Below the pieces are notes generated by a model that did not search any database, had not been told where the DNA came from, and was given only the letters and a program-made list of their open reading frames with translations. Below are positions 1 through 64,000 of a stretch of DNA of 64,000 nucleotides, piece by piece (the stretch's first letter is position 1; each line of letters starts with the position of its first letter). The translations under genes were made by a program, and so were the position numbers. Origin of the DNA: Pusillimonas sp. TS35 (GTDB lineage Bacteria; Pseudomonadota; Gammaproteobacteria; Burkholderiales; Burkholderiaceae_B). The DNA lies in NCBI RefSeq assembly GCF_009857885.1, contig NZ_WWER01000011.1, positions 1-64,000 on the forward strand, written 5' to 3'.

Positions 1-1
1 G

Positions 2-94
2 CTGGGCTCGATCGGTGATATCCCGCCGGCCGAAGCCGAAGAGCGATACTATCGACAACTTGCAGCACCGGCTGAGGAACCTGTTTTACTTTAA
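2..94 (+). pseudogene. 3' tail of an IS3-family transposase (partial)
   Basis: The frame open from the window edge reads LGSIGDIPPAEAEERYYRQL and ends at a TAA at 92-94. A PPAEAE.RYY motif close to the C-terminus is typical of the DDE transposase OrfB of IS3-family elements. Only about 30 codons are inside the window, so it cannot be said whether the rest of the gene is intact. It sits outside a toxin-antitoxin pair and a tRNA scar, which fits the end of a mobile region. Confidence 0.6.
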
Positions 95-135
95 CCCAAC
101 AGCCTCCGCGATTTCCGGTTCGATTCACACTTGCT
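95..135 (+). mobile_element. possible right end of the IS3-type element
   Basis: Just after the transposase stop, the sequence around 100-129 (CAGCCTCCGCGATTTCCGG then TTCGATTCA) resembles the terminal inverted repeat usually found directly after orfB in IS3-group elements. The other end lies outside the window, so neither the repeat nor a target duplication can be confirmed. Confidence 0.35.
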
Positions 136-149
136 CGCGGCTCTGGCCT

Positions 150-360
150 TCAATGAATCGCCTCATGGGGCACCTCGCTCAAAACAGGTGCTGCGATTTT
201 AATTTTTGGGCTGCCGCCCGCAAAGCGTTTCCACACAGCCTCGGTCGAAAACGGCCGGTCGCTAGTGGCTGCTATGACTGCGGATTCAGCCGGGGAACGC
301 AATACGTATTCCAGATGCACAAAGAACGACGTTTCTGCGCCTCCGTACATGCCTTCGAAA
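150..360 (-). pseudogene. unidentified protein-like remnant
   Basis: The minus-strand frame ending at a TGA at 150-152 has protein-like composition over about 65 codons (for example ETSFFVHLEYVLRSP and RPFSTEAVWKRFAGG). Upstream of about 360 it loses that character and runs into the toxin gene. I do not recognise the family. I read it as the C-terminal remnant of a gene cut off during insertion of the neighbouring elements, but it could be a chance open frame. Confidence 0.25.
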
Positions 361-451
361 CGTAGCGGCCTCTTTCGCAAGGGCTTCCCCTTAGAGAACG
401 CTCCCTGCCTATCATTGAGCCAGCCGCCGCTACGACAGTAAAGAGATGGTA

Positions 452-486
452 TTGAGCTTTTCAAAACATACAAAATATTGTATAAA
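452..486 (+). promoter_or_regulatory. higBA promoter with palindromic operator
   Basis: An inverted repeat ATACAA-AATA-TTGTAT lies at 468-483 with perfect 6-nt arms. It overlaps candidate -10 hexamers (TATTGT at 476-481, TATAAA at 481-486). TTGAGC at 452-457 is a possible -35 with an 18-nt spacer to TATTGT. Antitoxins of HigA type usually autorepress through such palindromes, so this is the likely HigA binding site. A start point near 488-493 would leave almost no 5' leader. Confidence 0.55.
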
Positions 487-492
487 TTAGGC

Positions 493-831
493 ATGCCGCT
501 GTTCAAGCCTGTCGAGTTCCTCGGAACCTCACTTGATGATCTTCGCGCCTTCCCGCCCTCTGCCAAGCGCGAAGCGGGTTACCAGATCGATCAGGTGCAG
601 AACGGTTTAGATCCGGATGACTGGAAGCCTATGAACACAGTGGGCCAAGGCGTCAGAGAAATCCGCGTTCGCGATAGTGCCGGTGCCTTCAGGGTTGTCT
701 ACGTCGCCAGGTTCGCCGATGCCGTCTATGTGATTCACTGCTTTCAGAAAAAGACGGAGAAAACCAGCAAGGCGGATATAGACTTGGCCTCGAAACGTTA
801 TCGGGACCTATTGCAGGAGCTGAGCAAATGA
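493..831 (+). CDS. higB: RelE/HigB-type toxin (phage Gp49-like family)
   Basis: The product is a 112-residue mRNA interferase-like toxin of the RelE/ParE superfamily, HigB/Gp49-like group. Supporting features are the N-terminal helix (LDDLRAFPPSAKREAGYQID), the central strand motif REIRVRDSAGAFRVVYVARF and the C-terminal basic segment FQKKTEKTSKADIDLA. Toxins of this group cleave mRNA on translating ribosomes. The ATG at 493 is preferred: a TTG at 478 is in frame but lies inside the operator. Neither has a clear Shine-Dalgarno sequence, so the mRNA may be close to leaderless. The stop overlaps the antitoxin start in ATGA (828-831), so the pair is translationally coupled, toxin first as in higBA loci. 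Confidence 0.85.
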   Translation: MPLFKPVEFLGTSLDDLRAFPPSAKREAGYQIDQVQNGLDPDDWKPMNTVGQGVREIRVRDSAGAFRVVYVARFADAVYVIHCFQKKTEKTSKADIDLASKRYRDLLQELSK

Positions 832-1109
832 GCAAGCAACGATTTACCAGCGTCTGGGATGCCATCGAGGACACCACGGAAGAAGCTGAAAACATGAAAC
901 TTCGTTCAGTCCTCATGACAGCGCTGAAGCAGCACATTATTCACGTCAAGATGAGCCAGGCCGAAGCCGCCAAGCTTTTTGGCGTGACCCAGCCCCGCGT
1001 CTCTGACCTGATGCGTGGAAAAATCAATGTTTTTGGTCTTGATGCACTGGTCAATATGGCCGCTGCCGCTGGGCTGCACATTGAGATGCGTGTACTTGAA
1101 CCTGCCTAG
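828..1109 (+). CDS. higA: XRE-family antitoxin (HigA-like)
   Basis: The 93-residue protein carries a helix-turn-helix of the Cro/C1 (XRE) type at about residues 38-62, with SQAEAAKLFGVTQPRVSDLM as the two recognition helices. The N-terminal arm WDAIEDTTEEAENMKLRS matches the HTH_37/HigA2-type antitoxins paired with Gp49-like toxins. It should neutralise the upstream toxin by direct binding and repress the operon at the palindrome at 468-483. The start overlaps the toxin stop by 4 nt. Confidence 0.85.
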   Translation: MSKQRFTSVWDAIEDTTEEAENMKLRSVLMTALKQHIIHVKMSQAEAAKLFGVTQPRVSDLMRGKINVFGLDALVNMAAAAGLHIEMRVLEPA

Positions 1110-1244
1110 GGTTGGGCACCAGAGTTTCGAGTCAAGGACTTTGGAATAAAAGTTCGCAAAACCGCATGAAATCGACATGTTTTTAACGTTTTTTGGAATA
1201 TGGTTTGGCTGGAAACCCGCATGAACATTGACCTCAATAATTGT

Positions 1245-1290
1245 CCTGTCACGCCGGGGGTAGCGGGTTCGAGCCCCGTCCGCTCCGCCA
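1245..1290 (+). tRNA. 3' fragment of tRNA-Asp (GTC), attachment-site scar
   Basis: From about 1245 the sequence matches my recollection of bacterial tRNA-Asp from the anticodon loop (CTGTCAC, anticodon GTC) through the anticodon 3' stem GCCGG, a T-arm GCGGG-TTCGAGC-CCCGT, the acceptor strand CCGCTCC, discriminator G and encoded CCA at 1288-1290. The 5' half (D-arm and the GGAGCGG acceptor strand) is missing, so it cannot be a functional tRNA. A duplicated tRNA 3' end is the usual attR left by an element that integrates into a tRNA gene and restores an intact copy at its other end. Confidence 0.7.
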
Positions 1291-1301
1291 AATAATTCAG
1301 T

Positions 1302-1335
1302 AAAAAACGCTTACACCATGTAAGTGCGTTTTTTT
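1302..1335 (+). terminator. Rho-independent terminator after the tRNA-Asp fragment
   Basis: An A-rich left arm TAAAAAACGCTTAC, a short loop ACCAT and the right arm GTAAGTGCG are followed by a T7 run. It lies 11 nt after the CCA end, so it is probably the original terminator of the tRNA-Asp transcript. Confidence 0.7.
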
Positions 1336-1598
1336 GCTCGATGCCCCCTGTTATTGCTCACTGGCGTGACCTTGCCAGGCACTCGGTACGGTCGCCTTCG
1401 CACCCCATCCGCATGCGCTACACATCCCCGTTCGGGATCACGGGCTCTTGGTATAAACTTCAGAATCATCACAATATTCACTCAGGGCCACCGCACTGGC
1501 TGCGTAGGATGCTGGCAACTCAGCAACCCGCCCGAGTTCCCTGCCTCCGCAACCGCGTTCTTACACCGCAATCCGTTTGCAACCCGGAGGACTCTTCC

Positions 1599-2231
1599 AT
1601 GATGAAACTATACGGATATGGCCCTACGCGCTCGCTGCGCGCGCTGTGGGCCCTCAAAGAACTCGACGCCGAATTCGAGTTCGTCCCTGTCAACCTCGCC
1701 GCCGGCGAGCATCTGCATCCCGACTTCCTGCGCCTGAATCCGGCCGCCAAGCTGCCCGTCCTCGTTGACGGCGATCTGGTGCTCACGGAGTCGGCCGCCA
1801 TTGTCATGTATCTGGCCGAAAAATACGGCGACAAAGGGCTGGTTCCGGCCGACCCAAAAGAACGGGCGCTGGCGTATCGCTGGTCGCTGTTCGCGGTGAC
1901 CGAACTGGAGCAGCCGCTGTGGCGGATCGCCCGCAATTCGTTCGTCTATCCAGAGGAGAAGCGCTTGCCGGCGGATATCCCGCATGCACAGGAAGATTTT
2001 CTGGCCATGGCGGCGGTGCTTGAACGCCATATGGAGGGGCGTGAATACATCGTCGGCGACGGCATCACCATCGCCGATTGCATCACAGCCTATCTACTGG
2101 ACTGGGGCGAACGGATTGGCCTGCTCGAGAGCTTTCCGAATCTCAAGGCATACATGACCCGCATGTACGCGCGCCCCAATGCGCCGCAGCGGATTGCAGA
2201 CGCGTTTGCCAGCATTCAATCCAGCACCTGA
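1599..2231 (+). CDS. glutathione S-transferase family protein
   Basis: The product is 210 residues, the usual length for a cytosolic GST. The N-terminal thioredoxin-like domain (about 1-80) has the GPTRSLRALWAL start, the cis-proline in NPAAKLPVLVDGDLVL and the glutathione-binding ESAAIVMYLAEKYG. The C-terminal all-helical domain ends with the conserved ITIADCITAYLLDW N-capping region. The ATG at 1599 has GGAGG at 1586-1590. The substrate is not evident. The stop is 10 nt before the SRPBCC gene, so the two are probably cotranscribed. The open frame extends upstream to 1341, but that stretch does not look like a GST. In 1336-1598 I see no other gene and no convincing promoter. Confidence 0.85.
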   Translation: MMKLYGYGPTRSLRALWALKELDAEFEFVPVNLAAGEHLHPDFLRLNPAAKLPVLVDGDLVLTESAAIVMYLAEKYGDKGLVPADPKERALAYRWSLFAVTELEQPLWRIARNSFVYPEEKRLPADIPHAQEDFLAMAAVLERHMEGREYIVGDGITIADCITAYLLDWGERIGLLESFPNLKAYMTRMYARPNAPQRIADAFASIQSST

Positions 2232-2241
2232 AGGAGAAACC

Positions 2242-2688
2242 ATGGCAACCGGAACCGTTCACTTGCACCGCATCCTGCGTGCCCCGCCAGAGCGCGTCTA
2301 TCGTGCCTTCCTGGAACCAGACGCCCTCGTGAAATGGATAGCGCCGTACGGCTATACCTGTCAGGTGCACCATATGGACGCCAAGGTAGGCGGCACATAC
2401 AAAATGTCGTTCCGCAACTTCAGCACCGGCGCCAGCCACGCCTTCGGCGGCGAATACATCGAGCTGGTGCCGGGCGAGATAATCCGTTATTCAGACCAGT
2501 TCGAAAACCCTGATATGCCTGAACAAATGATCACCCGGGTTGCCTTGAAGCAGGTATCCTGCGGCACAGAAATCACTGTCGTGCAGGAAGGCATCCCCGA
2601 GGCGATACCGGCCGAAATGTGCTATTTAGGCTGGCAGGAATCACTATTGCAATTGGCCAGGCTGGTCGAGCCAGATATCCCAGGCTAA
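2242..2688 (+). CDS. SRPBCC/AHSA1-like domain protein
   Basis: A 148-residue START-like fold protein of the SRPBCC family (Activator of Hsp90 ATPase 1-like type): N-terminal LHRILRAPPERVYRAFLEPDALVKWI, the GGTYKMSFRN strand and the C-terminal helix with GWQESLLQLARLVEP. The family binds hydrophobic ligands. No specific ligand can be inferred. GGAG precedes the ATG at 2242. The 3' end overlaps the convergent FMN dehydrogenase by 4 nt. Confidence 0.8.
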   Translation: MATGTVHLHRILRAPPERVYRAFLEPDALVKWIAPYGYTCQVHHMDAKVGGTYKMSFRNFSTGASHAFGGEYIELVPGEIIRYSDQFENPDMPEQMITRVALKQVSCGTEITVVQEGIPEAIPAEMCYLGWQESLLQLARLVEPDIPG

Positions 2689-3947
2689 ACAGCATCGCTA
2701 TCCGCAACGGCCCAGCGCTCAAGTGTGCCGTCAGGCAGTGGCGCGGCGACCAGGGGCAAATACGGATGCCAGCAGTCCGATGCAGTCACCGCGCGCAGGC
2801 AGGCCGCATCCACATCGGTCAGCCGCGTCAGACCCAGCATCGCGGCATTGCGGCGCAACTCGAGAGCCAACAGGTCAATGGCGCGCAGAACACCAGCCTC
2901 GCCTCCCACCGCCGCCGCATAGCCGAAAGGCCGCCCCACGAAAACGAAGCGGGCGCCCAGCGCCAGCGCCTTAACCACGTCAGTGCCGCGCCGGATACCG
3001 CTGTCCATCATGACGGGTACACCCGGGCAAGCGCGCACGATTTCGGGCAACACCCGCAGCGGCGCCACAGCGCCGTCCAGTTGCCGACCGCCATGATTGG
3101 ATACGATCACGCCATCAGCGCCCAGATCGACAGCCCTGCGCGCATCCAGCGCCGACAGTACACCCTTGATGATGAGCCTGCCGGGCCAAAGCGCCCGAAT
3201 GCGTTCAAAGTAAGCCCAGTTCAGATGACCGCGATCAGAAAAGTCGCGCAGCACGTGACGCGACAAGATCGGCGCGCCGCGGCTTGCATAATTGTTCTCG
3301 AAATGCGGTATGCCGCTGCGACAGAGCGTGCGCACACAGGTGCCCAGCGTCCAGCGCGGATGCATGAGGGCATCGGCCAACAGCCTCAACGAGGGCCGCA
3401 GCGGCGTGGAAAACCCCGCTCTGACGTTGTTCTCGCGATTGGCGGCCACTGGCGTATCGACCGTGATGACCAGTTTCTCATAGCCAGCCGCACGTACACG
3501 CGCGATCAGCGCTTCGATCTGCGCCAGCGTACCCGGCAAATAGGCCTGGAACCACACATGGCGGCCCGCCGCCGCCACTTCCTCCAATCTGGTCAGGGAC
3601 GACCCGCTCATGATCATGGGCACGTCCGCACGCCCCGCCGCGCTGGCTTGGGCCAGATCGCCCCGATAGGCTGTCAGCGCACCAAGCCCCATGGGCGCGA
3701 TGCCGAAAGGCGCCGCATATGCTTCGTCCCACAGTTTGGCGCTGATATCAACACAGGACACATCGCGCATTACACGAGGCACAAACCCCAACTCCTGGAA
3801 TACGGTACGGTTCTGATCACGCGATGTATTGGTTTCGACGCCGCCCGATACATAAGCAAACAATGCCCGCGGCAGATAACGCCGTGCAGCCTGCTCGAAA
3901 TCATCCAGGCTCAACAGGCTATCCAGCCTCTTCTTGGAATACTGCAT
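2685..3947 (-). CDS. FMN-dependent L-2-hydroxyacid dehydrogenase (lactate dehydrogenase/mandelate dehydrogenase family)
   Basis: Oxidises an L-2-hydroxyacid to the 2-oxoacid using FMN. The 420-residue protein shows the (beta/alpha)8 family signature: Tyr32 in FAYVSGG, Lys261 in IIKGVLS, the active-site SNHGGRQLDG at 283-292 with catalytic His285, and the phosphate-binding region around D315 and R319 followed by ALGARFVFVGRP. About 35 C-terminal residues exceed the usual length of about 380. The substrate is not fixed by the sequence. It is the last gene of a four-gene operon, so the substrate is probably the acid captured by the Bug protein 64 nt upstream. Confidence 0.88.
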   Translation of the reverse strand: MQYSKKRLDSLLSLDDFEQAARRYLPRALFAYVSGGVETNTSRDQNRTVFQELGFVPRVMRDVSCVDISAKLWDEAYAAPFGIAPMGLGALTAYRGDLAQASAAGRADVPMIMSGSSLTRLEEVAAAGRHVWFQAYLPGTLAQIEALIARVRAAGYEKLVITVDTPVAANRENNVRAGFSTPLRPSLRLLADALMHPRWTLGTCVRTLCRSGIPHFENNYASRGAPILSRHVLRDFSDRGHLNWAYFERIRALWPGRLIIKGVLSALDARRAVDLGADGVIVSNHGGRQLDGAVAPLRVLPEIVRACPGVPVMMDSGIRRGTDVVKALALGARFVFVGRPFGYAAAVGGEAGVLRAIDLLALELRRNAAMLGLTRLTDVDAACLRAVTASDCWHPYLPLVAAPLPDGTLERWAVADSDAV

Positions 3948-4011
3948 AGTTCTCCACCTACCGAGCGACGGGGCGCACTGCGGCGCGCCCCATTACCCTG
4001 CCGTCCAGGCT

Positions 4012-5013
4012 TTACTCCGACCAAGGGGAATCTTTCCAGACCTGGCGGAACTGCGCTTCACTAGCCATGAGCTCAACCCTGTACTCCTCAGGCCCAAGAT
4101 AGCGCATGGGCACGAACATCTTGCGCGATTTTTCTCGGAATTCAGGATCGTTGGCCGCCTTTTTCACTGCGTCGACCAGCTTGACGCGCACGTCTTCAGG
4201 CAACCCCTTTGGCGCACCGATGCCTCGCAGCGACGACATAATGATGTCGTAGCCCTGCTCCTTGAATGTAGGCAAATCAGGGGCAACATCTGACCGCTCG
4301 TGGCTCATCACGCCCAACGGCCGCATCGGCGAGCCGCCATCCATATAGGCCTTCACTTCACCGATATTCATGGCGGCCAGGGTGATCTCGCCGCCTGTAA
4401 TGGCTGTGCGCACTGGGCCGGCCCCCTTGTATGGCACATGCACCATCTCGACGCCAGCCGCCTTCTGGAAGGCCAGCATAGCCAGGTGGTCGTCAGACCC
4501 CTTGCCCGTGGTACCCACCGTCACCTCGCCCGGGTGTGCTTTGGCATACTTGGCCAACTCGCTCAGCGTCTTGAAATCATGCTTGCCGGTATTGATCGCG
4601 AAGCTATCCGGATCATCGATCAGATTGCCCAGCAGATCGAAGCCGGTCCAATGATACTGTGCCTTGCGTTCGATCGGAATCGTGAGCAGATTGGGCGTGT
4701 TCAAAAAACCGATCGTGTATCCATCTGGCTTGGCGCGGGCGATCTCTGCAAAGCCAATCTCACCGCCCGCGCCCGGCCGGTTCAGCACGACGATACGCGC
4801 GTTGTTGCCCAGATACTTCTCGATATAGGGCGCCAGCGCACGGGCCACCAAGTCAGTGCCTCCGCCGGGGCCATATGACACGACCATATTGATCGGATGC
4901 TCGGGGTAAGCGGCCTGAGCAGCGGGCATGGCCACCGCACTGATCATCATGGCTGAAGCGGCCAGTGCAAGCACCTTGCGTGGCATGCGGCACACAATAG
5001 AAAAGTTATGCAT
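4012..5013 (-). CDS. Bug/TctC-family tripartite tricarboxylate transporter binding receptor
   Basis: A 333-residue periplasmic solute receptor. The signal peptide spans about residues 1-34 (basic MPRKVL, hydrophobic core, cleavage near AQA-AYPEHP). The mature protein has the family hallmarks MVVSYGPGGGTDLVAR, NRPGAGGEIG and the ligand-loop VPYKGAGPVRTAITGGEI. Known members bind carboxylates such as citrate, glutamate or nicotinate. AGAGGAG lies 7 nt before the ATG. No TctA/TctB membrane genes are nearby, so it must use a distant permease or act as a sensor. Its place between two hydroxyacid dehydrogenases suggests a 2-hydroxyacid ligand. Confidence 0.9.
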   Translation of the reverse strand: MHNFSIVCRMPRKVLALAASAMMISAVAMPAAQAAYPEHPINMVVSYGPGGGTDLVARALAPYIEKYLGNNARIVVLNRPGAGGEIGFAEIARAKPDGYTIGFLNTPNLLTIPIERKAQYHWTGFDLLGNLIDDPDSFAINTGKHDFKTLSELAKYAKAHPGEVTVGTTGKGSDDHLAMLAFQKAAGVEMVHVPYKGAGPVRTAITGGEITLAAMNIGEVKAYMDGGSPMRPLGVMSHERSDVAPDLPTFKEQGYDIIMSSLRGIGAPKGLPEDVRVKLVDAVKKAANDPEFREKSRKMFVPMRYLGPEEYRVELMASEAQFRQVWKDSPWSE

Positions 5014-5056
5014 CGTTCAGTCTCCTCTGGTTTTAAATGATCCCGCTCGCATGACT

Positions 5057-6076
5057 TCAGGCTGCGAAGCCTGCCAGAAAGCGCGGGTAGATTTCCGGAT
5101 TTACCATCCGGGCCGGGGCGGCACCCTCACAAATGTCGACGATCTGCCGAGCCGCCAATGCCGCAACGTTGCGCCGACCTTCATGGGTAACGCCGGCCGT
5201 GTGGTAGGTGGGCACCACATTGTCCAGCGTCAATAGGGGATGATCGGGCGGCGGCGGTTCGACAGACCAAACGTCCAGGCCGGCGCCTCCCAGATGACCC
5301 GCCAACAATGCTTGATAGAGATCCACCTCGTTGTGGATACCGCCCCGTGCCGTCGTCACAAAGTACGCACCGCGCTTCATTTGCTGGAAGCGCTTCGCGT
5401 TGAAAAGGCCGAGCGTTTCAGGGGTGCGCGGGCAATGCAGCGACACGATATCGCTGCGCGCCAGCAACTCCTCCAGCGACACAGGCGCTGCGCCTCGCGC
5501 CACAATCTCTTGCTGGTCTAGGTAAGGATCAGATGCCAGCACTTTCATGCCAAACGCTGCAGCCAGCCTGGCTGTGCGGGTACCGATATGCCCGATACCC
5601 ACCAAACCCAGGGTTTTACCGCCGATCTCGTTGCCCATGAGGTCTTCGCGCGTGAAGGCGACGCCGTCCCTTCGCCTGAGTCGACGGGCCGACTCAGGAA
5701 GGCGGCGCGCAAGCGCAAGCATCAATGCCAGCGCATGCTCCGCCACCGATTGCGCATTCCCGCCCGCCTGATTCACCACCAAGATACCCGCCGCACTGCA
5801 GGCCCGGATGTCGACGGTGTCGTAGCCCGCCCCCGACGTGGATACGCATTTGAGTTTCGGGCAACGGCTGATCAGCTCGGCACTTACCAGCAAATGGGGA
5901 GGAACCTCATCGCGCGCCGCCGTAATGTGATAGATTTCGGCTTCGGACAGCAATGCCCAATTGCGCTCCATATCGCCGTCACACGCCAATACGTCCAGCG
6001 TCACATCCGCCGACGCCGCAAGAATCTCGTCGAAACACGGCGCTGTCCACACATCCAGCCGCACAACCCGAATCAT
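5057..6076 (-). CDS. NAD(P)-dependent D-2-hydroxyacid dehydrogenase
   Basis: A 339-residue member of the D-isomer-specific 2-hydroxyacid dehydrogenase family (phosphoglycerate/glyoxylate dehydrogenase type). The NAD-binding Rossmann motif is GLVGIGHIGT. The catalytic triad can be placed at Arg in TTARGGIHNE, Glu in DVWSVEPPPP and His in PTYHTAGVTHEG. It would interconvert a D-2-hydroxyacid and its 2-oxoacid in the cytoplasm. The start overlaps the upstream aldolase stop by 4 nt, and the Bug gene follows after 43 nt. Confidence 0.88.
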   Translation of the reverse strand: MIRVVRLDVWTAPCFDEILAASADVTLDVLACDGDMERNWALLSEAEIYHITAARDEVPPHLLVSAELISRCPKLKCVSTSGAGYDTVDIRACSAAGILVVNQAGGNAQSVAEHALALMLALARRLPESARRLRRRDGVAFTREDLMGNEIGGKTLGLVGIGHIGTRTARLAAAFGMKVLASDPYLDQQEIVARGAAPVSLEELLARSDIVSLHCPRTPETLGLFNAKRFQQMKRGAYFVTTARGGIHNEVDLYQALLAGHLGGAGLDVWSVEPPPPDHPLLTLDNVVPTYHTAGVTHEGRRNVAALAARQIVDICEGAAPARMVNPEIYPRFLAGFAA

Positions 6077-6747
6077 GCAATCACCTCGCAGTTCAAGCGC
6101 GTGAGCGTCTGATCGATCCAGGCCGTATCGAGGCGATCAGCGTCGATATCGGCGAGCATGCCCTGCTCAAGCAGATGCTTGGCGTGCGCTGCTTCATACA
6201 CCTCGGCCACCTCATCAATAGGCACGCACAGCAGGCCATCCTCGTCACCCAGCATCAGGTCGCCGGGCTGGACGATCATGCCGTTCAGGCTGATCGGCAC
6301 GTTGATCTCGCCCGGCCCATCTTTGTATGGCCCGCGATGCGTGACCCCTCCCGCGTAGACTGGGAAGTCGTGCTTGCCTATCGTTCCCGCATCCCGTATA
6401 GCGCCGTGGATGACGATACCGGCCAGCCCTCGGCGCTGCGCGGTGGCGGTCATGATCTCACCGATAATGGCATTGCTCAGGTCGCCACCCGCATCCACCA
6501 CGAGCACATCGCCAGGCGCCGCCATGGATAACGCCTTATGCACCATCAGGTTGTCCCCGGGGCGCGTCCTCACAGTGAACGCTGGCCCAGCTAACACACC
6601 GCCAGCGTGCATAGGACGCAGATTAGCGCCGCCGCCGCTCATGCGCGCCATCACATCGCTCACATTCGCCACCGGGATATGCCTGAACCTTTCAACCCAT
6701 GCCGCATCCACACGACGCGTGAGCGAAAAAATGCGAAAACCTATCAT
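6073..6747 (-). CDS. RraA-like/4-hydroxy-4-methyl-2-oxoglutarate aldolase family protein
   Basis: The 224-residue protein has the RraA/HMG-aldolase fold: IPVANVSDVMARM near the N-terminus, the DAGGDLSNAIIGEIM loop and the metal/substrate motif GIVIHGAIRDAGTI with the Arg-Asp pair. Family aldolases cleave 4-hydroxy-2-oxo acids to pyruvate or decarboxylate oxaloacetate. RraA proper inhibits RNase E. The catabolic neighbours favour the aldolase reading. The open frame extends 22 codons further upstream, but the ATG at 6747 has GGAGG close before it and matches family length. It is the first gene of the operon. Confidence 0.78.
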   Translation of the reverse strand: MIGFRIFSLTRRVDAAWVERFRHIPVANVSDVMARMSGGGANLRPMHAGGVLAGPAFTVRTRPGDNLMVHKALSMAAPGDVLVVDAGGDLSNAIIGEIMTATAQRRGLAGIVIHGAIRDAGTIGKHDFPVYAGGVTHRGPYKDGPGEINVPISLNGMIVQPGDLMLGDEDGLLCVPIDEVAEVYEAAHAKHLLEQGMLADIDADRLDTAWIDQTLTRLNCEVIA

Positions 6748-6895
6748 TGCCTCCTGTCCTCCAATAAGCTGGTCGTCGAGGCCCGGGCCGCCGCGCAGCG
6801 CGTCGCGCGGCACCGATTTCGGATCGGACCTTCAGAACGTCATTGAACAGACAGGAATTCTAGAGATGCAGGCGTTGCCAAATGCGCAATTTTTC

Positions 6896-6910
6896 TGCGT
6901 TTTTAACGCA
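6896..6910. promoter_or_regulatory. palindromic operator candidate for the LysR regulator
   Basis: TGCGTT-TTT-AACGCA is a perfect 15-nt inverted repeat with T at one end and A at the other. It lies between the LysR stop codon (6914) and the aldolase start (6747), the only intergenic space in front of the hydroxyacid operon. LysR-type regulators bind such dyads, so it is the best candidate for control of the operon. Confidence 0.45.
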
Positions 6911-6913
6911 AAC

Positions 6914-7801
6914 TTATTGCGAACCCCGCCCCTCGAACACATGTACGGCATGATCCAACAACGCCTGTACCAAGGCCAATCGGGGGCCTTGTTTGTTCCA
7001 GATCATGCCGATGCGGCGGATAGGCGTCCGCTCGGGCAGCGGCACCTTGATCATCGAGCGCGCACGATAAGCGATGGAGAATGAGTCTGGCACCAGCGAC
7101 ACGCCTACGCCTCGCTCCACCAGGGCCACAATTGTTAACAGGCTGTCGATCTCCAGGCGCTGACGCGGAAACAGATTATTGTCTTTCAGGTATCTGTCCA
7201 CCAATTGGCCGCTGAATGCCTTGCGGTGGTAGCGAATGAAAGGCTCTTCGCTCAGCAGCGCATGCGCATCGCGCCCTTCCATGCCAAGCGGTGCAATCAC
7301 AGTAAGCGGCTCCTCCTGCAAAGTATGCCAGCCGCAATTCTTGTGCAGGGTAAAGGGCGGCTCGATCACCAGTGCCACGTCGAGCTGCCCGCGGTGTACC
7401 CGGCTGCATAGTTCCGCCGATGGGTCATAATCGATGAGAATGGATAGGTCAGGCTGCAGCCGCAGGCAGAACTCCTCGAGCAAGGCCGGCAGGTGTGTTG
7501 TCAGCCCCGAGAAGAACACGCCCAACCTCAGTTCCCCAGCGTGCGCACCGCTGGCAGCAATCGCCTGCATGTCCCGCGCATCCTGAAGCAATGCCTGCGC
7601 CCGGCTGTAAATCCGCAGCCCAGCCTCGGTGGGGCTGACGGTGTGGCCAGAACGCTGGATCAGCCCCGCACCCACCTCGTTCTCGAGGCTCCTGATGCGA
7701 GCCGCCACCGCCCCCGGCGTGATATGCAGCCGGCGCGCAGCCTCAGCCAACGAGCGGCATTCAATGACTCGAACAAAGCTTTCCAGATACTCGGTATTCA
7801 T
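6914..7801 (-). CDS. LysR-family transcriptional regulator
   Basis: The product is 295 residues, typical of LTTRs. The N-terminal winged helix-turn-helix spans about residues 1-60 (YLESFVRVIECRSLAEAARRLHITPGAVAARIRSLE), followed by the linker helix and a two-lobe effector domain starting near GELRLGVFFSG. It lies directly upstream of, and in the same direction as, the hydroxyacid operon, with 166 nt between. This makes it the likely regulator of that operon with a hydroxyacid or its product as inducer. Confidence 0.9.
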   Translation of the reverse strand: MNTEYLESFVRVIECRSLAEAARRLHITPGAVAARIRSLENEVGAGLIQRSGHTVSPTEAGLRIYSRAQALLQDARDMQAIAASGAHAGELRLGVFFSGLTTHLPALLEEFCLRLQPDLSILIDYDPSAELCSRVHRGQLDVALVIEPPFTLHKNCGWHTLQEEPLTVIAPLGMEGRDAHALLSEEPFIRYHRKAFSGQLVDRYLKDNNLFPRQRLEIDSLLTIVALVERGVGVSLVPDSFSIAYRARSMIKVPLPERTPIRRIGMIWNKQGPRLALVQALLDHAVHVFEGRGSQ

Positions 7802-7804
7802 ACT

Positions 7805-8341
7805 ATGTACGAACGCTCCACCACCGCCAATATGGTCGATACTAACGCAGATAGATCAACTCACGCGGCCGAACCTCAAAGCATGCCCCTGTCCCCCCTC
7901 ACGTCGATCTCTCCGGACCAACAACTGGCCTACCAGCAGGCGCGTTACGTTATTGAGGCGCCTGCTGGTACGCTGACACTCCGGGTGGGCGCCCACAGCA
8001 ACGAACTGGCTGCGCTGATGCACACGCTGGGCATCCACAGCATTGCCATACTTACCGCATGGAATCCGGGCGCGCAGCCGCTCGCCAGCCAGGCCCAAAA
8101 CCGGCGCGCCCAGCGGGCGCTGGAAGCCGATGCCGGGCGAATGGGGCTGCATGTACTGCGCGGGCGCAACCTGGCAGAACATGCAGACACGCACGCAGAA
8201 CCCACGCTGATCCTGCTCAATGCCAGCCGCGCGGGCGGCAACTGGCTGGCATATCGCTACCAGCAGTTGGCATGGGTATATGCGGGCGCGGATGCCATAC
8301 CCGAACTGATCTGGACGCCGCTTCAGGGTCGAAGCGCCTGA
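7805..8341 (+). CDS. DUF3293 domain-containing protein
   Basis: Small cytoplasmic protein with the DUF3293 pattern: AYQQARYVIEAP, IAILTAWNPGAQPLASQAQNR, GLHVLRGRN and a terminal LLNASRAGGNWLAYRYQQ-like region. The function of the family is unknown. The widest frame starts at 7805, only 3 nt from the divergent LysR start codon. A start at 7832 or 7883 is more plausible, since conserved sequence begins near SISPDQQLAYQ. No clear Shine-Dalgarno separates the choices. It stands alone, with 221 nt before bioB. Confidence 0.75.
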   Translation: MYERSTTANMVDTNADRSTHAAEPQSMPLSPLTSISPDQQLAYQQARYVIEAPAGTLTLRVGAHSNELAALMHTLGIHSIAILTAWNPGAQPLASQAQNRRAQRALEADAGRMGLHVLRGRNLAEHADTHAEPTLILLNASRAGGNWLAYRYQQLAWVYAGADAIPELIWTPLQGRSA

Positions 8342-8562
8342 GCCATTACACGCCACATCGAACACAAGGCGATACATTTAGTTTCACCTTCGCATAGCAA
8401 GGAAATTGCCCGGAATTGCTGCGTCGGGAATACCAGAAAACGCCTTTAAATGAACTTTTAAGGTTTTTTAATAAAACTTAGCGTCAATTTGGCCGCAGTT
8501 CGCGCTTGCCGATTCTCGGGCCCATTTCTAATATAGGCGCGATCGTCTCGGAGGCATCGGCA

Positions 8563-9624
8563 ATGCAAACCACACAAATCAAACGCGGCACCCCTTCGGC
8601 TGGCCAGGGCGGCCAGGCCATCAACGGCGCCCAACGCTGGACGCCTGAAGACATTGTGGCGCTCTATGAACTGCCCTTCATGGACTTGGTGCATCGCGCG
8701 CAGATCGTGCATCGCGAGCATCATGAACCAAACACCGTCCAGCTCTCCAGCTTGCTATCCATCAAGACGGGGGCCTGTCCCGAAGACTGCGCCTATTGCC
8801 CGCAATCCTCACGCTACGACACAGAAGTGAAGAAGGAAGCTCTGCTGCCAGTCGAAGAAGTCCTGGAAGCAGCGCGCAAGGCCAAGGCCAGCGGCGCGCA
8901 GCGCTTCTGCATGGGCGCGGCCTGGCGCTCGCCCACCGCGCGCCAGGTGGACGCTGTCGCCGAGCTCGTCTCGGCGGTCAAAGCCATGGGGCTCGAAACC
9001 TGCGTCACGCTGGGCATGCTCAAGGATGGCCAAGCGCAGCAGTTGCGCGACGCCGGCCTGGATTACTACAACCACAATCTCGACACATCGCCCGAGTTCT
9101 ACGGCAGCATTATTACCACTCGCAGCTACAAGGATCGCCTTGACACCCTGCAACGCGTGCGCGACGCGGGCATAAACGTCTGCGCCGGCGGCATTGTCGG
9201 TATGGGAGAAACGCGCGAAGATCGCGCAGGGCTGATCGCCCAACTGGCCAACCTCGGGCCCTACCCCGATTCCGTACCCATCAACAACCTGGTCAAGGTG
9301 CCCGGCACCCCACTGGCCGGCAAACCCGACATCGACCCCTTCGAATTCGTACGCACGATCGCCGTGGCCCGGATCACCATGCCCCGCACCGTCGTACGCC
9401 TGTCGGCCGGCCGCGAGCAGATGGACGACGCACTGCAGGCGCTGTGCTTCATGGCCGGCGCCAACTCGATTTTCTATGGCGACCAACTGCTGACCACCGC
9501 CAATCCCCAGGTGGAAAAAGACCGCGCACTGTTCGAACGCCTGGGGCTGTCACCCGCCCAGGGCGCGCCATCCGCGCATTACGCCGTCACCAACGCTGAC
9601 GCGCAGCCTGTCTCCGCACCATGA
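8563..9624 (+). CDS. bioB: biotin synthase
   Basis: Radical SAM enzyme that inserts sulfur into dethiobiotin, the last step of biotin synthesis. The 353-residue protein has the CxxxCxxC [4Fe-4S] motif at C72, C76 and C79 ([19 protein letters not shown]), the YNHNLDTS motif and GGIVGMGE. An in-frame start 57 nt earlier is possible, but GGAGG at 8550-8554 fits the ATG at 8563. No other bio genes are adjacent. The stop overlaps the next gene by 4 nt. Confidence 0.96.
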
Positions 9625-10472
9625 TCATCCTGCTTCTCAGCATTACCTGCAGCGTTGCCGTTTCGGTCCTGCTCAAGGTTGCGCGCAAGCGCGACCTTGC
9701 CATTGACCAGGCAATCGCCGTCAATTACGTGGTCGCGGCCACGCTATGCCTGGCCATTCTGCGCCCGCATCCGTCCTCCCTACTTGCACCCGAAACGCCG
9801 TGGTGGGTGCTGGGCGCGCTGGGCATCCTGCTGCCTACCCTCTTTCTGGCCATGGCCGGCGCGGTGCGGCACGCTGGTATTGTGCTGAGCGATGCGGCAC
9901 AACGCCTTTCATTATTCATCCCCTTGCTGGCATCATTCGTCATCTTCGGCGAAGCCGCCTCGATGCAGAAGCTGGCCGGTATCGCGCTGGCGCTCGCTGC
10001 CCTGGCCTGCCTGCTGTCGCGCCCGCGCGATAGCACGGCCGGCCAGTCGGGTCGCATGCTGACCGCTGGCCTGTTGCTTGCGGTCTGGGTAGGCTACGGC
10101 ACGATAGACATCCTGTTCAAGCAGTTGGCTAAGGCGGGTGCCAATTTTTCCAGCAGCCTGTTCGTCGCCTTTGTGCTCGCAGGCATCATCATCTTTGGCT
10201 ATCTGGTGGCGCGCCGGGCAGCCTGGGCGCGGCGCAATGTGGTGGCGGGCGTACTGCTGGGCCTGCTGAACTTCGGCAATATCTACTTCTATATTCGCGC
10301 GCACCAGACTTTCCCCGACAACCCCACGCTGGTGTTCTCAGCCATGAATATCGGCGTGATTTCAGCCGGCACCCTGGTCGGCGCGGGGTTTTTCCGTGAG
10401 CGGCTCACCCTGCTCAATATCGCCGGCATTGCCCTCGCCATCGGCGCCATTGTTGCACTCATCCCCCGCTGA
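9621..10472 (+). CDS. EamA/DMT-superfamily transporter
   Basis: A 283-residue inner-membrane protein with about ten hydrophobic helices in two EamA-like repeats (first half to about LACLLSRP, second from [13 protein letters not shown] to the C-terminus). The substrate is unknown. Coupling to bioB through a 4-nt ATGA overlap is suggestive of a link to biotin or its precursors, but this is only context. The last 111 nt overlap the convergent MFS gene. Confidence 0.85.
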
Positions 10473-11780
10473 GGGTGTTGCGGCGCGCACCCCAGCGGCT
10501 GGCGCGCCGCCCTCTTCCTGCGGCGTTACAAACGACACGTCAGACGCAACATCCACGCGCGGATCCAGGTTGGCAACCACGTTGGAACTCTGCAGGCTGT
10601 CGGACATTGGCACGAAATGCGTGGGGGCATCCTGGCTCAGGTTCGCCCCCGTCACCTTCCTTGGGCGCACGAACAATACCAGCACCAGCGAGCAGGCAGA
10701 CAGGAAAACAAAGTACATCGACGTACCCAGAAGCCGCATCATCAAGCCTGCGATCAGCGGCCCTACACAGGCGCCCACGCCGTACACCATATACAGAATG
10801 GCACTAAGGCCAACACGTCGATCAGGATCAACGTTGTCGTTGGCAAAGGCGGCGCCCAGCGGGTACAGCGTGAACTGCAGCGCCCCCATTACGCACGAGA
10901 ACACGACCAGTGCCCAATACGGAAACTGCCACCACCCCCACAAGGGCACCACGGCCAGCATCAGTACGACAGCATTCACGCGTATCATGCCTGCACGATT
11001 CAGGCGGTCGGCCAACCAGCCCAGCGGCCACTGCGCAAGCAAGCCCGCCGCCACGCTCGCAGCCAGGAATACAGCCACTTGACTGTTATCCAGCCCTTGC
11101 CGCAACGCGTATACAGGCGCCAGCCCATAGAACGCACCAGTGAGCACCCCTGCAACGAACAGCACCAGCAGCGAGAGCGGCACGCGCGCAACGTAATAAC
11201 GCGCATGGATAGGCGCAGGCACTTGCAGCGCGGGGTGCAGCCGGCGCGTCAGGGCGACAGGGATCAGGCATAGCGCCGACACCATCGCCGCGAAAATCAG
11301 CGGCTGATAATTGAGCTCGGGAAACAGCGTCAGTGACAGCTGTCCCAGTACGGTGCCGCAACTCGAACACACCATGTAGAACGCAAACACGCGCCCTCGT
11401 TGTGCGTTTTCCGTCTGCTCGTTGAGCCAGCTTTCCAGCACCACGAACTGCGTCACCATTGCAATCCCGGCCAGAAAACGGAAACCCAGCCAGATCCAGA
11501 GGTTGTCCACCAGCGCCAGCACAAGCACAGTCACGGTGACGACAGCGGCCATGGCCGAATACGCACGGATGTGGCCCACCCGCATAATCACCTTGTGGCC
11601 AATACGCGCCCCGAACACCAGGCCCAGGTAATACACCGCAATCAGCCCGCCCACCCATAGCTCGGAAACATTAGCCGCCGTGAGCCGCAGGCTCATATAG
11701 GTATTGAACAGCCCCGAACCCACCAACAACAACAGCGTTGCCAGGTACAGAGAAAAAAAAGCGGCAATTGCTTGCACCAT
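10362..11780 (-). CDS. MFS transporter (YcaD-like)
   Basis: A major facilitator superfamily protein of about 472 residues with 12 predicted membrane helices. After the first helices it has the loop GARIGHKVIMRVGHIRAY, and the middle carries RFLAGIAMVTQFVVLESWLNEQ, seen in the YcaD/UPF0226-type subgroup. The last ~85 residues after VRPRKVTG are hydrophilic and unrelated to the transporter fold, and their final 36 codons lie antisense to the end of the EamA gene. The ATG at 11780 is preferred over a TTG at 11798. The substrate is unknown. Confidence 0.85.
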   Translation of the reverse strand: MVQAIAAFFSLYLATLLLLVGSGLFNTYMSLRLTAANVSELWVGGLIAVYYLGLVFGARIGHKVIMRVGHIRAYSAMAAVVTVTVLVLALVDNLWIWLGFRFLAGIAMVTQFVVLESWLNEQTENAQRGRVFAFYMVCSSCGTVLGQLSLTLFPELNYQPLIFAAMVSALCLIPVALTRRLHPALQVPAPIHARYYVARVPLSLLVLFVAGVLTGAFYGLAPVYALRQGLDNSQVAVFLAASVAAGLLAQWPLGWLADRLNRAGMIRVNAVVLMLAVVPLWGWWQFPYWALVVFSCVMGALQFTLYPLGAAFANDNVDPDRRVGLSAILYMVYGVGACVGPLIAGLMMRLLGTSMYFVFLSACSLVLVLFVRPRKVTGANLSQDAPTHFVPMSDSLQSSNVVANLDPRVDVASDVSFVTPQEEGGAPAAGVRAATPSAGDECNNGADGEGNAGDIEQGEPLTEKPRADQGAG

Positions 11781-11907
11781 GACAGCGGCAAACCTCAATC
11801 AGCGGAATCGGAAAGCATGGCGGCTTGCCGCCACAAGGCGCCGGCCGGGTGCCCTGCCCTGCCGCCATGCGGGACAAGACAGGACGCCCGGCCGAAAATG
11901 TGCCGCC

Positions 11908-12414
11908 TCAACCAAGCTGCGACAGCATCGTGCCCGCGTCGCTGACTTCGAACTTGCCGCCTTGCTCAACATTCAGCTGCTTGACGACGCCATCATCCAG
12001 CAGTGCGGAGTAGCGCTGCGAACGCACGCCCATGCCGCGCGCGGTAAGGTCGAGCTCCAGCCCAAGCGCACGGGTCCAGGCGGCGCTGCCGTCGGCCATC
12101 ATGCGCACACGGCCGTTTACCCCCTGGTCGCGCCCCCACGCCCCCATAACGAACGGGTCGTTGACAGCAACGCACCAGATTTCATCAACGCCGCTGGCCT
12201 TGAGCTTGTCTGCTGCCTCGATATAGCCGGGCAGGTGCTTCTGCGAGCAGGTGGGGGTATATGCGCCCGGCACGGCGAACACGGCGATTTTCTTGCCTTT
12301 TACCAGGTCGGCCACCTGGAAATTATTGGGCCCCACGGCGCAGCCGCCTGTTTCAACGTCAAAGAATTCGCTGAGTGTGCCGTCGGGAACGCGGTCGCCA
12401 ATCTTGATGGTCAT
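11908..12414 (-). CDS. type II (Prx5-like) peroxiredoxin
   Basis: Thiol peroxidase that reduces hydrogen peroxide and alkyl hydroperoxides. The 168-residue protein has the peroxidatic Cys56 in VPGAYTPTCSQKHLPGY and Cys81 in DEIWCVAVNDPF. The 25-residue spacing matches the resolving cysteine of atypical two-Cys type II enzymes. Substrate-binding threonine (T53) and the downstream SQRYSALLDDG strand are present. GGAG precedes the ATG at 12414; an upstream open frame reaching 12678 lacks family similarity. It is a single gene. Confidence 0.92.
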   Translation of the reverse strand: MTIKIGDRVPDGTLSEFFDVETGGCAVGPNNFQVADLVKGKKIAVFAVPGAYTPTCSQKHLPGYIEAADKLKASGVDEIWCVAVNDPFVMGAWGRDQGVNGRVRMMADGSAAWTRALGLELDLTARGMGVRSQRYSALLDDGVVKQLNVEQGGKFEVSDAGTMLSQLG

Positions 12415-12441
12415 AATTACTCCGGTAGCTAAGCTTGGAAA

Positions 12442-12462
12442 GCATCGGGCGGATCCCGATGC
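12442..12462. other. hairpin in the peroxiredoxin leader
   Basis: GCATCGGG-CGGAT-CCCGATGC forms a perfect 8-bp stem with a 5-nt loop, 28-48 nt upstream of the peroxiredoxin start. It has no T tract on the gene's strand. The rest of the 372-nt stretch between the peroxiredoxin and moaC shows no gene or clear promoter. Confidence 0.4.
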
Positions 12463-12786
12463 GCTAAAAAACAGGCCCATCCGCAGCAGCGCTTGGGCGC
12501 TACGCATCAGGCATACCCGGGAGGTCGCGGCACACCGCAGCCGCACCGCCAACCGCCCGGCACCTGTAATCATACGACGCACGCGCAGGCCCTGCAGGCG
12601 GAGTGTCGTCCCGGACACGCCGCCGAAGACACAACAGACGATACGCGCGCCGATCCGCCACACTGCGACCGCCAGCACCCCGCATTGCGTATATCATAGG
12701 CGCCATCGGTGGCCGCGATGCCGCGCCGCCCGCCATCACCATCCACAAAACTCCGCCGCGTAAGGCACCCGCCCGCGCCTCTGCAA

Positions 12787-13332
12787 ATGACTAAACGCAA
12801 TCACCCCGCTGCGCCTGCCACTAGCGCCACACCTGACGAAACGCCGCGCCTGACGCATCTGGACGAAACCGGCAAAGCCACCATGGTCGATGTCGGCCAC
12901 AAAGCGTCCACCCAACGCACCGCTATTGCCCAGGGCCGCGTGCGCCTGGGCCCACAGGCCTTCGCACTGCTGTCGGCCGGCAACAACGCCAAAGGCGAAG
13001 TGCTGGGCACCGCACGCATCGCCGGCGTGCTGGCCGCCAAGCGTTGTGCCGAACTCATCCCGCTGTGCCACAGCCTGCCGCTCAGTTTCGTGGGCATAGA
13101 CTTCGACACCGACCCGGATGCTCGCACCATCACCGTGATCGCCACCTGCCGTACAGACTACAAGACAGGGGTCGAAATGGAAGCAATGACCGCCTGCAGC
13201 GTCGCCGCGCTCACTATCTACGACATGTGCAAGGCGGCCGATAAAGGCATCGTCATCGAGCAGGTTCGGCTATGCTACAAGTCCGGCGGCAAGAGCGGCG
13301 AATGGCATGCCGCGCCCGAAACAGCTGGCTGA
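12787..13332 (+). CDS. moaC: cyclic pyranopterin monophosphate synthase MoaC
   Basis: Second enzyme of molybdenum cofactor synthesis: converts 3',8-cyclo-GTP to cyclic pyranopterin monophosphate. The 181-residue protein has the full family core: THLDETGKATMVDVGHK, LIPLCHSLPLSFVGIDF and TDYKTGVEMEAMTACSVAALTIYDM, with the catalytic Lys and Asp in the last segments (MCKAADKG). The ATG at 12787 fits family length. The next gene starts directly after its stop codon. Confidence 0.96.
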   Translation: MTKRNHPAAPATSATPDETPRLTHLDETGKATMVDVGHKASTQRTAIAQGRVRLGPQAFALLSAGNNAKGEVLGTARIAGVLAAKRCAELIPLCHSLPLSFVGIDFDTDPDARTITVIATCRTDYKTGVEMEAMTACSVAALTIYDMCKAADKGIVIEQVRLCYKSGGKSGEWHAAPETAG

Positions 13333-14049
13333 ATGCCCCACGTGCTCGCAGCCGGCGGCCTGGGGATGGCGCTGGGGTTGGCCAGTGGCGGCCTGGCCGC
13401 TCACTACACACATGCCATCGCCGGCGGCCAGCATCCTGATGCCGCCACCTTGCTGCATGCGCTCGCACGCGCCGGCCGGCGCGTGCCCGGCGCGGGTGGC
13501 AGCCATCTAGCGGGTGCCGCCGTACTGGCGATTGCCTGCATGGCAGCGTGGCTGGCATATGGCTGGTCGCCCCGCTTTGGCATAGTCACCACCATGGCAT
13601 TCCTGCTTTGCTGCCTGGCGCTGATCGACGCTCGTACAGGGTTGCTGCCAGACGCCCTCAACATACCCCTGTTGCTACTTGGCCTGGCGGCGGCACCCGC
13701 CATCGGGCTTGTGGCCAACACCGCCGCAGCGCTGCTTGGCGCCCTGGCGGGCTACCTGATGCCGTGGCTGCTTGCCCGTGCTTACCAGGCCATGCGCGGC
13801 ACCGAAGGTATGGGGAGGGGAGACTTCAAGCTGGCTGCAGCGCTGGGTGCATGGTGCGGCCTTGCCGCTCTGCCCACCGTGCTATTGCTTGCAAGCATCG
13901 GGGGGGTCGCCTTCGCGATGGTGCATCAGCGTACGCTGCGCCCATGCGGTGCCTACCCCTTTGGGCCTTTCCTGGCGGCTGCCGGCCTGATTGTCCTGCT
14001 GGCGCCGGAAGCAGGCATAGTAAGCGCTGCTCTGGACTCGACGCACTAG
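13333..14049 (+). CDS. minimal A24 prepilin peptidase-like protein
   Basis: A 238-residue polytopic membrane protein with the aspartyl prepilin peptidase domain (PF01478). The two catalytic Asp are in CCLALIDARTGLLPD and EGMGRGDFKLAAALG, and YPFGPFLA closes the domain. The N-terminal methyltransferase module with its cysteine motif is absent, replaced by about 75 weakly conserved residues. It would cleave type IV pilin-like leader peptides at the inner membrane but probably not methylate them. No pilus genes are nearby. It starts immediately after moaC, inside the molybdenum cofactor cluster. Confidence 0.8.
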   Translation: MPHVLAAGGLGMALGLASGGLAAHYTHAIAGGQHPDAATLLHALARAGRRVPGAGGSHLAGAAVLAIACMAAWLAYGWSPRFGIVTTMAFLLCCLALIDARTGLLPDALNIPLLLLGLAAAPAIGLVANTAAALLGALAGYLMPWLLARAYQAMRGTEGMGRGDFKLAAALGAWCGLAALPTVLLLASIGGVAFAMVHQRTLRPCGAYPFGPFLAAAGLIVLLAPEAGIVSAALDSTH

Positions 14050-14109
14050 CATCCGCTCCATTACCCAAGGCCGCCATCGACCGCGCGGCCGCCCGCCCTC
14101 GCCTTTCGC

Positions 14110-14123
14110 GGGGGGGGGGGGGG
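14110..14123 (+). repeat. 14-nt poly-G tract
   Basis: An uninterrupted run of 14 G lies between the prepilin peptidase and moaD. It sits about 60 nt upstream of moaD and roughly 30 nt before a possible -10 (TACAAT at 14155-14160). Such runs are prone to slipped-strand length change. Confidence 0.9.
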
Positions 14124-14183
14124 CGGGCACCGTGCCACACTGCGGCATACCCGCTACAATGAACTAAAGAGAATGCCATAGAG

Positions 14184-14447
14184 ATGGAGGCTGGCGTGGC
14201 ACATTCCTGCATAAACGTTCTGTATTTTGCCCAAGTGGCCGAACTGGCCGGGCTCAGGCAAGAAAGCCTGCCGCTGGCCGCTCCCATTAGCGGTGCCGAA
14301 TGGCTGACCCAACTCGAAGGCCGTTACCCTGCGCTTGCACCCACCGCGCGGCTCAAATTGGCGATCAATCAGCAACATTCGCCGCATCAGGCCATCATAC
14401 AGCCCGGCGACGAGGTTGCCGTCTTCGAACCCGTGACGGGCGGCTGA
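14184..14447 (+). CDS. moaD: molybdopterin synthase small subunit MoaD
   Basis: Ubiquitin-like sulfur carrier that provides the dithiolene sulfur of molybdopterin together with MoaE. The 87-residue protein ends in the required Gly-Gly (FEPVTGG), which is adenylated and thiocarboxylated by MoeB. INVLYFAQVAELAG is the typical first strand. The ATG at 14184 gives 12 extra nt. A GTG at 14196 has GGAGG at 14186-14190 with 5-nt spacing and gives the more usual N-terminus. moaE follows after 34 nt. Confidence 0.93.
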   Translation: MEAGVAHSCINVLYFAQVAELAGLRQESLPLAAPISGAEWLTQLEGRYPALAPTARLKLAINQQHSPHQAIIQPGDEVAVFEPVTGG

Positions 14448-14481
14448 CGCTGGCCGTCACCGTCAAGCTCGGATATCAACC

Positions 14482-15078
14482 ATGACCACCACCCTCCCCC
14501 TGAATGGCGCTGCCGCATCGAACACGACGACGGCACACCCGCAAACGTACCCAGCAGATACCTCTGGCGCAGCCAGCCCGGTGAACGACACGCGGCCGCA
14601 GGCCTCCAGCATTTGGGTACAGGAGCAGGATTTCGACAGCGCCGCCTTGGTGGCGGGCATGCGCCAGCGCACCGCCGGCCGTGCGGGTGCGCTGGTCAGT
14701 TTTACCGGATATGTGCGGGATTACACGCCCGACACCCCCACACACACCCTGTTTCTTGAGCACTACCCCGGCATGTGCGAACGCGAACTGCACGCGCTGT
14801 GCGCCACCGCGCGAGCGCGCTGGGACGTACAAGACTGCCTGATCGTGCATCGGGTGGGTGAGCTGCACAACACCGACCAGATCGTTTTCGTAGCCGTCGC
14901 CAGCGCTCACCGCGGCGATGCCTTCCGCGCCTGCGAGTTCATCATCGACGCCCTGAAGACACGCGCGCCGTTCTGGAAGCGTGAAGCGCTCGCGAATGGC
15001 GAGCGCTTCTGGGTGCAACAGCGCGAGTCGGATGCGGACAAGACCAATGCATGGGAATCCGGTGCCGCGCCGCCCTGA
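14482..15078 (+). CDS. moaE: molybdopterin synthase large subunit MoaE
   Basis: Catalytic subunit that converts cyclic pyranopterin monophosphate to molybdopterin with two MoaD sulfurs. The core runs from about residue 44 (IWVQEQDFDSAALVAGM) through GALVSFTGYVRD, LFLEHYPGMCERE, VHRVGELHNTDQIVFV and the catalytic KTRAPFWKREAL. At 198 residues it is longer than usual, with a low-complexity N-terminal extension of ~43 residues rich in Thr, Ala and Ser. The real start may lie inside it. Confidence 0.94.
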   Translation: MTTTLPLNGAAASNTTTAHPQTYPADTSGAASPVNDTRPQASSIWVQEQDFDSAALVAGMRQRTAGRAGALVSFTGYVRDYTPDTPTHTLFLEHYPGMCERELHALCATARARWDVQDCLIVHRVGELHNTDQIVFVAVASAHRGDAFRACEFIIDALKTRAPFWKREALANGERFWVQQRESDADKTNAWESGAAPP

Positions 15079-15138
15079 ATCCCCACGCAGCGCCAACGCA
15101 TCTGTCATCGGTAACCTCACTATATCGAACCCTCTCTC

Positions 15139-15657
15139 ATGAGCAAAGCGACCCCAGGGCAAGCCACCCTGCCCCTGAACTGTGCAGTCATCACCATCTC
15201 CGACACCCGCGAAGCCACCAACGATACATCAGGCGACTACCTGGCCGAAAGCCTGCTGGCCGCTGGCCATCGTTGTGTACAACGGGTGATCTGCAAGAGC
15301 AGCCTGTACGAAATCCGCAAGCACATGAGCGACTGGATTCTCGACGCCGGCATTCAAGTCATCCTGGCCAACGGCGGCACCGGCTACTCGCACCGCAAAT
15401 CCACGGCAGCGGCTGTCACACCGCTGCTCGACCAGACAATTACCGGCTTCGGTGAATTGTTCCGTTATCTGTCTTACAAAGATATCGGCAGCTCGATGCT
15501 GCAATCCGATGCCTTTGCCGGCATCGCCAACAATACCCTTATCTTCTGCCTACCCGGCTCCACCAAGGCGTGCCAGACCGCATGGGAAGGCATCCTGCGC
15601 GAACAACTCGACAGCACTCACCGCCCCTGCAATTTCGGAGCTTCGTTCCATGCTTGA
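15139..15657 (+). CDS. moaB: molybdenum cofactor biosynthesis protein MoaB/Mog-like
   Basis: A 172-residue MoaB/MogA-fold protein that adenylates molybdopterin before metal insertion. Visible motifs are AVITISDTREATNDTSGDYL, the nucleotide/pterin loop LANGGTGYSHRKST and FGELFRYLSYKDIGSSML, plus LPGSTKACQTAWE. It overlaps moeA by 8 nt and follows moaE by 60 nt, completing the late steps of the pathway. Confidence 0.93.
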   Translation: MSKATPGQATLPLNCAVITISDTREATNDTSGDYLAESLLAAGHRCVQRVICKSSLYEIRKHMSDWILDAGIQVILANGGTGYSHRKSTAAAVTPLLDQTITGFGELFRYLSYKDIGSSMLQSDAFAGIANNTLIFCLPGSTKACQTAWEGILREQLDSTHRPCNFGASFHA

Positions 15658-16855
15658 TTTCGACGACGCGCAGCAGCGCCTGGCCGCCGCTGGCGGCGTG
15701 CCCACCATCACCGAAAGCTGTCCGCTTTCCCAGGCGAGCGGCCGCGTGCTGGCGCAAACATTATTCGCCACGCTAGATCTCCCGCCCGCCGACAACAGCG
15801 CCATGGACGGCTATGCAATCCGCCATGCCGATTACGCACCCGGCCGGGCGCTGCCGATACAGCAACGCTGCTTTGCGGGCGAAAAGCCACAGGCGCTGGT
15901 AGCGGGCCAAGCAATCCGCCTCTTTACCGGTAGCTTGATTCCCGAAGGTGCCGATACGGTGGTCATGCAGGAAGACGCGGAGGAAGCCGACAACGCCGTT
16001 ACCCTCACTCTCGCCCCCACGCTTGGCACGCACGTAAGACGGCGTGGCGAAGATGTGGCCCAGGGCAAGCAGCTACTGGCGCGCGGCACACTGCTGCGCG
16101 CGGCTGAACTGGCCTTGCTGGCCTCGCAAGGCTACGCCGAGGTGCCGGTCTTTGCCCGCCTGAAAATCGGCCTGCTGACCACCGGCGACGAGCTTGTCGC
16201 GCCAGGCACGCCACGTGACGAAGCACAGATATTCAACTCCAACAGCCCCATGCTGGCGGCGCTGGCCGCAGGCCTGGGCGCGCAGGTCGTGCATACCCTG
16301 CACGCGGCGGATACCGCATCCGCCCTGGATGATGCCTTCCAGACGCTGCTGCGCGATTGCGATCTCATCCTGACGGTGGGCGGCGTATCCGTGGGCGAAA
16401 AAGACTTGGTCAAGCCCACCATCGAACAACTGGGGGGTACGCTGGACATGTGGCGTGTACGCATGAAGCCGGGCAAGCCCGTTGCCTTCGCACGCATACA
16501 GGGCAAGCCCGTGGTGTGCCTGCCTGGCAACCCGGTATCGGCCTTCGCCGTGTTTACCCTGCTAGTGACACCCCTGGTGCGAGCCATGCAAGGCCGCGCC
16601 GATACCCTGCCCCCGGTTGGGTTCGGCACGCTCGCGACATCTCAAGTGTTCCAGGAAAAGCGCGACGATTTTTTGCGGGTGCGTGCCGAACCCCGGGCTG
16701 ATGGGCTGCCGCAGCTTGTGCCCTATGCGCAGCAGGGTTCGGGCATCATCAGCGCTTTGCCGTGGGCCAGCGGCCTGGCTCGCGTCCCGGCTGGCGCAAG
16801 CACCGGCAATGGCGCCGTGCTGCGGTACTACGACCTGGCACACTGGCTGGCATAA
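15650..16855 (+). CDS. moeA: molybdopterin molybdenumtransferase MoeA
   Basis: Inserts molybdate into adenylated molybdopterin. The 401-residue protein shows the MoeA order: N-terminal MLDFDDAQQRL and LPPADNSAMDGYAI, the MoeA-N domain with FTGSLIPEGADTVVMQED, the MogA-like domain with LTVGGVSVGEKD and MKPGKPVAFARIQGKPVVCLPGNP, then a C-terminal beta domain. The start at 15650 lies inside the end of moaB and has CGGAG upstream; a longer frame upstream only covers moaB out of frame. It ends convergently, 68 nt from rsmA. Confidence 0.95.
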   Translation: MLDFDDAQQRLAAAGGVPTITESCPLSQASGRVLAQTLFATLDLPPADNSAMDGYAIRHADYAPGRALPIQQRCFAGEKPQALVAGQAIRLFTGSLIPEGADTVVMQEDAEEADNAVTLTLAPTLGTHVRRRGEDVAQGKQLLARGTLLRAAELALLASQGYAEVPVFARLKIGLLTTGDELVAPGTPRDEAQIFNSNSPMLAALAAGLGAQVVHTLHAADTASALDDAFQTLLRDCDLILTVGGVSVGEKDLVKPTIEQLGGTLDMWRVRMKPGKPVAFARIQGKPVVCLPGNPVSAFAVFTLLVTPLVRAMQGRADTLPPVGFGTLATSQVFQEKRDDFLRVRAEPRADGLPQLVPYAQQGSGIISALPWASGLARVPAGASTGNGAVLRYYDLAHWLA

Positions 16856-16923
16856 CCCCGCAGCGCGCCCACGCGCCGCACGGTATGCCGCCAAGCATTC
16901 TCGGCGCTGCGCAGCACATGCGC

Positions 16924-17718
16924 TCAGGCTGACACCACCCCGACCACCCCGGCACGCACCAGCGCGTCGGCCAGCGCCATGAACTGTGCCACTGATAGTT
17001 CTTCGGCACGCGCCGTTGCCGGGATGCCCAACCCGTCCCAATCAATATGGCCCGCCCACTCCGACAAGCCGCGCCGCAGCATTTTGCGGCGCTGCGCGAA
17101 CGCCCGCGCCACTACTTGCTCAAAAGCGCGCTCGCTGAGCGGCTTCGGCCTGTTTTCGGGCAGCGGCACCATGCGCACCACCGCGGATACCACGCGAGGC
17201 GGCGGATCGAAGGCCTCGGGCGGCACATCGAAGAGCTTCTCCATGCGGTAGCGCGACTGGAGCATAACGGACAAACGGCCATAATCGGCCGTGCGCGGCG
17301 CCGCAACCATGCGATCGATCACCTCTCGCTGCAGCATGAAGTGCTGGTCCAGCACTTGGCTCGCGCATCCCAGCAAATGGAATAACAATGGGCTCGAAAT
17401 GTTATAGGGCAGATTGCCCACGATGCGCAGCCGCTCGCCCAAGCCCGCAAAGTCAGTCTTGAGCGCATCGGCCTCGACGACAGTGAGCCGATTGGCCGGA
17501 TAGTTCAGACGTAGCCGGGCGGCCAGGTCGCGATCGATCTCGACAACTGTCAGGTGGTCCAGCGCCCCGAGCAGCGGCGCGGTCAGTGCGGACAGGCCGG
17601 GGCCGATCTCCACGACTGCGTCGCCCCGCGCGGGTGCGATAGCACGCACAATGGCGTCAATGACGCCCTCGTCAACCAGAAAATGCTGGCCGAATCGTTT
17701 GCGGGCTTGATGAACCAT
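16924..17718 (-). CDS. rsmA: 16S rRNA (adenine1518/1519-N6)-dimethyltransferase RsmA
   Basis: Dimethylates two adjacent adenines in helix 45 of 16S rRNA during 30S maturation. The 264-residue protein has KRFGQHFL near the N-terminus, the SAM motif [12 protein letters not shown], the acidic VVEIDRDL and the catalytic [15 protein letters not shown]. It follows surA after 5 nt, so it is translated from the lptD-surA transcript. The pdxA gene often found between surA and rsmA is missing. Confidence 0.96.
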
Positions 17719-17723
17719 CTGTG

Positions 17724-19232
17724 TCAGCGCCGCCCGCTGCTCGACTGCGGATCAAGACGGTTGTCGATATAGGCTCGGCCACGCAATTGATTGAGCCATT
17801 CTTCGACGGCCGGCTCAAGCCTGCGCTCGAACAGGGCCCGACGCGCCTGCATCCGCTTGTATTCATCGCCCATGTCTTTGCTGCGGCGTTCGATCACTTC
17901 GATCAGGTGCCAGCCAAACTGGGATTGCACCGGTTGGCTCAGTTGCCCCGGCTGCAGCCCGTTCATGGCCTGCTCGAAGGCAGGCACCGTTTCACCGGGC
18001 GTCAGCCAGCCCAGATCGCCGCCTTGCGGTGCAGTCGCGTCTTCAGAGTAGCGCTTAGCCAAATCGGCAAATTTTTCGCCGTTTTCGATGCGCTGACGCA
18101 GTTGAACCAGCCGTGTGCGGGCCTGCTCATCTGTCATGACCTTGGATGTCTTGATCAGAATGTGGCGCGCATGTGTCTGCGTGACCATCATGGGGCCCTG
18201 CTGGCCCGTGACAGGCGCGGCAGGCTCCGCTTGCGGCGCAGCCTGTGCGCGTGCGGGACCGGACTGGCCGCGCGTCAGGACTTTGAGAATGTGAAAACCA
18301 TTGCCGCTCTGGATGATGCCACTGACCTGGCCTGCCTGCAGATCGCGGGTAGCCTGAACGAAGAGATCCGGCCACCCCGCCACTGGCCGCACCCCCATGT
18401 TGCCACCCTCGAGCGCCTGCGGGCCGTCAGAGGACGATGCCGCCACGCCGGCGAAATCAGCGCCGCCGCGCACTTTGGCGAGCAGCCCCTCGGCCTTGCG
18501 CCGCAACTCGGCAACCTGTGACGACGATGCACCCTCGGGCACCGCCACGAGAATCTGCGCAATGCCCAATACTTCGGGCCCCGTCGCAGCGGGCGCGGGC
18601 GCAGCAGGCGCGGCGCCCGCCTGGGGTTGCTTGGACGCCGCCGCTTGCCCGCCCTGACTGCGCAAGAAGGCATCGATTTCGGCATCGGAAATCATAATGG
18701 TGCTGTCGACCGCCCGCTGGCGCAACATATCGAAGCGCACTTCATCGCGCAGGCTGTCGAGATAGTCAGACCACTTGATGCCGGATTTCTCGATCTCCGT
18801 ACGTAGCTGGGCCGTAGAGATCCGGTTACGCTGGGCAATGGTGTCCAGCGCACGCTGCACCTGGGCGTCATTGACGCGAACACCAAGCCGGTCGGCCTCC
18901 TGGCGCTCGAGTTCCTGCGTGATCATGCGCTGCAATACTTGCTTGCGCAGCACATCGTCGGGCGGAACAGGGATGTTCTGCTGGCGCAGTTGCTGGCGTG
19001 CGGACTGCGTCTGGGTTTCGACCTGCCGCAATGTGATCACGTTTTTGTTTACAACGGCAGCAATACCGTCGACGAATTCAGGCGCCGCCTGGCTGGCGGC
19101 AGGCTTGGCCGCCTTGGCCGGTGCGGCAACCGTTGCAACAGCGGGCAGCAACCCGGCCAGCAGGCCGGCAAGCAGCACTGCAAGCCAGGGCGTCGCACCC
19201 ATCTGGTGCGTCTTGGCATGCTTACTTCGCAT
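17724..19232 (-). CDS. surA: periplasmic chaperone/peptidyl-prolyl isomerase SurA
   Basis: Periplasmic chaperone that escorts outer-membrane beta-barrel proteins, among them LptD, to the Bam complex. The 502-residue protein has an N-terminal signal sequence (about 1-37), a chaperone region beginning [21 protein letters not shown], and two parvulin domains (about residues 215-315 and 350-450; the second has [13 protein letters not shown] and [19 protein letters not shown]). An Ala/Pro-rich linker of ~25 residues precedes the first parvulin domain. Its start overlaps the lptD stop by 1 nt (TAATG). Confidence 0.95.
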
Positions 19233-21631
19233 TATTCATACCTCTCGAAAGTGGTTTTTTCCGGTATAGGTGTCGCGACGGGCTCGTAGCCGATGACGCG
19301 GTCTTTGAGCAGGCTCATTGGATCGCTGCCCAATGAGCCCAGCCCTGCAAGTTCAAGCTGGAAGAAGACGGCGCTGTTCACGTCTTCACGTGACACTGCA
19401 TAGCGCTGCATCACCACGCGTGCTGTCCAACAGCAATCGCCCTTGTACTCAAGCCCCATGATGGATTGCGTATTACGCTTTTCCTGCAAGGAGTAATCGT
19501 AACGACCCATCGCGTACAGCTTACGGGTAAGCGGCCACTGCCCCGTCAGGCTCGCCTGTTCGCGTGTGCGGTCGGCATCAGGGCTAAGCACCAAGGTGGG
19601 ATCGTCGATCATGCGGATATCGCGTTCGTAGCGATACGACAGGCCCAGCGTTGCAAGCCGTTTGGGCATCCAGCGAATACCCGCCGACATGCGATTGCGC
19701 TCTTTGGACTCGGGGCTGACCTGCGCATCGAAGCGCACACTGAACTTGTCGGTAAGCGCGGCCTTCATGCCAAAGAGATAATCCGAGCGGCGGTTGGTGC
19801 GCGGCTCACGATACAACGTAACCTTCTGGTCGGCAAAATAGAAACGCTGCGCGGCCGACAGCGACAGACGTTCGAAACCGCTGTCTTCGTCCAGCCATCG
19901 CGAAGTGAGCCCGAGAGTGACCTGGTTGGCATTGGCGATGCGGTCCCAGCCGCCCGAGAAGATGTTTTCGTCGAAGGCCTGGGAAAAGTTGAACGCGGCC
20001 TGCGCCGTATCGTAGATGGGGATATCGGACTGATCGCGGTAAGGCACATACAGATAGTACATTCGCGGCTCCAGCGTCTGGATGGCGTTATTGCCGAAGA
20101 GCGTGGTCTTGCGCTCGAAGGTCATCCCGCTGTCCAGCGAAAGTATCGGCAGCGCACGCGTGTGCGTGTCGGGCCGGCCCGCAAAATATGGCAGGTCGTC
20201 AACATACCAATCGGTGCTGTATTGGCTCAGGTGCAAGCCGGCCTTGGGGGTGATGTACCAGCCCGGACGGACAATAGGGTGAGACACCGAGGTATACGAT
20301 GTCATACGGGTGCCGTCGGGCGCCCGATGGCGCGTCCGCCACGGATCAAAGATGCTGCCAGTGTAGCGGCCCGTGTAGTACGGCATGCGAAATTTGGTGG
20401 CGTAGTTCTCGGACACGACGTCGAACCCGCCCCAGTTGTAGCGCGCACCCCGCACAAAGAGCTCGGGCAGCTTGTCGTACTGCGGCGTCATGTAATAGCC
20501 AAGCGTGGCATCTTGCAACGTCTGGTATTTATAGGCCGCCACACTGGCGTAAAAATACTTGCTGCCGCCCCAAGACAATGCCGCGGAACTGGGCAAGTAG
20601 TTGAGGGTGGAGTCTGTCAACCCAAACGAGGAGAAATCGCGGAAATAGTCGTCGTCAGACACCCGGCGGACATCGAACGAGGCATTGAAGCCGCCACCCA
20701 GGCTTTGGCGATGCTGCGCCATCAACAGCCAGCGGCTGTCGCCCGTAAGGCGATCGCTGCCAAGATAGGTGCCGTCCACCTGCCCACTGTAAGTGCTGCC
20801 CAGATAACGGAACTGCCCGCCAAGCTGCAGCCCGCGCTTGGACAGATAACGGGGCGCCAGTGTGGCATCGTAATTTGGCGCCAGGTTAAGGTAGTATGGT
20901 ACCGACAGATCGAAGCCGCTTTGCGACGACATGCCATAAGTAGGCAGCAGAAAGCCTGATTTGCGTTCTTTCTTGATCGGAAAGGTAAGATACGGCGAGT
21001 ACAGAATAGGCACATTTTTGAAATACAGCACGCCGTTGCGCGCCACGCCTTCGTTTTCTTCGAAATCCAGGTCGACCCGCGGCGACGAGATATACCAAGA
21101 CGGCTCGGGACACGGGCAACCAGCGTAGACGACGTCTGTCAGGCGCATGCGGCTCTTGCTGAAAATATCGGCCCGTGTGGCCACCCCGGTGCCGCCCGCG
21201 GCGCCAAGCCAGAAATTCGGCTCGGTGACTTCGCCCGTATCGCTGTCGACATTGAAATCCATGGCCGTGCCACGCACAATGCTGCCTTCGCGCATGATAA
21301 GGCCATTGCCGCGCACACGCGCCTGCCCGGTGGCGCGGTCGTAGTCGATATAGTCGCCTTTGACCACGGAATCAATGCGGCGCACCTCAGCCGAGCCTTT
21401 CAGGATGATGCGGCCATCCTGGGTGGTTTCCATCTTGTCGGCCACCGTGAAGGCCGAGATCTCGCTGTCGTTGACATTGCTGTGCAGGGACAGCCGGGGC
21501 GCCACACGCAAACTACCAGCCTGCGCCTCGGGCGCCTCAGACGCTGCACCCTGCGCGCCGGCGCGCTGCTGCGCCTGCGCCGCCGGCACAGAGCCAAGAG
21601 CGATGAGTATTGCCCACCAGACCAAACGCAC
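19232..21631 (-). CDS. lptD: LPS-assembly protein LptD
   Basis: Outer-membrane translocon that inserts lipopolysaccharide, partnered with the lipoprotein LptE. The 799-residue protein has a signal peptide (1-20, cut near AQA-QQ), an LptA-like N-terminal domain (LKGSAEVRRIDSVVKGDYID) and a C-terminal beta-barrel rich in aromatic strands. Cysteine pairs for the family disulfides are visible in AGCPCPEP and GDCCW. The GTG start at 21631 has GGAGG 10 nt upstream. It is divergent from amgK across 149 nt and leads the lptD-surA-rsmA operon. Confidence 0.96.
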   Translation of the reverse strand: MRLVWWAILIALGSVPAAQAQQRAGAQGAASEAPEAQAGSLRVAPRLSLHSNVNDSEISAFTVADKMETTQDGRIILKGSAEVRRIDSVVKGDYIDYDRATGQARVRGNGLIMREGSIVRGTAMDFNVDSDTGEVTEPNFWLGAAGGTGVATRADIFSKSRMRLTDVVYAGCPCPEPSWYISSPRVDLDFEENEGVARNGVLYFKNVPILYSPYLTFPIKKERKSGFLLPTYGMSSQSGFDLSVPYYLNLAPNYDATLAPRYLSKRGLQLGGQFRYLGSTYSGQVDGTYLGSDRLTGDSRWLLMAQHRQSLGGGFNASFDVRRVSDDDYFRDFSSFGLTDSTLNYLPSSAALSWGGSKYFYASVAAYKYQTLQDATLGYYMTPQYDKLPELFVRGARYNWGGFDVVSENYATKFRMPYYTGRYTGSIFDPWRTRHRAPDGTRMTSYTSVSHPIVRPGWYITPKAGLHLSQYSTDWYVDDLPYFAGRPDTHTRALPILSLDSGMTFERKTTLFGNNAIQTLEPRMYYLYVPYRDQSDIPIYDTAQAAFNFSQAFDENIFSGGWDRIANANQVTLGLTSRWLDEDSGFERLSLSAAQRFYFADQKVTLYREPRTNRRSDYLFGMKAALTDKFSVRFDAQVSPESKERNRMSAGIRWMPKRLATLGLSYRYERDIRMIDDPTLVLSPDADRTREQASLTGQWPLTRKLYAMGRYDYSLQEKRNTQSIMGLEYKGDCCWTARVVMQRYAVSREDVNSAVFFQLELAGLGSLGSDPMSLLKDRVIGYEPVATPIPEKTTFERYE

Positions 21632-21780
21632 GAGGATGAAGCCTCCTGAAAAACCGAATATTATTATGCCCGCGCTCCGTTACCGGGTCTGGCACCCGGT
21701 ATTATAGAGACAGCAGTCATGCGGCATGCATGATTAAAGCATGCCGGCGCCGCTCCCGTCCCCGCGATTTCCCCTCTGAT

Positions 21781-22824
21781 ATGAATCTTGTTACCAATCC
21801 TGGCCGCGACACCCGGCGCGATGCAATGCTGCAATGGCTGGGCGTCATTGCGCCCTCGCATAGCCTAGACTTGTCCACACTCGAGCCCGCTTCGGCCGAC
21901 GCCAGTTTCCGGCGTTATTTCCGCCTCCGCGCGGGGCCGGGCACGGCAATCGTGATGGACGCGCCACCCAGCCACGAAGACTGCCGGCCATTCGTGCATG
22001 TCACCCGCCTGCTGCACGACGTGGCACTTAACGTACCGCGGGTTCTGGCACAGAATCTGGACGACGGTTTTCTGCTGCTGTCCGATCTTGGCCGGGATAC
22101 TTTTTATCACGCAATCGGAGAGGGGCTGGGCGACGCCCGCCTGCAATCCATGTATCGCGGCGCGCTGGGCGCGTTGGTGCGCATGCAGCAGGCTTCCACC
22201 ACCGGCTTGGCCGCCTTCGATGCACGACGCCTGCTCGACGAGCTATCGGTTTTCCCCGAATGGTATGCGCGCACGCATTGTCAGGCCGAACTCACCGCTG
22301 TCGAACAAGATGCGCTGGGCAGCACCTTTGGCATGCTAGTGGCCGACAACGCCGCTCAGCCCCACGTACTGGTCCATCGCGACTTCCATTCGCCCAACCT
22401 GATGGTCGGCGCCCACGACGACGCCCCGGGCATCATCGATTACCAAGACGCCCTCGCCGGCCCCATCACCTACGACATCGCCTCGCTAGTCATGGATGCC
22501 CGCACCACATGGGAAGAGCCTCAACAGCTCGACTGGGCAATCCGTTACTGGCAGGCAGCGCGGTCGGCAGGCCTACCGGTGGGCGACGATTTCGCCGAAT
22601 TCCACCGCGCCTACGAATGGATGGGCCTGCAGCGCAACTTGCGCATTCTGGGCGTGTTCGCCCGACTGTCGCACCGCGACGGTAAACACCACTACCTGGA
22701 TCACATGCCGCGGGTCAGCGCCTATGTACGCCAGGTGGCTGCCCGCTACAACGTCTTCCGCCCTCTGCTTCGCATTCTCGACAGGCTCGAAAACCGCCAG
22801 GCCGCCACAGGGTTCACCTTTTGA
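21781..22824 (+). CDS. amgK: N-acetylmuramate/N-acetylglucosamine kinase AmgK
   Basis: Anomeric sugar kinase of the cell-wall recycling bypass that phosphorylates MurNAc at C1. The ~347-residue protein has the aminoglycoside-phosphotransferase-like fold: SFRRYFRL, catalytic loop VLVHRDFHSPNLM and metal-binding IIDYQDALAGP. The ATG at 21781 gives the family length; a frame to 21730 and an ATG at 21826 are alternatives. It overlaps murU in TGATG, as in the known amgK-murU pair. Confidence 0.92.
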   Translation: MNLVTNPGRDTRRDAMLQWLGVIAPSHSLDLSTLEPASADASFRRYFRLRAGPGTAIVMDAPPSHEDCRPFVHVTRLLHDVALNVPRVLAQNLDDGFLLLSDLGRDTFYHAIGEGLGDARLQSMYRGALGALVRMQQASTTGLAAFDARRLLDELSVFPEWYARTHCQAELTAVEQDALGSTFGMLVADNAAQPHVLVHRDFHSPNLMVGAHDDAPGIIDYQDALAGPITYDIASLVMDARTTWEEPQQLDWAIRYWQAARSAGLPVGDDFAEFHRAYEWMGLQRNLRILGVFARLSHRDGKHHYLDHMPRVSAYVRQVAARYNVFRPLLRILDRLENRQAATGFTF

Positions 22825-23537
22825 TGCGCGCCATGATCCTGGCGGCCGGGCGGGGCGAACGCATGCGGCCATTGACAGACAGCGTCCCGAAGCCATTGCT
22901 GCGGGCCGGTGGCAAGCCCCTGATTGCCTGGCATATCGAGCGCCTGGTCGCTGCCGGCATTACCGACATCATCATCAACCACGCGTGGTTGGGCGACCAG
23001 ATCGAGCAGGCATTGGGCGATGGCAGCACATTCGGCGCCCGGCTTGCCTATTCGCCCGAACCGCCCGGGGCACTCGAAACCGCGGGCGGCATCGCCCAGG
23101 CCTTGCCGTTTTTCCATGAGCAGCCTTTTCTGGTCGTGAATGGCGATGTGTGGTGCGATTGGCCAGCCACCCAAGCACCCGCCTTCGCCCGCGCCCTTGC
23201 CGATTCGGGCCGCAGCGCCTGGCTGCTGCTGGCCGATAACCCGCCCCAGCATCCACAGGGCGACTTCTGCCTGCTGCCCGACGGTACGGTACACGACAAA
23301 GCCGCAGACACTGGCGCGGGTCAAATCCTTACATTTTCGGGCATTGGCATTTACACACCCGCATTGTTCGCCCCCATCACCCCCGGCATGCGGGCGCCGC
23401 TTGCGCCGCTGCTGCGCCACGCAATGCTTGCCAGGCAAGTCACGGGCACCCGCCATGCGGGCGCCTGGGAAGACATCGGCACACCCGAGCGCCTGAGCGC
23501 ACTCGATCGGCGCCTGGGCACGGCTTCCCGCGCCTGA
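22824..23537 (+). CDS. murU: N-acetylmuramate alpha-1-phosphate uridylyltransferase MurU
   Basis: Makes UDP-MurNAc from MurNAc-1-phosphate and UTP, feeding recycled muramic acid back to MurC and bypassing MurA/MurB. The 237-residue nucleotidyltransferase has the signature ILAAGRGERMRPLTDSVPKP, a metal-binding VVNGDVWCDW and C-terminal GAWEDIGTPERL. The ATG at 22824 shares its A with the amgK stop codon. Downstream, 23538-23804 shows no gene. Confidence 0.93.
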   Translation: MRAMILAAGRGERMRPLTDSVPKPLLRAGGKPLIAWHIERLVAAGITDIIINHAWLGDQIEQALGDGSTFGARLAYSPEPPGALETAGGIAQALPFFHEQPFLVVNGDVWCDWPATQAPAFARALADSGRSAWLLLADNPPQHPQGDFCLLPDGTVHDKAADTGAGQILTFSGIGIYTPALFAPITPGMRAPLAPLLRHAMLARQVTGTRHAGAWEDIGTPERLSALDRRLGTASRA

Positions 23538-23804
23538 CGCCACTGCGCCCAGGCGCCCAGGCGCGGCAGTGGCCGCCGCGGGCTGACCTCCAACAGCACT
23601 GCATTTGGCAAACGCAACGCCCGACCCGGCACCGGTATGGATATGTCCAGTCACCTTATCCGCACTACAAAATACAGCTATTTCTATCAAATCGAAACCA
23701 ACACGACTGCACTACTGTCCGCATCACAGAATCTGGTCTATGCTTAATGGTTTTTCTGGGGCACTGCCTCTTGCTCCCATTTCGCCACGCCAGGATCCCT
23801 GCCC

Positions 23805-24509
23805 ATGTTCGGTTCGCGCAAACGTAATGTCTTCACCCCCACCGCCTACGGCTCGGCACGCCGCTCGCGGCGCATACCGCGCTGGTTTTTGCTGCTGCTG
23901 GCCGGCATCGTGCTAGGCGCTGGCGGCCTGCTGTTCCTGCAAAAAAGCTACGGGCCGCAGCGTCTCACCGTCGAACAGTCAGAACAACTGCACTACGACT
24001 TGAACAGCCTGGGTATCGACAAGCAGCGCCTGCAGTCCGAGCTGGCACAAACTAGCCGCAGTCTGTCCGAAGCCCAAACCAGGCTGACCGCGCAAGAAAA
24101 AGCGCTGACTGAAGCGAATGCCAGTGTCGAGACGCTCAAGAAAGATGTAGCGATGCTGGCCAACGCCATGCCGCCCGATCCGCGTGGCACGTCGCCTGGC
24201 ATCCGGGCGGCAGATTTCAACAACCGGGATGGCCAGTTGGCCTACCAACTGCTGCTCATGCAAGATGCAAATAAAGCGGCGCAGACGTTCACCGGCCATG
24301 CAGAGATGATCGTAACGGGGCGTTACCCCAACGGCCGCACGGGTACCGTCTCGCTGCCCGCTGTCGATCTTTCACTGGGGCGCTATACACAGCTTCAAGG
24401 CATGGCCGAACTGCCCGCCGGCTTCCAGGCACGCCGCGTCACCGTGAACGTGCGAGGCCAGGGCTCGGATAAGGTCGTCGCCACGCGCACGCTGATCGTC
24501 TCGCGCTAG
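23805..24509 (+). CDS. membrane-anchored coiled-coil protein of unknown function (possibly DUF6776)
   Basis: A 234-residue protein: a basic N-terminus, one membrane helix at about 27-46 (WFLLLLAGIVLGAGGLLFL), a heptad-rich coiled coil at about 60-118 (LQSELAQTSRSLSEAQTRL and EANASVETLKKDV), then a C-terminal beta-rich domain of about 90 residues. It is probably a bitopic inner-membrane protein with a periplasmic coiled coil. It resembles the DUF6776 type of Burkholderiales proteins, but that assignment is from memory of layout. It stands alone. Confidence 0.7.
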   Translation: MFGSRKRNVFTPTAYGSARRSRRIPRWFLLLLAGIVLGAGGLLFLQKSYGPQRLTVEQSEQLHYDLNSLGIDKQRLQSELAQTSRSLSEAQTRLTAQEKALTEANASVETLKKDVAMLANAMPPDPRGTSPGIRAADFNNRDGQLAYQLLLMQDANKAAQTFTGHAEMIVTGRYPNGRTGTVSLPAVDLSLGRYTQLQGMAELPAGFQARRVTVNVRGQGSDKVVATRTLIVSR

Positions 24510-24598
24510 CAGACCGGCCGTATAGCGGCGCGGCAGCGATACGCCGCGCCATCCCAGGCCACTCCAACAACACGCAACGACATACGCAACACCACGTG

Positions 24599-24625
24599 GC
24601 ATCGCCGGCACCGTGCCGGCGATGC
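24599..24625. terminator. strong hairpin between convergent genes
   Basis: Two 13-nt arms, GCATCGCCGGCAC and GTGCCGGCGATGC, are complementary around one base. It begins 1 nt after the minus-strand glnQ stop and lies 90 nt past the plus-strand gene. There is no T tract, so it may stop RNA decay or act with Rho rather than as a classical terminator. Confidence 0.5.
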
Positions 24626-24626
24626 T

Positions 24627-25355
24627 TCAACCCACATGCTGCAGAAACTCCCGCAAGCGCTGGCTGGGCGGGTTGCTCAACAGCTCGCTGGGCGGGCCAT
24701 CCTCAGCAATCCGGCCGCCATCGATAAAAATCAGCCGCGTGCCCACCCGACGGGCGAACTCCATTTCGTGTGTCACCACCACCATGGTCATACCCGATTG
24801 CGCCACATCCTGCATCACCTTCAGCACCTCGTGGCGCAGCTCAGGATCCAAGGCAGAAGTAGGCTCATCAAATAGCATCAGGATAGGTTTGATCGCCAGC
24901 GCCCGGGCAATCGCCACCCGCTGCTGCTGCCCGCCTGACAACTGGCCGGGGTAATGATCCACCTTGGCCGACAGGCCCACTTTGTCCAGCAGCGCCAGCG
25001 CCTCTTCGCGCGCCTTCGCGCGCGGCAGCCCGCGCGTGTGCACTGGGCCGAACATGACGTTCTCGAGGGCCGTAAGCTGAGGAAACAGGTTGAACTGCTG
25101 GAACACCATGCCTGCCTCACGGCGCAGTTCACGCACTTGCGCGCCCTTGCCCAATACGCTCAGGCCATTGACGATGATGTCGCCACCCTGAATGGTTTCG
25201 AGGACATTGATACACCGCAGCAAGGTTGACTTGCCCGAGCCAGATGGCCCCACAATCACTACCACCTCGCCTTTTTCTATCGTCAGGTTAATGCCGTCGA
25301 GCACGGTGTTTTCGCCGAAACGTTTCACCACATTCTTGAATTCGACGATGCTCAT
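24627..25355 (-). CDS. glnQ: polar amino acid ABC transporter ATP-binding protein
   Basis: ATPase subunit of a GlnQ/HisP-type importer. The 242-residue protein has Walker [15 protein letters not shown]-loop [18 protein letters not shown], signature [15 protein letters not shown], Walker [17 protein letters not shown] and the H-loop [10 protein letters not shown]. Its start overlaps the permease stop by 4 nt. Gene names are by family; glutamine as substrate is not proven. Confidence 0.92.
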
Positions 25356-26188
25356 ACGATCTGTGTCCTGTGCTCAATGAATTTAAGCGTGGCCGCGATA
25401 ATGCCGGTGAGTATCAGATAGATGATGGCCACAGCCCCCCAGATTTCGACCGATCTGAAATTGCCGGCTATGATCTCCTGCCCCTGGCGCGTCAGCTCCG
25501 CCACCCCGATCACGATGAACAGCGACGAGTCTTTCAGGCTGATAATGCACTGATTACCCATCGCCGGGATCATGCGCCGCAACGCCACCGGGCCAATGAT
25601 GTACACCAGGATTTTCCAGAATGGCAGGCCCATTGCCTGCCCCGCTTCTTTCAGCCCCTTGGGCACCGACTGCAGCGCACCACGCACAATCTCGGCGATG
25701 TAGGCACCCGAGTTGATCACCAGTGTAAAGATGGCGGCCGGCACCGCCTCAATGCGCCATCCGGCAATCAGCGGCAGGGCAAAATAGATGAACATGACCT
25801 GCACCACAATGGGTGTACCGCGTATCACCAGAATATACACCTGCGACAAAAACGACAGCGCAATCGGAATATAAGCGGCCAGGCGCACCAACGTGGCGAT
25901 CGCGATCAACACTTGCAGCAACGCCCACACCCAAGCGGGCACCCCCGGCATCACCGCCCCCAGCCAGCCCGGCAGACGCACGAGCACATACAGGCCCACC
26001 AAGGTGAGGACAGCCGCGAGAATACTCGGCCCATCGATGCGTACCCGGATATAGGTTGTGATGACACCCGTCAGAAATCCAATGATGCAGCCCCCGATGA
26101 GGCCGAGCACGGTAATCTGGATGGTGAGTTTGGCGCCATCCATGAGGCTGGGCAAAGCCGCCCAGATGACTGACCACTCGAACGACAT
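25352..26188 (-). CDS. glnP: polar amino acid ABC transporter permease
   Basis: Inner-membrane permease of the same importer. The 278-residue protein has the N-terminal helix [22 protein letters not shown] and the HisMQ/GlnP EAA loop [20 protein letters not shown], where the ATPase docks. It is longer than typical GlnP (~220) owing to an extra hydrophobic segment (about residues 56-115) after the first helix. The binding protein gene lies 133 nt upstream on the same strand. Confidence 0.9.
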
Positions 26189-26321
26189 GGCGATGGCCCC
26201 TTTAGTAAGTGTGCGCCAACGGCATGCGCACCGCTGCGGACGGAAGAATCAAAAAAGGCGACCGTCGCCTTGCGGGCAACCAGTCGCCATGACAGCTAGC
26301 GTAAGGCTACTTGAGCCAAGG

Positions 26322-27077
26322 TTACTTGACCTTCTCGCCAAACCATTTCGTGTACAGCTTGTCGTACGTGCCATTGCTTTGCAGGGTTTTGAGCGCATCG
26401 TTGACGACAGGCACCAGCTTGCTGCCTTTGGGGAAGGCGATGCCGTAATAATCGCCGCTCTTGAGGGCGCCAACCACTTTGACCTTGCCCTTGCCTGCTG
26501 TCTGGGCAAAGTACTGCACGTTGGGGGTGTCGTGCACCACCGCATCCACGCGCCCCGTCGCCAACTCGAGGAAGGCATTGTCGATGTTGGGAAACAGCTT
26601 GAGCTTAGCCTCAGGCACATTGGCCTTCAGGTAGTCGACCGTCGCCGTACCGATCTTCACTGCCACCGTCTTGCCCTTCAGGTCGGTGGCCGACTTGATG
26701 CCGTCGTTGTTCTGCGCCACCAGAATGGCCAGGCCGCTTTCATAGTAAGGGTCGGAAAAATCGATCACCTTTTTGCGATCGTCGCGAATCGTGATGCCGG
26801 CCAAGGCCGCATCCAGATTGCCAGTCTGCAGGCCGGGGATAATGCCGTTGAAATCCATGGGCCGCAGCTCGTACTTGAGATTGGCCTGCTTGGCGATGGC
26901 ATCCCACAGATCGATGTCGAAACCCGTGTACTTGCCGTCCTGCTTGAACTCGAATGGTACAAATGCAGTGTCGGTGGCAACCAGCAGGGTTTTATCCTGC
27001 GCAACCGCGCTGCCGGCCGGTAGCGCCAGGGCGATGGTTAGCCCTGCCAGAAATGCCTTGGCTTTATTTTTAAGCAT
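26322..27077 (-). CDS. glnH: polar amino acid-binding periplasmic protein
   Basis: A 251-residue SBP_bac_3 receptor with a signal peptide (about 1-26, cut near SAVA-QDK). The mature part begins [15 protein letters not shown] and includes [20 protein letters not shown] and [25 protein letters not shown], the family core that closes over the amino group and carboxylate of the ligand. It is the first gene of the receptor-permease-ATPase operon. Glutamine or a related polar amino acid is the likely ligand. Confidence 0.92.
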
Positions 27078-27192
27078 TGCGGACTCCTTTTGAGAAAAAG
27101 CAATGGTAACCGATGCGCGAACCGTGGGCCTCGGGGCCCCGCCATTTGGCAGTATCGCGCACCGGGGTGGGCCCGGGCAAACCCCGGCGTAC

Positions 27193-27981
27193 TCAGAACG
27201 CCGGAACGATGGCGCCCTTGTACTTGGTTTCGATGAACTTCTTGATGTCGTCGTTGTTCAGCGACTTGACCAGCTTTTGTATCGCAGGATCGTTCTTCTT
27301 GGCTTCGGTCGTCACGATGATGTTGGCGTAGGGCGAATCCGAACCTTCAATGAACAGCGCATCCTTGACCGGGTTCAGCCCCGCTTCGAGCGCGTAGTTG
27401 GTATTGATCAAAGCCAGGTCGACGTCAGGCAGCACGCGCGGCAGCGTGGCCGCCTCCAGCTCCTTGAATTTCAACTTCTTGGGGTTTTCAACGATATCGC
27501 GCGACGTCGCGAGGATATTGCTTGGATCCTTCAACTTGATCAGACCCTGTTTTTGCAGCAATAGCAAGGCGCGTGCGCCATTCGACGGGTCATTGGGCAG
27601 CGCCACCAAGGCACCTTCCTTCAGATCTTTGATGTCTTTGATTTTGCTGGAATATGCGCCAAAGGGCTCGACATGCACCTTGCCGACCGTCACCAGTTTT
27701 GTACTGTGCTCTTTGTTGAAGGAGTCCAGATAAGGCTGGTGCTGGAAGAAGTTTACGTCGATATGGCCATCGGCGACCTGCTGATTGGGCTGCACGTAAT
27801 CGGTGAACACCTTGATATCCAGCTCGACGCCTTCTTTGGCCAGGACAGGCTTGACGCGCTCGAGCAGCTCGGCATGCGGCACCGGCGTGGCGGCCACGCT
27901 CAGCTTCTCGGCATGCGCCGCCGTACCCAGCAGCATGGCCGCCCCCAACGCCAACACTGGCGCGAATTTCTTGAACGACAT
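27193..27981 (-). CDS. metQ: NLPA/MetQ-family methionine-binding protein
   Basis: Substrate receptor for the MetNI importer. The 262-residue protein has the family pattern [47 protein letters not shown] and [18 protein letters not shown]. MetQ proteins are usually lipoproteins. Here the signal peptide ends GTAAHA-EK with no lipobox cysteine, so it appears to be a soluble periplasmic form. The ATG at 27981 has AGGAG 8 nt upstream; a GTG at 27987 is less likely. A 7-bp hairpin (27184-27204) surrounds the stop codon. Confidence 0.92.
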
Positions 27982-28068
27982 ATTCACTACTCCTAAAAAA
28001 GTGCTTGGATGAGAAGCCCGGAATCGGCGATCCCTGCCATAACCCGCGCCCGCCGTTGAATCGAGCGC

Positions 28069-28728
28069 TTATTTTCTGCTCAAGCGGGCCACCAGCCGGT
28101 CGCCGAATACCTGCAGAATCTGCACCAGAACCACCAGAATGACCACGGTGACGATCATAACGTCAGTCTGGTAGCGCTGATAGCCGAAACGCAAGGCCAG
28201 ATCGCCCAGGCCGCCCCCGCCGATCACACCCGACATGGCCGAATAGCCCACTAAAGCAATCGCCGTCACAATGACAGCGGCCACAATACCTGTGGTGGCT
28301 TCTGGCACCAACGCCATCAGCACCGTCTGCCGTGAATTCGCCCCCATGGCGCGGCATGCTTCGGACACACCTGGATCCAGCTCGCGCAAGACATTCTCGA
28401 CCAACCGCGCAAAAAACGGCGCCGCGCTGACGACCAGCGGCGGCACCGCGCCCTGCACACCCAGCGAGGTGCCTGCCAATACACGCGTAAGCGGGATCAT
28501 CACGATAAGAAGGATAAGAAACGGCACTGATCGCAGCACGTTCACAACGAAGGACAACGCGTGATACACCGGGCCGTTATCAAGCATCTGACCCCGGCTG
28601 GTGAGGAACAGCACAACGCCAAGCGGCAGGCCGATGACCACCGTGAACACCAGCGAGAAACCGGTCATCAGCAAGGTATCTATCGTCGCCTCGGCGATGA
28701 GTGCCCAATCGATATTGGTGAATGTCAT
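28069..28728 (-). CDS. metI: D/L-methionine ABC transporter permease MetI
   Basis: Inner-membrane permease of the methionine importer. The 219-residue protein has five to six hydrophobic helices (LLMTGFSLVFTVVIGLPLGVVLFL first) and the EAA loop EACRAMGANSRQTVLMALVPEA, which contacts MetN. The ATG at 28728 overlaps the metN stop in ATGA; the open frame extends six codons upstream into metN. The metQ gene follows 87 nt later. Confidence 0.94.
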   Translation of the reverse strand: MTFTNIDWALIAEATIDTLLMTGFSLVFTVVIGLPLGVVLFLTSRGQMLDNGPVYHALSFVVNVLRSVPFLILLIVMIPLTRVLAGTSLGVQGAVPPLVVSAAPFFARLVENVLRELDPGVSEACRAMGANSRQTVLMALVPEATTGIVAAVIVTAIALVGYSAMSGVIGGGGLGDLALRFGYQRYQTDVMIVTVVILVVLVQILQVFGDRLVARLSRK

Positions 28729-29735
28729 GCCCTGAGCACCTCGCACTGAATACCATCGGCGGCGAGCATGTCCGCCATGCGGCGCAGGCCATCAGACCCG
28801 CCCTGCACAGACACGACCAATTGGCCGTACCGTGTACCTTTGATACTGCCCACCGACCCCTGCAGTATGCTCAGGTCGAGCTCAAGCTCGCGGCTGATGC
28901 GGCTGATGAGCGGCTGCACCGTCGCCTCGCCCCGGAAGCTCAGGCGAAACAAGCGCCCGCCTATGCCATGCGCCATCTCGCGCCACCCTTCGGCATCCAT
29001 GCCGCTTTCAGACAACAGGGACTGCGTCACCGTGTGGCGCGGATGCAGAAAGACATCGACGACATCGCCACTTTCAACAATGCGTCCCGCGTCGATCACC
29101 GCCACCTTGTCGCACACTGTACGGATCACATCCATACCGTGCGTGATGAGCACAATAGTCAGGCCCAATTGGCGGTTGATATCCAGCAGCAGTCGCAGTA
29201 TCGATTGCGTGGTTTCAGGGTCCAGCGCCGACGTGGCTTCATCGCACAGCAGCAACTCGGGTTGGTTCGCCAGCGCCCGCGCAATGCCCACACGCTGCTG
29301 CTGCCCGCCGGATAACTGCCGAGGATACTTGGATGCATGCGCGTCCAGCCCCACAAGCGACAGCACCTCTCGCGCACGCTGCGTCTGGGCCTCGCGGCCC
29401 ATGCCGGCCAGCCGCAAAGGGAAGCGCACGTTGTCCAGTACCGTGCGCGAACGCAGCAGATTGAAATGCTGGAACACCATGCCGACACGCTGCCGGTAGG
29501 CGCGCAGACGGGTATCGCTGTATTGGGTGATGTCTTCATCGCGCACAAGCACCCTGCCTGAACTGGGGCGTTCGAGCAGGTTCAGCATGCGGATGAGCGT
29601 GCTTTTGCCAGCGCCCGAGCGGCCGATGATGCCAAAAATCTCGCCTTGCGCCACATGCAGGTCTACCCCTGCCAGGGCGTGCGAAACCCGGCCGGGCGAC
29701 GCGTATGTTTTGTGAATGTTTTCCAGACGGATCAA
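28725..29735 (-). CDS. metN: methionine import ATP-binding protein MetN
   Basis: ATPase of the MetNIQ importer. The likely product is 336 residues from a TTG at 29735 (IRLENIHKTYASPGR). Walker A is GRSGAGKSTLIRM, signature [15 protein letters not shown], Walker B LLLCDEATSALDPET. The C-terminal ~95 residues (FRLSFRGEATVQPLISRI onward) form the NIL domain that senses methionine and inhibits transport. The frame stays open to 30086 but crosses tRNA-Lys, so that part is not coding. In the 317 nt upstream I see no clear SAM riboswitch. Confidence 0.93.
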   Translation of the reverse strand: MIRLENIHKTYASPGRVSHALAGVDLHVAQGEIFGIIGRSGAGKSTLIRMLNLLERPSSGRVLVRDEDITQYSDTRLRAYRQRVGMVFQHFNLLRSRTVLDNVRFPLRLAGMGREAQTQRAREVLSLVGLDAHASKYPRQLSGGQQQRVGIARALANQPELLLCDEATSALDPETTQSILRLLLDINRQLGLTIVLITHGMDVIRTVCDKVAVIDAGRIVESGDVVDVFLHPRHTVTQSLLSESGMDAEGWREMAHGIGGRLFRLSFRGEATVQPLISRISRELELDLSILQGSVGSIKGTRYGQLVVSVQGGSDGLRRMADMLAADGIQCEVLRA

Positions 29736-30014
29736 GGTGCCAGACTCTACAGGGACAAGCAAGCCGACAAATGCAAACACCTGCCCGCAACCGTGCCCGG
29801 CAGGCGCGGGCTCTAAGCGAAATAATTTAACACATGCCCGGCGCCACCCCCGGCCGCCGCAGCGTTCCGCATGAAGTGGGCTCGCGCCGCACCAGCAATA
29901 GCATTTGCCGTGGAACTTGCTATAGTTAACTGAACACGCGGCCAGATATAACGCCATCGGCCCGCGCCGCATACATAAGTGGGCGACGCAAAGCGCAACC
30001 CGATTTCCAAAGAC

Positions 30015-30044
30015 AAGGGGCCGCGTGTAACCACGCGGCCCCTT
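30015..30044 (-). terminator. terminator hairpin of tRNA-Lys
   Basis: AAGGGGCCGCGTG and CACGCGGCCCCTT form a perfect 13-bp stem around a 4-nt loop, 8 nt beyond the CCA end of tRNA-Lys. The T tract is short, but the position and stability fit transcription termination of the tRNA. Confidence 0.6.
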
Positions 30045-30052
30045 GATGGTAT

Positions 30053-30128
30053 TGGTGGGTCGTGCGCGGCTCGAACGCGCGACCAACGGATTAAAAGTCC
30101 GGTGCTCTACCGACTGAGCTAACGACCC
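30053..30128 (-). tRNA. tRNA-Lys (anticodon UUU)
   Basis: The 76-nt minus-strand sequence folds as a full tRNA: acceptor GGGTCGT pairing with ACGACCC, D-arm GCTC-AGTCGGTA-GAGC, anticodon stem CGGAC/GTCCG-type with loop CTTTTAA (anticodon TTT), and T-arm CGCGC-TTCGAGC-style loop ending GACCCA-CCA with the CCA encoded. It separates metN from the phosphoesterase gene. Confidence 0.95.
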
Positions 30129-30148
30129 AAAAACTTAAGAACGAAATT

Positions 30149-31060
30149 ATGAAACAAACCGAGTCTATTGTCAACCGACATGGCATAGAAAAATCATCCA
30201 GCGGCAATTTGTCGGTACGCGCGGATAACGACAAGCGAAACAACAGGGGGGCACAGCAAGCCGTGCGCTTGTGGATCATGTCGGACCTGCACCTGGGCAA
30301 TGGCGGATTGACACTCGCGCCGGTCGAGGCGGATATCGTCATCCTGGCCGGCGACATCAGCCGCCCGCGCCAGGCGATCGAATGGGCTGATGCCACCTTC
30401 GACGTACCGGTGCTGTATGTACCCGGTAACCACGAGTTCTACGGCAGCTCAATGGCGAAAGCGCGCCAGGCTTTGCAGGCATTTTCGCAAGGCACACGCG
30501 TACATGTGCTGGACAACAGCGAAACCACACTCCTGGGCGTTCGGTTCCTGGGCAGCACGCTGTGGAGCGATTTCAATCTCTCGCCCAGCGCGGCGGCACG
30601 CGACACTGCCATTCGCCAGGCGCTTGGCCTGATACGGGACTTCGAACGGATTGAATCCGACCAGCACCCGGGCACCCCCTTCTCGCCCGACGACATGGAG
30701 GCGCTATTCGCCCATAACCGTACATGGTTGGCCGCGCGGCTGACTGAAGGCAGCAACCTGCCCACAGTGGTCATCACGCATCATGCGCCGTCCACGCGCA
30801 GCATCCACCCGCGCTTTGCGGGCTCTCCCATCAATGCCTGTTTTGTATCGGACAGCGAGCACCTGCTGGACGCAAGCCGTGCATCGCTGTGGATACACGG
30901 CCATACGCACGACAGCTTCGACTACAGCGTGAATGGCACGCGCGTGGTGTGCAACCCACGCGGCTATATACGCGACGGAGAGCTCGAAAACCAGGCGTTC
31001 AACCCGGCCTTTACCGTGGACGTGACAGCGACGGGCGTCAGCGCGCCCGCGATATCCTGA
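30149..31060 (+). CDS. metallophosphoesterase
   Basis: A calcineurin-like phosphoesterase of 303 residues. All metal-binding motifs are present in order: MSDLHLGNG, ILAGDISRP, VPGNHEFYG, VVITHHAPS and IHGHTHDSFDY. The first ~40 residues are polar and not part of the domain, so the true start may be downstream. The substrate is unknown. Its final 23 nt overlap the convergent GH31-like gene. Confidence 0.87.
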   Translation: MKQTESIVNRHGIEKSSSGNLSVRADNDKRNNRGAQQAVRLWIMSDLHLGNGGLTLAPVEADIVILAGDISRPRQAIEWADATFDVPVLYVPGNHEFYGSSMAKARQALQAFSQGTRVHVLDNSETTLLGVRFLGSTLWSDFNLSPSAAARDTAIRQALGLIRDFERIESDQHPGTPFSPDDMEALFAHNRTWLAARLTEGSNLPTVVITHHAPSTRSIHPRFAGSPINACFVSDSEHLLDASRASLWIHGHTHDSFDYSVNGTRVVCNPRGYIRDGELENQAFNPAFTVDVTATGVSAPAIS

Positions 31061-33254
31061 CTTCCGCCCCGCGGCGCTTTACCTCGAGCCCCTCGGAGGG
31101 CAGGATGCGCAAGCCCTCCAACCCTTTGATGTAGCTGGAGCCCTGCATCTGCATGACGCGAATCTTGTTGCGCATGACCACCGGGCTGTGTTCGGGCATG
31201 CCAAACATCCAGACTTCTTCGAGAATACGAGCCGAATTGAACTCGCCCGCATGCTGCACCACGGGGCCTAGACACAGCATATGGCCTTCGCGGCCGAACA
31301 GCGGCATCGTATCCAGGCCTGCTTCGAACGTCCAGGTGGTGCCCCCCTCGTAGCGCTGGCCGGTGGCCAGATCCCACCACGCGTCGCCAGCCGGCAAATA
31401 GACCTGCACTTTGTTGCCGGGCTGCAGCACCGGCGCCACCAGCAGCGCGGGGCCAAGCATATACTGCGTGTCCCAGGCCTGCGCCACAGAATCGGACGGA
31501 AATGCCAGCGCCATGGAGCGCTGCACCGGCAGCCCGGTGCGTACGGCATCTTCGATGATGCCCAGCACATACGGCACCAGGCGGTAGCGCCACTGCAGCC
31601 AGTGCCGCACCAACACTTGCGTGGCCTCGTCGAAGGAGGCGGGCAGCAGGGCCGGCGCGGCCTGGAAGCTAAAGTTGCCAGAGAACACGCACATTGCCAG
31701 CCAGCGTATGTAGCACTCGGGCGTCATGCTGTCGGTTGCATGCCGCGCCGAGCCCAGCGCGTGCGTTTGCACCGGGATACCGCTGTCGCCGAGCGAGAGC
31801 GCCGTGCGCAACGTATGCGCCATGGCGGCCCAATCGTTGCCGGTGCGCGGCCCTACCTGCCAGGCAAAACGCTGCGCGGAGGGAAATATGTCGCGGCTAC
31901 AGACGACACCTTCCTGGGGCGTCTTGTGGCCAGCCACCGCCTCGAACAGCGCGCGGCGAACGAGCACAGGGTAGAGCGTGCGCAAAACCGCCCCGGTTTC
32001 GCCGCCACGCGCGGTGATGCCATCGGGAATGTTGTACTGGGCGTCGCAGACCGGGGAGGTCAGGCCTTCGTCAACGCTTTGGCGCAGGCGTTCGACCCAG
32101 AGCTTGTAGACGTCTTTGTGCGTGAGGTCGAGCAGCCCAAACGGCTTGCCGCCAGATGCATCGGTGCCCGCAATGCGCACCGCGTTGCTGTCGTCGTCAA
32201 GCAGCAGCCAGCCACGGTCTTCCCATTCCGCAAACAGTTCGGTGTCGGCCAGAACGCCGGGAAACACTGGCGCGGCAAGCTGAAGATTGGTGGCCTGCAA
32301 GCGCCCGTACAAATCGCGGGTATCGGCGACACGGCCTGCATCCCATTCAAAGCCGGGTTTGTCTGCCTGGAACCCCAGCGGGGCAGGCGCCGCGAGGTTG
32401 GCCACGTCCAGCCCCCATTGCTGCTCACGAAAAACCTGGGCGGCCTGCAACAGCGCGTCGACCGACTGGCCGGGCACCTGGTCGAGCCAGACGCCCATGG
32501 GTGCCAGGCCGGGCTGCCCTGCGCGACCCGTGAGGGCCGTATAGGCATTGAGAATCTCGGCCGGTTCGCCGGCAAAGATGAAGACATCCAGCACGGTGTC
32601 GTGAACAACGGCTTGGTACTGATCGGGATCCGCGCAGCCCATGTCGTGTTCGACACGTGAGAAGGTGTTGAAGTAGAGACCCCAGCCCTTGGTGCTCCAG
32701 ACCAGGGGCAAGGCGCGGCAAGCCGGGTCATCGGTGACCAGGTGCTCGCCGCGGCGATCGAGATCGCCTGCGGTTTCACCCGCGCCATGCAGGGTGTCGT
32801 CGCCATCGAGCTCGGCGCAAAGGCGCCAGAATGGCATATCGCCGTCCGGGCTATACCCCAGCGCGGCGCCGCCGCATGTGGACAGCAACAGCTGCTCGCC
32901 CTTGTAGAGGGCAAGCCCGAAGGGCTCGCGCGTGAGCTCGAGCGTTACATCGCCCTGCTGCAGCCGCCAACCATGACTACCGTCGTCCGTGGCCGAGCTG
33001 ACCGCAAGCTCGCCAACGGCCTCTTGGCGAGCCAGCAGCATTTCAGCCTGCGCACGGGCACGCGCAGAAGGTTTTTCGGGATGCAAAAGGGCAGCTTGCC
33101 CGCAGCGCAGCCGGTAAACACCTGGCGCATGCGCTTCGATCTCAAGCTTCAGGCCGGCTTGCGACAACGCGAATTCCGCACATGCGGATCGCGATGTTAC
33201 AAATTCCAGGGCGTCAAGTTGCGTCACGTGATCAAGTTCAGGCTTGGGCGGCAC
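31038..33254 (-). CDS. glycoside hydrolase family 31-like protein with altered active site
   Basis: A 738-residue protein with the GH31 layout: N-terminal beta-sandwich (LYKGEQLLLSTCGGAALGY, DTLHGAGETAGDLDRRG), a TIM barrel (about 250-580) and C-terminal beta domains (MLGPALLVAPVLQPGNKVQVYLP). In active alpha-glucosidases and xylosidases the nucleophile lies in a DGxWxDxNE or KTDFGE motif and the acid/base in WxGD. Here the matching places read PVCDAQYNIPDG (Asp404 may remain) and WQVG (465-468), with Gly where the acid/base Asp should be; the SHDIGGF motif is THALGS. It may be a non-catalytic or altered sugar-binding homologue. Confidence 0.8.
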   Translation of the reverse strand: MPPKPELDHVTQLDALEFVTSRSACAEFALSQAGLKLEIEAHAPGVYRLRCGQAALLHPEKPSARARAQAEMLLARQEAVGELAVSSATDDGSHGWRLQQGDVTLELTREPFGLALYKGEQLLLSTCGGAALGYSPDGDMPFWRLCAELDGDDTLHGAGETAGDLDRRGEHLVTDDPACRALPLVWSTKGWGLYFNTFSRVEHDMGCADPDQYQAVVHDTVLDVFIFAGEPAEILNAYTALTGRAGQPGLAPMGVWLDQVPGQSVDALLQAAQVFREQQWGLDVANLAAPAPLGFQADKPGFEWDAGRVADTRDLYGRLQATNLQLAAPVFPGVLADTELFAEWEDRGWLLLDDDSNAVRIAGTDASGGKPFGLLDLTHKDVYKLWVERLRQSVDEGLTSPVCDAQYNIPDGITARGGETGAVLRTLYPVLVRRALFEAVAGHKTPQEGVVCSRDIFPSAQRFAWQVGPRTGNDWAAMAHTLRTALSLGDSGIPVQTHALGSARHATDSMTPECYIRWLAMCVFSGNFSFQAAPALLPASFDEATQVLVRHWLQWRYRLVPYVLGIIEDAVRTGLPVQRSMALAFPSDSVAQAWDTQYMLGPALLVAPVLQPGNKVQVYLPAGDAWWDLATGQRYEGGTTWTFEAGLDTMPLFGREGHMLCLGPVVQHAGEFNSARILEEVWMFGMPEHSPVVMRNKIRVMQMQGSSYIKGLEGLRILPSEGLEVKRRGAEVRISRAR

Positions 33255-33356
33255 AGCGCGTTCCTCGGGACTAGCCCAAAAACGTTCAAAAGATAGTATT
33301 TTGACGGATTTGGGCCATAAAATAAAATCACGTGTTTTTGAGCGCCCGCGCCCGGC

Positions 33357-35243
33357 TCAATGGGGCGCCATCTTTGCAAGCAAATTACGTTCCAGGGGTG
33401 CCGGTTCACCGTCCAGGCTGGCGCCCATCAACTCGCCCGCCAAGGCCGACCACGTCAACCCGCGCGAGCCGTACCCGCACGCCAGCCATAGCCCCACATC
33501 CGCCGACAGCGGCCCGATGATGGGCAGTCGATCAGGCGCCGCCACGCGCCAGCCTGCCCACCCTCCGGCCACGGCCACATCGGCCAGGCGGCGGCCTGCC
33601 GAGCCATCCAGCAGGGTTTCAAGCTTTCTGGCTATCTCACGCCGGCCCGCAGGCGTTTCCACCGCCGCGTGCGCGCCCCGCACATAAGTGCTGCCAGCCA
33701 CCTGGACGCCGTCGTGCGGCGGCAGCAAATAGCCTTCTCCGGATAGAATCACAGCAGACGTGGGCAATGTGCCAGCCCGGTAGTGGCTGACCTGCCCCGC
33801 CACTGCATCCATGGCCCGAACCCGGGAGAGCGCGAGCATCGGGCCCGGCAGCCCCTGCACACCCGCCAGCAGGGCGCCGGCCCCCCGGGCGGCGGCAAGC
33901 ACTACGTCTGCCCCCTCCGCAAGCACGGTACCGCCTGCGTCATACGCCAGCCAAGTACCGTCGGCCAGGCGCCGCAGTGCGGCAACCGACTTCGGTATGC
34001 AGCGAATGCCTGACCAGCCCAGCAGCGCATTAAGCAGTGGTTCGGGGTACACAACCTGACCACTGGGCAGATATGTAGCGCCTCGCGGCAGCTCAATGCC
34101 TGCCAGCGCTGACGCTTGGGCCGCATCAAGCCATTGCACCCACTGCTCGGTGAATTGCAGCGTTTGCACCACACCTTGCTGGGCCAGCGCATCTGCGTCA
34201 GTCGCCGCAGGCAGCAGGGTGCCACACATCTGCGGGCTCGCCGACGCGGGCAGCCCTTGCCAGCGATGCAGGGCACGCAATACACCCGCCCGGCTCACGC
34301 GCGCCCGGATGTTGTCGTCGATGCTGACCAGCGGTGACAGGGCCATCGCGCGATGGCCCTGGTGGGTCGCCGCCAAGCCCCCGGCAAACGCCGGATCCAG
34401 CACCGTCACACGATGCCCGCGCCGCGCCAGCGCCTGGGCGATGCCTGCCCCTGCCAGCCCTCCTCCCACCACCAACACTGCACGACGTTGTGTTTGCGCA
34501 GCAGGGGTGCGGCGCACGCTGATTTCGGCGCGCAGGCGCGCAACCGTCATTTCGCGTTTTGTCCCAAAACCCGGCACCTTTTCCACGACGAATCCGGCCG
34601 CCCGCAGATCGCGCCGCACCTGCCCGGCACAGCACCACGTGGCGGCCGTTGCCTCGGCGTTGGCCATGCGCACTAACTGCCCGAACAGCGCAGGCGACCA
34701 CATATCGGGATTGAGCCGAGGGGCGAAACCATCGAGAAAGAATGCATCCACCCCGGCCTGGATCTGGCTGGCCGTGCGCGTGATGGGGCCGAAAGCCAAC
34801 GTCAGGGTGACAGCACCCTGCTCGAAATCGAGCCGATGCAACCCCGGTGTAAGCGGTGGCCAGGCGTCGGACAGTTGGCGGGCCAGACCGAGCACCGCCC
34901 CTTCATGTTGATGGCTCAGCAGCGCGCGCAGATCATCGCGCCGGAACGGATGGGCCTCGAAGGAGACGACATGCAGGCGCGCCGGCCGTTGGGGGTCGTC
35001 CCGCCAGGCTTGCCAAAGCGCCAGGAAGTTGTTGCCCAGGCCAAAGCCTGTTTCACACACCGTGAAGGCTGAGCGGCCGCGCCAGCGCGCCGGCAACTGG
35101 TTGCCGGCCAGGAAGACGCCCCGTGCCTGCGCCAGCGCGCCAGAGCGGGAGTGGTACACATCGCCGAAGCGGCGGCTGACCGCGACGCCATGTTCGTCGA
35201 AAGCGGGTTCCGCGGGGATCAGAGGGTCGTAGCGGGTGGACAT
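33357..35243 (-). CDS. mnmC: bifunctional tRNA mnm5s2U biosynthesis protein MnmC
   Basis: Completes 5-methylaminomethyl-2-thiouridine at the wobble position of tRNAs for Lys, Glu and Gln. The 628-residue protein is a fusion: an N-terminal methyltransferase (about 1-240, with CETGFGLGNNFLALW and AFFLDGFAPRLNPDMW) and a C-terminal FAD-dependent oxidase (about 258 on, with VLVVGGGLAGAGIAQALA). The ATG at 35243 is chosen over a TTG at 35258. It is divergent from suhB. tRNA-Lys(UUU), one of its expected substrates, lies 3.2 kb away. Confidence 0.94.
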   Translation of the reverse strand: MSTRYDPLIPAEPAFDEHGVAVSRRFGDVYHSRSGALAQARGVFLAGNQLPARWRGRSAFTVCETGFGLGNNFLALWQAWRDDPQRPARLHVVSFEAHPFRRDDLRALLSHQHEGAVLGLARQLSDAWPPLTPGLHRLDFEQGAVTLTLAFGPITRTASQIQAGVDAFFLDGFAPRLNPDMWSPALFGQLVRMANAEATAATWCCAGQVRRDLRAAGFVVEKVPGFGTKREMTVARLRAEISVRRTPAAQTQRRAVLVVGGGLAGAGIAQALARRGHRVTVLDPAFAGGLAATHQGHRAMALSPLVSIDDNIRARVSRAGVLRALHRWQGLPASASPQMCGTLLPAATDADALAQQGVVQTLQFTEQWVQWLDAAQASALAGIELPRGATYLPSGQVVYPEPLLNALLGWSGIRCIPKSVAALRRLADGTWLAYDAGGTVLAEGADVVLAAARGAGALLAGVQGLPGPMLALSRVRAMDAVAGQVSHYRAGTLPTSAVILSGEGYLLPPHDGVQVAGSTYVRGAHAAVETPAGRREIARKLETLLDGSAGRRLADVAVAGGWAGWRVAAPDRLPIIGPLSADVGLWLACGYGSRGLTWSALAGELMGASLDGEPAPLERNLLAKMAPH

Positions 35244-35345
35244 AGCCAAGTAACGCAATTGGAAAAACCATCACGTACAATGATGATGCAACGTGATCGG
35301 GCGCAGGAAACCCACGCCTGGACGTATGGAGGGGCCATTACCAGT

Positions 35346-36194
35346 ATGCAAGCAACCCGTCTTCCACTGAGCGACTGCCTTGATGCAGCCGTCACCGCGG
35401 CGCATGCCGCTGCCGCGATTTTACAGTCGTACGCCCGAAACCGGTCTGAACTGGTCATTGACACCAAAATGCGCAACGACCTTGTCTCGCAGGCTGATCG
35501 CGAGGCCGAAGAGGCCATCGTCGCCATGTTGCGCGAACGCACACCCAACTTCGGCATTGTCGCTGAAGAAAGCGGCGGCCAAATCGCCGGTGCAGCGTCC
35601 TGGTACATCGATCCACTGGATGGCACCACCAATTTTCTGCATGGTATCCCGCAATATGCCGTCTCCATCGCACTGGTTGCGCATGCTGGCGCCATCGCCG
35701 GCGACGGCGAACCGCTGGAACGAGACACCCCCGTCATTGGCGTGGTTTACGATCCCTGCCGCGAAGAGCTGTTCACTGCCATGCATGGCGTGGGCGCGTG
35801 GATGAATGAACGCCGCATCGGCGTATCGCAGGCGCGCAATCTGGCCGAATCGGTGCTGGGCACGGGCTTTCCGTTCCGCGATTTTTCTTTCACCAGCCAG
35901 TACATGCCCACGCTCGAATACGCCATTCACCACACACGCGGCGTGCGCCGCCATGGTGCAGCCGCGCTTGACCTGGCCTGGGTGGCATGCGGGCGCTACG
36001 ACGGCTACTGGGAGATGGGCCTTGCACCCTGGGATGTAGCCGCGGGCACCGTGCTGGTCCGTGAGGCAGGAGGGGTCTGCGAAGACATCCATCACCGCGA
36101 TTCGTGGCCCATCAAAGGTTATGTGTATGCGGGCAACACGCACACCGCCCCCGCGCTCGACGCCATGATCCGGCCGCACCTGAAGTCGGACTAG
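35346..36194 (+). CDS. suhB: inositol monophosphatase family protein (SuhB-like)
   Basis: Mg-dependent phosphatase of 282 residues; E. coli SuhB also helps rRNA antitermination. Motifs: GIVAEESGG, the metal site WYIDPLDGTTNFLHG and C-terminal APWDVAAGTVLVREAGG. Dimerisation and substrate preference cannot be read. The ATG at 35346 has GGAGGGG 11 nt upstream. In-frame starts nearer 35280 would add about 22 residues. Confidence 0.9.
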   Translation: MQATRLPLSDCLDAAVTAAHAAAAILQSYARNRSELVIDTKMRNDLVSQADREAEEAIVAMLRERTPNFGIVAEESGGQIAGAASWYIDPLDGTTNFLHGIPQYAVSIALVAHAGAIAGDGEPLERDTPVIGVVYDPCREELFTAMHGVGAWMNERRIGVSQARNLAESVLGTGFPFRDFSFTSQYMPTLEYAIHHTRGVRRHGAAALDLAWVACGRYDGYWEMGLAPWDVAAGTVLVREAGGVCEDIHHRDSWPIKGYVYAGNTHTAPALDAMIRPHLKSD

Positions 36195-36370
36195 AATAGG
36201 AACCAGAAAATATCGCGCCCGCGGCTGCACATGGCAGCGGGATGCACAAATCGAACTCAGCACGCACCGCCCCACGGGGCAGGCACATTGGCTGGCCGCG
36301 CGAGGCGCACGCCAGCCGCTGCCCCGCGCCGGCCGGCACACCACTGCCAGCACCTTAAAGGATACCGGAC

Positions 36371-37570
36371 ATGAAACTCACTGATGCCATCGTTGGCTGG
36401 AAATCCGAGATCATCGACATACGCCGGGACATTCACGCTCATCCCGAACTGGCCTACGAAGAACACCGCACATCGGAACTCGTTGCCAGCAAGCTCGAGT
36501 CGTGGGGCATCACCACCCATAAGGGCCTGGGCAAGACGGGCGTAGTGGGCGTCATCCACGGAAAATCACAAAATGGGCGCGCCATCGGCCTGCGCGCCGA
36601 CATGGACGCATTGCCCATGAACGAAGACAACACCTTCGATCATGCCAGCAAGCATCCCGGCAAGATGCACGCCTGTGGCCACGACGGCCACACGGCAATG
36701 CTGCTCGCGGCGGCGCGGCACCTGGCGCAACATCGCGATTTCGACGGTACCGTGTATGTTATCTTCCAGCCGGCCGAAGAAGGCTTCAAAGGCGCCAAGG
36801 CCATGATCGACGATGGCCTGTTCGAACGCTTTCCCATGGACGCCGTGTTCGGCATGCACAACTGGCCCGGCATGGCTGCGGGCCAGTTCGGGCTGCGCGC
36901 CGGCCCCATTATGGCGTCCAGCAATACCTTCGATATCCGCATCATTGGCCGTGGCGCACATGGTGGTATGCCACATTTGGGTGCCGACCCTGTCATTGCG
37001 GCCGCACAGCTTGCGTTAAGCCTGCAAACCATTGTTTCGCGCAATATCAACCCGATAGACCCGGCAGTTCTCAGCATTACTCAGATACATGCCGGCTCGG
37101 CCGACAACGTCATCCCGCGCGACGCCATCTTGCGCGGCACGGTACGCACCCTGTCCGAAGACGTGCTCGACCTCATCGAGCGCCGCATGCGCGAAACCGC
37201 TGAAAGCGCAGCCAAGGCGCTCGAGTGCAGCGTCGAATTCAATTTCGAACGCAAGTACCCGCCCACCGTCAACCACTCAGACGAAACCGCCTTCTGTGCC
37301 AAGGTCATGCGCAGCATTGTCGGCGACGAAAACGTGTTCGACGACGTCCGGCCCACCATGGGCGCCGAAGACTTCGCCTATATGCTCAAGGTCAAGCCGG
37401 GCTGTTATGTGTGGATAGGCAACGGCGACGGCGACCACCGCAGCCACGGACACGGTGCCGGCCCCTGCATGCTGCACAACGGCAGCTATGATTTCAACGA
37501 CGAGCTTATCCCGCTGGGTGCCACCTACTGGGTCGAACTGGCCCGGCAATGGCTGGCTGCCCGCGCCTGA
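36371..37570 (+). CDS. M20-family amidohydrolase (hippurate hydrolase-like)
   Basis: A 399-residue metallohydrolase of the M20D aminoacylase/hippuricase group. Metal ligands are visible at Cys102 and His104 in HACGHDGHTAM, Glu136/137 in FQPAEEGF and His163 in GMHNWPGM. The dimerisation domain sits in the middle (GRGAHGGMPHLG). It probably cleaves N-acyl amino acids or peptides in the cytoplasm. AAGGA precedes the ATG. In 36195-36370 I see no gene. Confidence 0.9.
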   Translation: MKLTDAIVGWKSEIIDIRRDIHAHPELAYEEHRTSELVASKLESWGITTHKGLGKTGVVGVIHGKSQNGRAIGLRADMDALPMNEDNTFDHASKHPGKMHACGHDGHTAMLLAAARHLAQHRDFDGTVYVIFQPAEEGFKGAKAMIDDGLFERFPMDAVFGMHNWPGMAAGQFGLRAGPIMASSNTFDIRIIGRGAHGGMPHLGADPVIAAAQLALSLQTIVSRNINPIDPAVLSITQIHAGSADNVIPRDAILRGTVRTLSEDVLDLIERRMRETAESAAKALECSVEFNFERKYPPTVNHSDETAFCAKVMRSIVGDENVFDDVRPTMGAEDFAYMLKVKPGCYVWIGNGDGDHRSHGHGAGPCMLHNGSYDFNDELIPLGATYWVELARQWLAARA

Positions 37571-37611
37571 CACATTTTGTCGACCTCCCCGCAACATCCC
37601 GGAACTGCACC

Positions 37612-38019
37612 TTGACTACGCCAGCCCCAAACAACGTACTGCCCCCGCCCGAGCGCCACGCCATCCTGCGCGTTATGCCACAGCCGTCCGACGCCAATAT
37701 CCACGGCGATGTGTTCGGGGGGTGGATCATGGCGCAGGTAGACATTGCAGGCTCGATTCCGGCAACTCGCCGCGCCAATGGCCGGGTGGCTACGATCGCG
37801 GTCAACGCCTTCACCTTCAAGCAGCCTGTCTTTGTTGGCGATCTGCTCAGTTTCTACGCCGAAATCATCAAAGAGGGCCGCACCTCCATCACGATTTCCG
37901 TTGAAGTCTACGCCGAACGCCAGCGTCTGGAAGGCGACGTCGTCAAGGTGACCGAAGCCATTCTCACCTACGTCGCCACAGACGCGCAGCGCAAGAGCCG
38001 CCCCCTGCCACCTCTCTGA
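37612..38019 (+). CDS. acyl-CoA thioesterase (YciA-like hot-dog protein)
   Basis: A ~135-residue hot-dog thioesterase that hydrolyses acyl-CoA to free acid and CoA. It has the family start PQPSDANIHGDVFGGWIMAQVD, with the Asn and Asp of the active site in that helix, then VNAFTFKQPVFVGDLLSFYAEI. A TTG at 37612 gives the usual N-terminus. An ATG at 37549 is in frame but would overlap the amidohydrolase. mgtE begins 13 nt later. Confidence 0.88.
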   Translation: MTTPAPNNVLPPPERHAILRVMPQPSDANIHGDVFGGWIMAQVDIAGSIPATRRANGRVATIAVNAFTFKQPVFVGDLLSFYAEIIKEGRTSITISVEVYAERQRLEGDVVKVTEAILTYVATDAQRKSRPLPPL

Positions 38020-38032
38020 ATCAGGTCTGCCC

Positions 38033-39511
38033 ATGACGGATGCCCACACGCCCGATGAGAGCGTGCCGATCACCATCCCGCGCCGGTTAGACCCGGAGGA
38101 TGCCCAACTGGCCCTGCAGGAGCTGCAGGCCATTTTGCGCCGTCAAGAAGTCGTGGAGGAGCTCGCCCACCGGCAATACGAAACGGACGACCGTTCGCAT
38201 CTGCTCGAAGGCCTGCTGCAACGCCAGCACGAAAACGAAATCAAGGCTATCGTCAACAAGCTGCATCCGGCTGACATCGCCTTCATTCTCGAATCCCTGC
38301 CTGTTCAGGAACGTCAGATCATCTGGGATTTGGTCGACGCATCCCATGACGCCGACGTTCTGCTCGAGGTCGAAGACTGGGCGCGCGAATCGCTGATCAA
38401 ATCCATGGACCACCAGGATCTGGTCAACGCGACCGGAACCATGGACGCGGACGAGATCGCAGACCTGGCCGCCGACCTGCCGCCCGACGTCATCGCCGAA
38501 GTGCAGAAAGGCCTGACGGATGCCGAGCGCGCCCAGCTTATCGAAGCCATGGGCTACCCCGAAGACACCGTCGGCGCCATCATGGACTTCGAGATGGTGC
38601 GGGTCCGTGAGGACGTATCCCTGGAGGTAGTGCTGCGCTACTTGCGCCGCCTGCAAGAACTCCCCGATCACACTGACCAGATTTTCGTGGTCGACCGCGA
38701 GGACAAGCTGCAGGGCATCCTGCGCCTGACCAAGCTGCTGGTGCATGAACCCGAAGCCGACGTGTCCGAAGTCATGGATACCAACTACCTGACCCTCAAT
38801 CCGCTCGACTCGGATGCCGATGCGGCGGGCGCATTCGAGCGCTACGACCTGGTGTCGGCGCCAGTCGTGGACGACCAGGGGCGTCTGATCGGCCGGGTTA
38901 CCATCGCCGACGTGGTGGACGTCATCCAGGAAGACTCGCAAGAACAGGAGCTGTCTCGCGCGGGCTTGCAGGAAGAGGATATTTTCGCGCCGGTACTGTA
39001 TGCGCTGCGCAACCGGGCTCCGTGGCTGCTGATCAACCTTTGCACCGCTGGTATTGCGTCGCTGGTTGCCTCGCGCTTTGAAGAAACGGTCAGCCATATT
39101 GTGATCCTGGCGTTTCTGATGTCTATTGTGGCGGGTATTGGCGGCAACTCGGGCAACCAGACCATGACCATGATCATCCGCGCTCTGGCTGTGGGCCGCA
39201 TCAGCGAATCCAATGCCTTGCAACTGGTCCGCCGCGAGCTTACCGTCACGTTTCTGGTTGGCTTGTGCGGCAGCTTCGTGGCCGCCGCGTTCGCATGGGG
39301 GATCTCGGGCTCCCCCGCCATTGCGGCCGTGATGATGGCCGCAATGATCCTCAATATGCTGATCGGCGCCGGGCTCGGGGTGCTGATCCCCATATTGCGC
39401 GAGCGCTTCGGCAAAGATCCGGCCATCGGCTCGTCGGTGCTGCTCACCTTCGCCACCGATTCGCTCGGGTTCTTTATTTTCCTGGGGCTGGCGACGGTGT
39501 TTCTGCTTTAG
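38033..39511 (+). CDS. mgtE: magnesium transporter MgtE
   Basis: Mg2+ channel of 492 residues with the complete domain order: N-terminal superhelical domain (about 20-160, LHPADIAFILESLPVQERQ), two CBS domains (about 165-310, the second with YDLVSAPVVDDQGRLIGRVT) and five membrane helices (from about 335, including the pore motif GIGGNSGNQT). Acidic cytoplasmic residues sense internal Mg2+ and gate the pore. It is the end of the run suhB-amidohydrolase-thioesterase-mgtE. Confidence 0.95.
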   Translation: MTDAHTPDESVPITIPRRLDPEDAQLALQELQAILRRQEVVEELAHRQYETDDRSHLLEGLLQRQHENEIKAIVNKLHPADIAFILESLPVQERQIIWDLVDASHDADVLLEVEDWARESLIKSMDHQDLVNATGTMDADEIADLAADLPPDVIAEVQKGLTDAERAQLIEAMGYPEDTVGAIMDFEMVRVREDVSLEVVLRYLRRLQELPDHTDQIFVVDREDKLQGILRLTKLLVHEPEADVSEVMDTNYLTLNPLDSDADAAGAFERYDLVSAPVVDDQGRLIGRVTIADVVDVIQEDSQEQELSRAGLQEEDIFAPVLYALRNRAPWLLINLCTAGIASLVASRFEETVSHIVILAFLMSIVAGIGGNSGNQTMTMIIRALAVGRISESNALQLVRRELTVTFLVGLCGSFVAAAFAWGISGSPAIAAVMMAAMILNMLIGAGLGVLIPILRERFGKDPAIGSSVLLTFATDSLGFFIFLGLATVFLL

Positions 39512-39519
39512 TGCTGCTC

Positions 39520-39542
39520 GACAGCGACAGCGACAGCGACAG
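39520..39542 (+). repeat. short tandem repeat GACAGC
   Basis: Three full copies of GACAGC and a fourth partial one (GACAGG) lie 9 nt after the mgtE stop codon. Confidence 0.8.
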
Positions 39543-39578
39543 GCAGCCTTTTACTTCAACCGAACGCAGTCAGGAAGC

Positions 39579-39660
39579 AAAAAGCCCGGCACTGCACTAC
39601 ACCCCAAATGTCGGATTGAAGTCCAACGTTTGAAATGCAGTGCAGTGCCGGGCCATTTTT
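39579..39660. terminator. long bidirectional terminator between mgtE and secA
   Basis: The arms GCCCGGCACTGCACT (39584-39598) and AGTGCAGTGCCGGGC (39639-39653) are perfectly complementary over 15 bp. They are flanked by A5 and T5 runs, so either strand reads as an intrinsic terminator. The 40-nt loop contains a second weaker stem (AAATGT...ACGTTT and GGA...TCC). It separates two convergent genes. Confidence 0.85.
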
Positions 39661-39701
39661 GCGGAGTCTAGGCCGCAGGCCTGCCCCCTGGGGCTTGCCA
39701 A

Positions 39702-42443
39702 TCAGGCCAGGCGACCGTGGCAGTGCTTGTACTTTTTACCGCTGCCGCAAGGGCAGGGATCGTTGCGCCCGACCTTGCCCCCTGGATGCACCGCCGCGGC
39801 CGCCGACGTCGGCGCCTCGTCCAGGCCAGGATCCTGGCCGCTGAGCGCAGCGTCGTAGTCCGCGTGGTGGTAGGTGACTTTCTCGAGCGCCGGCTCGGCT
39901 TCCTCGACTTCGACCTGCTCACGCGACTGGATGCGCACCGTCATCAGCACACGCACCACATCGTTGCGAATACGATCGAGCATGTCGGAGAACAGCTCGA
40001 ACGCTTCCCGCTTGTATTCCTGCTTGGGGTCTTTCTGGGCATAGCCGCGCAGGTGAATGCCTTGGCGCAGATGATCAAGCGACGCCAGGTGCGCACGCCA
40101 GTTGGTATCGATGGACTGCAGCAGCATGGAGCGCTCGAACGGCGCCCAGCCTGCCTTGCTCACCAGATCAACCTTTTCCTGATAGATGCGCCGGCCTTCG
40201 GCCAGCACGCGCTCAAGCAGATCATCGTCAGTGAGATTGGGCTCTTTCTCGAGCATGTCGACCAGCGGCAACGACAGCTGCCACTCGGATTCGAGCGTAT
40301 TCTGCAAACCAGCGACGTCCCACTGCTCCTCCATGGTGCCCTCGGGTATGAACACCCGGAACTGCTCGGACAGCGTGGCGTCGCGAAGGTTTTCGATGGT
40401 TTCGGCTACGTCTTCGGTTTCAAGCACCTCGTTGCGCTGCGCGTAAAGCACCTTGCGCTGGTCGTTAGCGACATCGTCATACTGCAGCAGTTGCTTGCGG
40501 ATGTCGAAGTTGCGCCCTTCCACCTTGCGCTGCGCGGATTCGATCGAACGCGACACCATGCGCGCCTCGATGGGCTCGCCCTCGGGAAGACGCAGCCGAT
40601 CCATGATGGCGCGCACACGGTCGCCCGCGAAAATGCGCATCAGCGAATCCTCGAGCGATAGATAGAAACGCGATGAGCCCGGATCGCCCTGCCGCCCCGC
40701 GCGACCGCGCAGTTGGTTGTCGATGCGACGGGACTCATGTCGCTCGGTGCCGATGATACGCAGGCCGCCCGCAGCCTTGACCGCCTCGTTGGCCGGCTGC
40801 CAGGCCGCCTTGATGGCCTCGATCCGACGTTCTTTTTCGTCTTGCGACAGCGAGGCGTCGGCGCGCACCAGATCAACCTGTTTTTCGACACTGCCGCCAA
40901 GCACGATGTCGGTACCGCGGCCCGCCATATTGGTAGCGATGGTGATATGACCCGGCTTGCCGGCTTCGGCGACGATCTCAGCTTCGCGCGCGTGCTGCTT
41001 GGCATTGAGCACATCGTGTGGCAGTTTTGCCTGCTTGAGCAGACCCGACAGCAGTTCGGAGTTCTCGATGCTGGTGGTGCCGACCAGCACTGGCTGGCCA
41101 CGCTCGTGGCAGTCTTTGATGTCTGCCAGGATGGCGTTGTATTTTTCTGTGTCGGTCTTGAAGACCTGATCGTTTTGGTCGACCCGCGCCATGGGGCGGT
41201 TGGTGGGGATGATGACGGTTTCGAGGCTGTAGATTTCCTGGAACTCGTAGGCTTCCGTGTCTGCCGTGCCGGTCATGCCAGCCAGCTTCTCGTACATGCG
41301 GAAGTAATTCTGGAACGTGATGGAGGCCAGTGTCTGGTTTTCGTTCTGGATGCGCACGCCTTCCTTGGCTTCGACCGCCTGGTGCAACCCGTCGGACCAA
41401 CGACGGCCCGCCATCAGGCGGCCTGTGAATTCGTCGACGATGACGACTTCGTCGTTCTGCACCACGTATTGCTGGTCGCGGAAGAATAGATTGTGCGCGC
41501 GCAACGCGACCATGAGATGATGAACCAGCGAGATATGGCGCGGGTCGTACAGGGATTCGCCCGCAGGCAGCAGGCCCAGTTCGTGCAGCACCTCTTCGGC
41601 CTTGACCTGCCCCGCTTCTGACAAATACACCTGCTGCGCCTTTTCATCGACCCAGAAATCACCTTCTGGCTCGGGCTCGTGCGGCTTGGGTTCGCTTGCC
41701 ATGCGGATGAGCATGGGCGGCACGGCGTTCATGCGCACGTAAAGCTCGGTGTTGTCTTCGGCCTGACCAGAGATGATCAGCGGTGTACGCGCCTCGTCAA
41801 TCAGGATCGAGTCGACCTCGTCGACAATGGCGTAGAACAGCGGACGTTGGCGCCGGTCTTCGGCGCGATACTCCATGTTGTCGCGCAGGTAATCGAAGCC
41901 GTATTCGTTGTTGGTGCCATAAGTAATATCGGCGGCATAGGCAGCGAGCTTTTCTTCGTTTTCCTGCTGCGGCACCACAACGCCAACCGTGAGCCCAAGA
42001 AAACCGTACAAGCGGCCCATCCATTCGGCATCGCGGCGGGCCAGGTAATCGTTGACCGTGACCACATGCACACCCTTGCCTGCGAGAGCATTCAGGTAGA
42101 CGGCAAGGGTTGCCATGAGCGTCTTGCCTTCGCCGGTGCGCATTTCAGCGATCTTGCCGTTGTGCAGGGCGATGGCGCCCAACAGCTGCACGTCGAAGTG
42201 ACGCATGCCGAACACACGTTTGCTGCCCTCGCGCACCACGGCGAACGCTTCCGGCAGCAGATCGTCGAGCGATGCGCCTTCGGCCAGCCTCTGCTTGAAC
42301 GCGGGGGTTTTGGCGGCAAGCTCTTCATTAGAGAGCTTTTCCATGGCGGGCTCAAGCGCGTTGATTTGCGCCACCAGCTTGCGGTACTGCTTGAGAATGC
42401 GGTCGTTGCGACTGCCGATCAGCTTTTTGAGCAAGGAAACCAT
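39702..42443 (-). CDS. secA: protein translocase motor SecA
   Basis: ATP-driven motor that pushes unfolded preproteins through SecYEG. The 913-residue protein has all parts: the Walker A loop MRTGEGKTL, the DEAD-like [18 protein letters not shown], the preprotein cross-linking region, [18 protein letters not shown]-type motif (as ITN...[13 protein letters not shown]) and a C-terminal zinc-binding tail [16 protein letters not shown] that contacts SecB and phospholipid. It is a single gene. Confidence 0.98.
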
Positions 42444-42553
42444 TCGTGTGTGGCGGACACGCCCGTGCCGGCGCGGGCCCGCTTTGCCTGTCGTTGGGTT
42501 GGCGGAAAAGGCTCCGCGGAAAACGCTACAGTTTAACGCAGGTTCGTGGCAAC

Positions 42554-43600
42554 TTACTTTACAGCAGCCATGACAGCACTGGCGCCGCCGGCAGCCGCGT
42601 TGGCTGCGTCGGCAATCAGGCTGTCAGGCTCGGTGTTGGTCTCGGCGGGCAAGAACAGCGACGGGTCAAGGGGATGGCCGGCCATCCGAACTTCGAAATG
42701 TAAATGCGACCCGGTGGAGCGCCCCGTGCTGCCCACGCGCGCTATCATCTGCCCCTTCTCGACCAGAGCGCCAAGCTTGACGTTGATCGACGAGGCATGG
42801 GCGTACCGGGTAACGAGGCCATTGCCATGGTTAATTTCGACCATCTTGCCATAACCGGGTACGTAGCGCGCCTCGGTGACAACACCCGCAGACGCAGCGT
42901 GTATCGGCGTACCTCGAGGGGCCGCGAAATCAAGCCCTTCGTGCATCGTATGGCGTCCGGTAACAGGATGCCGGCGCCATCCGAATGAGGAACTGAGCGC
43001 GGGATAATCCACCGGTTTGTAGGACGGCATCCAATTCTGCGCGCCGGCGCGCTTGGTCAACACTAGATCCAGCATGCCCAGCCAGTCTTTCTGCTCGGAA
43101 AGCTGCGCAGATAGTATGTCCAGACGGCGCCCCAACCCTTCGGCGGACCACTCCGAGATACCGGAGTCGGCATGGATGTCGTCCATGACGGCCGGCACCT
43201 GGTGCGCCAGGTTGGCCTGAACCTCAGGGTCGGTATATGCCACGCCGGCTGCCTTGGCGACGTGTTTGCTCAGCGCCCCCACGGAAATCAACTGCGCCTG
43301 CATTTCGCCGACTTTGGCAGCAAGCTGACTGACGTTCTCCCGCACATAAGCCGAGTCGCGCGACAAACGTTCAGCGATGATGCGCTCCTGGTCGGGCGTG
43401 AGCGTCTGCTGAGGCGCCATGCGCGCCTGGATCCAGGCGCCGGCGACCGCGGAAGCGCCCAGGGCCGCTACCGCCAGTACAGCGGCTGCGAAAAACCGCA
43501 AGCCTTTACGGGTAGAATGAGCAGAGGAAGTCCCGGTGGGTTGACGTACCCCTGTTTCGGGCACCGTCCCCCCGAATTCTCTGGACGCTGTAGATTGCAT
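42554..43600 (-). CDS. M23-family peptidoglycan endopeptidase
   Basis: A 348-residue bitopic or exported protein: cytoplasmic N-terminus of ~33 residues, a membrane helix at about 35-56 ([21 protein letters not shown]), a coiled segment, and a LytM/M23 domain from about 210. Zinc motifs [14 protein letters not shown] and SHLHFEV are complete, so it should cut peptidoglycan cross-links or activate amidases. The upstream gene is divergent, 35 nt away. Confidence 0.9.
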
Positions 43601-43635
43601 AAACCGATATCTCTATTCCGTTTCGCAGGCTAGGC

Positions 43636-44124
43636 ATGGCATACATGCGTAAACCCACTGCTATTCGTAAACAAGACCGAACGCGTGGCGCGGCCCTGGC
43701 GGCCAATTGGCTGGAGGACGACCAGCAAAGCGCCGACGTATGGGCGACAGCCCGTGCCATGCTCGCCATCCAGGAAGCAGCGCGCGAGGTACTACCGGGG
43801 CCGCTGGCCGATGCGTGCCAGGTTGCCCGTATGGAAAGACAGCGAATTACACTGGCAGTTCCCAGCGCCGCCTATGCCGCCAAACTCAGGCAATTGGCGC
43901 CGCGCATTGCACATCTACTGGCCGGCAAGGGCTGGAACATCCAGGAGATCACCGTCAAGGTGCATGCCGGATTACCGCGGCAGCGCACAGAAAGCGCTAC
44001 GCAGCGTGACGTTGTCCCGCTGGGCGAAAACGCCCTGCAGGCATTTGACGACCTTCGCCACAGCGTAAGGCCAGGCCCGCTGGCTGATGCCATAGAGCGA
44101 TTACTGGCGCATCACCGCCGCTGA
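43636..44124 (+). CDS. DUF721/DciA-like protein
   Basis: A 162-residue protein whose central part (about 60-115, ADACQVARMERQRITLAVPSAAYAAKLRQ) matches the DUF721 domain of DciA. DciA loads the replicative helicase DnaB in bacteria that lack DnaC. The flanks are variable, as in that family. A location near secA and an M23 peptidase is common for DciA-like genes. It converges on lpxC with 47 nt between. Confidence 0.78.
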   Translation: MAYMRKPTAIRKQDRTRGAALAANWLEDDQQSADVWATARAMLAIQEAAREVLPGPLADACQVARMERQRITLAVPSAAYAAKLRQLAPRIAHLLAGKGWNIQEITVKVHAGLPRQRTESATQRDVVPLGENALQAFDDLRHSVRPGPLADAIERLLAHHRR

Positions 44125-44171
44125 CGCCGGGTACAACAAGGAAACAGTAACGCGCTGGGCGGCAAGCCGCC

Positions 44172-45095
44172 TTAAGCCAGTTTCCACTCGTGTGTGAACG
44201 CCTTGGGCGCGGTGGCCGTTGAAGCGTAGGTCACGATTTCCCAGGCTTGCTGGCGGGCCAACAACGCCCGCGCAAGCTGGTTATTAAGGCCATGGCCGGA
44301 TTTGCAGGCGACATAACGCGCCACAAGCGGCTTGCCAATGAGATACAGGTCGCCGATGGCGTCGAGTATCTTGTGCTTGACGAATTCATCATCATAACGC
44401 AAGCCATCCGCATTGAGCACGCGGTACTCGTCCATCACGATGGCGTTATCGAGGCTGCCACCACGCGCCAAGCCAGCCGCACGCAATGCCTCGACTTCGT
44501 TCACGAAACCGAAAGTGCGGGCCCGAGCGATCGTCTTGACGTAGGAGTCTTTCTCGAAATCGACTTCGGCGAAATTGGCCGTGGAATTGATGGCGGGATG
44601 GTGAAAATCGATGGCGAACGACAAGGCAAAGCCGTTATACGGCTCGAGACGCGCCCATTTGAGATCTTCGCCCTCGCCTTCGCGCACCTCGATGGGTTCG
44701 AGCACGCGCAAGAATTGCTTGGGGGCCGCTTGTTCTTCAAGACCTGCCGAGCGCAACAGGTACACGAATGTGCCCGCGCTGCCATCCATGATAGGCACTT
44801 CTTCGGCAGTGAGGTCGACATGAAGGTTGTCGATACCCAGGCCGGCCAGCGCGGACATCAGGTGCTCGACGGTGGAGACACGCACATTGCCCTTCTGGAG
44901 CACCGAGGCCATGCGGGTATTGCCGACAAGGTCCGCCTGTGCGGGAAGATCGACGATTTCGGGCAAGTCAACGCGGTGAAAAACGATACCCGTATTGGGT
45001 GCAGCCGGGCGCAGGGTAAGCTCGACCCGCCGGCCCGAATGAAGACCGACCCCCTTGGTGCTGATGGGTCTCTGGATGGTGCGTTGACGTAGCAT
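44172..45095 (-). CDS. lpxC: UDP-3-O-acyl-N-acetylglucosamine deacetylase LpxC
   Basis: Zinc deacetylase that commits UDP-GlcNAc to lipid A synthesis. The 307-residue protein has the N-terminal [27 protein letters not shown], the [10 protein letters not shown] zinc motif, [19 protein letters not shown] and [17 protein letters not shown]. The ATG at 45095 gives the family length; the frame runs open to 45242 without similarity. It ends the division cluster, as in many Proteobacteria, with a separate leader of 317 nt. Confidence 0.96.
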
Positions 45096-45108
45096 GAGCG
45101 ATCTGTTC

Positions 45109-45124
45109 AAGGGCGCAAGCCCTT
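45109..45124. promoter_or_regulatory. hairpin in the lpxC leader
   Basis: AAGGGC-GCAA-GCCCTT forms a 6-bp stem with a GNRA-like tetraloop, 14-29 nt upstream of the lpxC start codon, where the ribosome would bind. It may modulate translation. On the plus strand it is followed by a T-rich run and looks like a terminator, but no gene points that way. Confidence 0.4.
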
Positions 45125-45341
45125 CTTTTTCCTGCTTTTTTATGAGGGGCCATTGTAACCGAATTACGGGTTTTCCATTAAATTCAGTTGTTTCAACAGC
45201 CTGTGCAAGTGTTTCAGTGGGCTTCAATGCATACCGGCCCATCGGTTTGTAACAACGGCGACGGCGCGCTGCCCGTGGGGAACGAGCGGCGCGCCTGCCG
45301 GGAACCCCGCCAGCGAACAGCGGGGGTGCGAGAGTCAGCCA

Positions 45342-45369
45342 CCCGCCCTGCCCAATGGGCAGGGGCGGG
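45342..45369. terminator. hairpin after ftsZ
   Basis: CCCGCCCTGCCC and GGGCAGGGGCGGG pair with one bulged base around an AAT loop, 44 nt past the ftsZ stop. A T tract is not evident on the minus strand. It may partly uncouple lpxC from ftsZ. The remaining leader sequence up to lpxC shows no gene. Confidence 0.45.
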
Positions 45370-45412
45370 CAACCTCCAGTCTGGCGGATTTACATCGTGA
45401 TGCGCTACGAGA

Positions 45413-46579
45413 TCAATCCGCCTGCTTGCGCAGGAAAGCAGGGATATCAAAATGATCCATACCTGCGGTTTCCAGCGCGCGCACCTGGGCCGAAGCCTGG
45501 CCGCGCGGGCGGCGGATTACCGCGGGAACGTCGGAATTGCCAAAATCATAATCACCGGCGGTGAAATCATCCGTGCCGGTGCGAACCGCTTCCTGTTTGC
45601 TGGACACCAGTTGCGGACGGGATGCGGCGCGGCCCAGGCCGGTGGCAACCACGGTGACACGCAAGTTCTCGCCCATGGACTCGTCGTAAGCGGTGCCAAA
45701 AACGATGGTGGCATCGTCAGCGGCATAGCTGCGAATCGTATCCATGATTTCGCGGGTTTCGCGCATCTTGAGCGTGCGGCTGGCGGTAATGTTGACCAGC
45801 ATGCCGCGCGCACCGTGCAGATCGACACCCTCGAGCAGCGGGCACGCAATGGCACGCTCCGCGGCAACGCGGGCGCGGTCGGCGCCTGCCGCGATAGACG
45901 TACCCATCATGGCCTGGCCCTGCTCGCCCATGATGGTCTTGACGTCTTCGAAGTCGACGTTGACATTGCCTTCGACATTGATGATCTCGGCGATACCGGC
46001 ACATGCGTTGTGCAGCACATCATCCGCCGATTTGAAGCAGTCTTCCTGCGTCGCATCGTCGTCCATCAGGTCGTACAGGTTTTCATTCAGCACCACAATC
46101 AAGGAATGTACGTGCTTGGAGAGCTCAGTAATGCCCTCTTCCGCCATCTTCATGCGCTTGTTGCCTTCGAAACCAAAGGGCTTGGTGACCACACCCACAG
46201 TCAGGATGCCCAGCTCTTTGGCAACCTCGGCCACGACCGGGCTGGCGCCCGTGCCGGTGCCGCCGCCCATGCCGGCGGTGATGAACACCATATTGGCGCC
46301 GTTCAGGGCGGCGCGAATTTCCTCGCGCGCCGTTTCTGCGGCGGCGCGGCCCTGTTCAGGACGCGCACCCGCACCCAGGCCGGTACGGCCCAGGCGAATC
46401 TGTACCGGCGCTTCCGTGGTGGCCAGCGCCTGCGAATCGGTGTTGGCGCAGATGAACTCCACGCCGCTCACCCCCGAGCGGATCATGTGGCCGACGGCGT
46501 TGCCGCCTGCACCACCCACGCCTACTACCTTGATTACGGTGCCGTTTGCACTCGTATCGAGCATCTCAAAATTCATCAT
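45413..46579 (-). CDS. ftsZ: cell division protein FtsZ
   Basis: Tubulin-like GTPase that forms the Z ring. The 388-residue protein has the N-terminal IKVVGVGGAGGNAVGHMI, the GTP-binding loop GMGGGTGTGASPVVAE, the T7 loop NVDFEDVKTIM and the conserved C-terminal peptide DHFDIPAFLRKQAD that binds FtsA and ZipA. AGGGAG lies before the first of two ATG codons (46579). It follows ftsA by 175 nt. Confidence 0.98.
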   Translation of the reverse strand: MMNFEMLDTSANGTVIKVVGVGGAGGNAVGHMIRSGVSGVEFICANTDSQALATTEAPVQIRLGRTGLGAGARPEQGRAAAETAREEIRAALNGANMVFITAGMGGGTGTGASPVVAEVAKELGILTVGVVTKPFGFEGNKRMKMAEEGITELSKHVHSLIVVLNENLYDLMDDDATQEDCFKSADDVLHNACAGIAEIINVEGNVNVDFEDVKTIMGEQGQAMMGTSIAAGADRARVAAERAIACPLLEGVDLHGARGMLVNITASRTLKMRETREIMDTIRSYAADDATIVFGTAYDESMGENLRVTVVATGLGRAASRPQLVSSKQEAVRTGTDDFTAGDYDFGNSDVPAVIRRPRGQASAQVRALETAGMDHFDIPAFLRKQAD

Positions 46580-46754
46580 GTCGACTCCCTCACGTTTCCA
46601 GAATTGCTTAAATCACGATATTGAAATTGCTTTCCCCAGTACTGCTGCTTATCCGGAACGGTGTCAAACAAAGTGCCCGCCGGCTGACGCGCACCTGATT
46701 TGACCCCCTTCCGCAACCGTGCCCGCGCGGGCCGGCCGTTAGGGTCTTGCGGCC

Positions 46755-47981
46755 CTAATTCATAAACCACTCCTTCATGCGCGCCAGCAGCGTCTTGAAC
46801 GACCCTTTCTGCTGAGCCACCTTGTGGCCGCGCGCGCGTTGCAAACGAGCCTCGGACAGCAGGCCCATCACAGTGGAGAAACGCGGGTTGTGCATGACGT
46901 CCGCCAGACTGCCTTCGTAGGCGGGCACGGCAACACGCACCGGTTTCAGAAATACGTCTTCGGCCAGCTCAACAATGCCAGGCATCAGGGCGGTGCCGCC
47001 CGTCAATACGACGCCGGAGGCGAGCAGGTCTTCGTAGCCGGATTCGCGCACAATCTGCTGCACGAAGGTAAACAGTTCTTCGACACGCGGCTCGATCACC
47101 GCGCCCAGCGCCTGACGCTTTACTTGCCGGTTGGGCCTGTCTCCCAGTCCCGGCACCTCGATCATCTCGTCGGGGCTGGCCAGCACCTGCTTGGCAATCC
47201 CGAAGCGCAGCTTGATCTCTTCGGCATCCGGCGTAGGCGTACGCAGCATGGCCGCGATATCGCTGGTGATCTGGTCGCCGGCAATGGGCACCACTGCAGT
47301 GTGGCGGATGGCGCCACCCGTATAAATGGCGATGTCGGTGGTGCCGCCGCCTACATCCACCAGCACTACGCCCAATTCTTTCTCGTCAGCCGTCAGGCAA
47401 GCCAGGCTCGAGGCCAGTGGCTGCAGAATCAGATCCTGCACTTCCAGGCCGCAACGCCGCACACACTTGACAATGTTCTGCGCCGCGCTGACCGCCCCCG
47501 TGACGATATGCACGCGTACCTCAAGGCGCAAGCCACTCATACCGATCGGCTCGCGGATGTCCTCCTGCGAGTCCACGATGAATTCCTGCGTCAACACATG
47601 GAGCACTTGCTGGTCGGTGGGGATGTTGACCGCCTTCGCGGTCTCGATGACACGCGCCACGTCGGTCGCCGTCACCTCCTTGTCTTTAACGGCCACCATG
47701 CCACTGGAATTGAAGCTGGTGATGTGGCTGCCCGCGATGCCGGTGTATACCTCACGTATCTTGCAGTCGGCCATCAGCTCGGCTTCTTCAAGCGCGCGCT
47801 GTATCGAATTGACAGTCGATTCGATGTTGACCACCACGCCCTTGCGCATACCTTGGGACTCATGCTGTCCAAGGCCCAACACCTCGAAACGCCCTTCGGG
47901 CAGAATCTCGGCAACCACAGCCACCACCTTGCTGGTGCCGATATCGAGTGCAACGATCAGGTCTTTGATGTCACGGGTCAT
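46755..47981 (-). CDS. ftsA: cell division protein FtsA
   Basis: Actin-like membrane tether of FtsZ. The 408-residue protein has ALDIGTSKVVAVVAE, the 1C domain with ESTVNSIQRALEEAELMADC, the ATP loop VLVDVGGGTTDIAIY and VLTGGTALMPGIVELAE, plus the C-terminal amphipathic helix SFKTLLARMKEWFMN. The ATG at 47981 is 11 nt after the ftsQ stop. The longer open frame upstream overlaps ftsQ out of frame. Confidence 0.97.
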   Translation of the reverse strand: MTRDIKDLIVALDIGTSKVVAVVAEILPEGRFEVLGLGQHESQGMRKGVVVNIESTVNSIQRALEEAELMADCKIREVYTGIAGSHITSFNSSGMVAVKDKEVTATDVARVIETAKAVNIPTDQQVLHVLTQEFIVDSQEDIREPIGMSGLRLEVRVHIVTGAVSAAQNIVKCVRRCGLEVQDLILQPLASSLACLTADEKELGVVLVDVGGGTTDIAIYTGGAIRHTAVVPIAGDQITSDIAAMLRTPTPDAEEIKLRFGIAKQVLASPDEMIEVPGLGDRPNRQVKRQALGAVIEPRVEELFTFVQQIVRESGYEDLLASGVVLTGGTALMPGIVELAEDVFLKPVRVAVPAYEGSLADVMHNPRFSTVMGLLSEARLQRARGHKVAQQKGSFKTLLARMKEWFMN

Positions 47982-47992
47982 AGTTTTAGTCT

Positions 47993-48787
47993 TTACTTCG
48001 TCGAGGTGTTGTTTACGGGAGCCAGGGTAATGGCGAAACCGTTCGGGTAGCGCAGATCGGCCGACGCAATGCTGCGGTCGCCCAGTCGCTGCGCCAACTG
48101 CGGCCAAACTTGTACAAATTGTTCGATGCGTGCGGCAAACGGGAGGGCGCCCGATCGACCATGCGGGTCGGCAACGTCGGCTGCGGGATCGCGGCCGAGA
48201 TTCAACCGCATGCCGTCCGACAACCGCACTTCCCATGCATAACGGGGGCTGAGCGTGACCTCACGCACATGCAGGTTCAGCGGCGCAAACCAACGCGCGA
48301 TCTCCGCATAACGCTGCACGACCAAACGTTCGGAATTCGCTGGCCCATTCAGCTGGGGCAGTTGCGCATCATCCGGCAGCTCGCCCTGGTTGGCCGCGAA
48401 CGCTTCCCCCCAGGTGTTGATCATCTGGTCTTCATTCCACAAGGCCAGCGGCTGCTGCTCCTCGACCTGCACACGCAGGGTATCGGGCCATACGCGGCGC
48501 ACGCTGGCGTGCCGGACCCACGGCACGGTTTCAATAAGCCCGCGCACATCATCGAGCTTCACAGAGAAAAAGTTGCCCGACATCCTGCCCGCAATCGTCG
48601 CCCGGACACTGGCGGGCGACACATAGCCAAGCTTTTCATTTCCTTCTTCGGGCTCGAGCTGTATACGTGATATGGCGAAGTACGGCCGCTGCGCCAGCCA
48701 TGCCACGCCGCCCGCCAACAAGGCGAACACGGCCAGCACGGCCAACGCATTCGCGATGAAGTTGGTTAAACGGGCGTCGGAAAACAT
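47993..48787 (-). CDS. ftsQ: cell division protein FtsQ
   Basis: Bitopic division protein that recruits FtsL and FtsB. The 264-residue protein has a short cytoplasmic N-terminus, a membrane helix (about 12-33, ANALAVLAVFALLAGGVAWL), a POTRA domain (ISRIQLEPEEGNEKLGYVSP, VPWVRHASVRRVWPDTL) and the beta domain from VEEQQPLALWNE. The ATG at 48787 has AGGGAG upstream. Its start follows ddl by 13 nt. Confidence 0.95.
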   Translation of the reverse strand: MFSDARLTNFIANALAVLAVFALLAGGVAWLAQRPYFAISRIQLEPEEGNEKLGYVSPASVRATIAGRMSGNFFSVKLDDVRGLIETVPWVRHASVRRVWPDTLRVQVEEQQPLALWNEDQMINTWGEAFAANQGELPDDAQLPQLNGPANSERLVVQRYAEIARWFAPLNLHVREVTLSPRYAWEVRLSDGMRLNLGRDPAADVADPHGRSGALPFAARIEQFVQVWPQLAQRLGDRSIASADLRYPNGFAITLAPVNNTSTK

Positions 48788-48800
48788 GGCTGATGCTCCC

Positions 48801-49748
48801 TTACTCGCGCGCCGGCGCCTGCACTTTGCAGTTCGCCATCGATAGAATTTCGACACACAGGTCGGCGTAGCTCATGCCGGCCGCCTTGGCTGCCATGGGC
48901 ACCAGGGAATGACTGGTCATGCCAGGCGACGTGTTGAGCTCCAGCAGCCACGGCTCGCCATTTTCGTCCAGCATGAAATCCGCACGGCCCCAGCCTTCGC
49001 AGCCCAGCGTCACGTATGCCTGCTCGGCAAGGCGCAGCACACGCTCGGTCAACGCGGGCGACAGCTGTGCGGGGCAAACGTACTGGGTGTCATTGGACAC
49101 ATATTTGTGCTCGTAGTCGTAGTTGCCCTGCGGCGCAATGATCTCGATGACTGGAAGCGCTCGCGCCTGCTTGCCTTGGCCCAGGATTGCCACCGTCAAC
49201 TCGCGCCCCGCAATGAACTTCTCAGCCAGCACTTCCGCGTCATAGCGCGCCGCCAACAGATAGGCTTCGCGCAGGGCTTCACGCGTATCCACGCGCGTCA
49301 CACCCAACGTCGAACCTTCATGCGGCGGCTTGATGATCATGGGCAGGCCAACGCTTTGCACCGCGGCGTCCAGATCCGCCTCGCTATGCAGTGCCGCGTA
49401 GGGCGGTGTGGGCAGGCCTTCGTACAGCCACACCTTCTTGGTCATGATCTTGTCCATGGCCAACGAAGAGGCAAGAGGGCCACTGCCTGTGTATGGCTTG
49501 CCGAGCAATTCGAGTGCACCTTGCAGCGTGCCGTCTTCACCATAGCGTCCGTGCAGGGCAATGAACACGCGATCAAAGTTGGCGTTGATGAAGTCAACCA
49601 GTGTATAGCGCCCCGTATCAAACAAATGTGCATCCACCCCCTTGCTGCGCAGCGCGTCATACACGCCTTGGCCGGACATAAGGGATACTTCGCGCTCCGC
49701 GGAGCGCCCACCGTACAACACCGCCACACGGCCGAACTGACTGCTCAT
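48801..49748 (-). CDS. ddl: D-alanine--D-alanine ligase
   Basis: Makes the D-Ala-D-Ala dipeptide added by MurF. The 315-residue ATP-grasp enzyme has [33 protein letters not shown], the ATP-binding [14 protein letters not shown] and the metal-binding [13 protein letters not shown] near the C-terminus. The start overlaps the murC stop by 4 nt. This is the DdlB-type copy found in division clusters. Confidence 0.96.
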
Positions 49749-51151
49749 AATGCCTCTCCCATCTGCGCCGGCACGCGGCTGATCGAACCTGCCCCCATCA
49801 CGATCACCACATCGTCATCTCGCACGAAATCGCGGATCGCCTGGGGCATGTCATCTACGTTCTCGACGAACACCGGCTCCACCTTGCCTGCCACACGCAG
49901 TGCACGGGTCAATGCACGGCCGTCAGCAGCCACCAGCGGCGCTTCGCCCGCGGCGTATACTTCGGACAGCAGCACAGCGTCAGCTTGGCCGAGCACCTGC
50001 ACAAAGTCTTCGAAACAATCACGCGTCCGCGTATAACGATGGGGCTGGAAGGCCAGCACAATACGGCGGTCGGGCCAGGCACCACGCGCTGCCTTGAGCG
50101 TCGCGGCCATCTCGACCGGATGGTGGCCGTAATCGTCGATCATCGTGAAGCGGCCGCCGCCATGGTCGGCCGGCACCTCAAACTCGCCGACCTGGGTAAA
50201 CCTGCGGCCCACGCCGCGAAACGATTCCAGTGCCGCCGAAATCTGCGCATCGGACAGCCCCAACTCGGTGGCCACCGCGATCGCTGCAAGCGCGTTCAAC
50301 ACATTGTGGCGCCCAGGCAGGTTCAGGCGCACGGACAGCGGCGGCAGCATGCCGGTTGCCCCCTGGCGCAATACGTCAAAGCACATCATTGTGGCTTCGG
50401 GGCGCACATTAACGGCACGCACCTGAGCCTCTGTCTCAATGCCGTACGTAGTTACCGGCCGGGAAATGAATGGGATGATCTCGCGTACATTGGCATCATC
50501 ACTGCACACAATGGCCGAACCATAGAACGGCAGACGCTGGGCAAATTCGATGAAGGCGCTCTTGAGGCGCGCCACATCATGGCCATAGGTATCCATATGG
50601 TCCATGTCGATATTGGTGATGATGGCCATCACCGGCAGCAGGTTCAAGAACGACGCATCGGACTCGTCCGCTTCGGCAACGATGTACTCACCCTGCCCCA
50701 AGCGCGCATTCGCACCTGCGGAATTGAGCCTTCCGCCGATCACAAAGGTAGGATCCAGGCCGCCGCCCGCCAGCACACTCGCCACTAGACTGGTGGTGGT
50801 TGTCTTGCCGTGCGTACCGGCCACCGCGATGCCGCGCTTCAAGCGCATGAGTTCGGCGAGCATCAGGGCCCGGGGAACCACAGGTATGCGCGCGGCGCGC
50901 GCGGCCAGCACTTCGGGGTTGTCTCCACGCACCGCTGTTGACGTGACGATTGCACCCACACCCTTCACGTTGGCTGCATCGTGCCCGATGGAAATTCGCG
51001 CACCCAGGCTCGCCAGGCGACGCGTGACCGCCGACTCGTTGATGTCGGAACCGCTGATGGAATAACCCAGATTCAGCAGCACCTCGGCAATACCGCTCAT
51101 GCCCGAACCGCCTATCCCTACAAAATGAATACTTTGAATTCTGTGTTTCAT
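49745..51151 (-). CDS. murC: UDP-N-acetylmuramate--L-alanine ligase MurC
   Basis: Adds L-Ala to UDP-MurNAc. The 468-residue Mur ligase has the N-terminal [18 protein letters not shown], the ATP loop [17 protein letters not shown], the Mg site [20 protein letters not shown] and [12 protein letters not shown]-MurNAc made by the AmgK-MurU pathway at 21781-23537 would enter here. Confidence 0.97.
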
Positions 51152-52221
51152 GCTTTGCTCCCGGCGACCTGTTCACATGCGTCGGCAATCTGGCTGCGAG
51201 CCTGCAGCCAGGCATGCTCGTGGGCATGCGCGGCCATGCGCGCCAGATCGGAGCGGCTCAGGGCGCTCAGCCAGTCAGCCAGCCACTGGGCGTTCAATTC
51301 GGACTGCGGGCGCATCAGGGCGCCATTGCAGTCACTGAGATAACGTGCGTTTGCCGTCTGATGATCGTCGATGGCGTGCGGCAATGGCACAAACAATGCC
51401 GCCACCCCCACTGCGGCGATTTCCGCCACCGTCATCGCCCCCGCGCGGCAAATCACCACATCGGCGTTGGCCATTTCGTTCGCCATGTCTTCGATGAATG
51501 CGCGGCAATCGGCTTCGACGCCTGCCTGCGCATAGGCTGCGCGCAGGGTATCGATATGGCGCTCGCCTGCCTGATGCAAAACCACGGGACGATCCTGCGG
51601 CGCCAGCAGCGCAATGGCCTGCGGCATCACCGCATTCAGCGGCGCAGCGCCCAGGCTCCCACCCACGATCAACACTCGCAACGGGCCCTTGCGCAAGGCA
51701 TAGCGTTCAAATGGCGCGGGCATTTTCGAGAATTCGGTGCGTACAGGATTACCGACCATGATGGCTCCCGGCAATGCGCCTGGAAACCCCACCAAGACCT
51801 TCTGGGCCATACGGGCCAACCAGCGGTTCGCTGTGCCGGCAATGGCATTCTGCTCATGCACCACCAGCGGAATGCGCCGCATTGCGGCCATGACACCGCC
51901 CGGAAATGCCACATAGCCGCCCATACCCAGAACCACGTCAGGCTTGACGCGAGCCAATGCCCGACGCGCCTGCGCGCAGGCGCGCAGCAGCGTGAACGGC
52001 AGCTTGAACAGCGCCATCGGCCCCTTGCCCCGCAGGCCAGCAAAACGCAACGGCACCAGCTCGAAGCCTTGGGGCGGCACCAATTGCCCTTCCATGCGCT
52101 CGGGATGGCCGAGCCATAGCACACGCCAGCCACGCTGCTTCATTTCGTGTGCAACAGCCAGGCCCGGCATGATGTGCCCGCCTGTACCGCCCGCCATGAT
52201 CAGCAAAGTACGCGCGCTCAT
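51148..52221 (-). CDS. murG: lipid II synthase MurG
   Basis: Peripheral membrane glycosyltransferase that adds GlcNAc to lipid I. The 357-residue protein has the N-terminal [19 protein letters not shown], the lipid-facing G loop [24 protein letters not shown] and the UDP-GlcNAc site [16 protein letters not shown]. The ATG at 52221 overlaps the ftsW stop in ATGA; the upstream open frame covers ftsW. Confidence 0.97.
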
Positions 52222-53411
52222 GTGCGTTTCCCCCGCATCATATTGCGATTCTCGAAATCCACGCGCATCAACAATGCCATGGCCACGAGATTCATCACAA
52301 TTCCCGAGCCGCCGTAACTCACCATAGGCAGCGTAAGCCCCTTGGTGGGCAGCAGGCCAAGGCATACACCGATATTGATGAAAGCTTGCGCACCGAACCA
52401 CAGTGCCACGCCCTGAGCAACCAAACCGTTGAAAATGCGCTCCATGGCCAAGGCCTGGCGGCCCACTTCGAAACCGCGCCAGACTAAATACACAAACAGG
52501 GCCAGCAAGCACATCACGCCGACAAACCCCAACTCTTCGCCAATCACCGCGACGATGAAGTCAGTATGTGCCTCGGGCAGATAGTGCAGCTTTTCGACAC
52601 TGGAGCCCAAGCCGACACCAAACCACTCGCCACGCCCGAGCGCAATAAGCGAGTGCGAAAGCTGATAGGCACTGCCATAGGCATTGTCGGGGTTCCAGGG
52701 ATCCAGGTAGACAAACAGACGCTCGCGGCGCCATGGCGATAGCCAGATCAGCGCGAGGAAACTGAACATCATGATGCCCAGGAGCGTGGAGAACAGCTTG
52801 CCATTGATACCGCCAATGAACAAAATGCCCACCGCGATGGCCACAATCACCATGAAAGCGCCCAGGTCGGGCTCGAGCAGCAACAGCATGCCCACGACCG
52901 CCAGCGCGCAGGCCATGGGCAGAAACCCGCGCAAGAAGTTCTGCATGTGCTCTTGCTTGCGTACGGTGTAATCGGCAGCATAAAGCAGCACCGCCACTTT
53001 CATCATCTCGGAGGGCTGCACGTTCACTGGGCCAATCGACAGCCAGCGCCGCGCACCGTTCACTTCCCGGCCGATGCCCGGCACCAACACCACCGTCAGC
53101 AACACGACGCAGATCAGGAACAGCGGCACGGCGGCCTTCTGCCATACCTTCATCGGTATGCTGGCGGCGAACAGTGCGCACAGCAAACCAATGGCAATGA
53201 ATATGCCATGGCGCAGAACGAAGTAATAGCGGCCGTAGCTTTCGTAGCGAGGCCCATCCGCCAATGCAATACTGGCGGAGTACACCATCAGCAGGCCGAA
53301 CATCACTAGCGTAGCCGCCACGACCAGCAGCGATATGTCGAATGCCGGCATGGTGGTGCGGCCGGGCCGCACAGCATTCACCCCAGACGTCAGCTCGGAG
53401 AACAGGCTCAT
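52218..53411 (-). CDS. ftsW: SEDS peptidoglycan polymerase FtsW
   Basis: Septal peptidoglycan glycosyltransferase that works with FtsI. The 397-residue polytopic protein has about ten helices, [16 protein letters not shown] early, [22 protein letters not shown] in the middle, and the signature SFALIW-type/[20 protein letters not shown] near the C-terminus (as [17 protein letters not shown]). The ATG at 53411 has GGGGAGG upstream and overlaps the murD stop. Confidence 0.96.
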
Positions 53412-54937
53412 TCCACCTCCCCTCGGCTCAGGGCGAGCTCCCGAACCTCTTCCACAAAACTCTGGCCGCGATGACCATAATTGCGGAACATATCCATGCT
53501 GGCGCATGCCGGCGACAGCAATACCATGTCGCCCTCTTGCGCAAGGGCAAAAGCGCGCTCCACCGCTTCACGCATGGAAGCTGCTTGCTCGATGGGCACA
53601 CCCGCCGCCGCAAGCGCATCTGCGATTACCGCGGCGTCGCGGCCGATCAGCACTACCGCGCGTGCGTGATCGCGCACTGGCTGAATGAGCGGTGAGAAAT
53701 CCTGGCCTTTGCCCAGGCCGCCGGCAATGAGCACTACCTTATGTTCCAGGCCATCCAGCGCGGCAACCGTTGCGCCCACATTGGTGCCCTTGCTGTCGTC
53801 CACGAAATCGACACCGGCCAGCGTACGCACAAATGCCATGCGATGTGGCTCGCCGCCATAGTCGCGAAGCGCGCGCAACATATCCGCCCATCCCAGGCCC
53901 AGGCTGCGGCCCAATGCCAGGGCTGCCAATGCATTGAGTGCATTATGGCGGCCGCGCACCCGCATGGCATCAGCAGGCATCAGACGCACCAGGCGGCCTG
54001 ATGCGCGCACCGGCGCCAACTGACTCTTCTTGCGTCGCGATGACGACGCCGGCATGTCGAAATCGGTGGCTTCAGCGGCGGCCAGCCACAACATGCCATC
54101 ACTGTCCTCCAGCCCCATGTCGCCCTGTGCCTCTGGCGCCCCCAACCCGAACGAACGCACTTGTTCACCGTGCAGATCGTCGACCATGGCTGCAACCAGG
54201 GGGTCATCGCGATTTACGACAGCCAGCGCGGCCATCTTCAAGAGACGTGCCTTTGCCGCAGCGTACGCCTGCATGCTGCCATGCCAGTCGAGGTGATCCT
54301 GCGTCACATTCAGCACCACCGCGGCGTGCGGCCGCAGCGTATGGATAGCCTCCAACTGAAAGCTCGACAGTTCCAGTACCCAGACGTCAGGCAACGCACC
54401 GGACTGCAACGCGTCGGCCAACGCCGTCAGTGCAGCCGGGCTGATATTGCCAGCCGCCAGCGCGCTCAGGCCTGACGCCTCAACCAACCGGCGCGTCATG
54501 GCTGTGACAGTGGTTTTGCCATTGGTGCCCGTCACCGCAAGCACCTTCGGCTCGTACCCCTGCGCCGCCATATCAACCAACGCACGGGCAAATAGTTCGA
54601 CTTCGCCAATGACTTCGATGCCCTGCTCCGCCGCCCACGCCAGCAGCTCACGCTGCGGCGGTTCGGAAGGCACGAGACCGGGACTGAGCACAATCGTGTG
54701 CACACCCTGCAGCGCTGTTCGCGCAAAGTGCTCCGCGCCAAGCAGATATTCGACCTGACTGCCGCCCAGCGCCGCTTTGAGCGCGGACATCCCCCCCGGC
54801 TCGGCGCGGGTGTCCAGCACACGCAGCCGCGCACCATGCAGGCCGCACCATTTTGCAGCCGCCGCACCCGTCTCGCCCAACCCCAGAATCAAGGTTGTGC
54901 CATCCGTGCGCACCGAGGGAAAAGTCCAGTTAGTCAT
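53408..54937 (-). CDS. murD: UDP-N-acetylmuramoyl-L-alanine--D-glutamate ligase MurD
   Basis: Adds D-Glu to the stem peptide. The 509-residue protein has [31 protein letters not shown], the ATP loop [25 protein letters not shown]-type central region, [16 protein letters not shown] and the C-terminal [18 protein letters not shown]. It is somewhat longer than the ~440 residues of E. coli, with an insertion around [19 protein letters not shown] (about 320-340). It overlaps ftsW and mraY. Confidence 0.95.
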
Positions 54938-56106
54938 CGCAGTTTGAGAGTTGCAAGCCCAATAAGCACCAGCATCATGCTGATAATCCAGAAACGCACC
55001 ACTACCTGGGTTTCCTTCCAACCCGTGACTTCAAAGTGATGATGCAGCGGCGCCATCCGGAAGACCCGTCGCCCTTCTCCATAACGCCGCTTGGTGTACT
55101 TGAACCAGGTCACCTGAATCATCACGGAGAGCGTTTCCACAACGAACACGCCGCCCATGATGAACAGCACAATTTCCTGACGCACAATCACAGCAATGGT
55201 CCCTAGTGCGCCGCCCAAGGCCAATGCACCCACATCGCCCATGAACACCTGCGCTGGATAAGCGTTGAACCATAGAAAGGCCAGGCCCGCGCCTGCAATC
55301 GCGGCGCACAGCACCATGAGTTCAGAGGCGCCAGGGATATACGGAAACAACAGGTACTTGGAATAATCCACGCGCCCCACAACATAAGCAAAAATGCCGA
55401 GTGCGCTTCCCACCATCACTGTGGGCATGATCGCCAAACCATCCAGGCCGTCGGTGAGGTTGACCGCATTGCTGGACCCCACGATCACCAGCCACGTCAG
55501 TGCCACAAAACCGAACACACCCAAGGGATAACTGACGCTCTTGAAGAAGGGCACGATCAGATCGGCGCGAGTGGGCAATGGCATCGTGAAACCGCTCAGC
55601 ACCCAGTCTCGGAACAGCGGCCACAGCTCGGCATTCGCGGGCGCGGAAACGGCAAAGGTGAGATACACCGATGCAACAGCGCCGATCAGCGCCTGCCAGA
55701 AAAACTTCCGGCGAGATGACATGCCTTCAGGATCGCGATAAACCACTTTCCTGTAATCGTCGGCCCAGCCTATCCAGCCAAAGCCGAATGTGACAAGCAG
55801 CACAACCCACACGAAGCGGTTGGACCAGTCGGCCCAGAGTAGTGTGCTCACACCGATGGAGATCAGGATCAACGCGCCGCCCATGGTCGGCGTGCCTGTT
55901 TTCTGCAGATGGGATTGGGGGCCGTAGGCACGCACCGCTTGGCCGATCTTGAGTGCGGTCAGGCGGCGGATTACCCATGGCCCGGCAAACAAGCCGATCA
56001 TCAAGGCAGTACCGCATGCCAGCACGGCGCGCAGCGTGATGTATTCGAACACCCCGAAAGCGCGTATGTGCGAATCCGACAACCACTGCGCCAATTCAAG
56101 AAGCAT
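54934..56106 (-). CDS. mraY: phospho-N-acetylmuramoyl-pentapeptide-transferase MraY
   Basis: Makes lipid I from UDP-MurNAc-pentapeptide and undecaprenyl phosphate in the inner membrane. The 390-residue protein has ten helices and the catalytic segments [32 protein letters not shown] and [12 protein letters not shown]. The ATG at 56106 overlaps the murEF stop by 11 nt. Confidence 0.97.
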
Positions 56107-58882
56107 GGTCCACTCCTTGCCCAATTGCGGGGTTTTGTTCTTCAAGCGCCGAGATGACGCGCTCCATGCGCATGCTGCGTGATCCTTTCACCAGGATATT
56201 TGCGGGAAGACGAACAGCCAAATCCTGGGCCAAGCTGTCGATAGATGAATAAGAAACCGCGTTCTCGCCGAATGCCTGCACAGCCTGTTTGCAGGCCGTG
56301 CCGAACGTCAAGAGCGCATCGATGCCCTGTTCGCGGGCATAACGGCCAACCTCGGCATGCATGGTCGGTCCGTTGTCGCCCACTTCGCCCATGTCGCCCA
56401 AAACCAGAATCTTGTGGCCCTGCAGGCTGGCAAGCACATCTATGGCTGCACGCACGGAGTCGGGGTTGGCGTTATAGGTGTCGTCGATGAGTTGAAAACC
56501 GCCCGGCAGCATACGGGGCTGCATGCGCCCTTTTACCGGGCTAAACGCCCCCAGGCCGCGCGCGATGGCATCCAGCGGAAGGCCGGCCGCCAACGCACAT
56601 GCAGCTGCGGCCATGGCGTTGCGCAGATTGTGCGCGCCCGGCGCGTTCAGCAGGATGTCTGCGTCACCCTGCGGCGTAATCAGGCGGAACCGCGTGCGCG
56701 ACGGTTCCGCACGAATCGACCCTGCCCTGACGTCCGCCCCTTCGTCGAAGCCGAAGTGCACGATCCGGCGGCCACCAGCCAGCCCATTCCAGAGCAAGGT
56801 GTAGTCGTCATCACCAGGAAAGACCGCAACACCATTGACAGGCAGCGCCAGCAACACACTGCCATTCTCGCGCGCAACCGCTTCCACAGACTGCATGAAC
56901 TCTTGATGCTCGCGCTGCGCATTATTGACCAGCGCAACCGTGGGCTGCGCAATGGCTGCGAGCAAGGCTATTTCGCCAGGGTGGTTCATCCCCATTTCGA
57001 GCACCGCAGCACGATGACCACGGGTGAGGCGCAATACGGTCAGCGGCACGCCGATGTCGTTGTTCAGGTTGCCGCGCGTAGCAAGGCTAGCCGCGTCGCC
57101 ATAGCTCTCGCGCAAAATCGCGCCGATCATTTCCTTGGTTGTTGTCTTGCCGTTGCTGCCCGTGACGCCGATCACCGGAATATCGAACTGGCGGCGCCAG
57201 GCGGTTGCAATGCGAATCAGCGCCTGGCGTGTGTCGCCCAGCACATACTGCTTCATTGCAGGATCGGCATCAGCGACACGATGGGCCACGACAGCACCGC
57301 GCGCGCCGGCTTTTGCGACTGCGGCGACGTAATCATGCGCGTCGAAGTTCTCGCCCTTAAGTGCCACAAACAACTGTCCGGGGGCAATAGAGCGTGAGTC
57401 GGTGGATACAGCTTGACCAACGCCCCAATCCAATGCAAAACGTGCCCACTCACGGTCGTCGAACGGCGACCGCACGCCACCGGCCTCTTGATAGGTTTCG
57501 TGGCCTTTGCCTGCTAGCAGCACCACATCAGCCGCACTGGCCTCCCATACCGCCAGGAGAATCGCCAGCGCGCGATCCGTTTGCACGCGCGGCTCACCGG
57601 GCATGCCGGCAAGTACTTGCGCAATAATATCGCTGGGATTCTCTGAGCGGGGATTATCGCTAGTCACGATGACCAGGTCGGCGCCAGCTGCGGCAATGCT
57701 GCCCATCATGGGGCGCTTGCCGGTGTCACGGTCGCCACCGCAGCCAAATACGCACACCAGCCGCCCACCACGTGCCTGCGCGAGTGGACGAAGCGCCGTC
57801 AACGCACGCGCCAGCGCGTCGGGCGTATGGGCGTAATCCACAACCACCATGGGGCCCGGCACATCGGATGGCGCAGGCTCGACGACCTGCAGCCGGCCCG
57901 CAACGGGCGTCAATCTGGCCAGGACACGCGCAATGCGGGACACACCCCACCCCATTTCACGAAGCACGCCGGCAATCAAAAGGAGATTGGAAATATTGTG
58001 CTCACCCACCAGACGCGTGGGTACTTGCGCACTGCCCCCAGGCATCAGCAGATTAAATACCAGCCCGTAGGCGCCTACGTGAATATCGCGCGCCTGGATG
58101 GCCGCATCGGCAGCGCCTAATGAATAGCCCTGCACAAGGCCGGCAGGCAAGCGGGCGAGCAGCTCGGCGCCGGCAGCATCGTCGGCATTGATAATGGCGC
58201 GCGACAGCCCAGGGCGTTCAAACAGTGCGAACTTGGCCTGCTTGTAACGGGCTTCTGTCTGGTGATAATCGAGATGGTCGCGTGTCAAATTGGTGAACGC
58301 CGCGATATCGATATGCACTTCATCCAGACGCCCCTGTTCAATGCCGATCGACGAGGCCTCCATAGCGACGACTTCGGCGCCAGCATCGCGCAACCGCGCC
58401 AGGCTTTCATGCAGACTCAGCACATCCGGCGTGGTAAGCGCCCCACCTTCCTGGCTGCCGTCGGGCAATGTCAGGCCCAGCGTACCGATCGCGCCGCTGG
58501 GCACACCCTCTGCATTGAGCGCAGCAGCCAGCCATTGCACACAACTGGTCTTGCCATTGGTACCCGTTACGGCAACGATCTTCGTCGTCTCGGAAGGCTT
58601 GCCGTACCATATGTGCGCAACTTCGCCCATCACCTTGGGCAAAGCCGGCACAGAAAGCATCGGCACGCCCGGCGGCTGCGCGAGCAAGCGCGCATCGGCA
58701 TGCACCACTATCGCCGCAACGCCTGCTCGCACGGCTTGGTCGATGTAGTCGCGGCCATCGGCATGCAGGCCCGGGCATGCGAAAAACACATCGCCAGCAC
58801 GAAGCTGGCGCGTATCCAGGCACAGTCGCGCGGTACGCGCAACCCGTGCCTCTAGCCAGGAAACGATATCAGGCGCATTCAT
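56096..58882 (-). CDS. murEF: MurE-MurF fusion ligase
   Basis: One 928-residue chain carries both UDP-MurNAc-dipeptide--meso-diaminopimelate ligase (about 1-460) and the D-Ala-D-Ala adding ligase MurF (about 470-928). The MurE half has [22 protein letters not shown] loop [18 protein letters not shown] and DNPRSENP, the motif linked to meso-DAP. The MurF half has [19 protein letters not shown], a second loop [18 protein letters not shown] and [16 protein letters not shown]. No stop or start separates them. Fused murE-murF is known in Bordetella relatives. It overlaps ftsI by 4 nt. Confidence 0.95.
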
Positions 58883-60615
58883 TCCCGCGCCTCCTTCTTG
58901 GCGCCCAGCGCCACGAGTGACTCAATCGGCGCATCAGGCTGCACGCCAAGGCGGCGCAGACTGCTGGCCACAATATCCGAAAACACCGGCGCCGCGATGC
59001 GGCCGCCATAATAAGCCTTGCCGTGCGGCTCGTCGATGGTCACCGCTACGACAATGCGAGGGTTCGATACCGGCGCGAAGCCCACGAACGAGCCGCGATA
59101 CAAGCTGCGACTGTACTGGCCGTCCACGATCTTGCGCGCCGTGCCGCTCTTGCCCGCCACGCGGTAACCCTGCACCTGGGCCAGCTTGGCGCCATCCGGC
59201 CCAGCCGCGGCTTCCAGCATGGCACGGATCTGTCCTGCGATTTCAGGCCTGTACACCTGCACGCTTGTGGGTTTGCCTTCGCGCTTGAGCAGCGTCAGGG
59301 ACACCATATCGCCGTTTCGGGCGAACGCTGTGTATGCATGTGCCATCTGCATCAACGACACCGACAAGCCATAGCCGTACGCCATGGTTGCCCGTTCTAT
59401 CGGGCGCCAGCGCTCCCACGGGCGCAAACGGCCAGATGCAACCCCCGGAAAGTCAGTATGCGGCGGACGGCCGAAGCCCAGCTCGGTGAACTTAGTCCAC
59501 ATCTCCTGTGAAGTCAGCTTCTCGGAAATCATCGTCATGCCGATGTTGCTCGAACGGCGCAGAATGCCCGCTACGTTGAGCACCCCATTCTTGCTGACGT
59601 CGGAGATGGTCGACCCTTGGTAGCGGTAACGGCCGTTGCCGGTATCGAACAGCGTGTTCGTGGAAATACGTTTGATGTCCAGGGCCAGCGCCGCCGTGAA
59701 CGGCTTCATGATCGAACCGGGCTCGAAGGTATCGGTCAGGGCCCGGTTACGCAAGGCCGCGCCCTTGCGATCGCCACGGTCATTCGGATCGTAGGTGGGC
59801 AGATTGACGAGTGACAGGATCTCGCCCGTTTGTACATCCAGCACAATCGCAGCACCGGCTCGCGCGTCATTCGCCTGCAGGGCGTCTTTGAGCGCAGCGT
59901 AGGTGTCATACTGCAGCCCCGCATCGATAGAAAGCCTTAGATCCTGGCCATTCACAGGCGGCACAATCGCCTGCACATCCTCTACGACGCGCCCCAGCCG
60001 ATCCTTGATCACTCGGCGCGACCCAGGGCGGCCAGACAGTGCATCATTGAAGGCCAGTTCGATACCGTCGATGCCTTGATCTTCGATATTGGTAAAACCG
60101 ATAAGATGCGCAGCCACCTCCCCCTCGGGGTAGAAGCGGCGCATTTCAGCCTGGTCGTGGAAACCAGGCACCTTGAGCCGCCGGATCTGCTCCGCAGTGT
60201 CCACCGCCACCTGGCGCTTGATATAAACAAAATTGCGCTCGTCGTCGCCAATGCGTCGCTTGATGTCACTGGCAGGCATCTCGAGCAAGGCGCCAAGCCT
60301 CTTGAGCTGCTCGTCCGACGCCTTGCGCGCGTCTTCAGGGATCGCCCAGATAGCACGCACGGGCACGCTGGACGCCAGCACCACAGTACCGGTGCGATCG
60401 AAAATCTTGCCACGCGTAGCCGGCAACACGAGATTGCGCTCGTAGCGGCGTTCGCCCTGCTCTTTCAGGAACTCGTTCGACAACCCTTGCAGATACAGCG
60501 CTTTGGCCGCCAGGGCCAGGAAACCCACCATCAGCAGTATCAATACCAGGCGCGACCGCCACATTGGCATCTGCTGGTTGAGCACGGGGCTGTCATAGAA
60601 ACGCACGCGCTTCAT
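58879..60615 (-). CDS. ftsI: septal peptidoglycan transpeptidase FtsI (PBP3)
   Basis: Cross-links septal peptidoglycan. The 578-residue class B PBP has a short cytoplasmic end, a membrane helix (about 22-43), a pedestal domain (RGKIFDRTGTVVL) and a transpeptidase domain with the nucleophile Ser301 in SIMK (301-304), SSN (355-357) and KSGT (489-492). The start overlaps ftsL by 4 nt. Confidence 0.97.
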   Translation of the reverse strand: MKRVRFYDSPVLNQQMPMWRSRLVLILLMVGFLALAAKALYLQGLSNEFLKEQGERRYERNLVLPATRGKIFDRTGTVVLASSVPVRAIWAIPEDARKASDEQLKRLGALLEMPASDIKRRIGDDERNFVYIKRQVAVDTAEQIRRLKVPGFHDQAEMRRFYPEGEVAAHLIGFTNIEDQGIDGIELAFNDALSGRPGSRRVIKDRLGRVVEDVQAIVPPVNGQDLRLSIDAGLQYDTYAALKDALQANDARAGAAIVLDVQTGEILSLVNLPTYDPNDRGDRKGAALRNRALTDTFEPGSIMKPFTAALALDIKRISTNTLFDTGNGRYRYQGSTISDVSKNGVLNVAGILRRSSNIGMTMISEKLTSQEMWTKFTELGFGRPPHTDFPGVASGRLRPWERWRPIERATMAYGYGLSVSLMQMAHAYTAFARNGDMVSLTLLKREGKPTSVQVYRPEIAGQIRAMLEAAAGPDGAKLAQVQGYRVAGKSGTARKIVDGQYSRSLYRGSFVGFAPVSNPRIVVAVTIDEPHGKAYYGGRIAAPVFSDIVASSLRRLGVQPDAPIESLVALGAKKEARE

Positions 60616-60920
60616 GGTTTGCCCCCCGATGCCGGCTGGCCGGCAGATGCGGACGGCGATGTACCCACCATATAGAGTGTGCGGTCGGGCGTTCCCGGCG
60701 TCATGCCCAGCTCTTCACGCGCAATGCTGTCGATGCGCGCATTGCGGGCCAGTTCCGCGCGCTCAAGCTGAAGGCGCCGCCAATCGGTGTCCAGTTGGCG
60801 CTCACGATCGTGCAGCCGACCAGCCTCCACATACAATTGGCGCGCCTGGAAGCGCGCCGTGACGAGCGACAGAGCGGAAACCATCAACAGCGCCGCAAAC
60901 AGAAGGCTCAACCGTGCCAT
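60612..60920 (-). CDS. ftsL: cell division protein FtsL
   Basis: Small bitopic protein of the FtsQLB complex. The 102-residue sequence has an N-terminal membrane helix (about 4-21, [17 protein letters not shown]) and a leucine/arginine-rich coiled coil ([23 protein letters not shown]), then EELGMTPG. The C-terminus is Ser/Gly-rich. It overlaps the rsmH stop by 13 nt, more than the usual 4. Confidence 0.92.
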
Positions 60921-62014
60921 GACGTGCGCCCTCCCTTGCCATGACGCCTGCCGGCAGCACCGCCGCCAGCCATGCCCTGGCCAACAAACGATGCGCCGCC
61001 ATCGGGCGGCAGCGGTGTATCCGTGCGTTCCGCCACCCGCAGGACAGCCGATCGGGCGCGAACATTGTCACGCGCCTCATCGGCGCTGGCCAGCACCCGG
61101 CCGAGCGAGCGCAGGATGGGTTGCGGCATATCCTTCTCTGGAATCGGCAGGCGCGCGTGCGCGGCAGCCGGTCTGGCCGCCGCCGCGATGCACTGCTTGA
61201 CCATGCGGTCTTCAAGAGAATGGAAGCTGATCACCGCAAAACGCCCTCCTGGCGCAAGCAAAGTCAGAATTGCCTTGAGGGCGCGTGCGAGCTCCTCGAG
61301 CTCTTGATTGAGGTAAATCCGTATAGCCTGAAAGCTGCGGGTGGCCGGGTGTTGACCCTTTTCGCGCGTGCGGACGACACCGGCGATGAGCTCGGCGAGG
61401 TCGAGCGTTGTGCGCAGCGGGCGGGATTCGCGGCGAGCAACAACCGCCTTTGCAATCTGGAAAGCAAACCGTTCTTCGCCATAATGTGCGATGACCTCCC
61501 TCAATTCTTCGACACTGACCTCAGCCAGCCATTGCGCAGCCGTCATACCGCTGCTCGTATCCATCCGCATATCAAGCGGGCCTTCGCGCATGAACGAGAA
61601 ACCCCGCGATGCATCGTCGATCTGAGGGGATGACACTCCCAGATCCAACATCACACCGTTAACCGACGCGATCCCCAGATCGGCCAGCCTTTCAGCCATT
61701 TCCGCAAAGCCGCTGTGCACCACAGCCACTCTGCTATCCTGCGCCGCCAGTTGATGGGCCACCTCGATGGCCTGCGGGTCTTTGTCGAAGACCACCAGCC
61801 TCGCCTGCGGCCCCAGTTTCGACAACAGCAAGCGGCTATGCCCCCCACGCCCGAAAGTGCCATCGACAAACACGCCGTTGCGCCGCGCCTCATCGACAAG
61901 CGGCTCGGAAGCGGAAACCACCTGTCCACGCGTACCGTGCTTTCGGCCAAAACCCGGATCAACGAGAGCGTTGACCGTAGGCTCCAGCAGCACGGACCGA
62001 TGCACAAACGACAT
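60908..62014 (-). CDS. rsmH: 16S rRNA (cytosine1402-N4)-methyltransferase RsmH
   Basis: Methylates C1402 in the decoding centre. The 368-residue protein has [16 protein letters not shown], the SAM loop [37 protein letters not shown] and [14 protein letters not shown]. Compared with E. coli (313 residues), there is an extra ~24-residue stretch before the SAM loop ([20 protein letters not shown]) and a Gly-rich C-terminal tail. The ATG at 62014 is preferred to a TTG at 62026. Confidence 0.95.
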
Positions 62015-62022
62015 AGCAGGAA

Positions 62023-62451
62023 TCAAAAAGAAAATGTTTCGAGGACTTCAGGCATACCCTTCGCGAGGTCTTCCGCTTCGCGTCGGGCCCATTCGGCGGC
62101 ATCCCACAATTCGAAGTGACTACCCATCCCCAGCAGCATGACTTCGCGCGTCAACCCAGTCGCTGTGCGCAGCTCAGGCGCCACCAGAATGCGGCCTGAC
62201 GCATCCATGTCAACGTCCTGCGCATTGCCCAGCAGCAGGCGCTGCAGCGGACGAGCGGACATTGGGAAGTTTGCGATCTGCTCACGCTTCTTTTCCCACA
62301 CATTGCGGGGGTACAGAAGCAGACAGCCATCGGGGTGGCGGGTGAGGGTAAGACGGCCTTCGACCTGTGCGACGAGCGCGTCACGGTGCCGGGTCGGAAT
62401 CGAGATCCGCCCCTTGGCATCGAGAGTGAGAGCGCTGCTGCCCTGGAACAA
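62023..62451 (-). CDS. mraZ: transcriptional regulator MraZ
   Basis: Ring-forming regulator that represses the division cluster. The 142-residue protein has two SpoVT/AbrB-like halves: [20 protein letters not shown] and [17 protein letters not shown], each with the DxxGR motif. The start codon is TTG, with GGGGA 6 nt upstream inside the last of the MraZ-type repeats. It heads the operon. Confidence 0.95.
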
Positions 62452-62454
62452 GTT

Positions 62455-62494
62455 TCTTCCCCACTTTTTTGCACAAAATCCTACTTTTCCCCAC
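62455..62494 (-). promoter_or_regulatory. MraZ operator: four GTGGG-like direct repeats at 10-nt spacing
   Basis: Read on the minus strand the sequence is GTGGGGAAAA, GTAGGATTTT, GTGCAAAAAA and GTGGGGAAGA in a row. MraZ is known to bind GTGGG-type direct repeats about 10 bp apart in mraZ promoters. The array runs from the -10 box to 4 nt before the start codon and covers the Shine-Dalgarno sequence. The two outer copies match well and the inner ones only partly. Confidence 0.8.
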
Positions 62495-62521
62495 TCTAAG
62501 CCATGGCTTTCAAGTGGTCAA
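62493..62521 (-). promoter_or_regulatory. sigma70 promoter of the division cluster
   Basis: On the minus strand TTGACC (62516-62521) and TAGAGT (62493-62498) are separated by exactly 17 nt. The start point should fall inside the first MraZ repeat, so the leader of mraZ would be only about 35-40 nt long. Upstream, from 62522 to 62965, is an A+T-rich then purine-rich stretch without a recognisable gene. Confidence 0.7.
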
Positions 62522-62965
62522 GCACAAGTTGCATTTTTTTCAATCGCGTCAAGCACTTAGCCTCATCTTTAAGAGTTCGGCCAAAAAAAATTCCTCAATA
62601 AATCAAGAAATTGTGATCTGAAGTGAAAGTCCTTTATCAGAATGGAGCGGTGGATAAACCATAACGCGCGTTTTCAATTGCTGACATACGGCCGCAACCA
62701 CCCGTCCATTCAGGAAATTGCCAGCTTTCCCGACAACCATCCAGAATCATGACTAGCCAACGAAAGCGAAGCCGCTAAGACGCAGCTAAGACCCGGCTAC
62801 TTAAAGCAATGGAGGGAAATAAAGGAAGGCGGCGATAGAGACGCGAGGGAATGAAACGATGAAGAGGCAGCGATAGAAAAAGCAGCGATGGGAGGCTAAA
62901 GCGCGGGCGCGAAAAACCGGTTGAAAAACTGCCGTGCCGGGGCAAGCACCCGCCCCGCACTACGG

Positions 62966-62970
62966 AAAAA
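62966..62970 (-). terminator. U tract ending rnpB
   Basis: Five T on the minus strand follow the closing P1 helix of RNase P RNA, so P1 plus this tract acts as terminator. Confidence 0.6.
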
Positions 62971-63374
62971 GTGAGACAGGCCTATAGGCCGGATTCTGTA
63001 TGCCCGGCGAGCCGGACAGGCAATCATTCATCTGGGCCCGACATTACTGTCGGGCTCGAGCCATCTACCCGCATGCTCGGACGGGCCGCCCGTCTGGCCG
63101 AGGCCTGCGCATGCCTATTTGATGTTGCTCCGGATAGAGGTTACCGCGTTTCACCCTGCAGCGCCGCACGCGTTTCCGCCTGCGCAGCACGGAGTAGCCG
63201 TGCCGGTGCACGCCCGTGGACGTGCCCTCGCCGCAGACTCGTCTCTGTGGCCCTGTTCCTCGGCTCGCGCAAGCTCGCGCTTTTGCTTGCCGGACGGCTG
63301 TTAGCCGCTACCCTGCCCTGTGGAGTCCGGACCTTCCTCGATGCGCCGCACCGCGATTGCCCGGCCTGCCTCAC
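62971..63374 (-). ncRNA. rnpB: RNase P RNA (class A)
   Basis: Catalytic RNA that matures tRNA 5' ends. The minus strand has the conserved GAGGAAGGTCCGGACTCCAC near the 5' end, the ACAGGGCAGG segment after it, and AGAATCCGGCCTATAGGCC near the 3' end. The two termini pair as P1 (GTGAGGCAGGCC with GGCCTGTCTCAC), which sets the length at about 404 nt. A -10-like TACAAT (63381-63386) lies 6 nt upstream. It sits between mraZ and an ABC-F gene. Confidence 0.95.
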
Positions 63375-63483
63375 GTGAGCATTGTAACCTGCGACAATAG
63401 CGTTTTGGCCCGGCCGCTTGCGGCCGGCCGGTGCTGCAGCCCTCGGGGGCAAAAGGCAGCATGGTTTTCCTCATTTTCACGAC

Positions 63484-64000
63484 ATGGCCGCAACACTCGT
63501 TACCCTCACCGATGCTCAACTGGCTTATGGGCACCACCCGCTCCTGGATCACGCCGAACTCACCATCCAGGCAGGCGAACGCATCGGCCTGATCGGCCGC
63601 AACGGGGCTGGCAAATCGTCCCTCCTCAAGATTATCGATGGCCGCATCCAGCCTGACGACGGCGAGGTCATGCGGGTGGGCGGCCTGCGCGTCGCGACGG
63701 TAGAGCAGGAACCTGAGCTGGACGACAATCTCACCGTCCACGAAGCGCTTTGCGGCGATATTCATTCAAGCGAAGACTGGCAGCGGCCCGCCCGCGCCAA
63801 CGCACTCATTGAACAGCTCGGGCTGCAGGCAGACGCCCAAATCGCGGGATTGTCCGGTGGGTCGCGCAAGCGCGTCGCGCTGGCCCGCGCCGTGGCGGAC
63901 GAGCCCGATCTGCTGTTGTTGGATGAGCCCACCAACCATCTGGACTTCGACGGCATCACTTGGCTCGAAAACCTGCTGCTCACCGCGCGCTGTGGTGTCG
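63484..64000 (+). CDS. ABC-F family ATPase (Uup-like), 5' part
   Basis: The gene starts with an ATG at 63484 and runs off the window without a stop. The 172 visible residues have Walker A GLIGRNGAGKSSLLKII, the ABC-F antenna context, signature LSGGSRKRVALARAV and Walker B LLLLDEPTNHLDFDG, which ends in the ABC-F-typical TNHLD. Such proteins act on ribosomes or, for Uup, on branched DNA, rather than in transport. Assignment to Uup is probable only. Confidence 0.88.
   Translation, partial: MAATLVTLTDAQLAYGHHPLLDHAELTIQAGERIGLIGRNGAGKSSLLKIIDGRIQPDDGEVMRVGGLRVATVEQEPELDDNLTVHEALCGDIHSSEDWQRPARANALIEQLGLQADAQIAGLSGGSRKRVALARAVADEPDLLLLDEPTNHLDFDGITWLENLLLTARCGV

Follow-up and report, generated by a model that had tools for sequence, protein, structure and literature searches.

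Most descriptions of phase variation concern surface structures and the regulators of these. Among the closest described systems are the Bordetella fimbrial genes, whose tracts measure C10-15 at fim2 and C13-18 at fim3 (PMC1891110), and at fim3 the length of the C-tract sets the -35/-10 distance of a BvgA-dependent promoter (PMC10172299). The Bordetella bhuR gene has an 8-nt A/T tract located 5 nt upstream of the -35 element, which PMC1891110 judges very likely to influence transcription; the same paper describes it as equal in length across the three species with a genome sequence and saw no polymorphism in the strains that were tested. In Helicobacter pylori, the T-tract next to the -35 element of sabA was shown to act as a rheostat, its length tuning RNA polymerase binding (PMC4081817), and in Neisseria the length of the nadA promoter repeat alters the spacing of regulatory sites (PMC2791445). 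Searches of open-licence papers that combined phase variation with moaD or the molybdenum cofactor returned no account of homopolymers or phase variation acting on these genes, and in the passages of PMC12817950 that were consulted moaD occurs just in a remark on a deletion.

The tract considered here lies in a 64-kb stretch of DNA that was analyzed as a whole (hereafter, the window). It comprises exactly 14 G in the assembly sequence (14110-14123, + strand) and is directly followed on its 3' side by CGGGC. The distances given by an earlier interpretation made from the letters alone (the sequence-only reading) were borne out: 31 nt (14124-14154) separate the tract from a TACAAT hexamer (14155-14160), and 60 nt (14124-14183) separate it from the ATG at 14184, or 72 nt if moaD starts at GTG 14196.

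The same reading had likened the tract to the Bordetella fimbrial loci, and the likeness holds in part. Both are long G/C homopolymers of similar length ahead of a gene, and both are from Alcaligenaceae bacteria, but the geometry differs: the fim tract lies between -35 and -10, whereas G14 is found upstream of a candidate -35 and precedes a gene of cofactor synthesis. Assuming the predicted promoter is correct, the fim-type arrangement, in which the tract sets the -35/-10 distance, is absent here. By analogy, the geometry of G14 appears closer to bhuR and sabA. The bhuR tract is likewise a homopolymer a few nucleotides upstream of -35 (5 in bhuR, 8 here), but is A/T, short, of the same length across species and non-polymorphic. 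The sabA tract is also adjacent to -35, but is a T-tract with A-box UP-like elements upstream, and its variation and effect were shown experimentally. With nadA the locus shares a simple repeat in a promoter region; nadA differs in its dependence on the NadR repressor, whose operators lie on either side of the repeat, and no such regulator is known here.

Rarity of the tract in its own genome

To place the tract in its genomic context, we profiled homopolymer runs in the window and in the whole assembly. The window contains no other G run of at least 8, and G14 is also its longest run of any base. A search for 12 G across the 4,101,330-base assembly returned the tract as the sole match, and the assembly holds three G/C runs of at least 9 (overlapping matches merged), with lengths of 14, 9 and 9. 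Under independent draws at the composition of the window, about 0.4 G/C runs of at least 14 would be expected per genome, and composition alone does not exclude one such run. The window has 349, 85, 14 and 3 G/C runs of at least 4, 5, 6 and 7 bases (G14 included), a drop of about four- to six-fold for each added base. G14 stands out from what is usual in the window, because the real run-length distribution declines faster than independent draws. The tract is a homopolymer longer than expected, as is looked for in phase-variable tracts of the promoter type.

A dispersed repeat carrying the tract was considered and rejected, the best match of 14040-14200 elsewhere in the genome being 26 nt long with an E value of 0.025. 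Searching plasmid records with 12700-16900 gave no megablast match.

The moa cluster and a candidate promoter beside the tract

The genes around the tract are all encoded on the + strand in the order moaC, prepilin peptidase, moaD, moaE, moaB and moeA. The moaC ORF (12709-13332), whose real start is probably downstream of 12709, is above the TIGR00581 cut-off on 12808-13329. The prepilin peptidase gene (Peptidase_A24; 13333-14049) lies between moaC and moaD and matches Pfam PF01478 with an E value of 6.9e-21, with no NCBIfam match. The moaD gene (14196-14447, the ORF being also open from ATG 14184) is above the cut-off of PF02597 (ThiS) and scores 60.5 bits on TIGR01682, under the cut-off of 66.15. 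Downstream, moaE (14482-15078) matches PF02391 and scores 150.9 bits on NF007959, under the cut-off of 175; moaB (15139-15657) is above the TIGR02667 cut-off; and the moeA ORF (15452-16855), whose real start is probably further in, scores 331.7 bits on NF007960, under the cut-off of 440. By ORF coordinates, the gap between the peptidase stop (14049) and moaD is the widest between adjacent genes of this run.

Translation of moaD more likely begins at GTG 14196 than at ATG 14184, because two genus mates (G001 and G004) start at a homologous GTGGCC in a by-eye comparison; a GGAGG is found at 14186-14190, with a spacing of 5 nt to this GTG. The genome has two further ThiS-family matches besides moaD. 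The first, a 73-aa ORF, neighbours a ThiG-like ORF, and we take the pair to be ThiS and ThiG by recognition instead of family search; the other is a partial match (profile positions 40-71) in a 762-aa frame. MoaD thus appears to be single-copy, and a real effect of the tract on moaD would therefore be broad.

The position of the tract does not support translational phase variation by frameshift: the peptidase frame ends at 14049, with 60 nt still to go to the tract, and a stop at 14160-14162 closes the moaD frame upstream, leaving it open from 14163. The ORFs that do cross the tract (13548-14162 on the + strand, 13826-14287 and 13882-14148 on the - strand) all share sequence with the peptidase gene and are presumed to be shadow frames.

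At the promoter level, one sigma70-like site, GTGCCA-17-TACAAT with a 9/12 consensus match, was predicted in 13900-14300 on both strands (50 shuffles gave a mean of 0.1). This candidate promoter (14132-14160, + strand; -35 at 14132-14137, -10 at 14155-14160) is the sole sigma70-like site between the peptidase gene and moaD. The TACAAT that the sequence-only reading had proposed as a possible -10 belongs to it, and where that reading would have given way had 14050-14184 held no promoter, one plausible predicted site is present. The same rule matches 16 of 875 half-overlapping 146-nt tiles of the window's + strand; when the peptidase-moaD gap was shuffled by mononucleotides, 14 of 5000 shuffled sequences had a match. 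We regard the site as a plausible, unproven internal promoter for moaD-moaE-moaB-moeA. G14 ends 8 nt short of the candidate -35, which leaves it outside the predicted core promoter, and would span roughly -57 to -44 if transcription starts near 14167, as the predicted site would have it.

One explanation of this arrangement is a phase-variable or rheostat promoter, in which slippage would alter how far from the core promoter, or on which face of the helix, upstream contacts (alpha-CTD or an unknown regulator) are made, so that moaD-moaE-moaB-moeA would be tuned differently from cell to cell. The position 8 nt from the candidate -35 and the apparent single copy of MoaD speak for it, as do a length within the range that varies at fim2 and fim3 and the sabA and nadA precedents. 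We nevertheless consider it unlikely: no upstream element was seen by eye, the DNA upstream of the tract is GC-rich, unlike the sabA A-boxes, and the target is a cofactor-synthesis gene, no surface antigen.

The tract could also act in the RNA. It is part of an imperfect GC-rich inverted repeat (14091-14128, + strand) with arms at 14091-14103 and 14116-14128 that are 85% complementary. The right arm consists of the end of the G-tract plus CGGGC, and the tract pairs with GCCCGCC just upstream. A 60-nt piece folds into a hairpin of -38.0 kcal/mol, or -51.7 kcal/mol with G-quadruplexes allowed, both being values without a shuffle comparison. Such a hairpin or G-quadruplex, in transcripts reading through from moaC and the peptidase gene, might pause polymerase or shape processing, so that tract length would tune the reading of the downstream operon. 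We think this very doubtful, as the 151-nt region is only modestly more stable than its shuffles (z -1.91, with 10 of 200 as good), no T-run follows the right arm, 13900-14300 has no terminator-like site and 13800-14500 has no Rfam match up to E 1. The last two results also led us to reject an intrinsic terminator of the peptidase gene and a known RNA element, respectively.

The moaD locus in relatives

To find whether the tract is shared with relatives, we searched 61 genomes for moaD and obtained a match in 51, own genome included. From the 50 other genomes with a match, 29 moaD loci were examined with up to 1.5 kb on each side, one of them (L031) extending just 51 nt upstream of its moaD match. 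The longest G/C run was 5 or 6 in all 29 loci, and none had a run longer than 6.

The genus set comprises five genomes, namely our own and G001 to G004. The order moaC-peptidase-moaD is common to the window, G001 and G004, with a peptidase-moaD gap of about 100 nt in the latter two versus 146 nt in the window. The gaps of G001 and G004 have neither the G14 tract nor the GC-rich DNA surrounding it, and their MAFFT alignment to the window showed two large window-only insertions at the tract region. In G002 and G003, moaC and the peptidase gene are together, 23 to 24 kb from moaD. As a separate observation, the G002 match contains one in-frame TAA.

The promoter rule that identified the candidate site gave no sites in the peptidase-moaD gaps of G001 and G004. 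By eye, the window TACAAT can be set in register with a TAGAAT in both genomes, but MAFFT paired it with TTCGAT and AACGAT and placed the relatives' TAGAAT further downstream. A conserved promoter is therefore no more than a possibility, MAFFT preferring a register in which the hexamer is not kept.

The absence of the tract in the relatives examined and the lack of a rule-matching promoter in G001 and G004 weigh against a rheostat, and the absence of the GC-rich structure in these two genomes weighs against an RNA-level effect. As judged from the loci examined, the tract would not qualify as a conserved regulatory feature of moa loci, which should recur at the same site in relatives, and the comparison goes against an old, maintained switch.

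Long G/C runs in the genus and family

We then considered how often long G/C runs occur in related genomes. The five genus genomes contain 31, 11, 5, 2, 2 and 1 G/C runs of at least 9, 10, 11, 12, 13 and 14 bases (overlapping matches merged, the 30 runs besides G14 read a second time): 20 are 9 bases long, six are 10 and three are 11, and the two longest measure 13 and 14. The tail of this distribution is fairly even, with G14 as its end point. In the family, a G/C run of at least 13 was detected in 58 of 268 genomes (own and G001 included). We examined 30 places with such a run out of these 58 genomes, one per genome among the matches listed, taking about 1.5 kb on each side, and compared them by tblastn with the window's MoaC, A24, MoaD, MoaE, MoaB and MoeA. 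The window's own locus was the single one matched (1/30), so recurrent tracts at moa genes were rejected. Long tracts arise now and then in the family, and these 30 places give no indication that they form preferentially at moa genes.

Part of the family's long G/C runs is doubtful. At four of the 30 places (L154, L161, L162 and L170) a contig end is no more than 60 nt away, and two (L160 and L166) have N near the run. The runs L161 (G091) and L162 (G093) stand beside what looks like sequencing-adaptor sequence, and the poly-C/G at these contig ends is probably a sequencing artefact of the kind that inflates homopolymer counts in draft genomes. The genome studied here is itself a 25-contig draft, which raises the question of whether the G14 tract, or its length, is an artefact of sequencing or assembly. 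This is highly improbable, given that the tract is interior to a 69 kb contig, that the DNA around it is not duplicated elsewhere in the genome, and that G001 and G004 independently show the peptidase gene next to moaD. The recurrence of this adjacency also led us to reject an artefactual join of two unrelated ends.

We favor, with a probability of roughly 0.65, a recent and lineage-specific tract that grew by slippage, is probably unstable, and has at most a modest effect on moaD without being a maintained on/off switch. Replication slippage would have expanded a G run in the GC-rich and weakly constrained intergenic stretch that separates the peptidase gene from moaD. The length of the tract, from which alone we infer instability, would then probably keep changing, and such changes would shift just the DNA upstream of the core promoter, with at most a modest effect on moaD. 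We prefer this reading because G001 and G004 lack both the tract and the additional DNA flanking it, because none of the 29 other moaD loci has a G/C run above 6, because long G/C runs occur elsewhere in the family with 1 of 30 places near moa genes, and because the genus tail is fairly even and the tract is outside the candidate core promoter.

Several points stand against it. The length of 14 is well beyond the genome's next runs (9 and 9), and G14 adjoins the one promoter-like site of the gap, a position that would suit a regulatory tract. At such a distance a tract can matter, as the work on bhuR (PMC1891110) and sabA (PMC4081817) indicates.

Phase variation of moaD is possible. A stronger proposal is that the tract is a young contingency locus on a central cofactor pathway, in which slippage at G14 would tune the moaD-moeA part and the activity of molybdopterin enzymes would differ between cells of one population; we consider this rather improbable. 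Molybdopterin enzymes in general function in nitrate respiration or in the oxidation of aldehydes and sulfite. If the proposal were true, a cofactor operon tuned by a homopolymer would make an entire class of metabolic enzymes vary from cell to cell. At present G14 is no more than a candidate for such tuning, though one that is cheap to test.

Several other repeats were noticed. In G001 (C22), a C13 tract (L106:11389-11401) lies between a TATACT hexamer and a gene start at 11423, and the gene looks lipoprotein-like; from its layout, this region seems closer to a phase-variable 5' region than the moaD tract is. In G118, a further genome of the family, another C13 tract (L165:1501-1513) is found 26 nt before an ATG, in a fim-like layout. 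Tandem arrays of 33-35 bp units overlap the end of moaE in G004 (L009:2205-2408, 5.7 copies) and in G001 (L106:1-266, 7.7 copies, the contig starting inside the array); no such array was found in the window. In G004, moeA comes directly after, leaving no space for moaB between moaE and moeA. The copy number of the arrays in G001 and G004 could vary.
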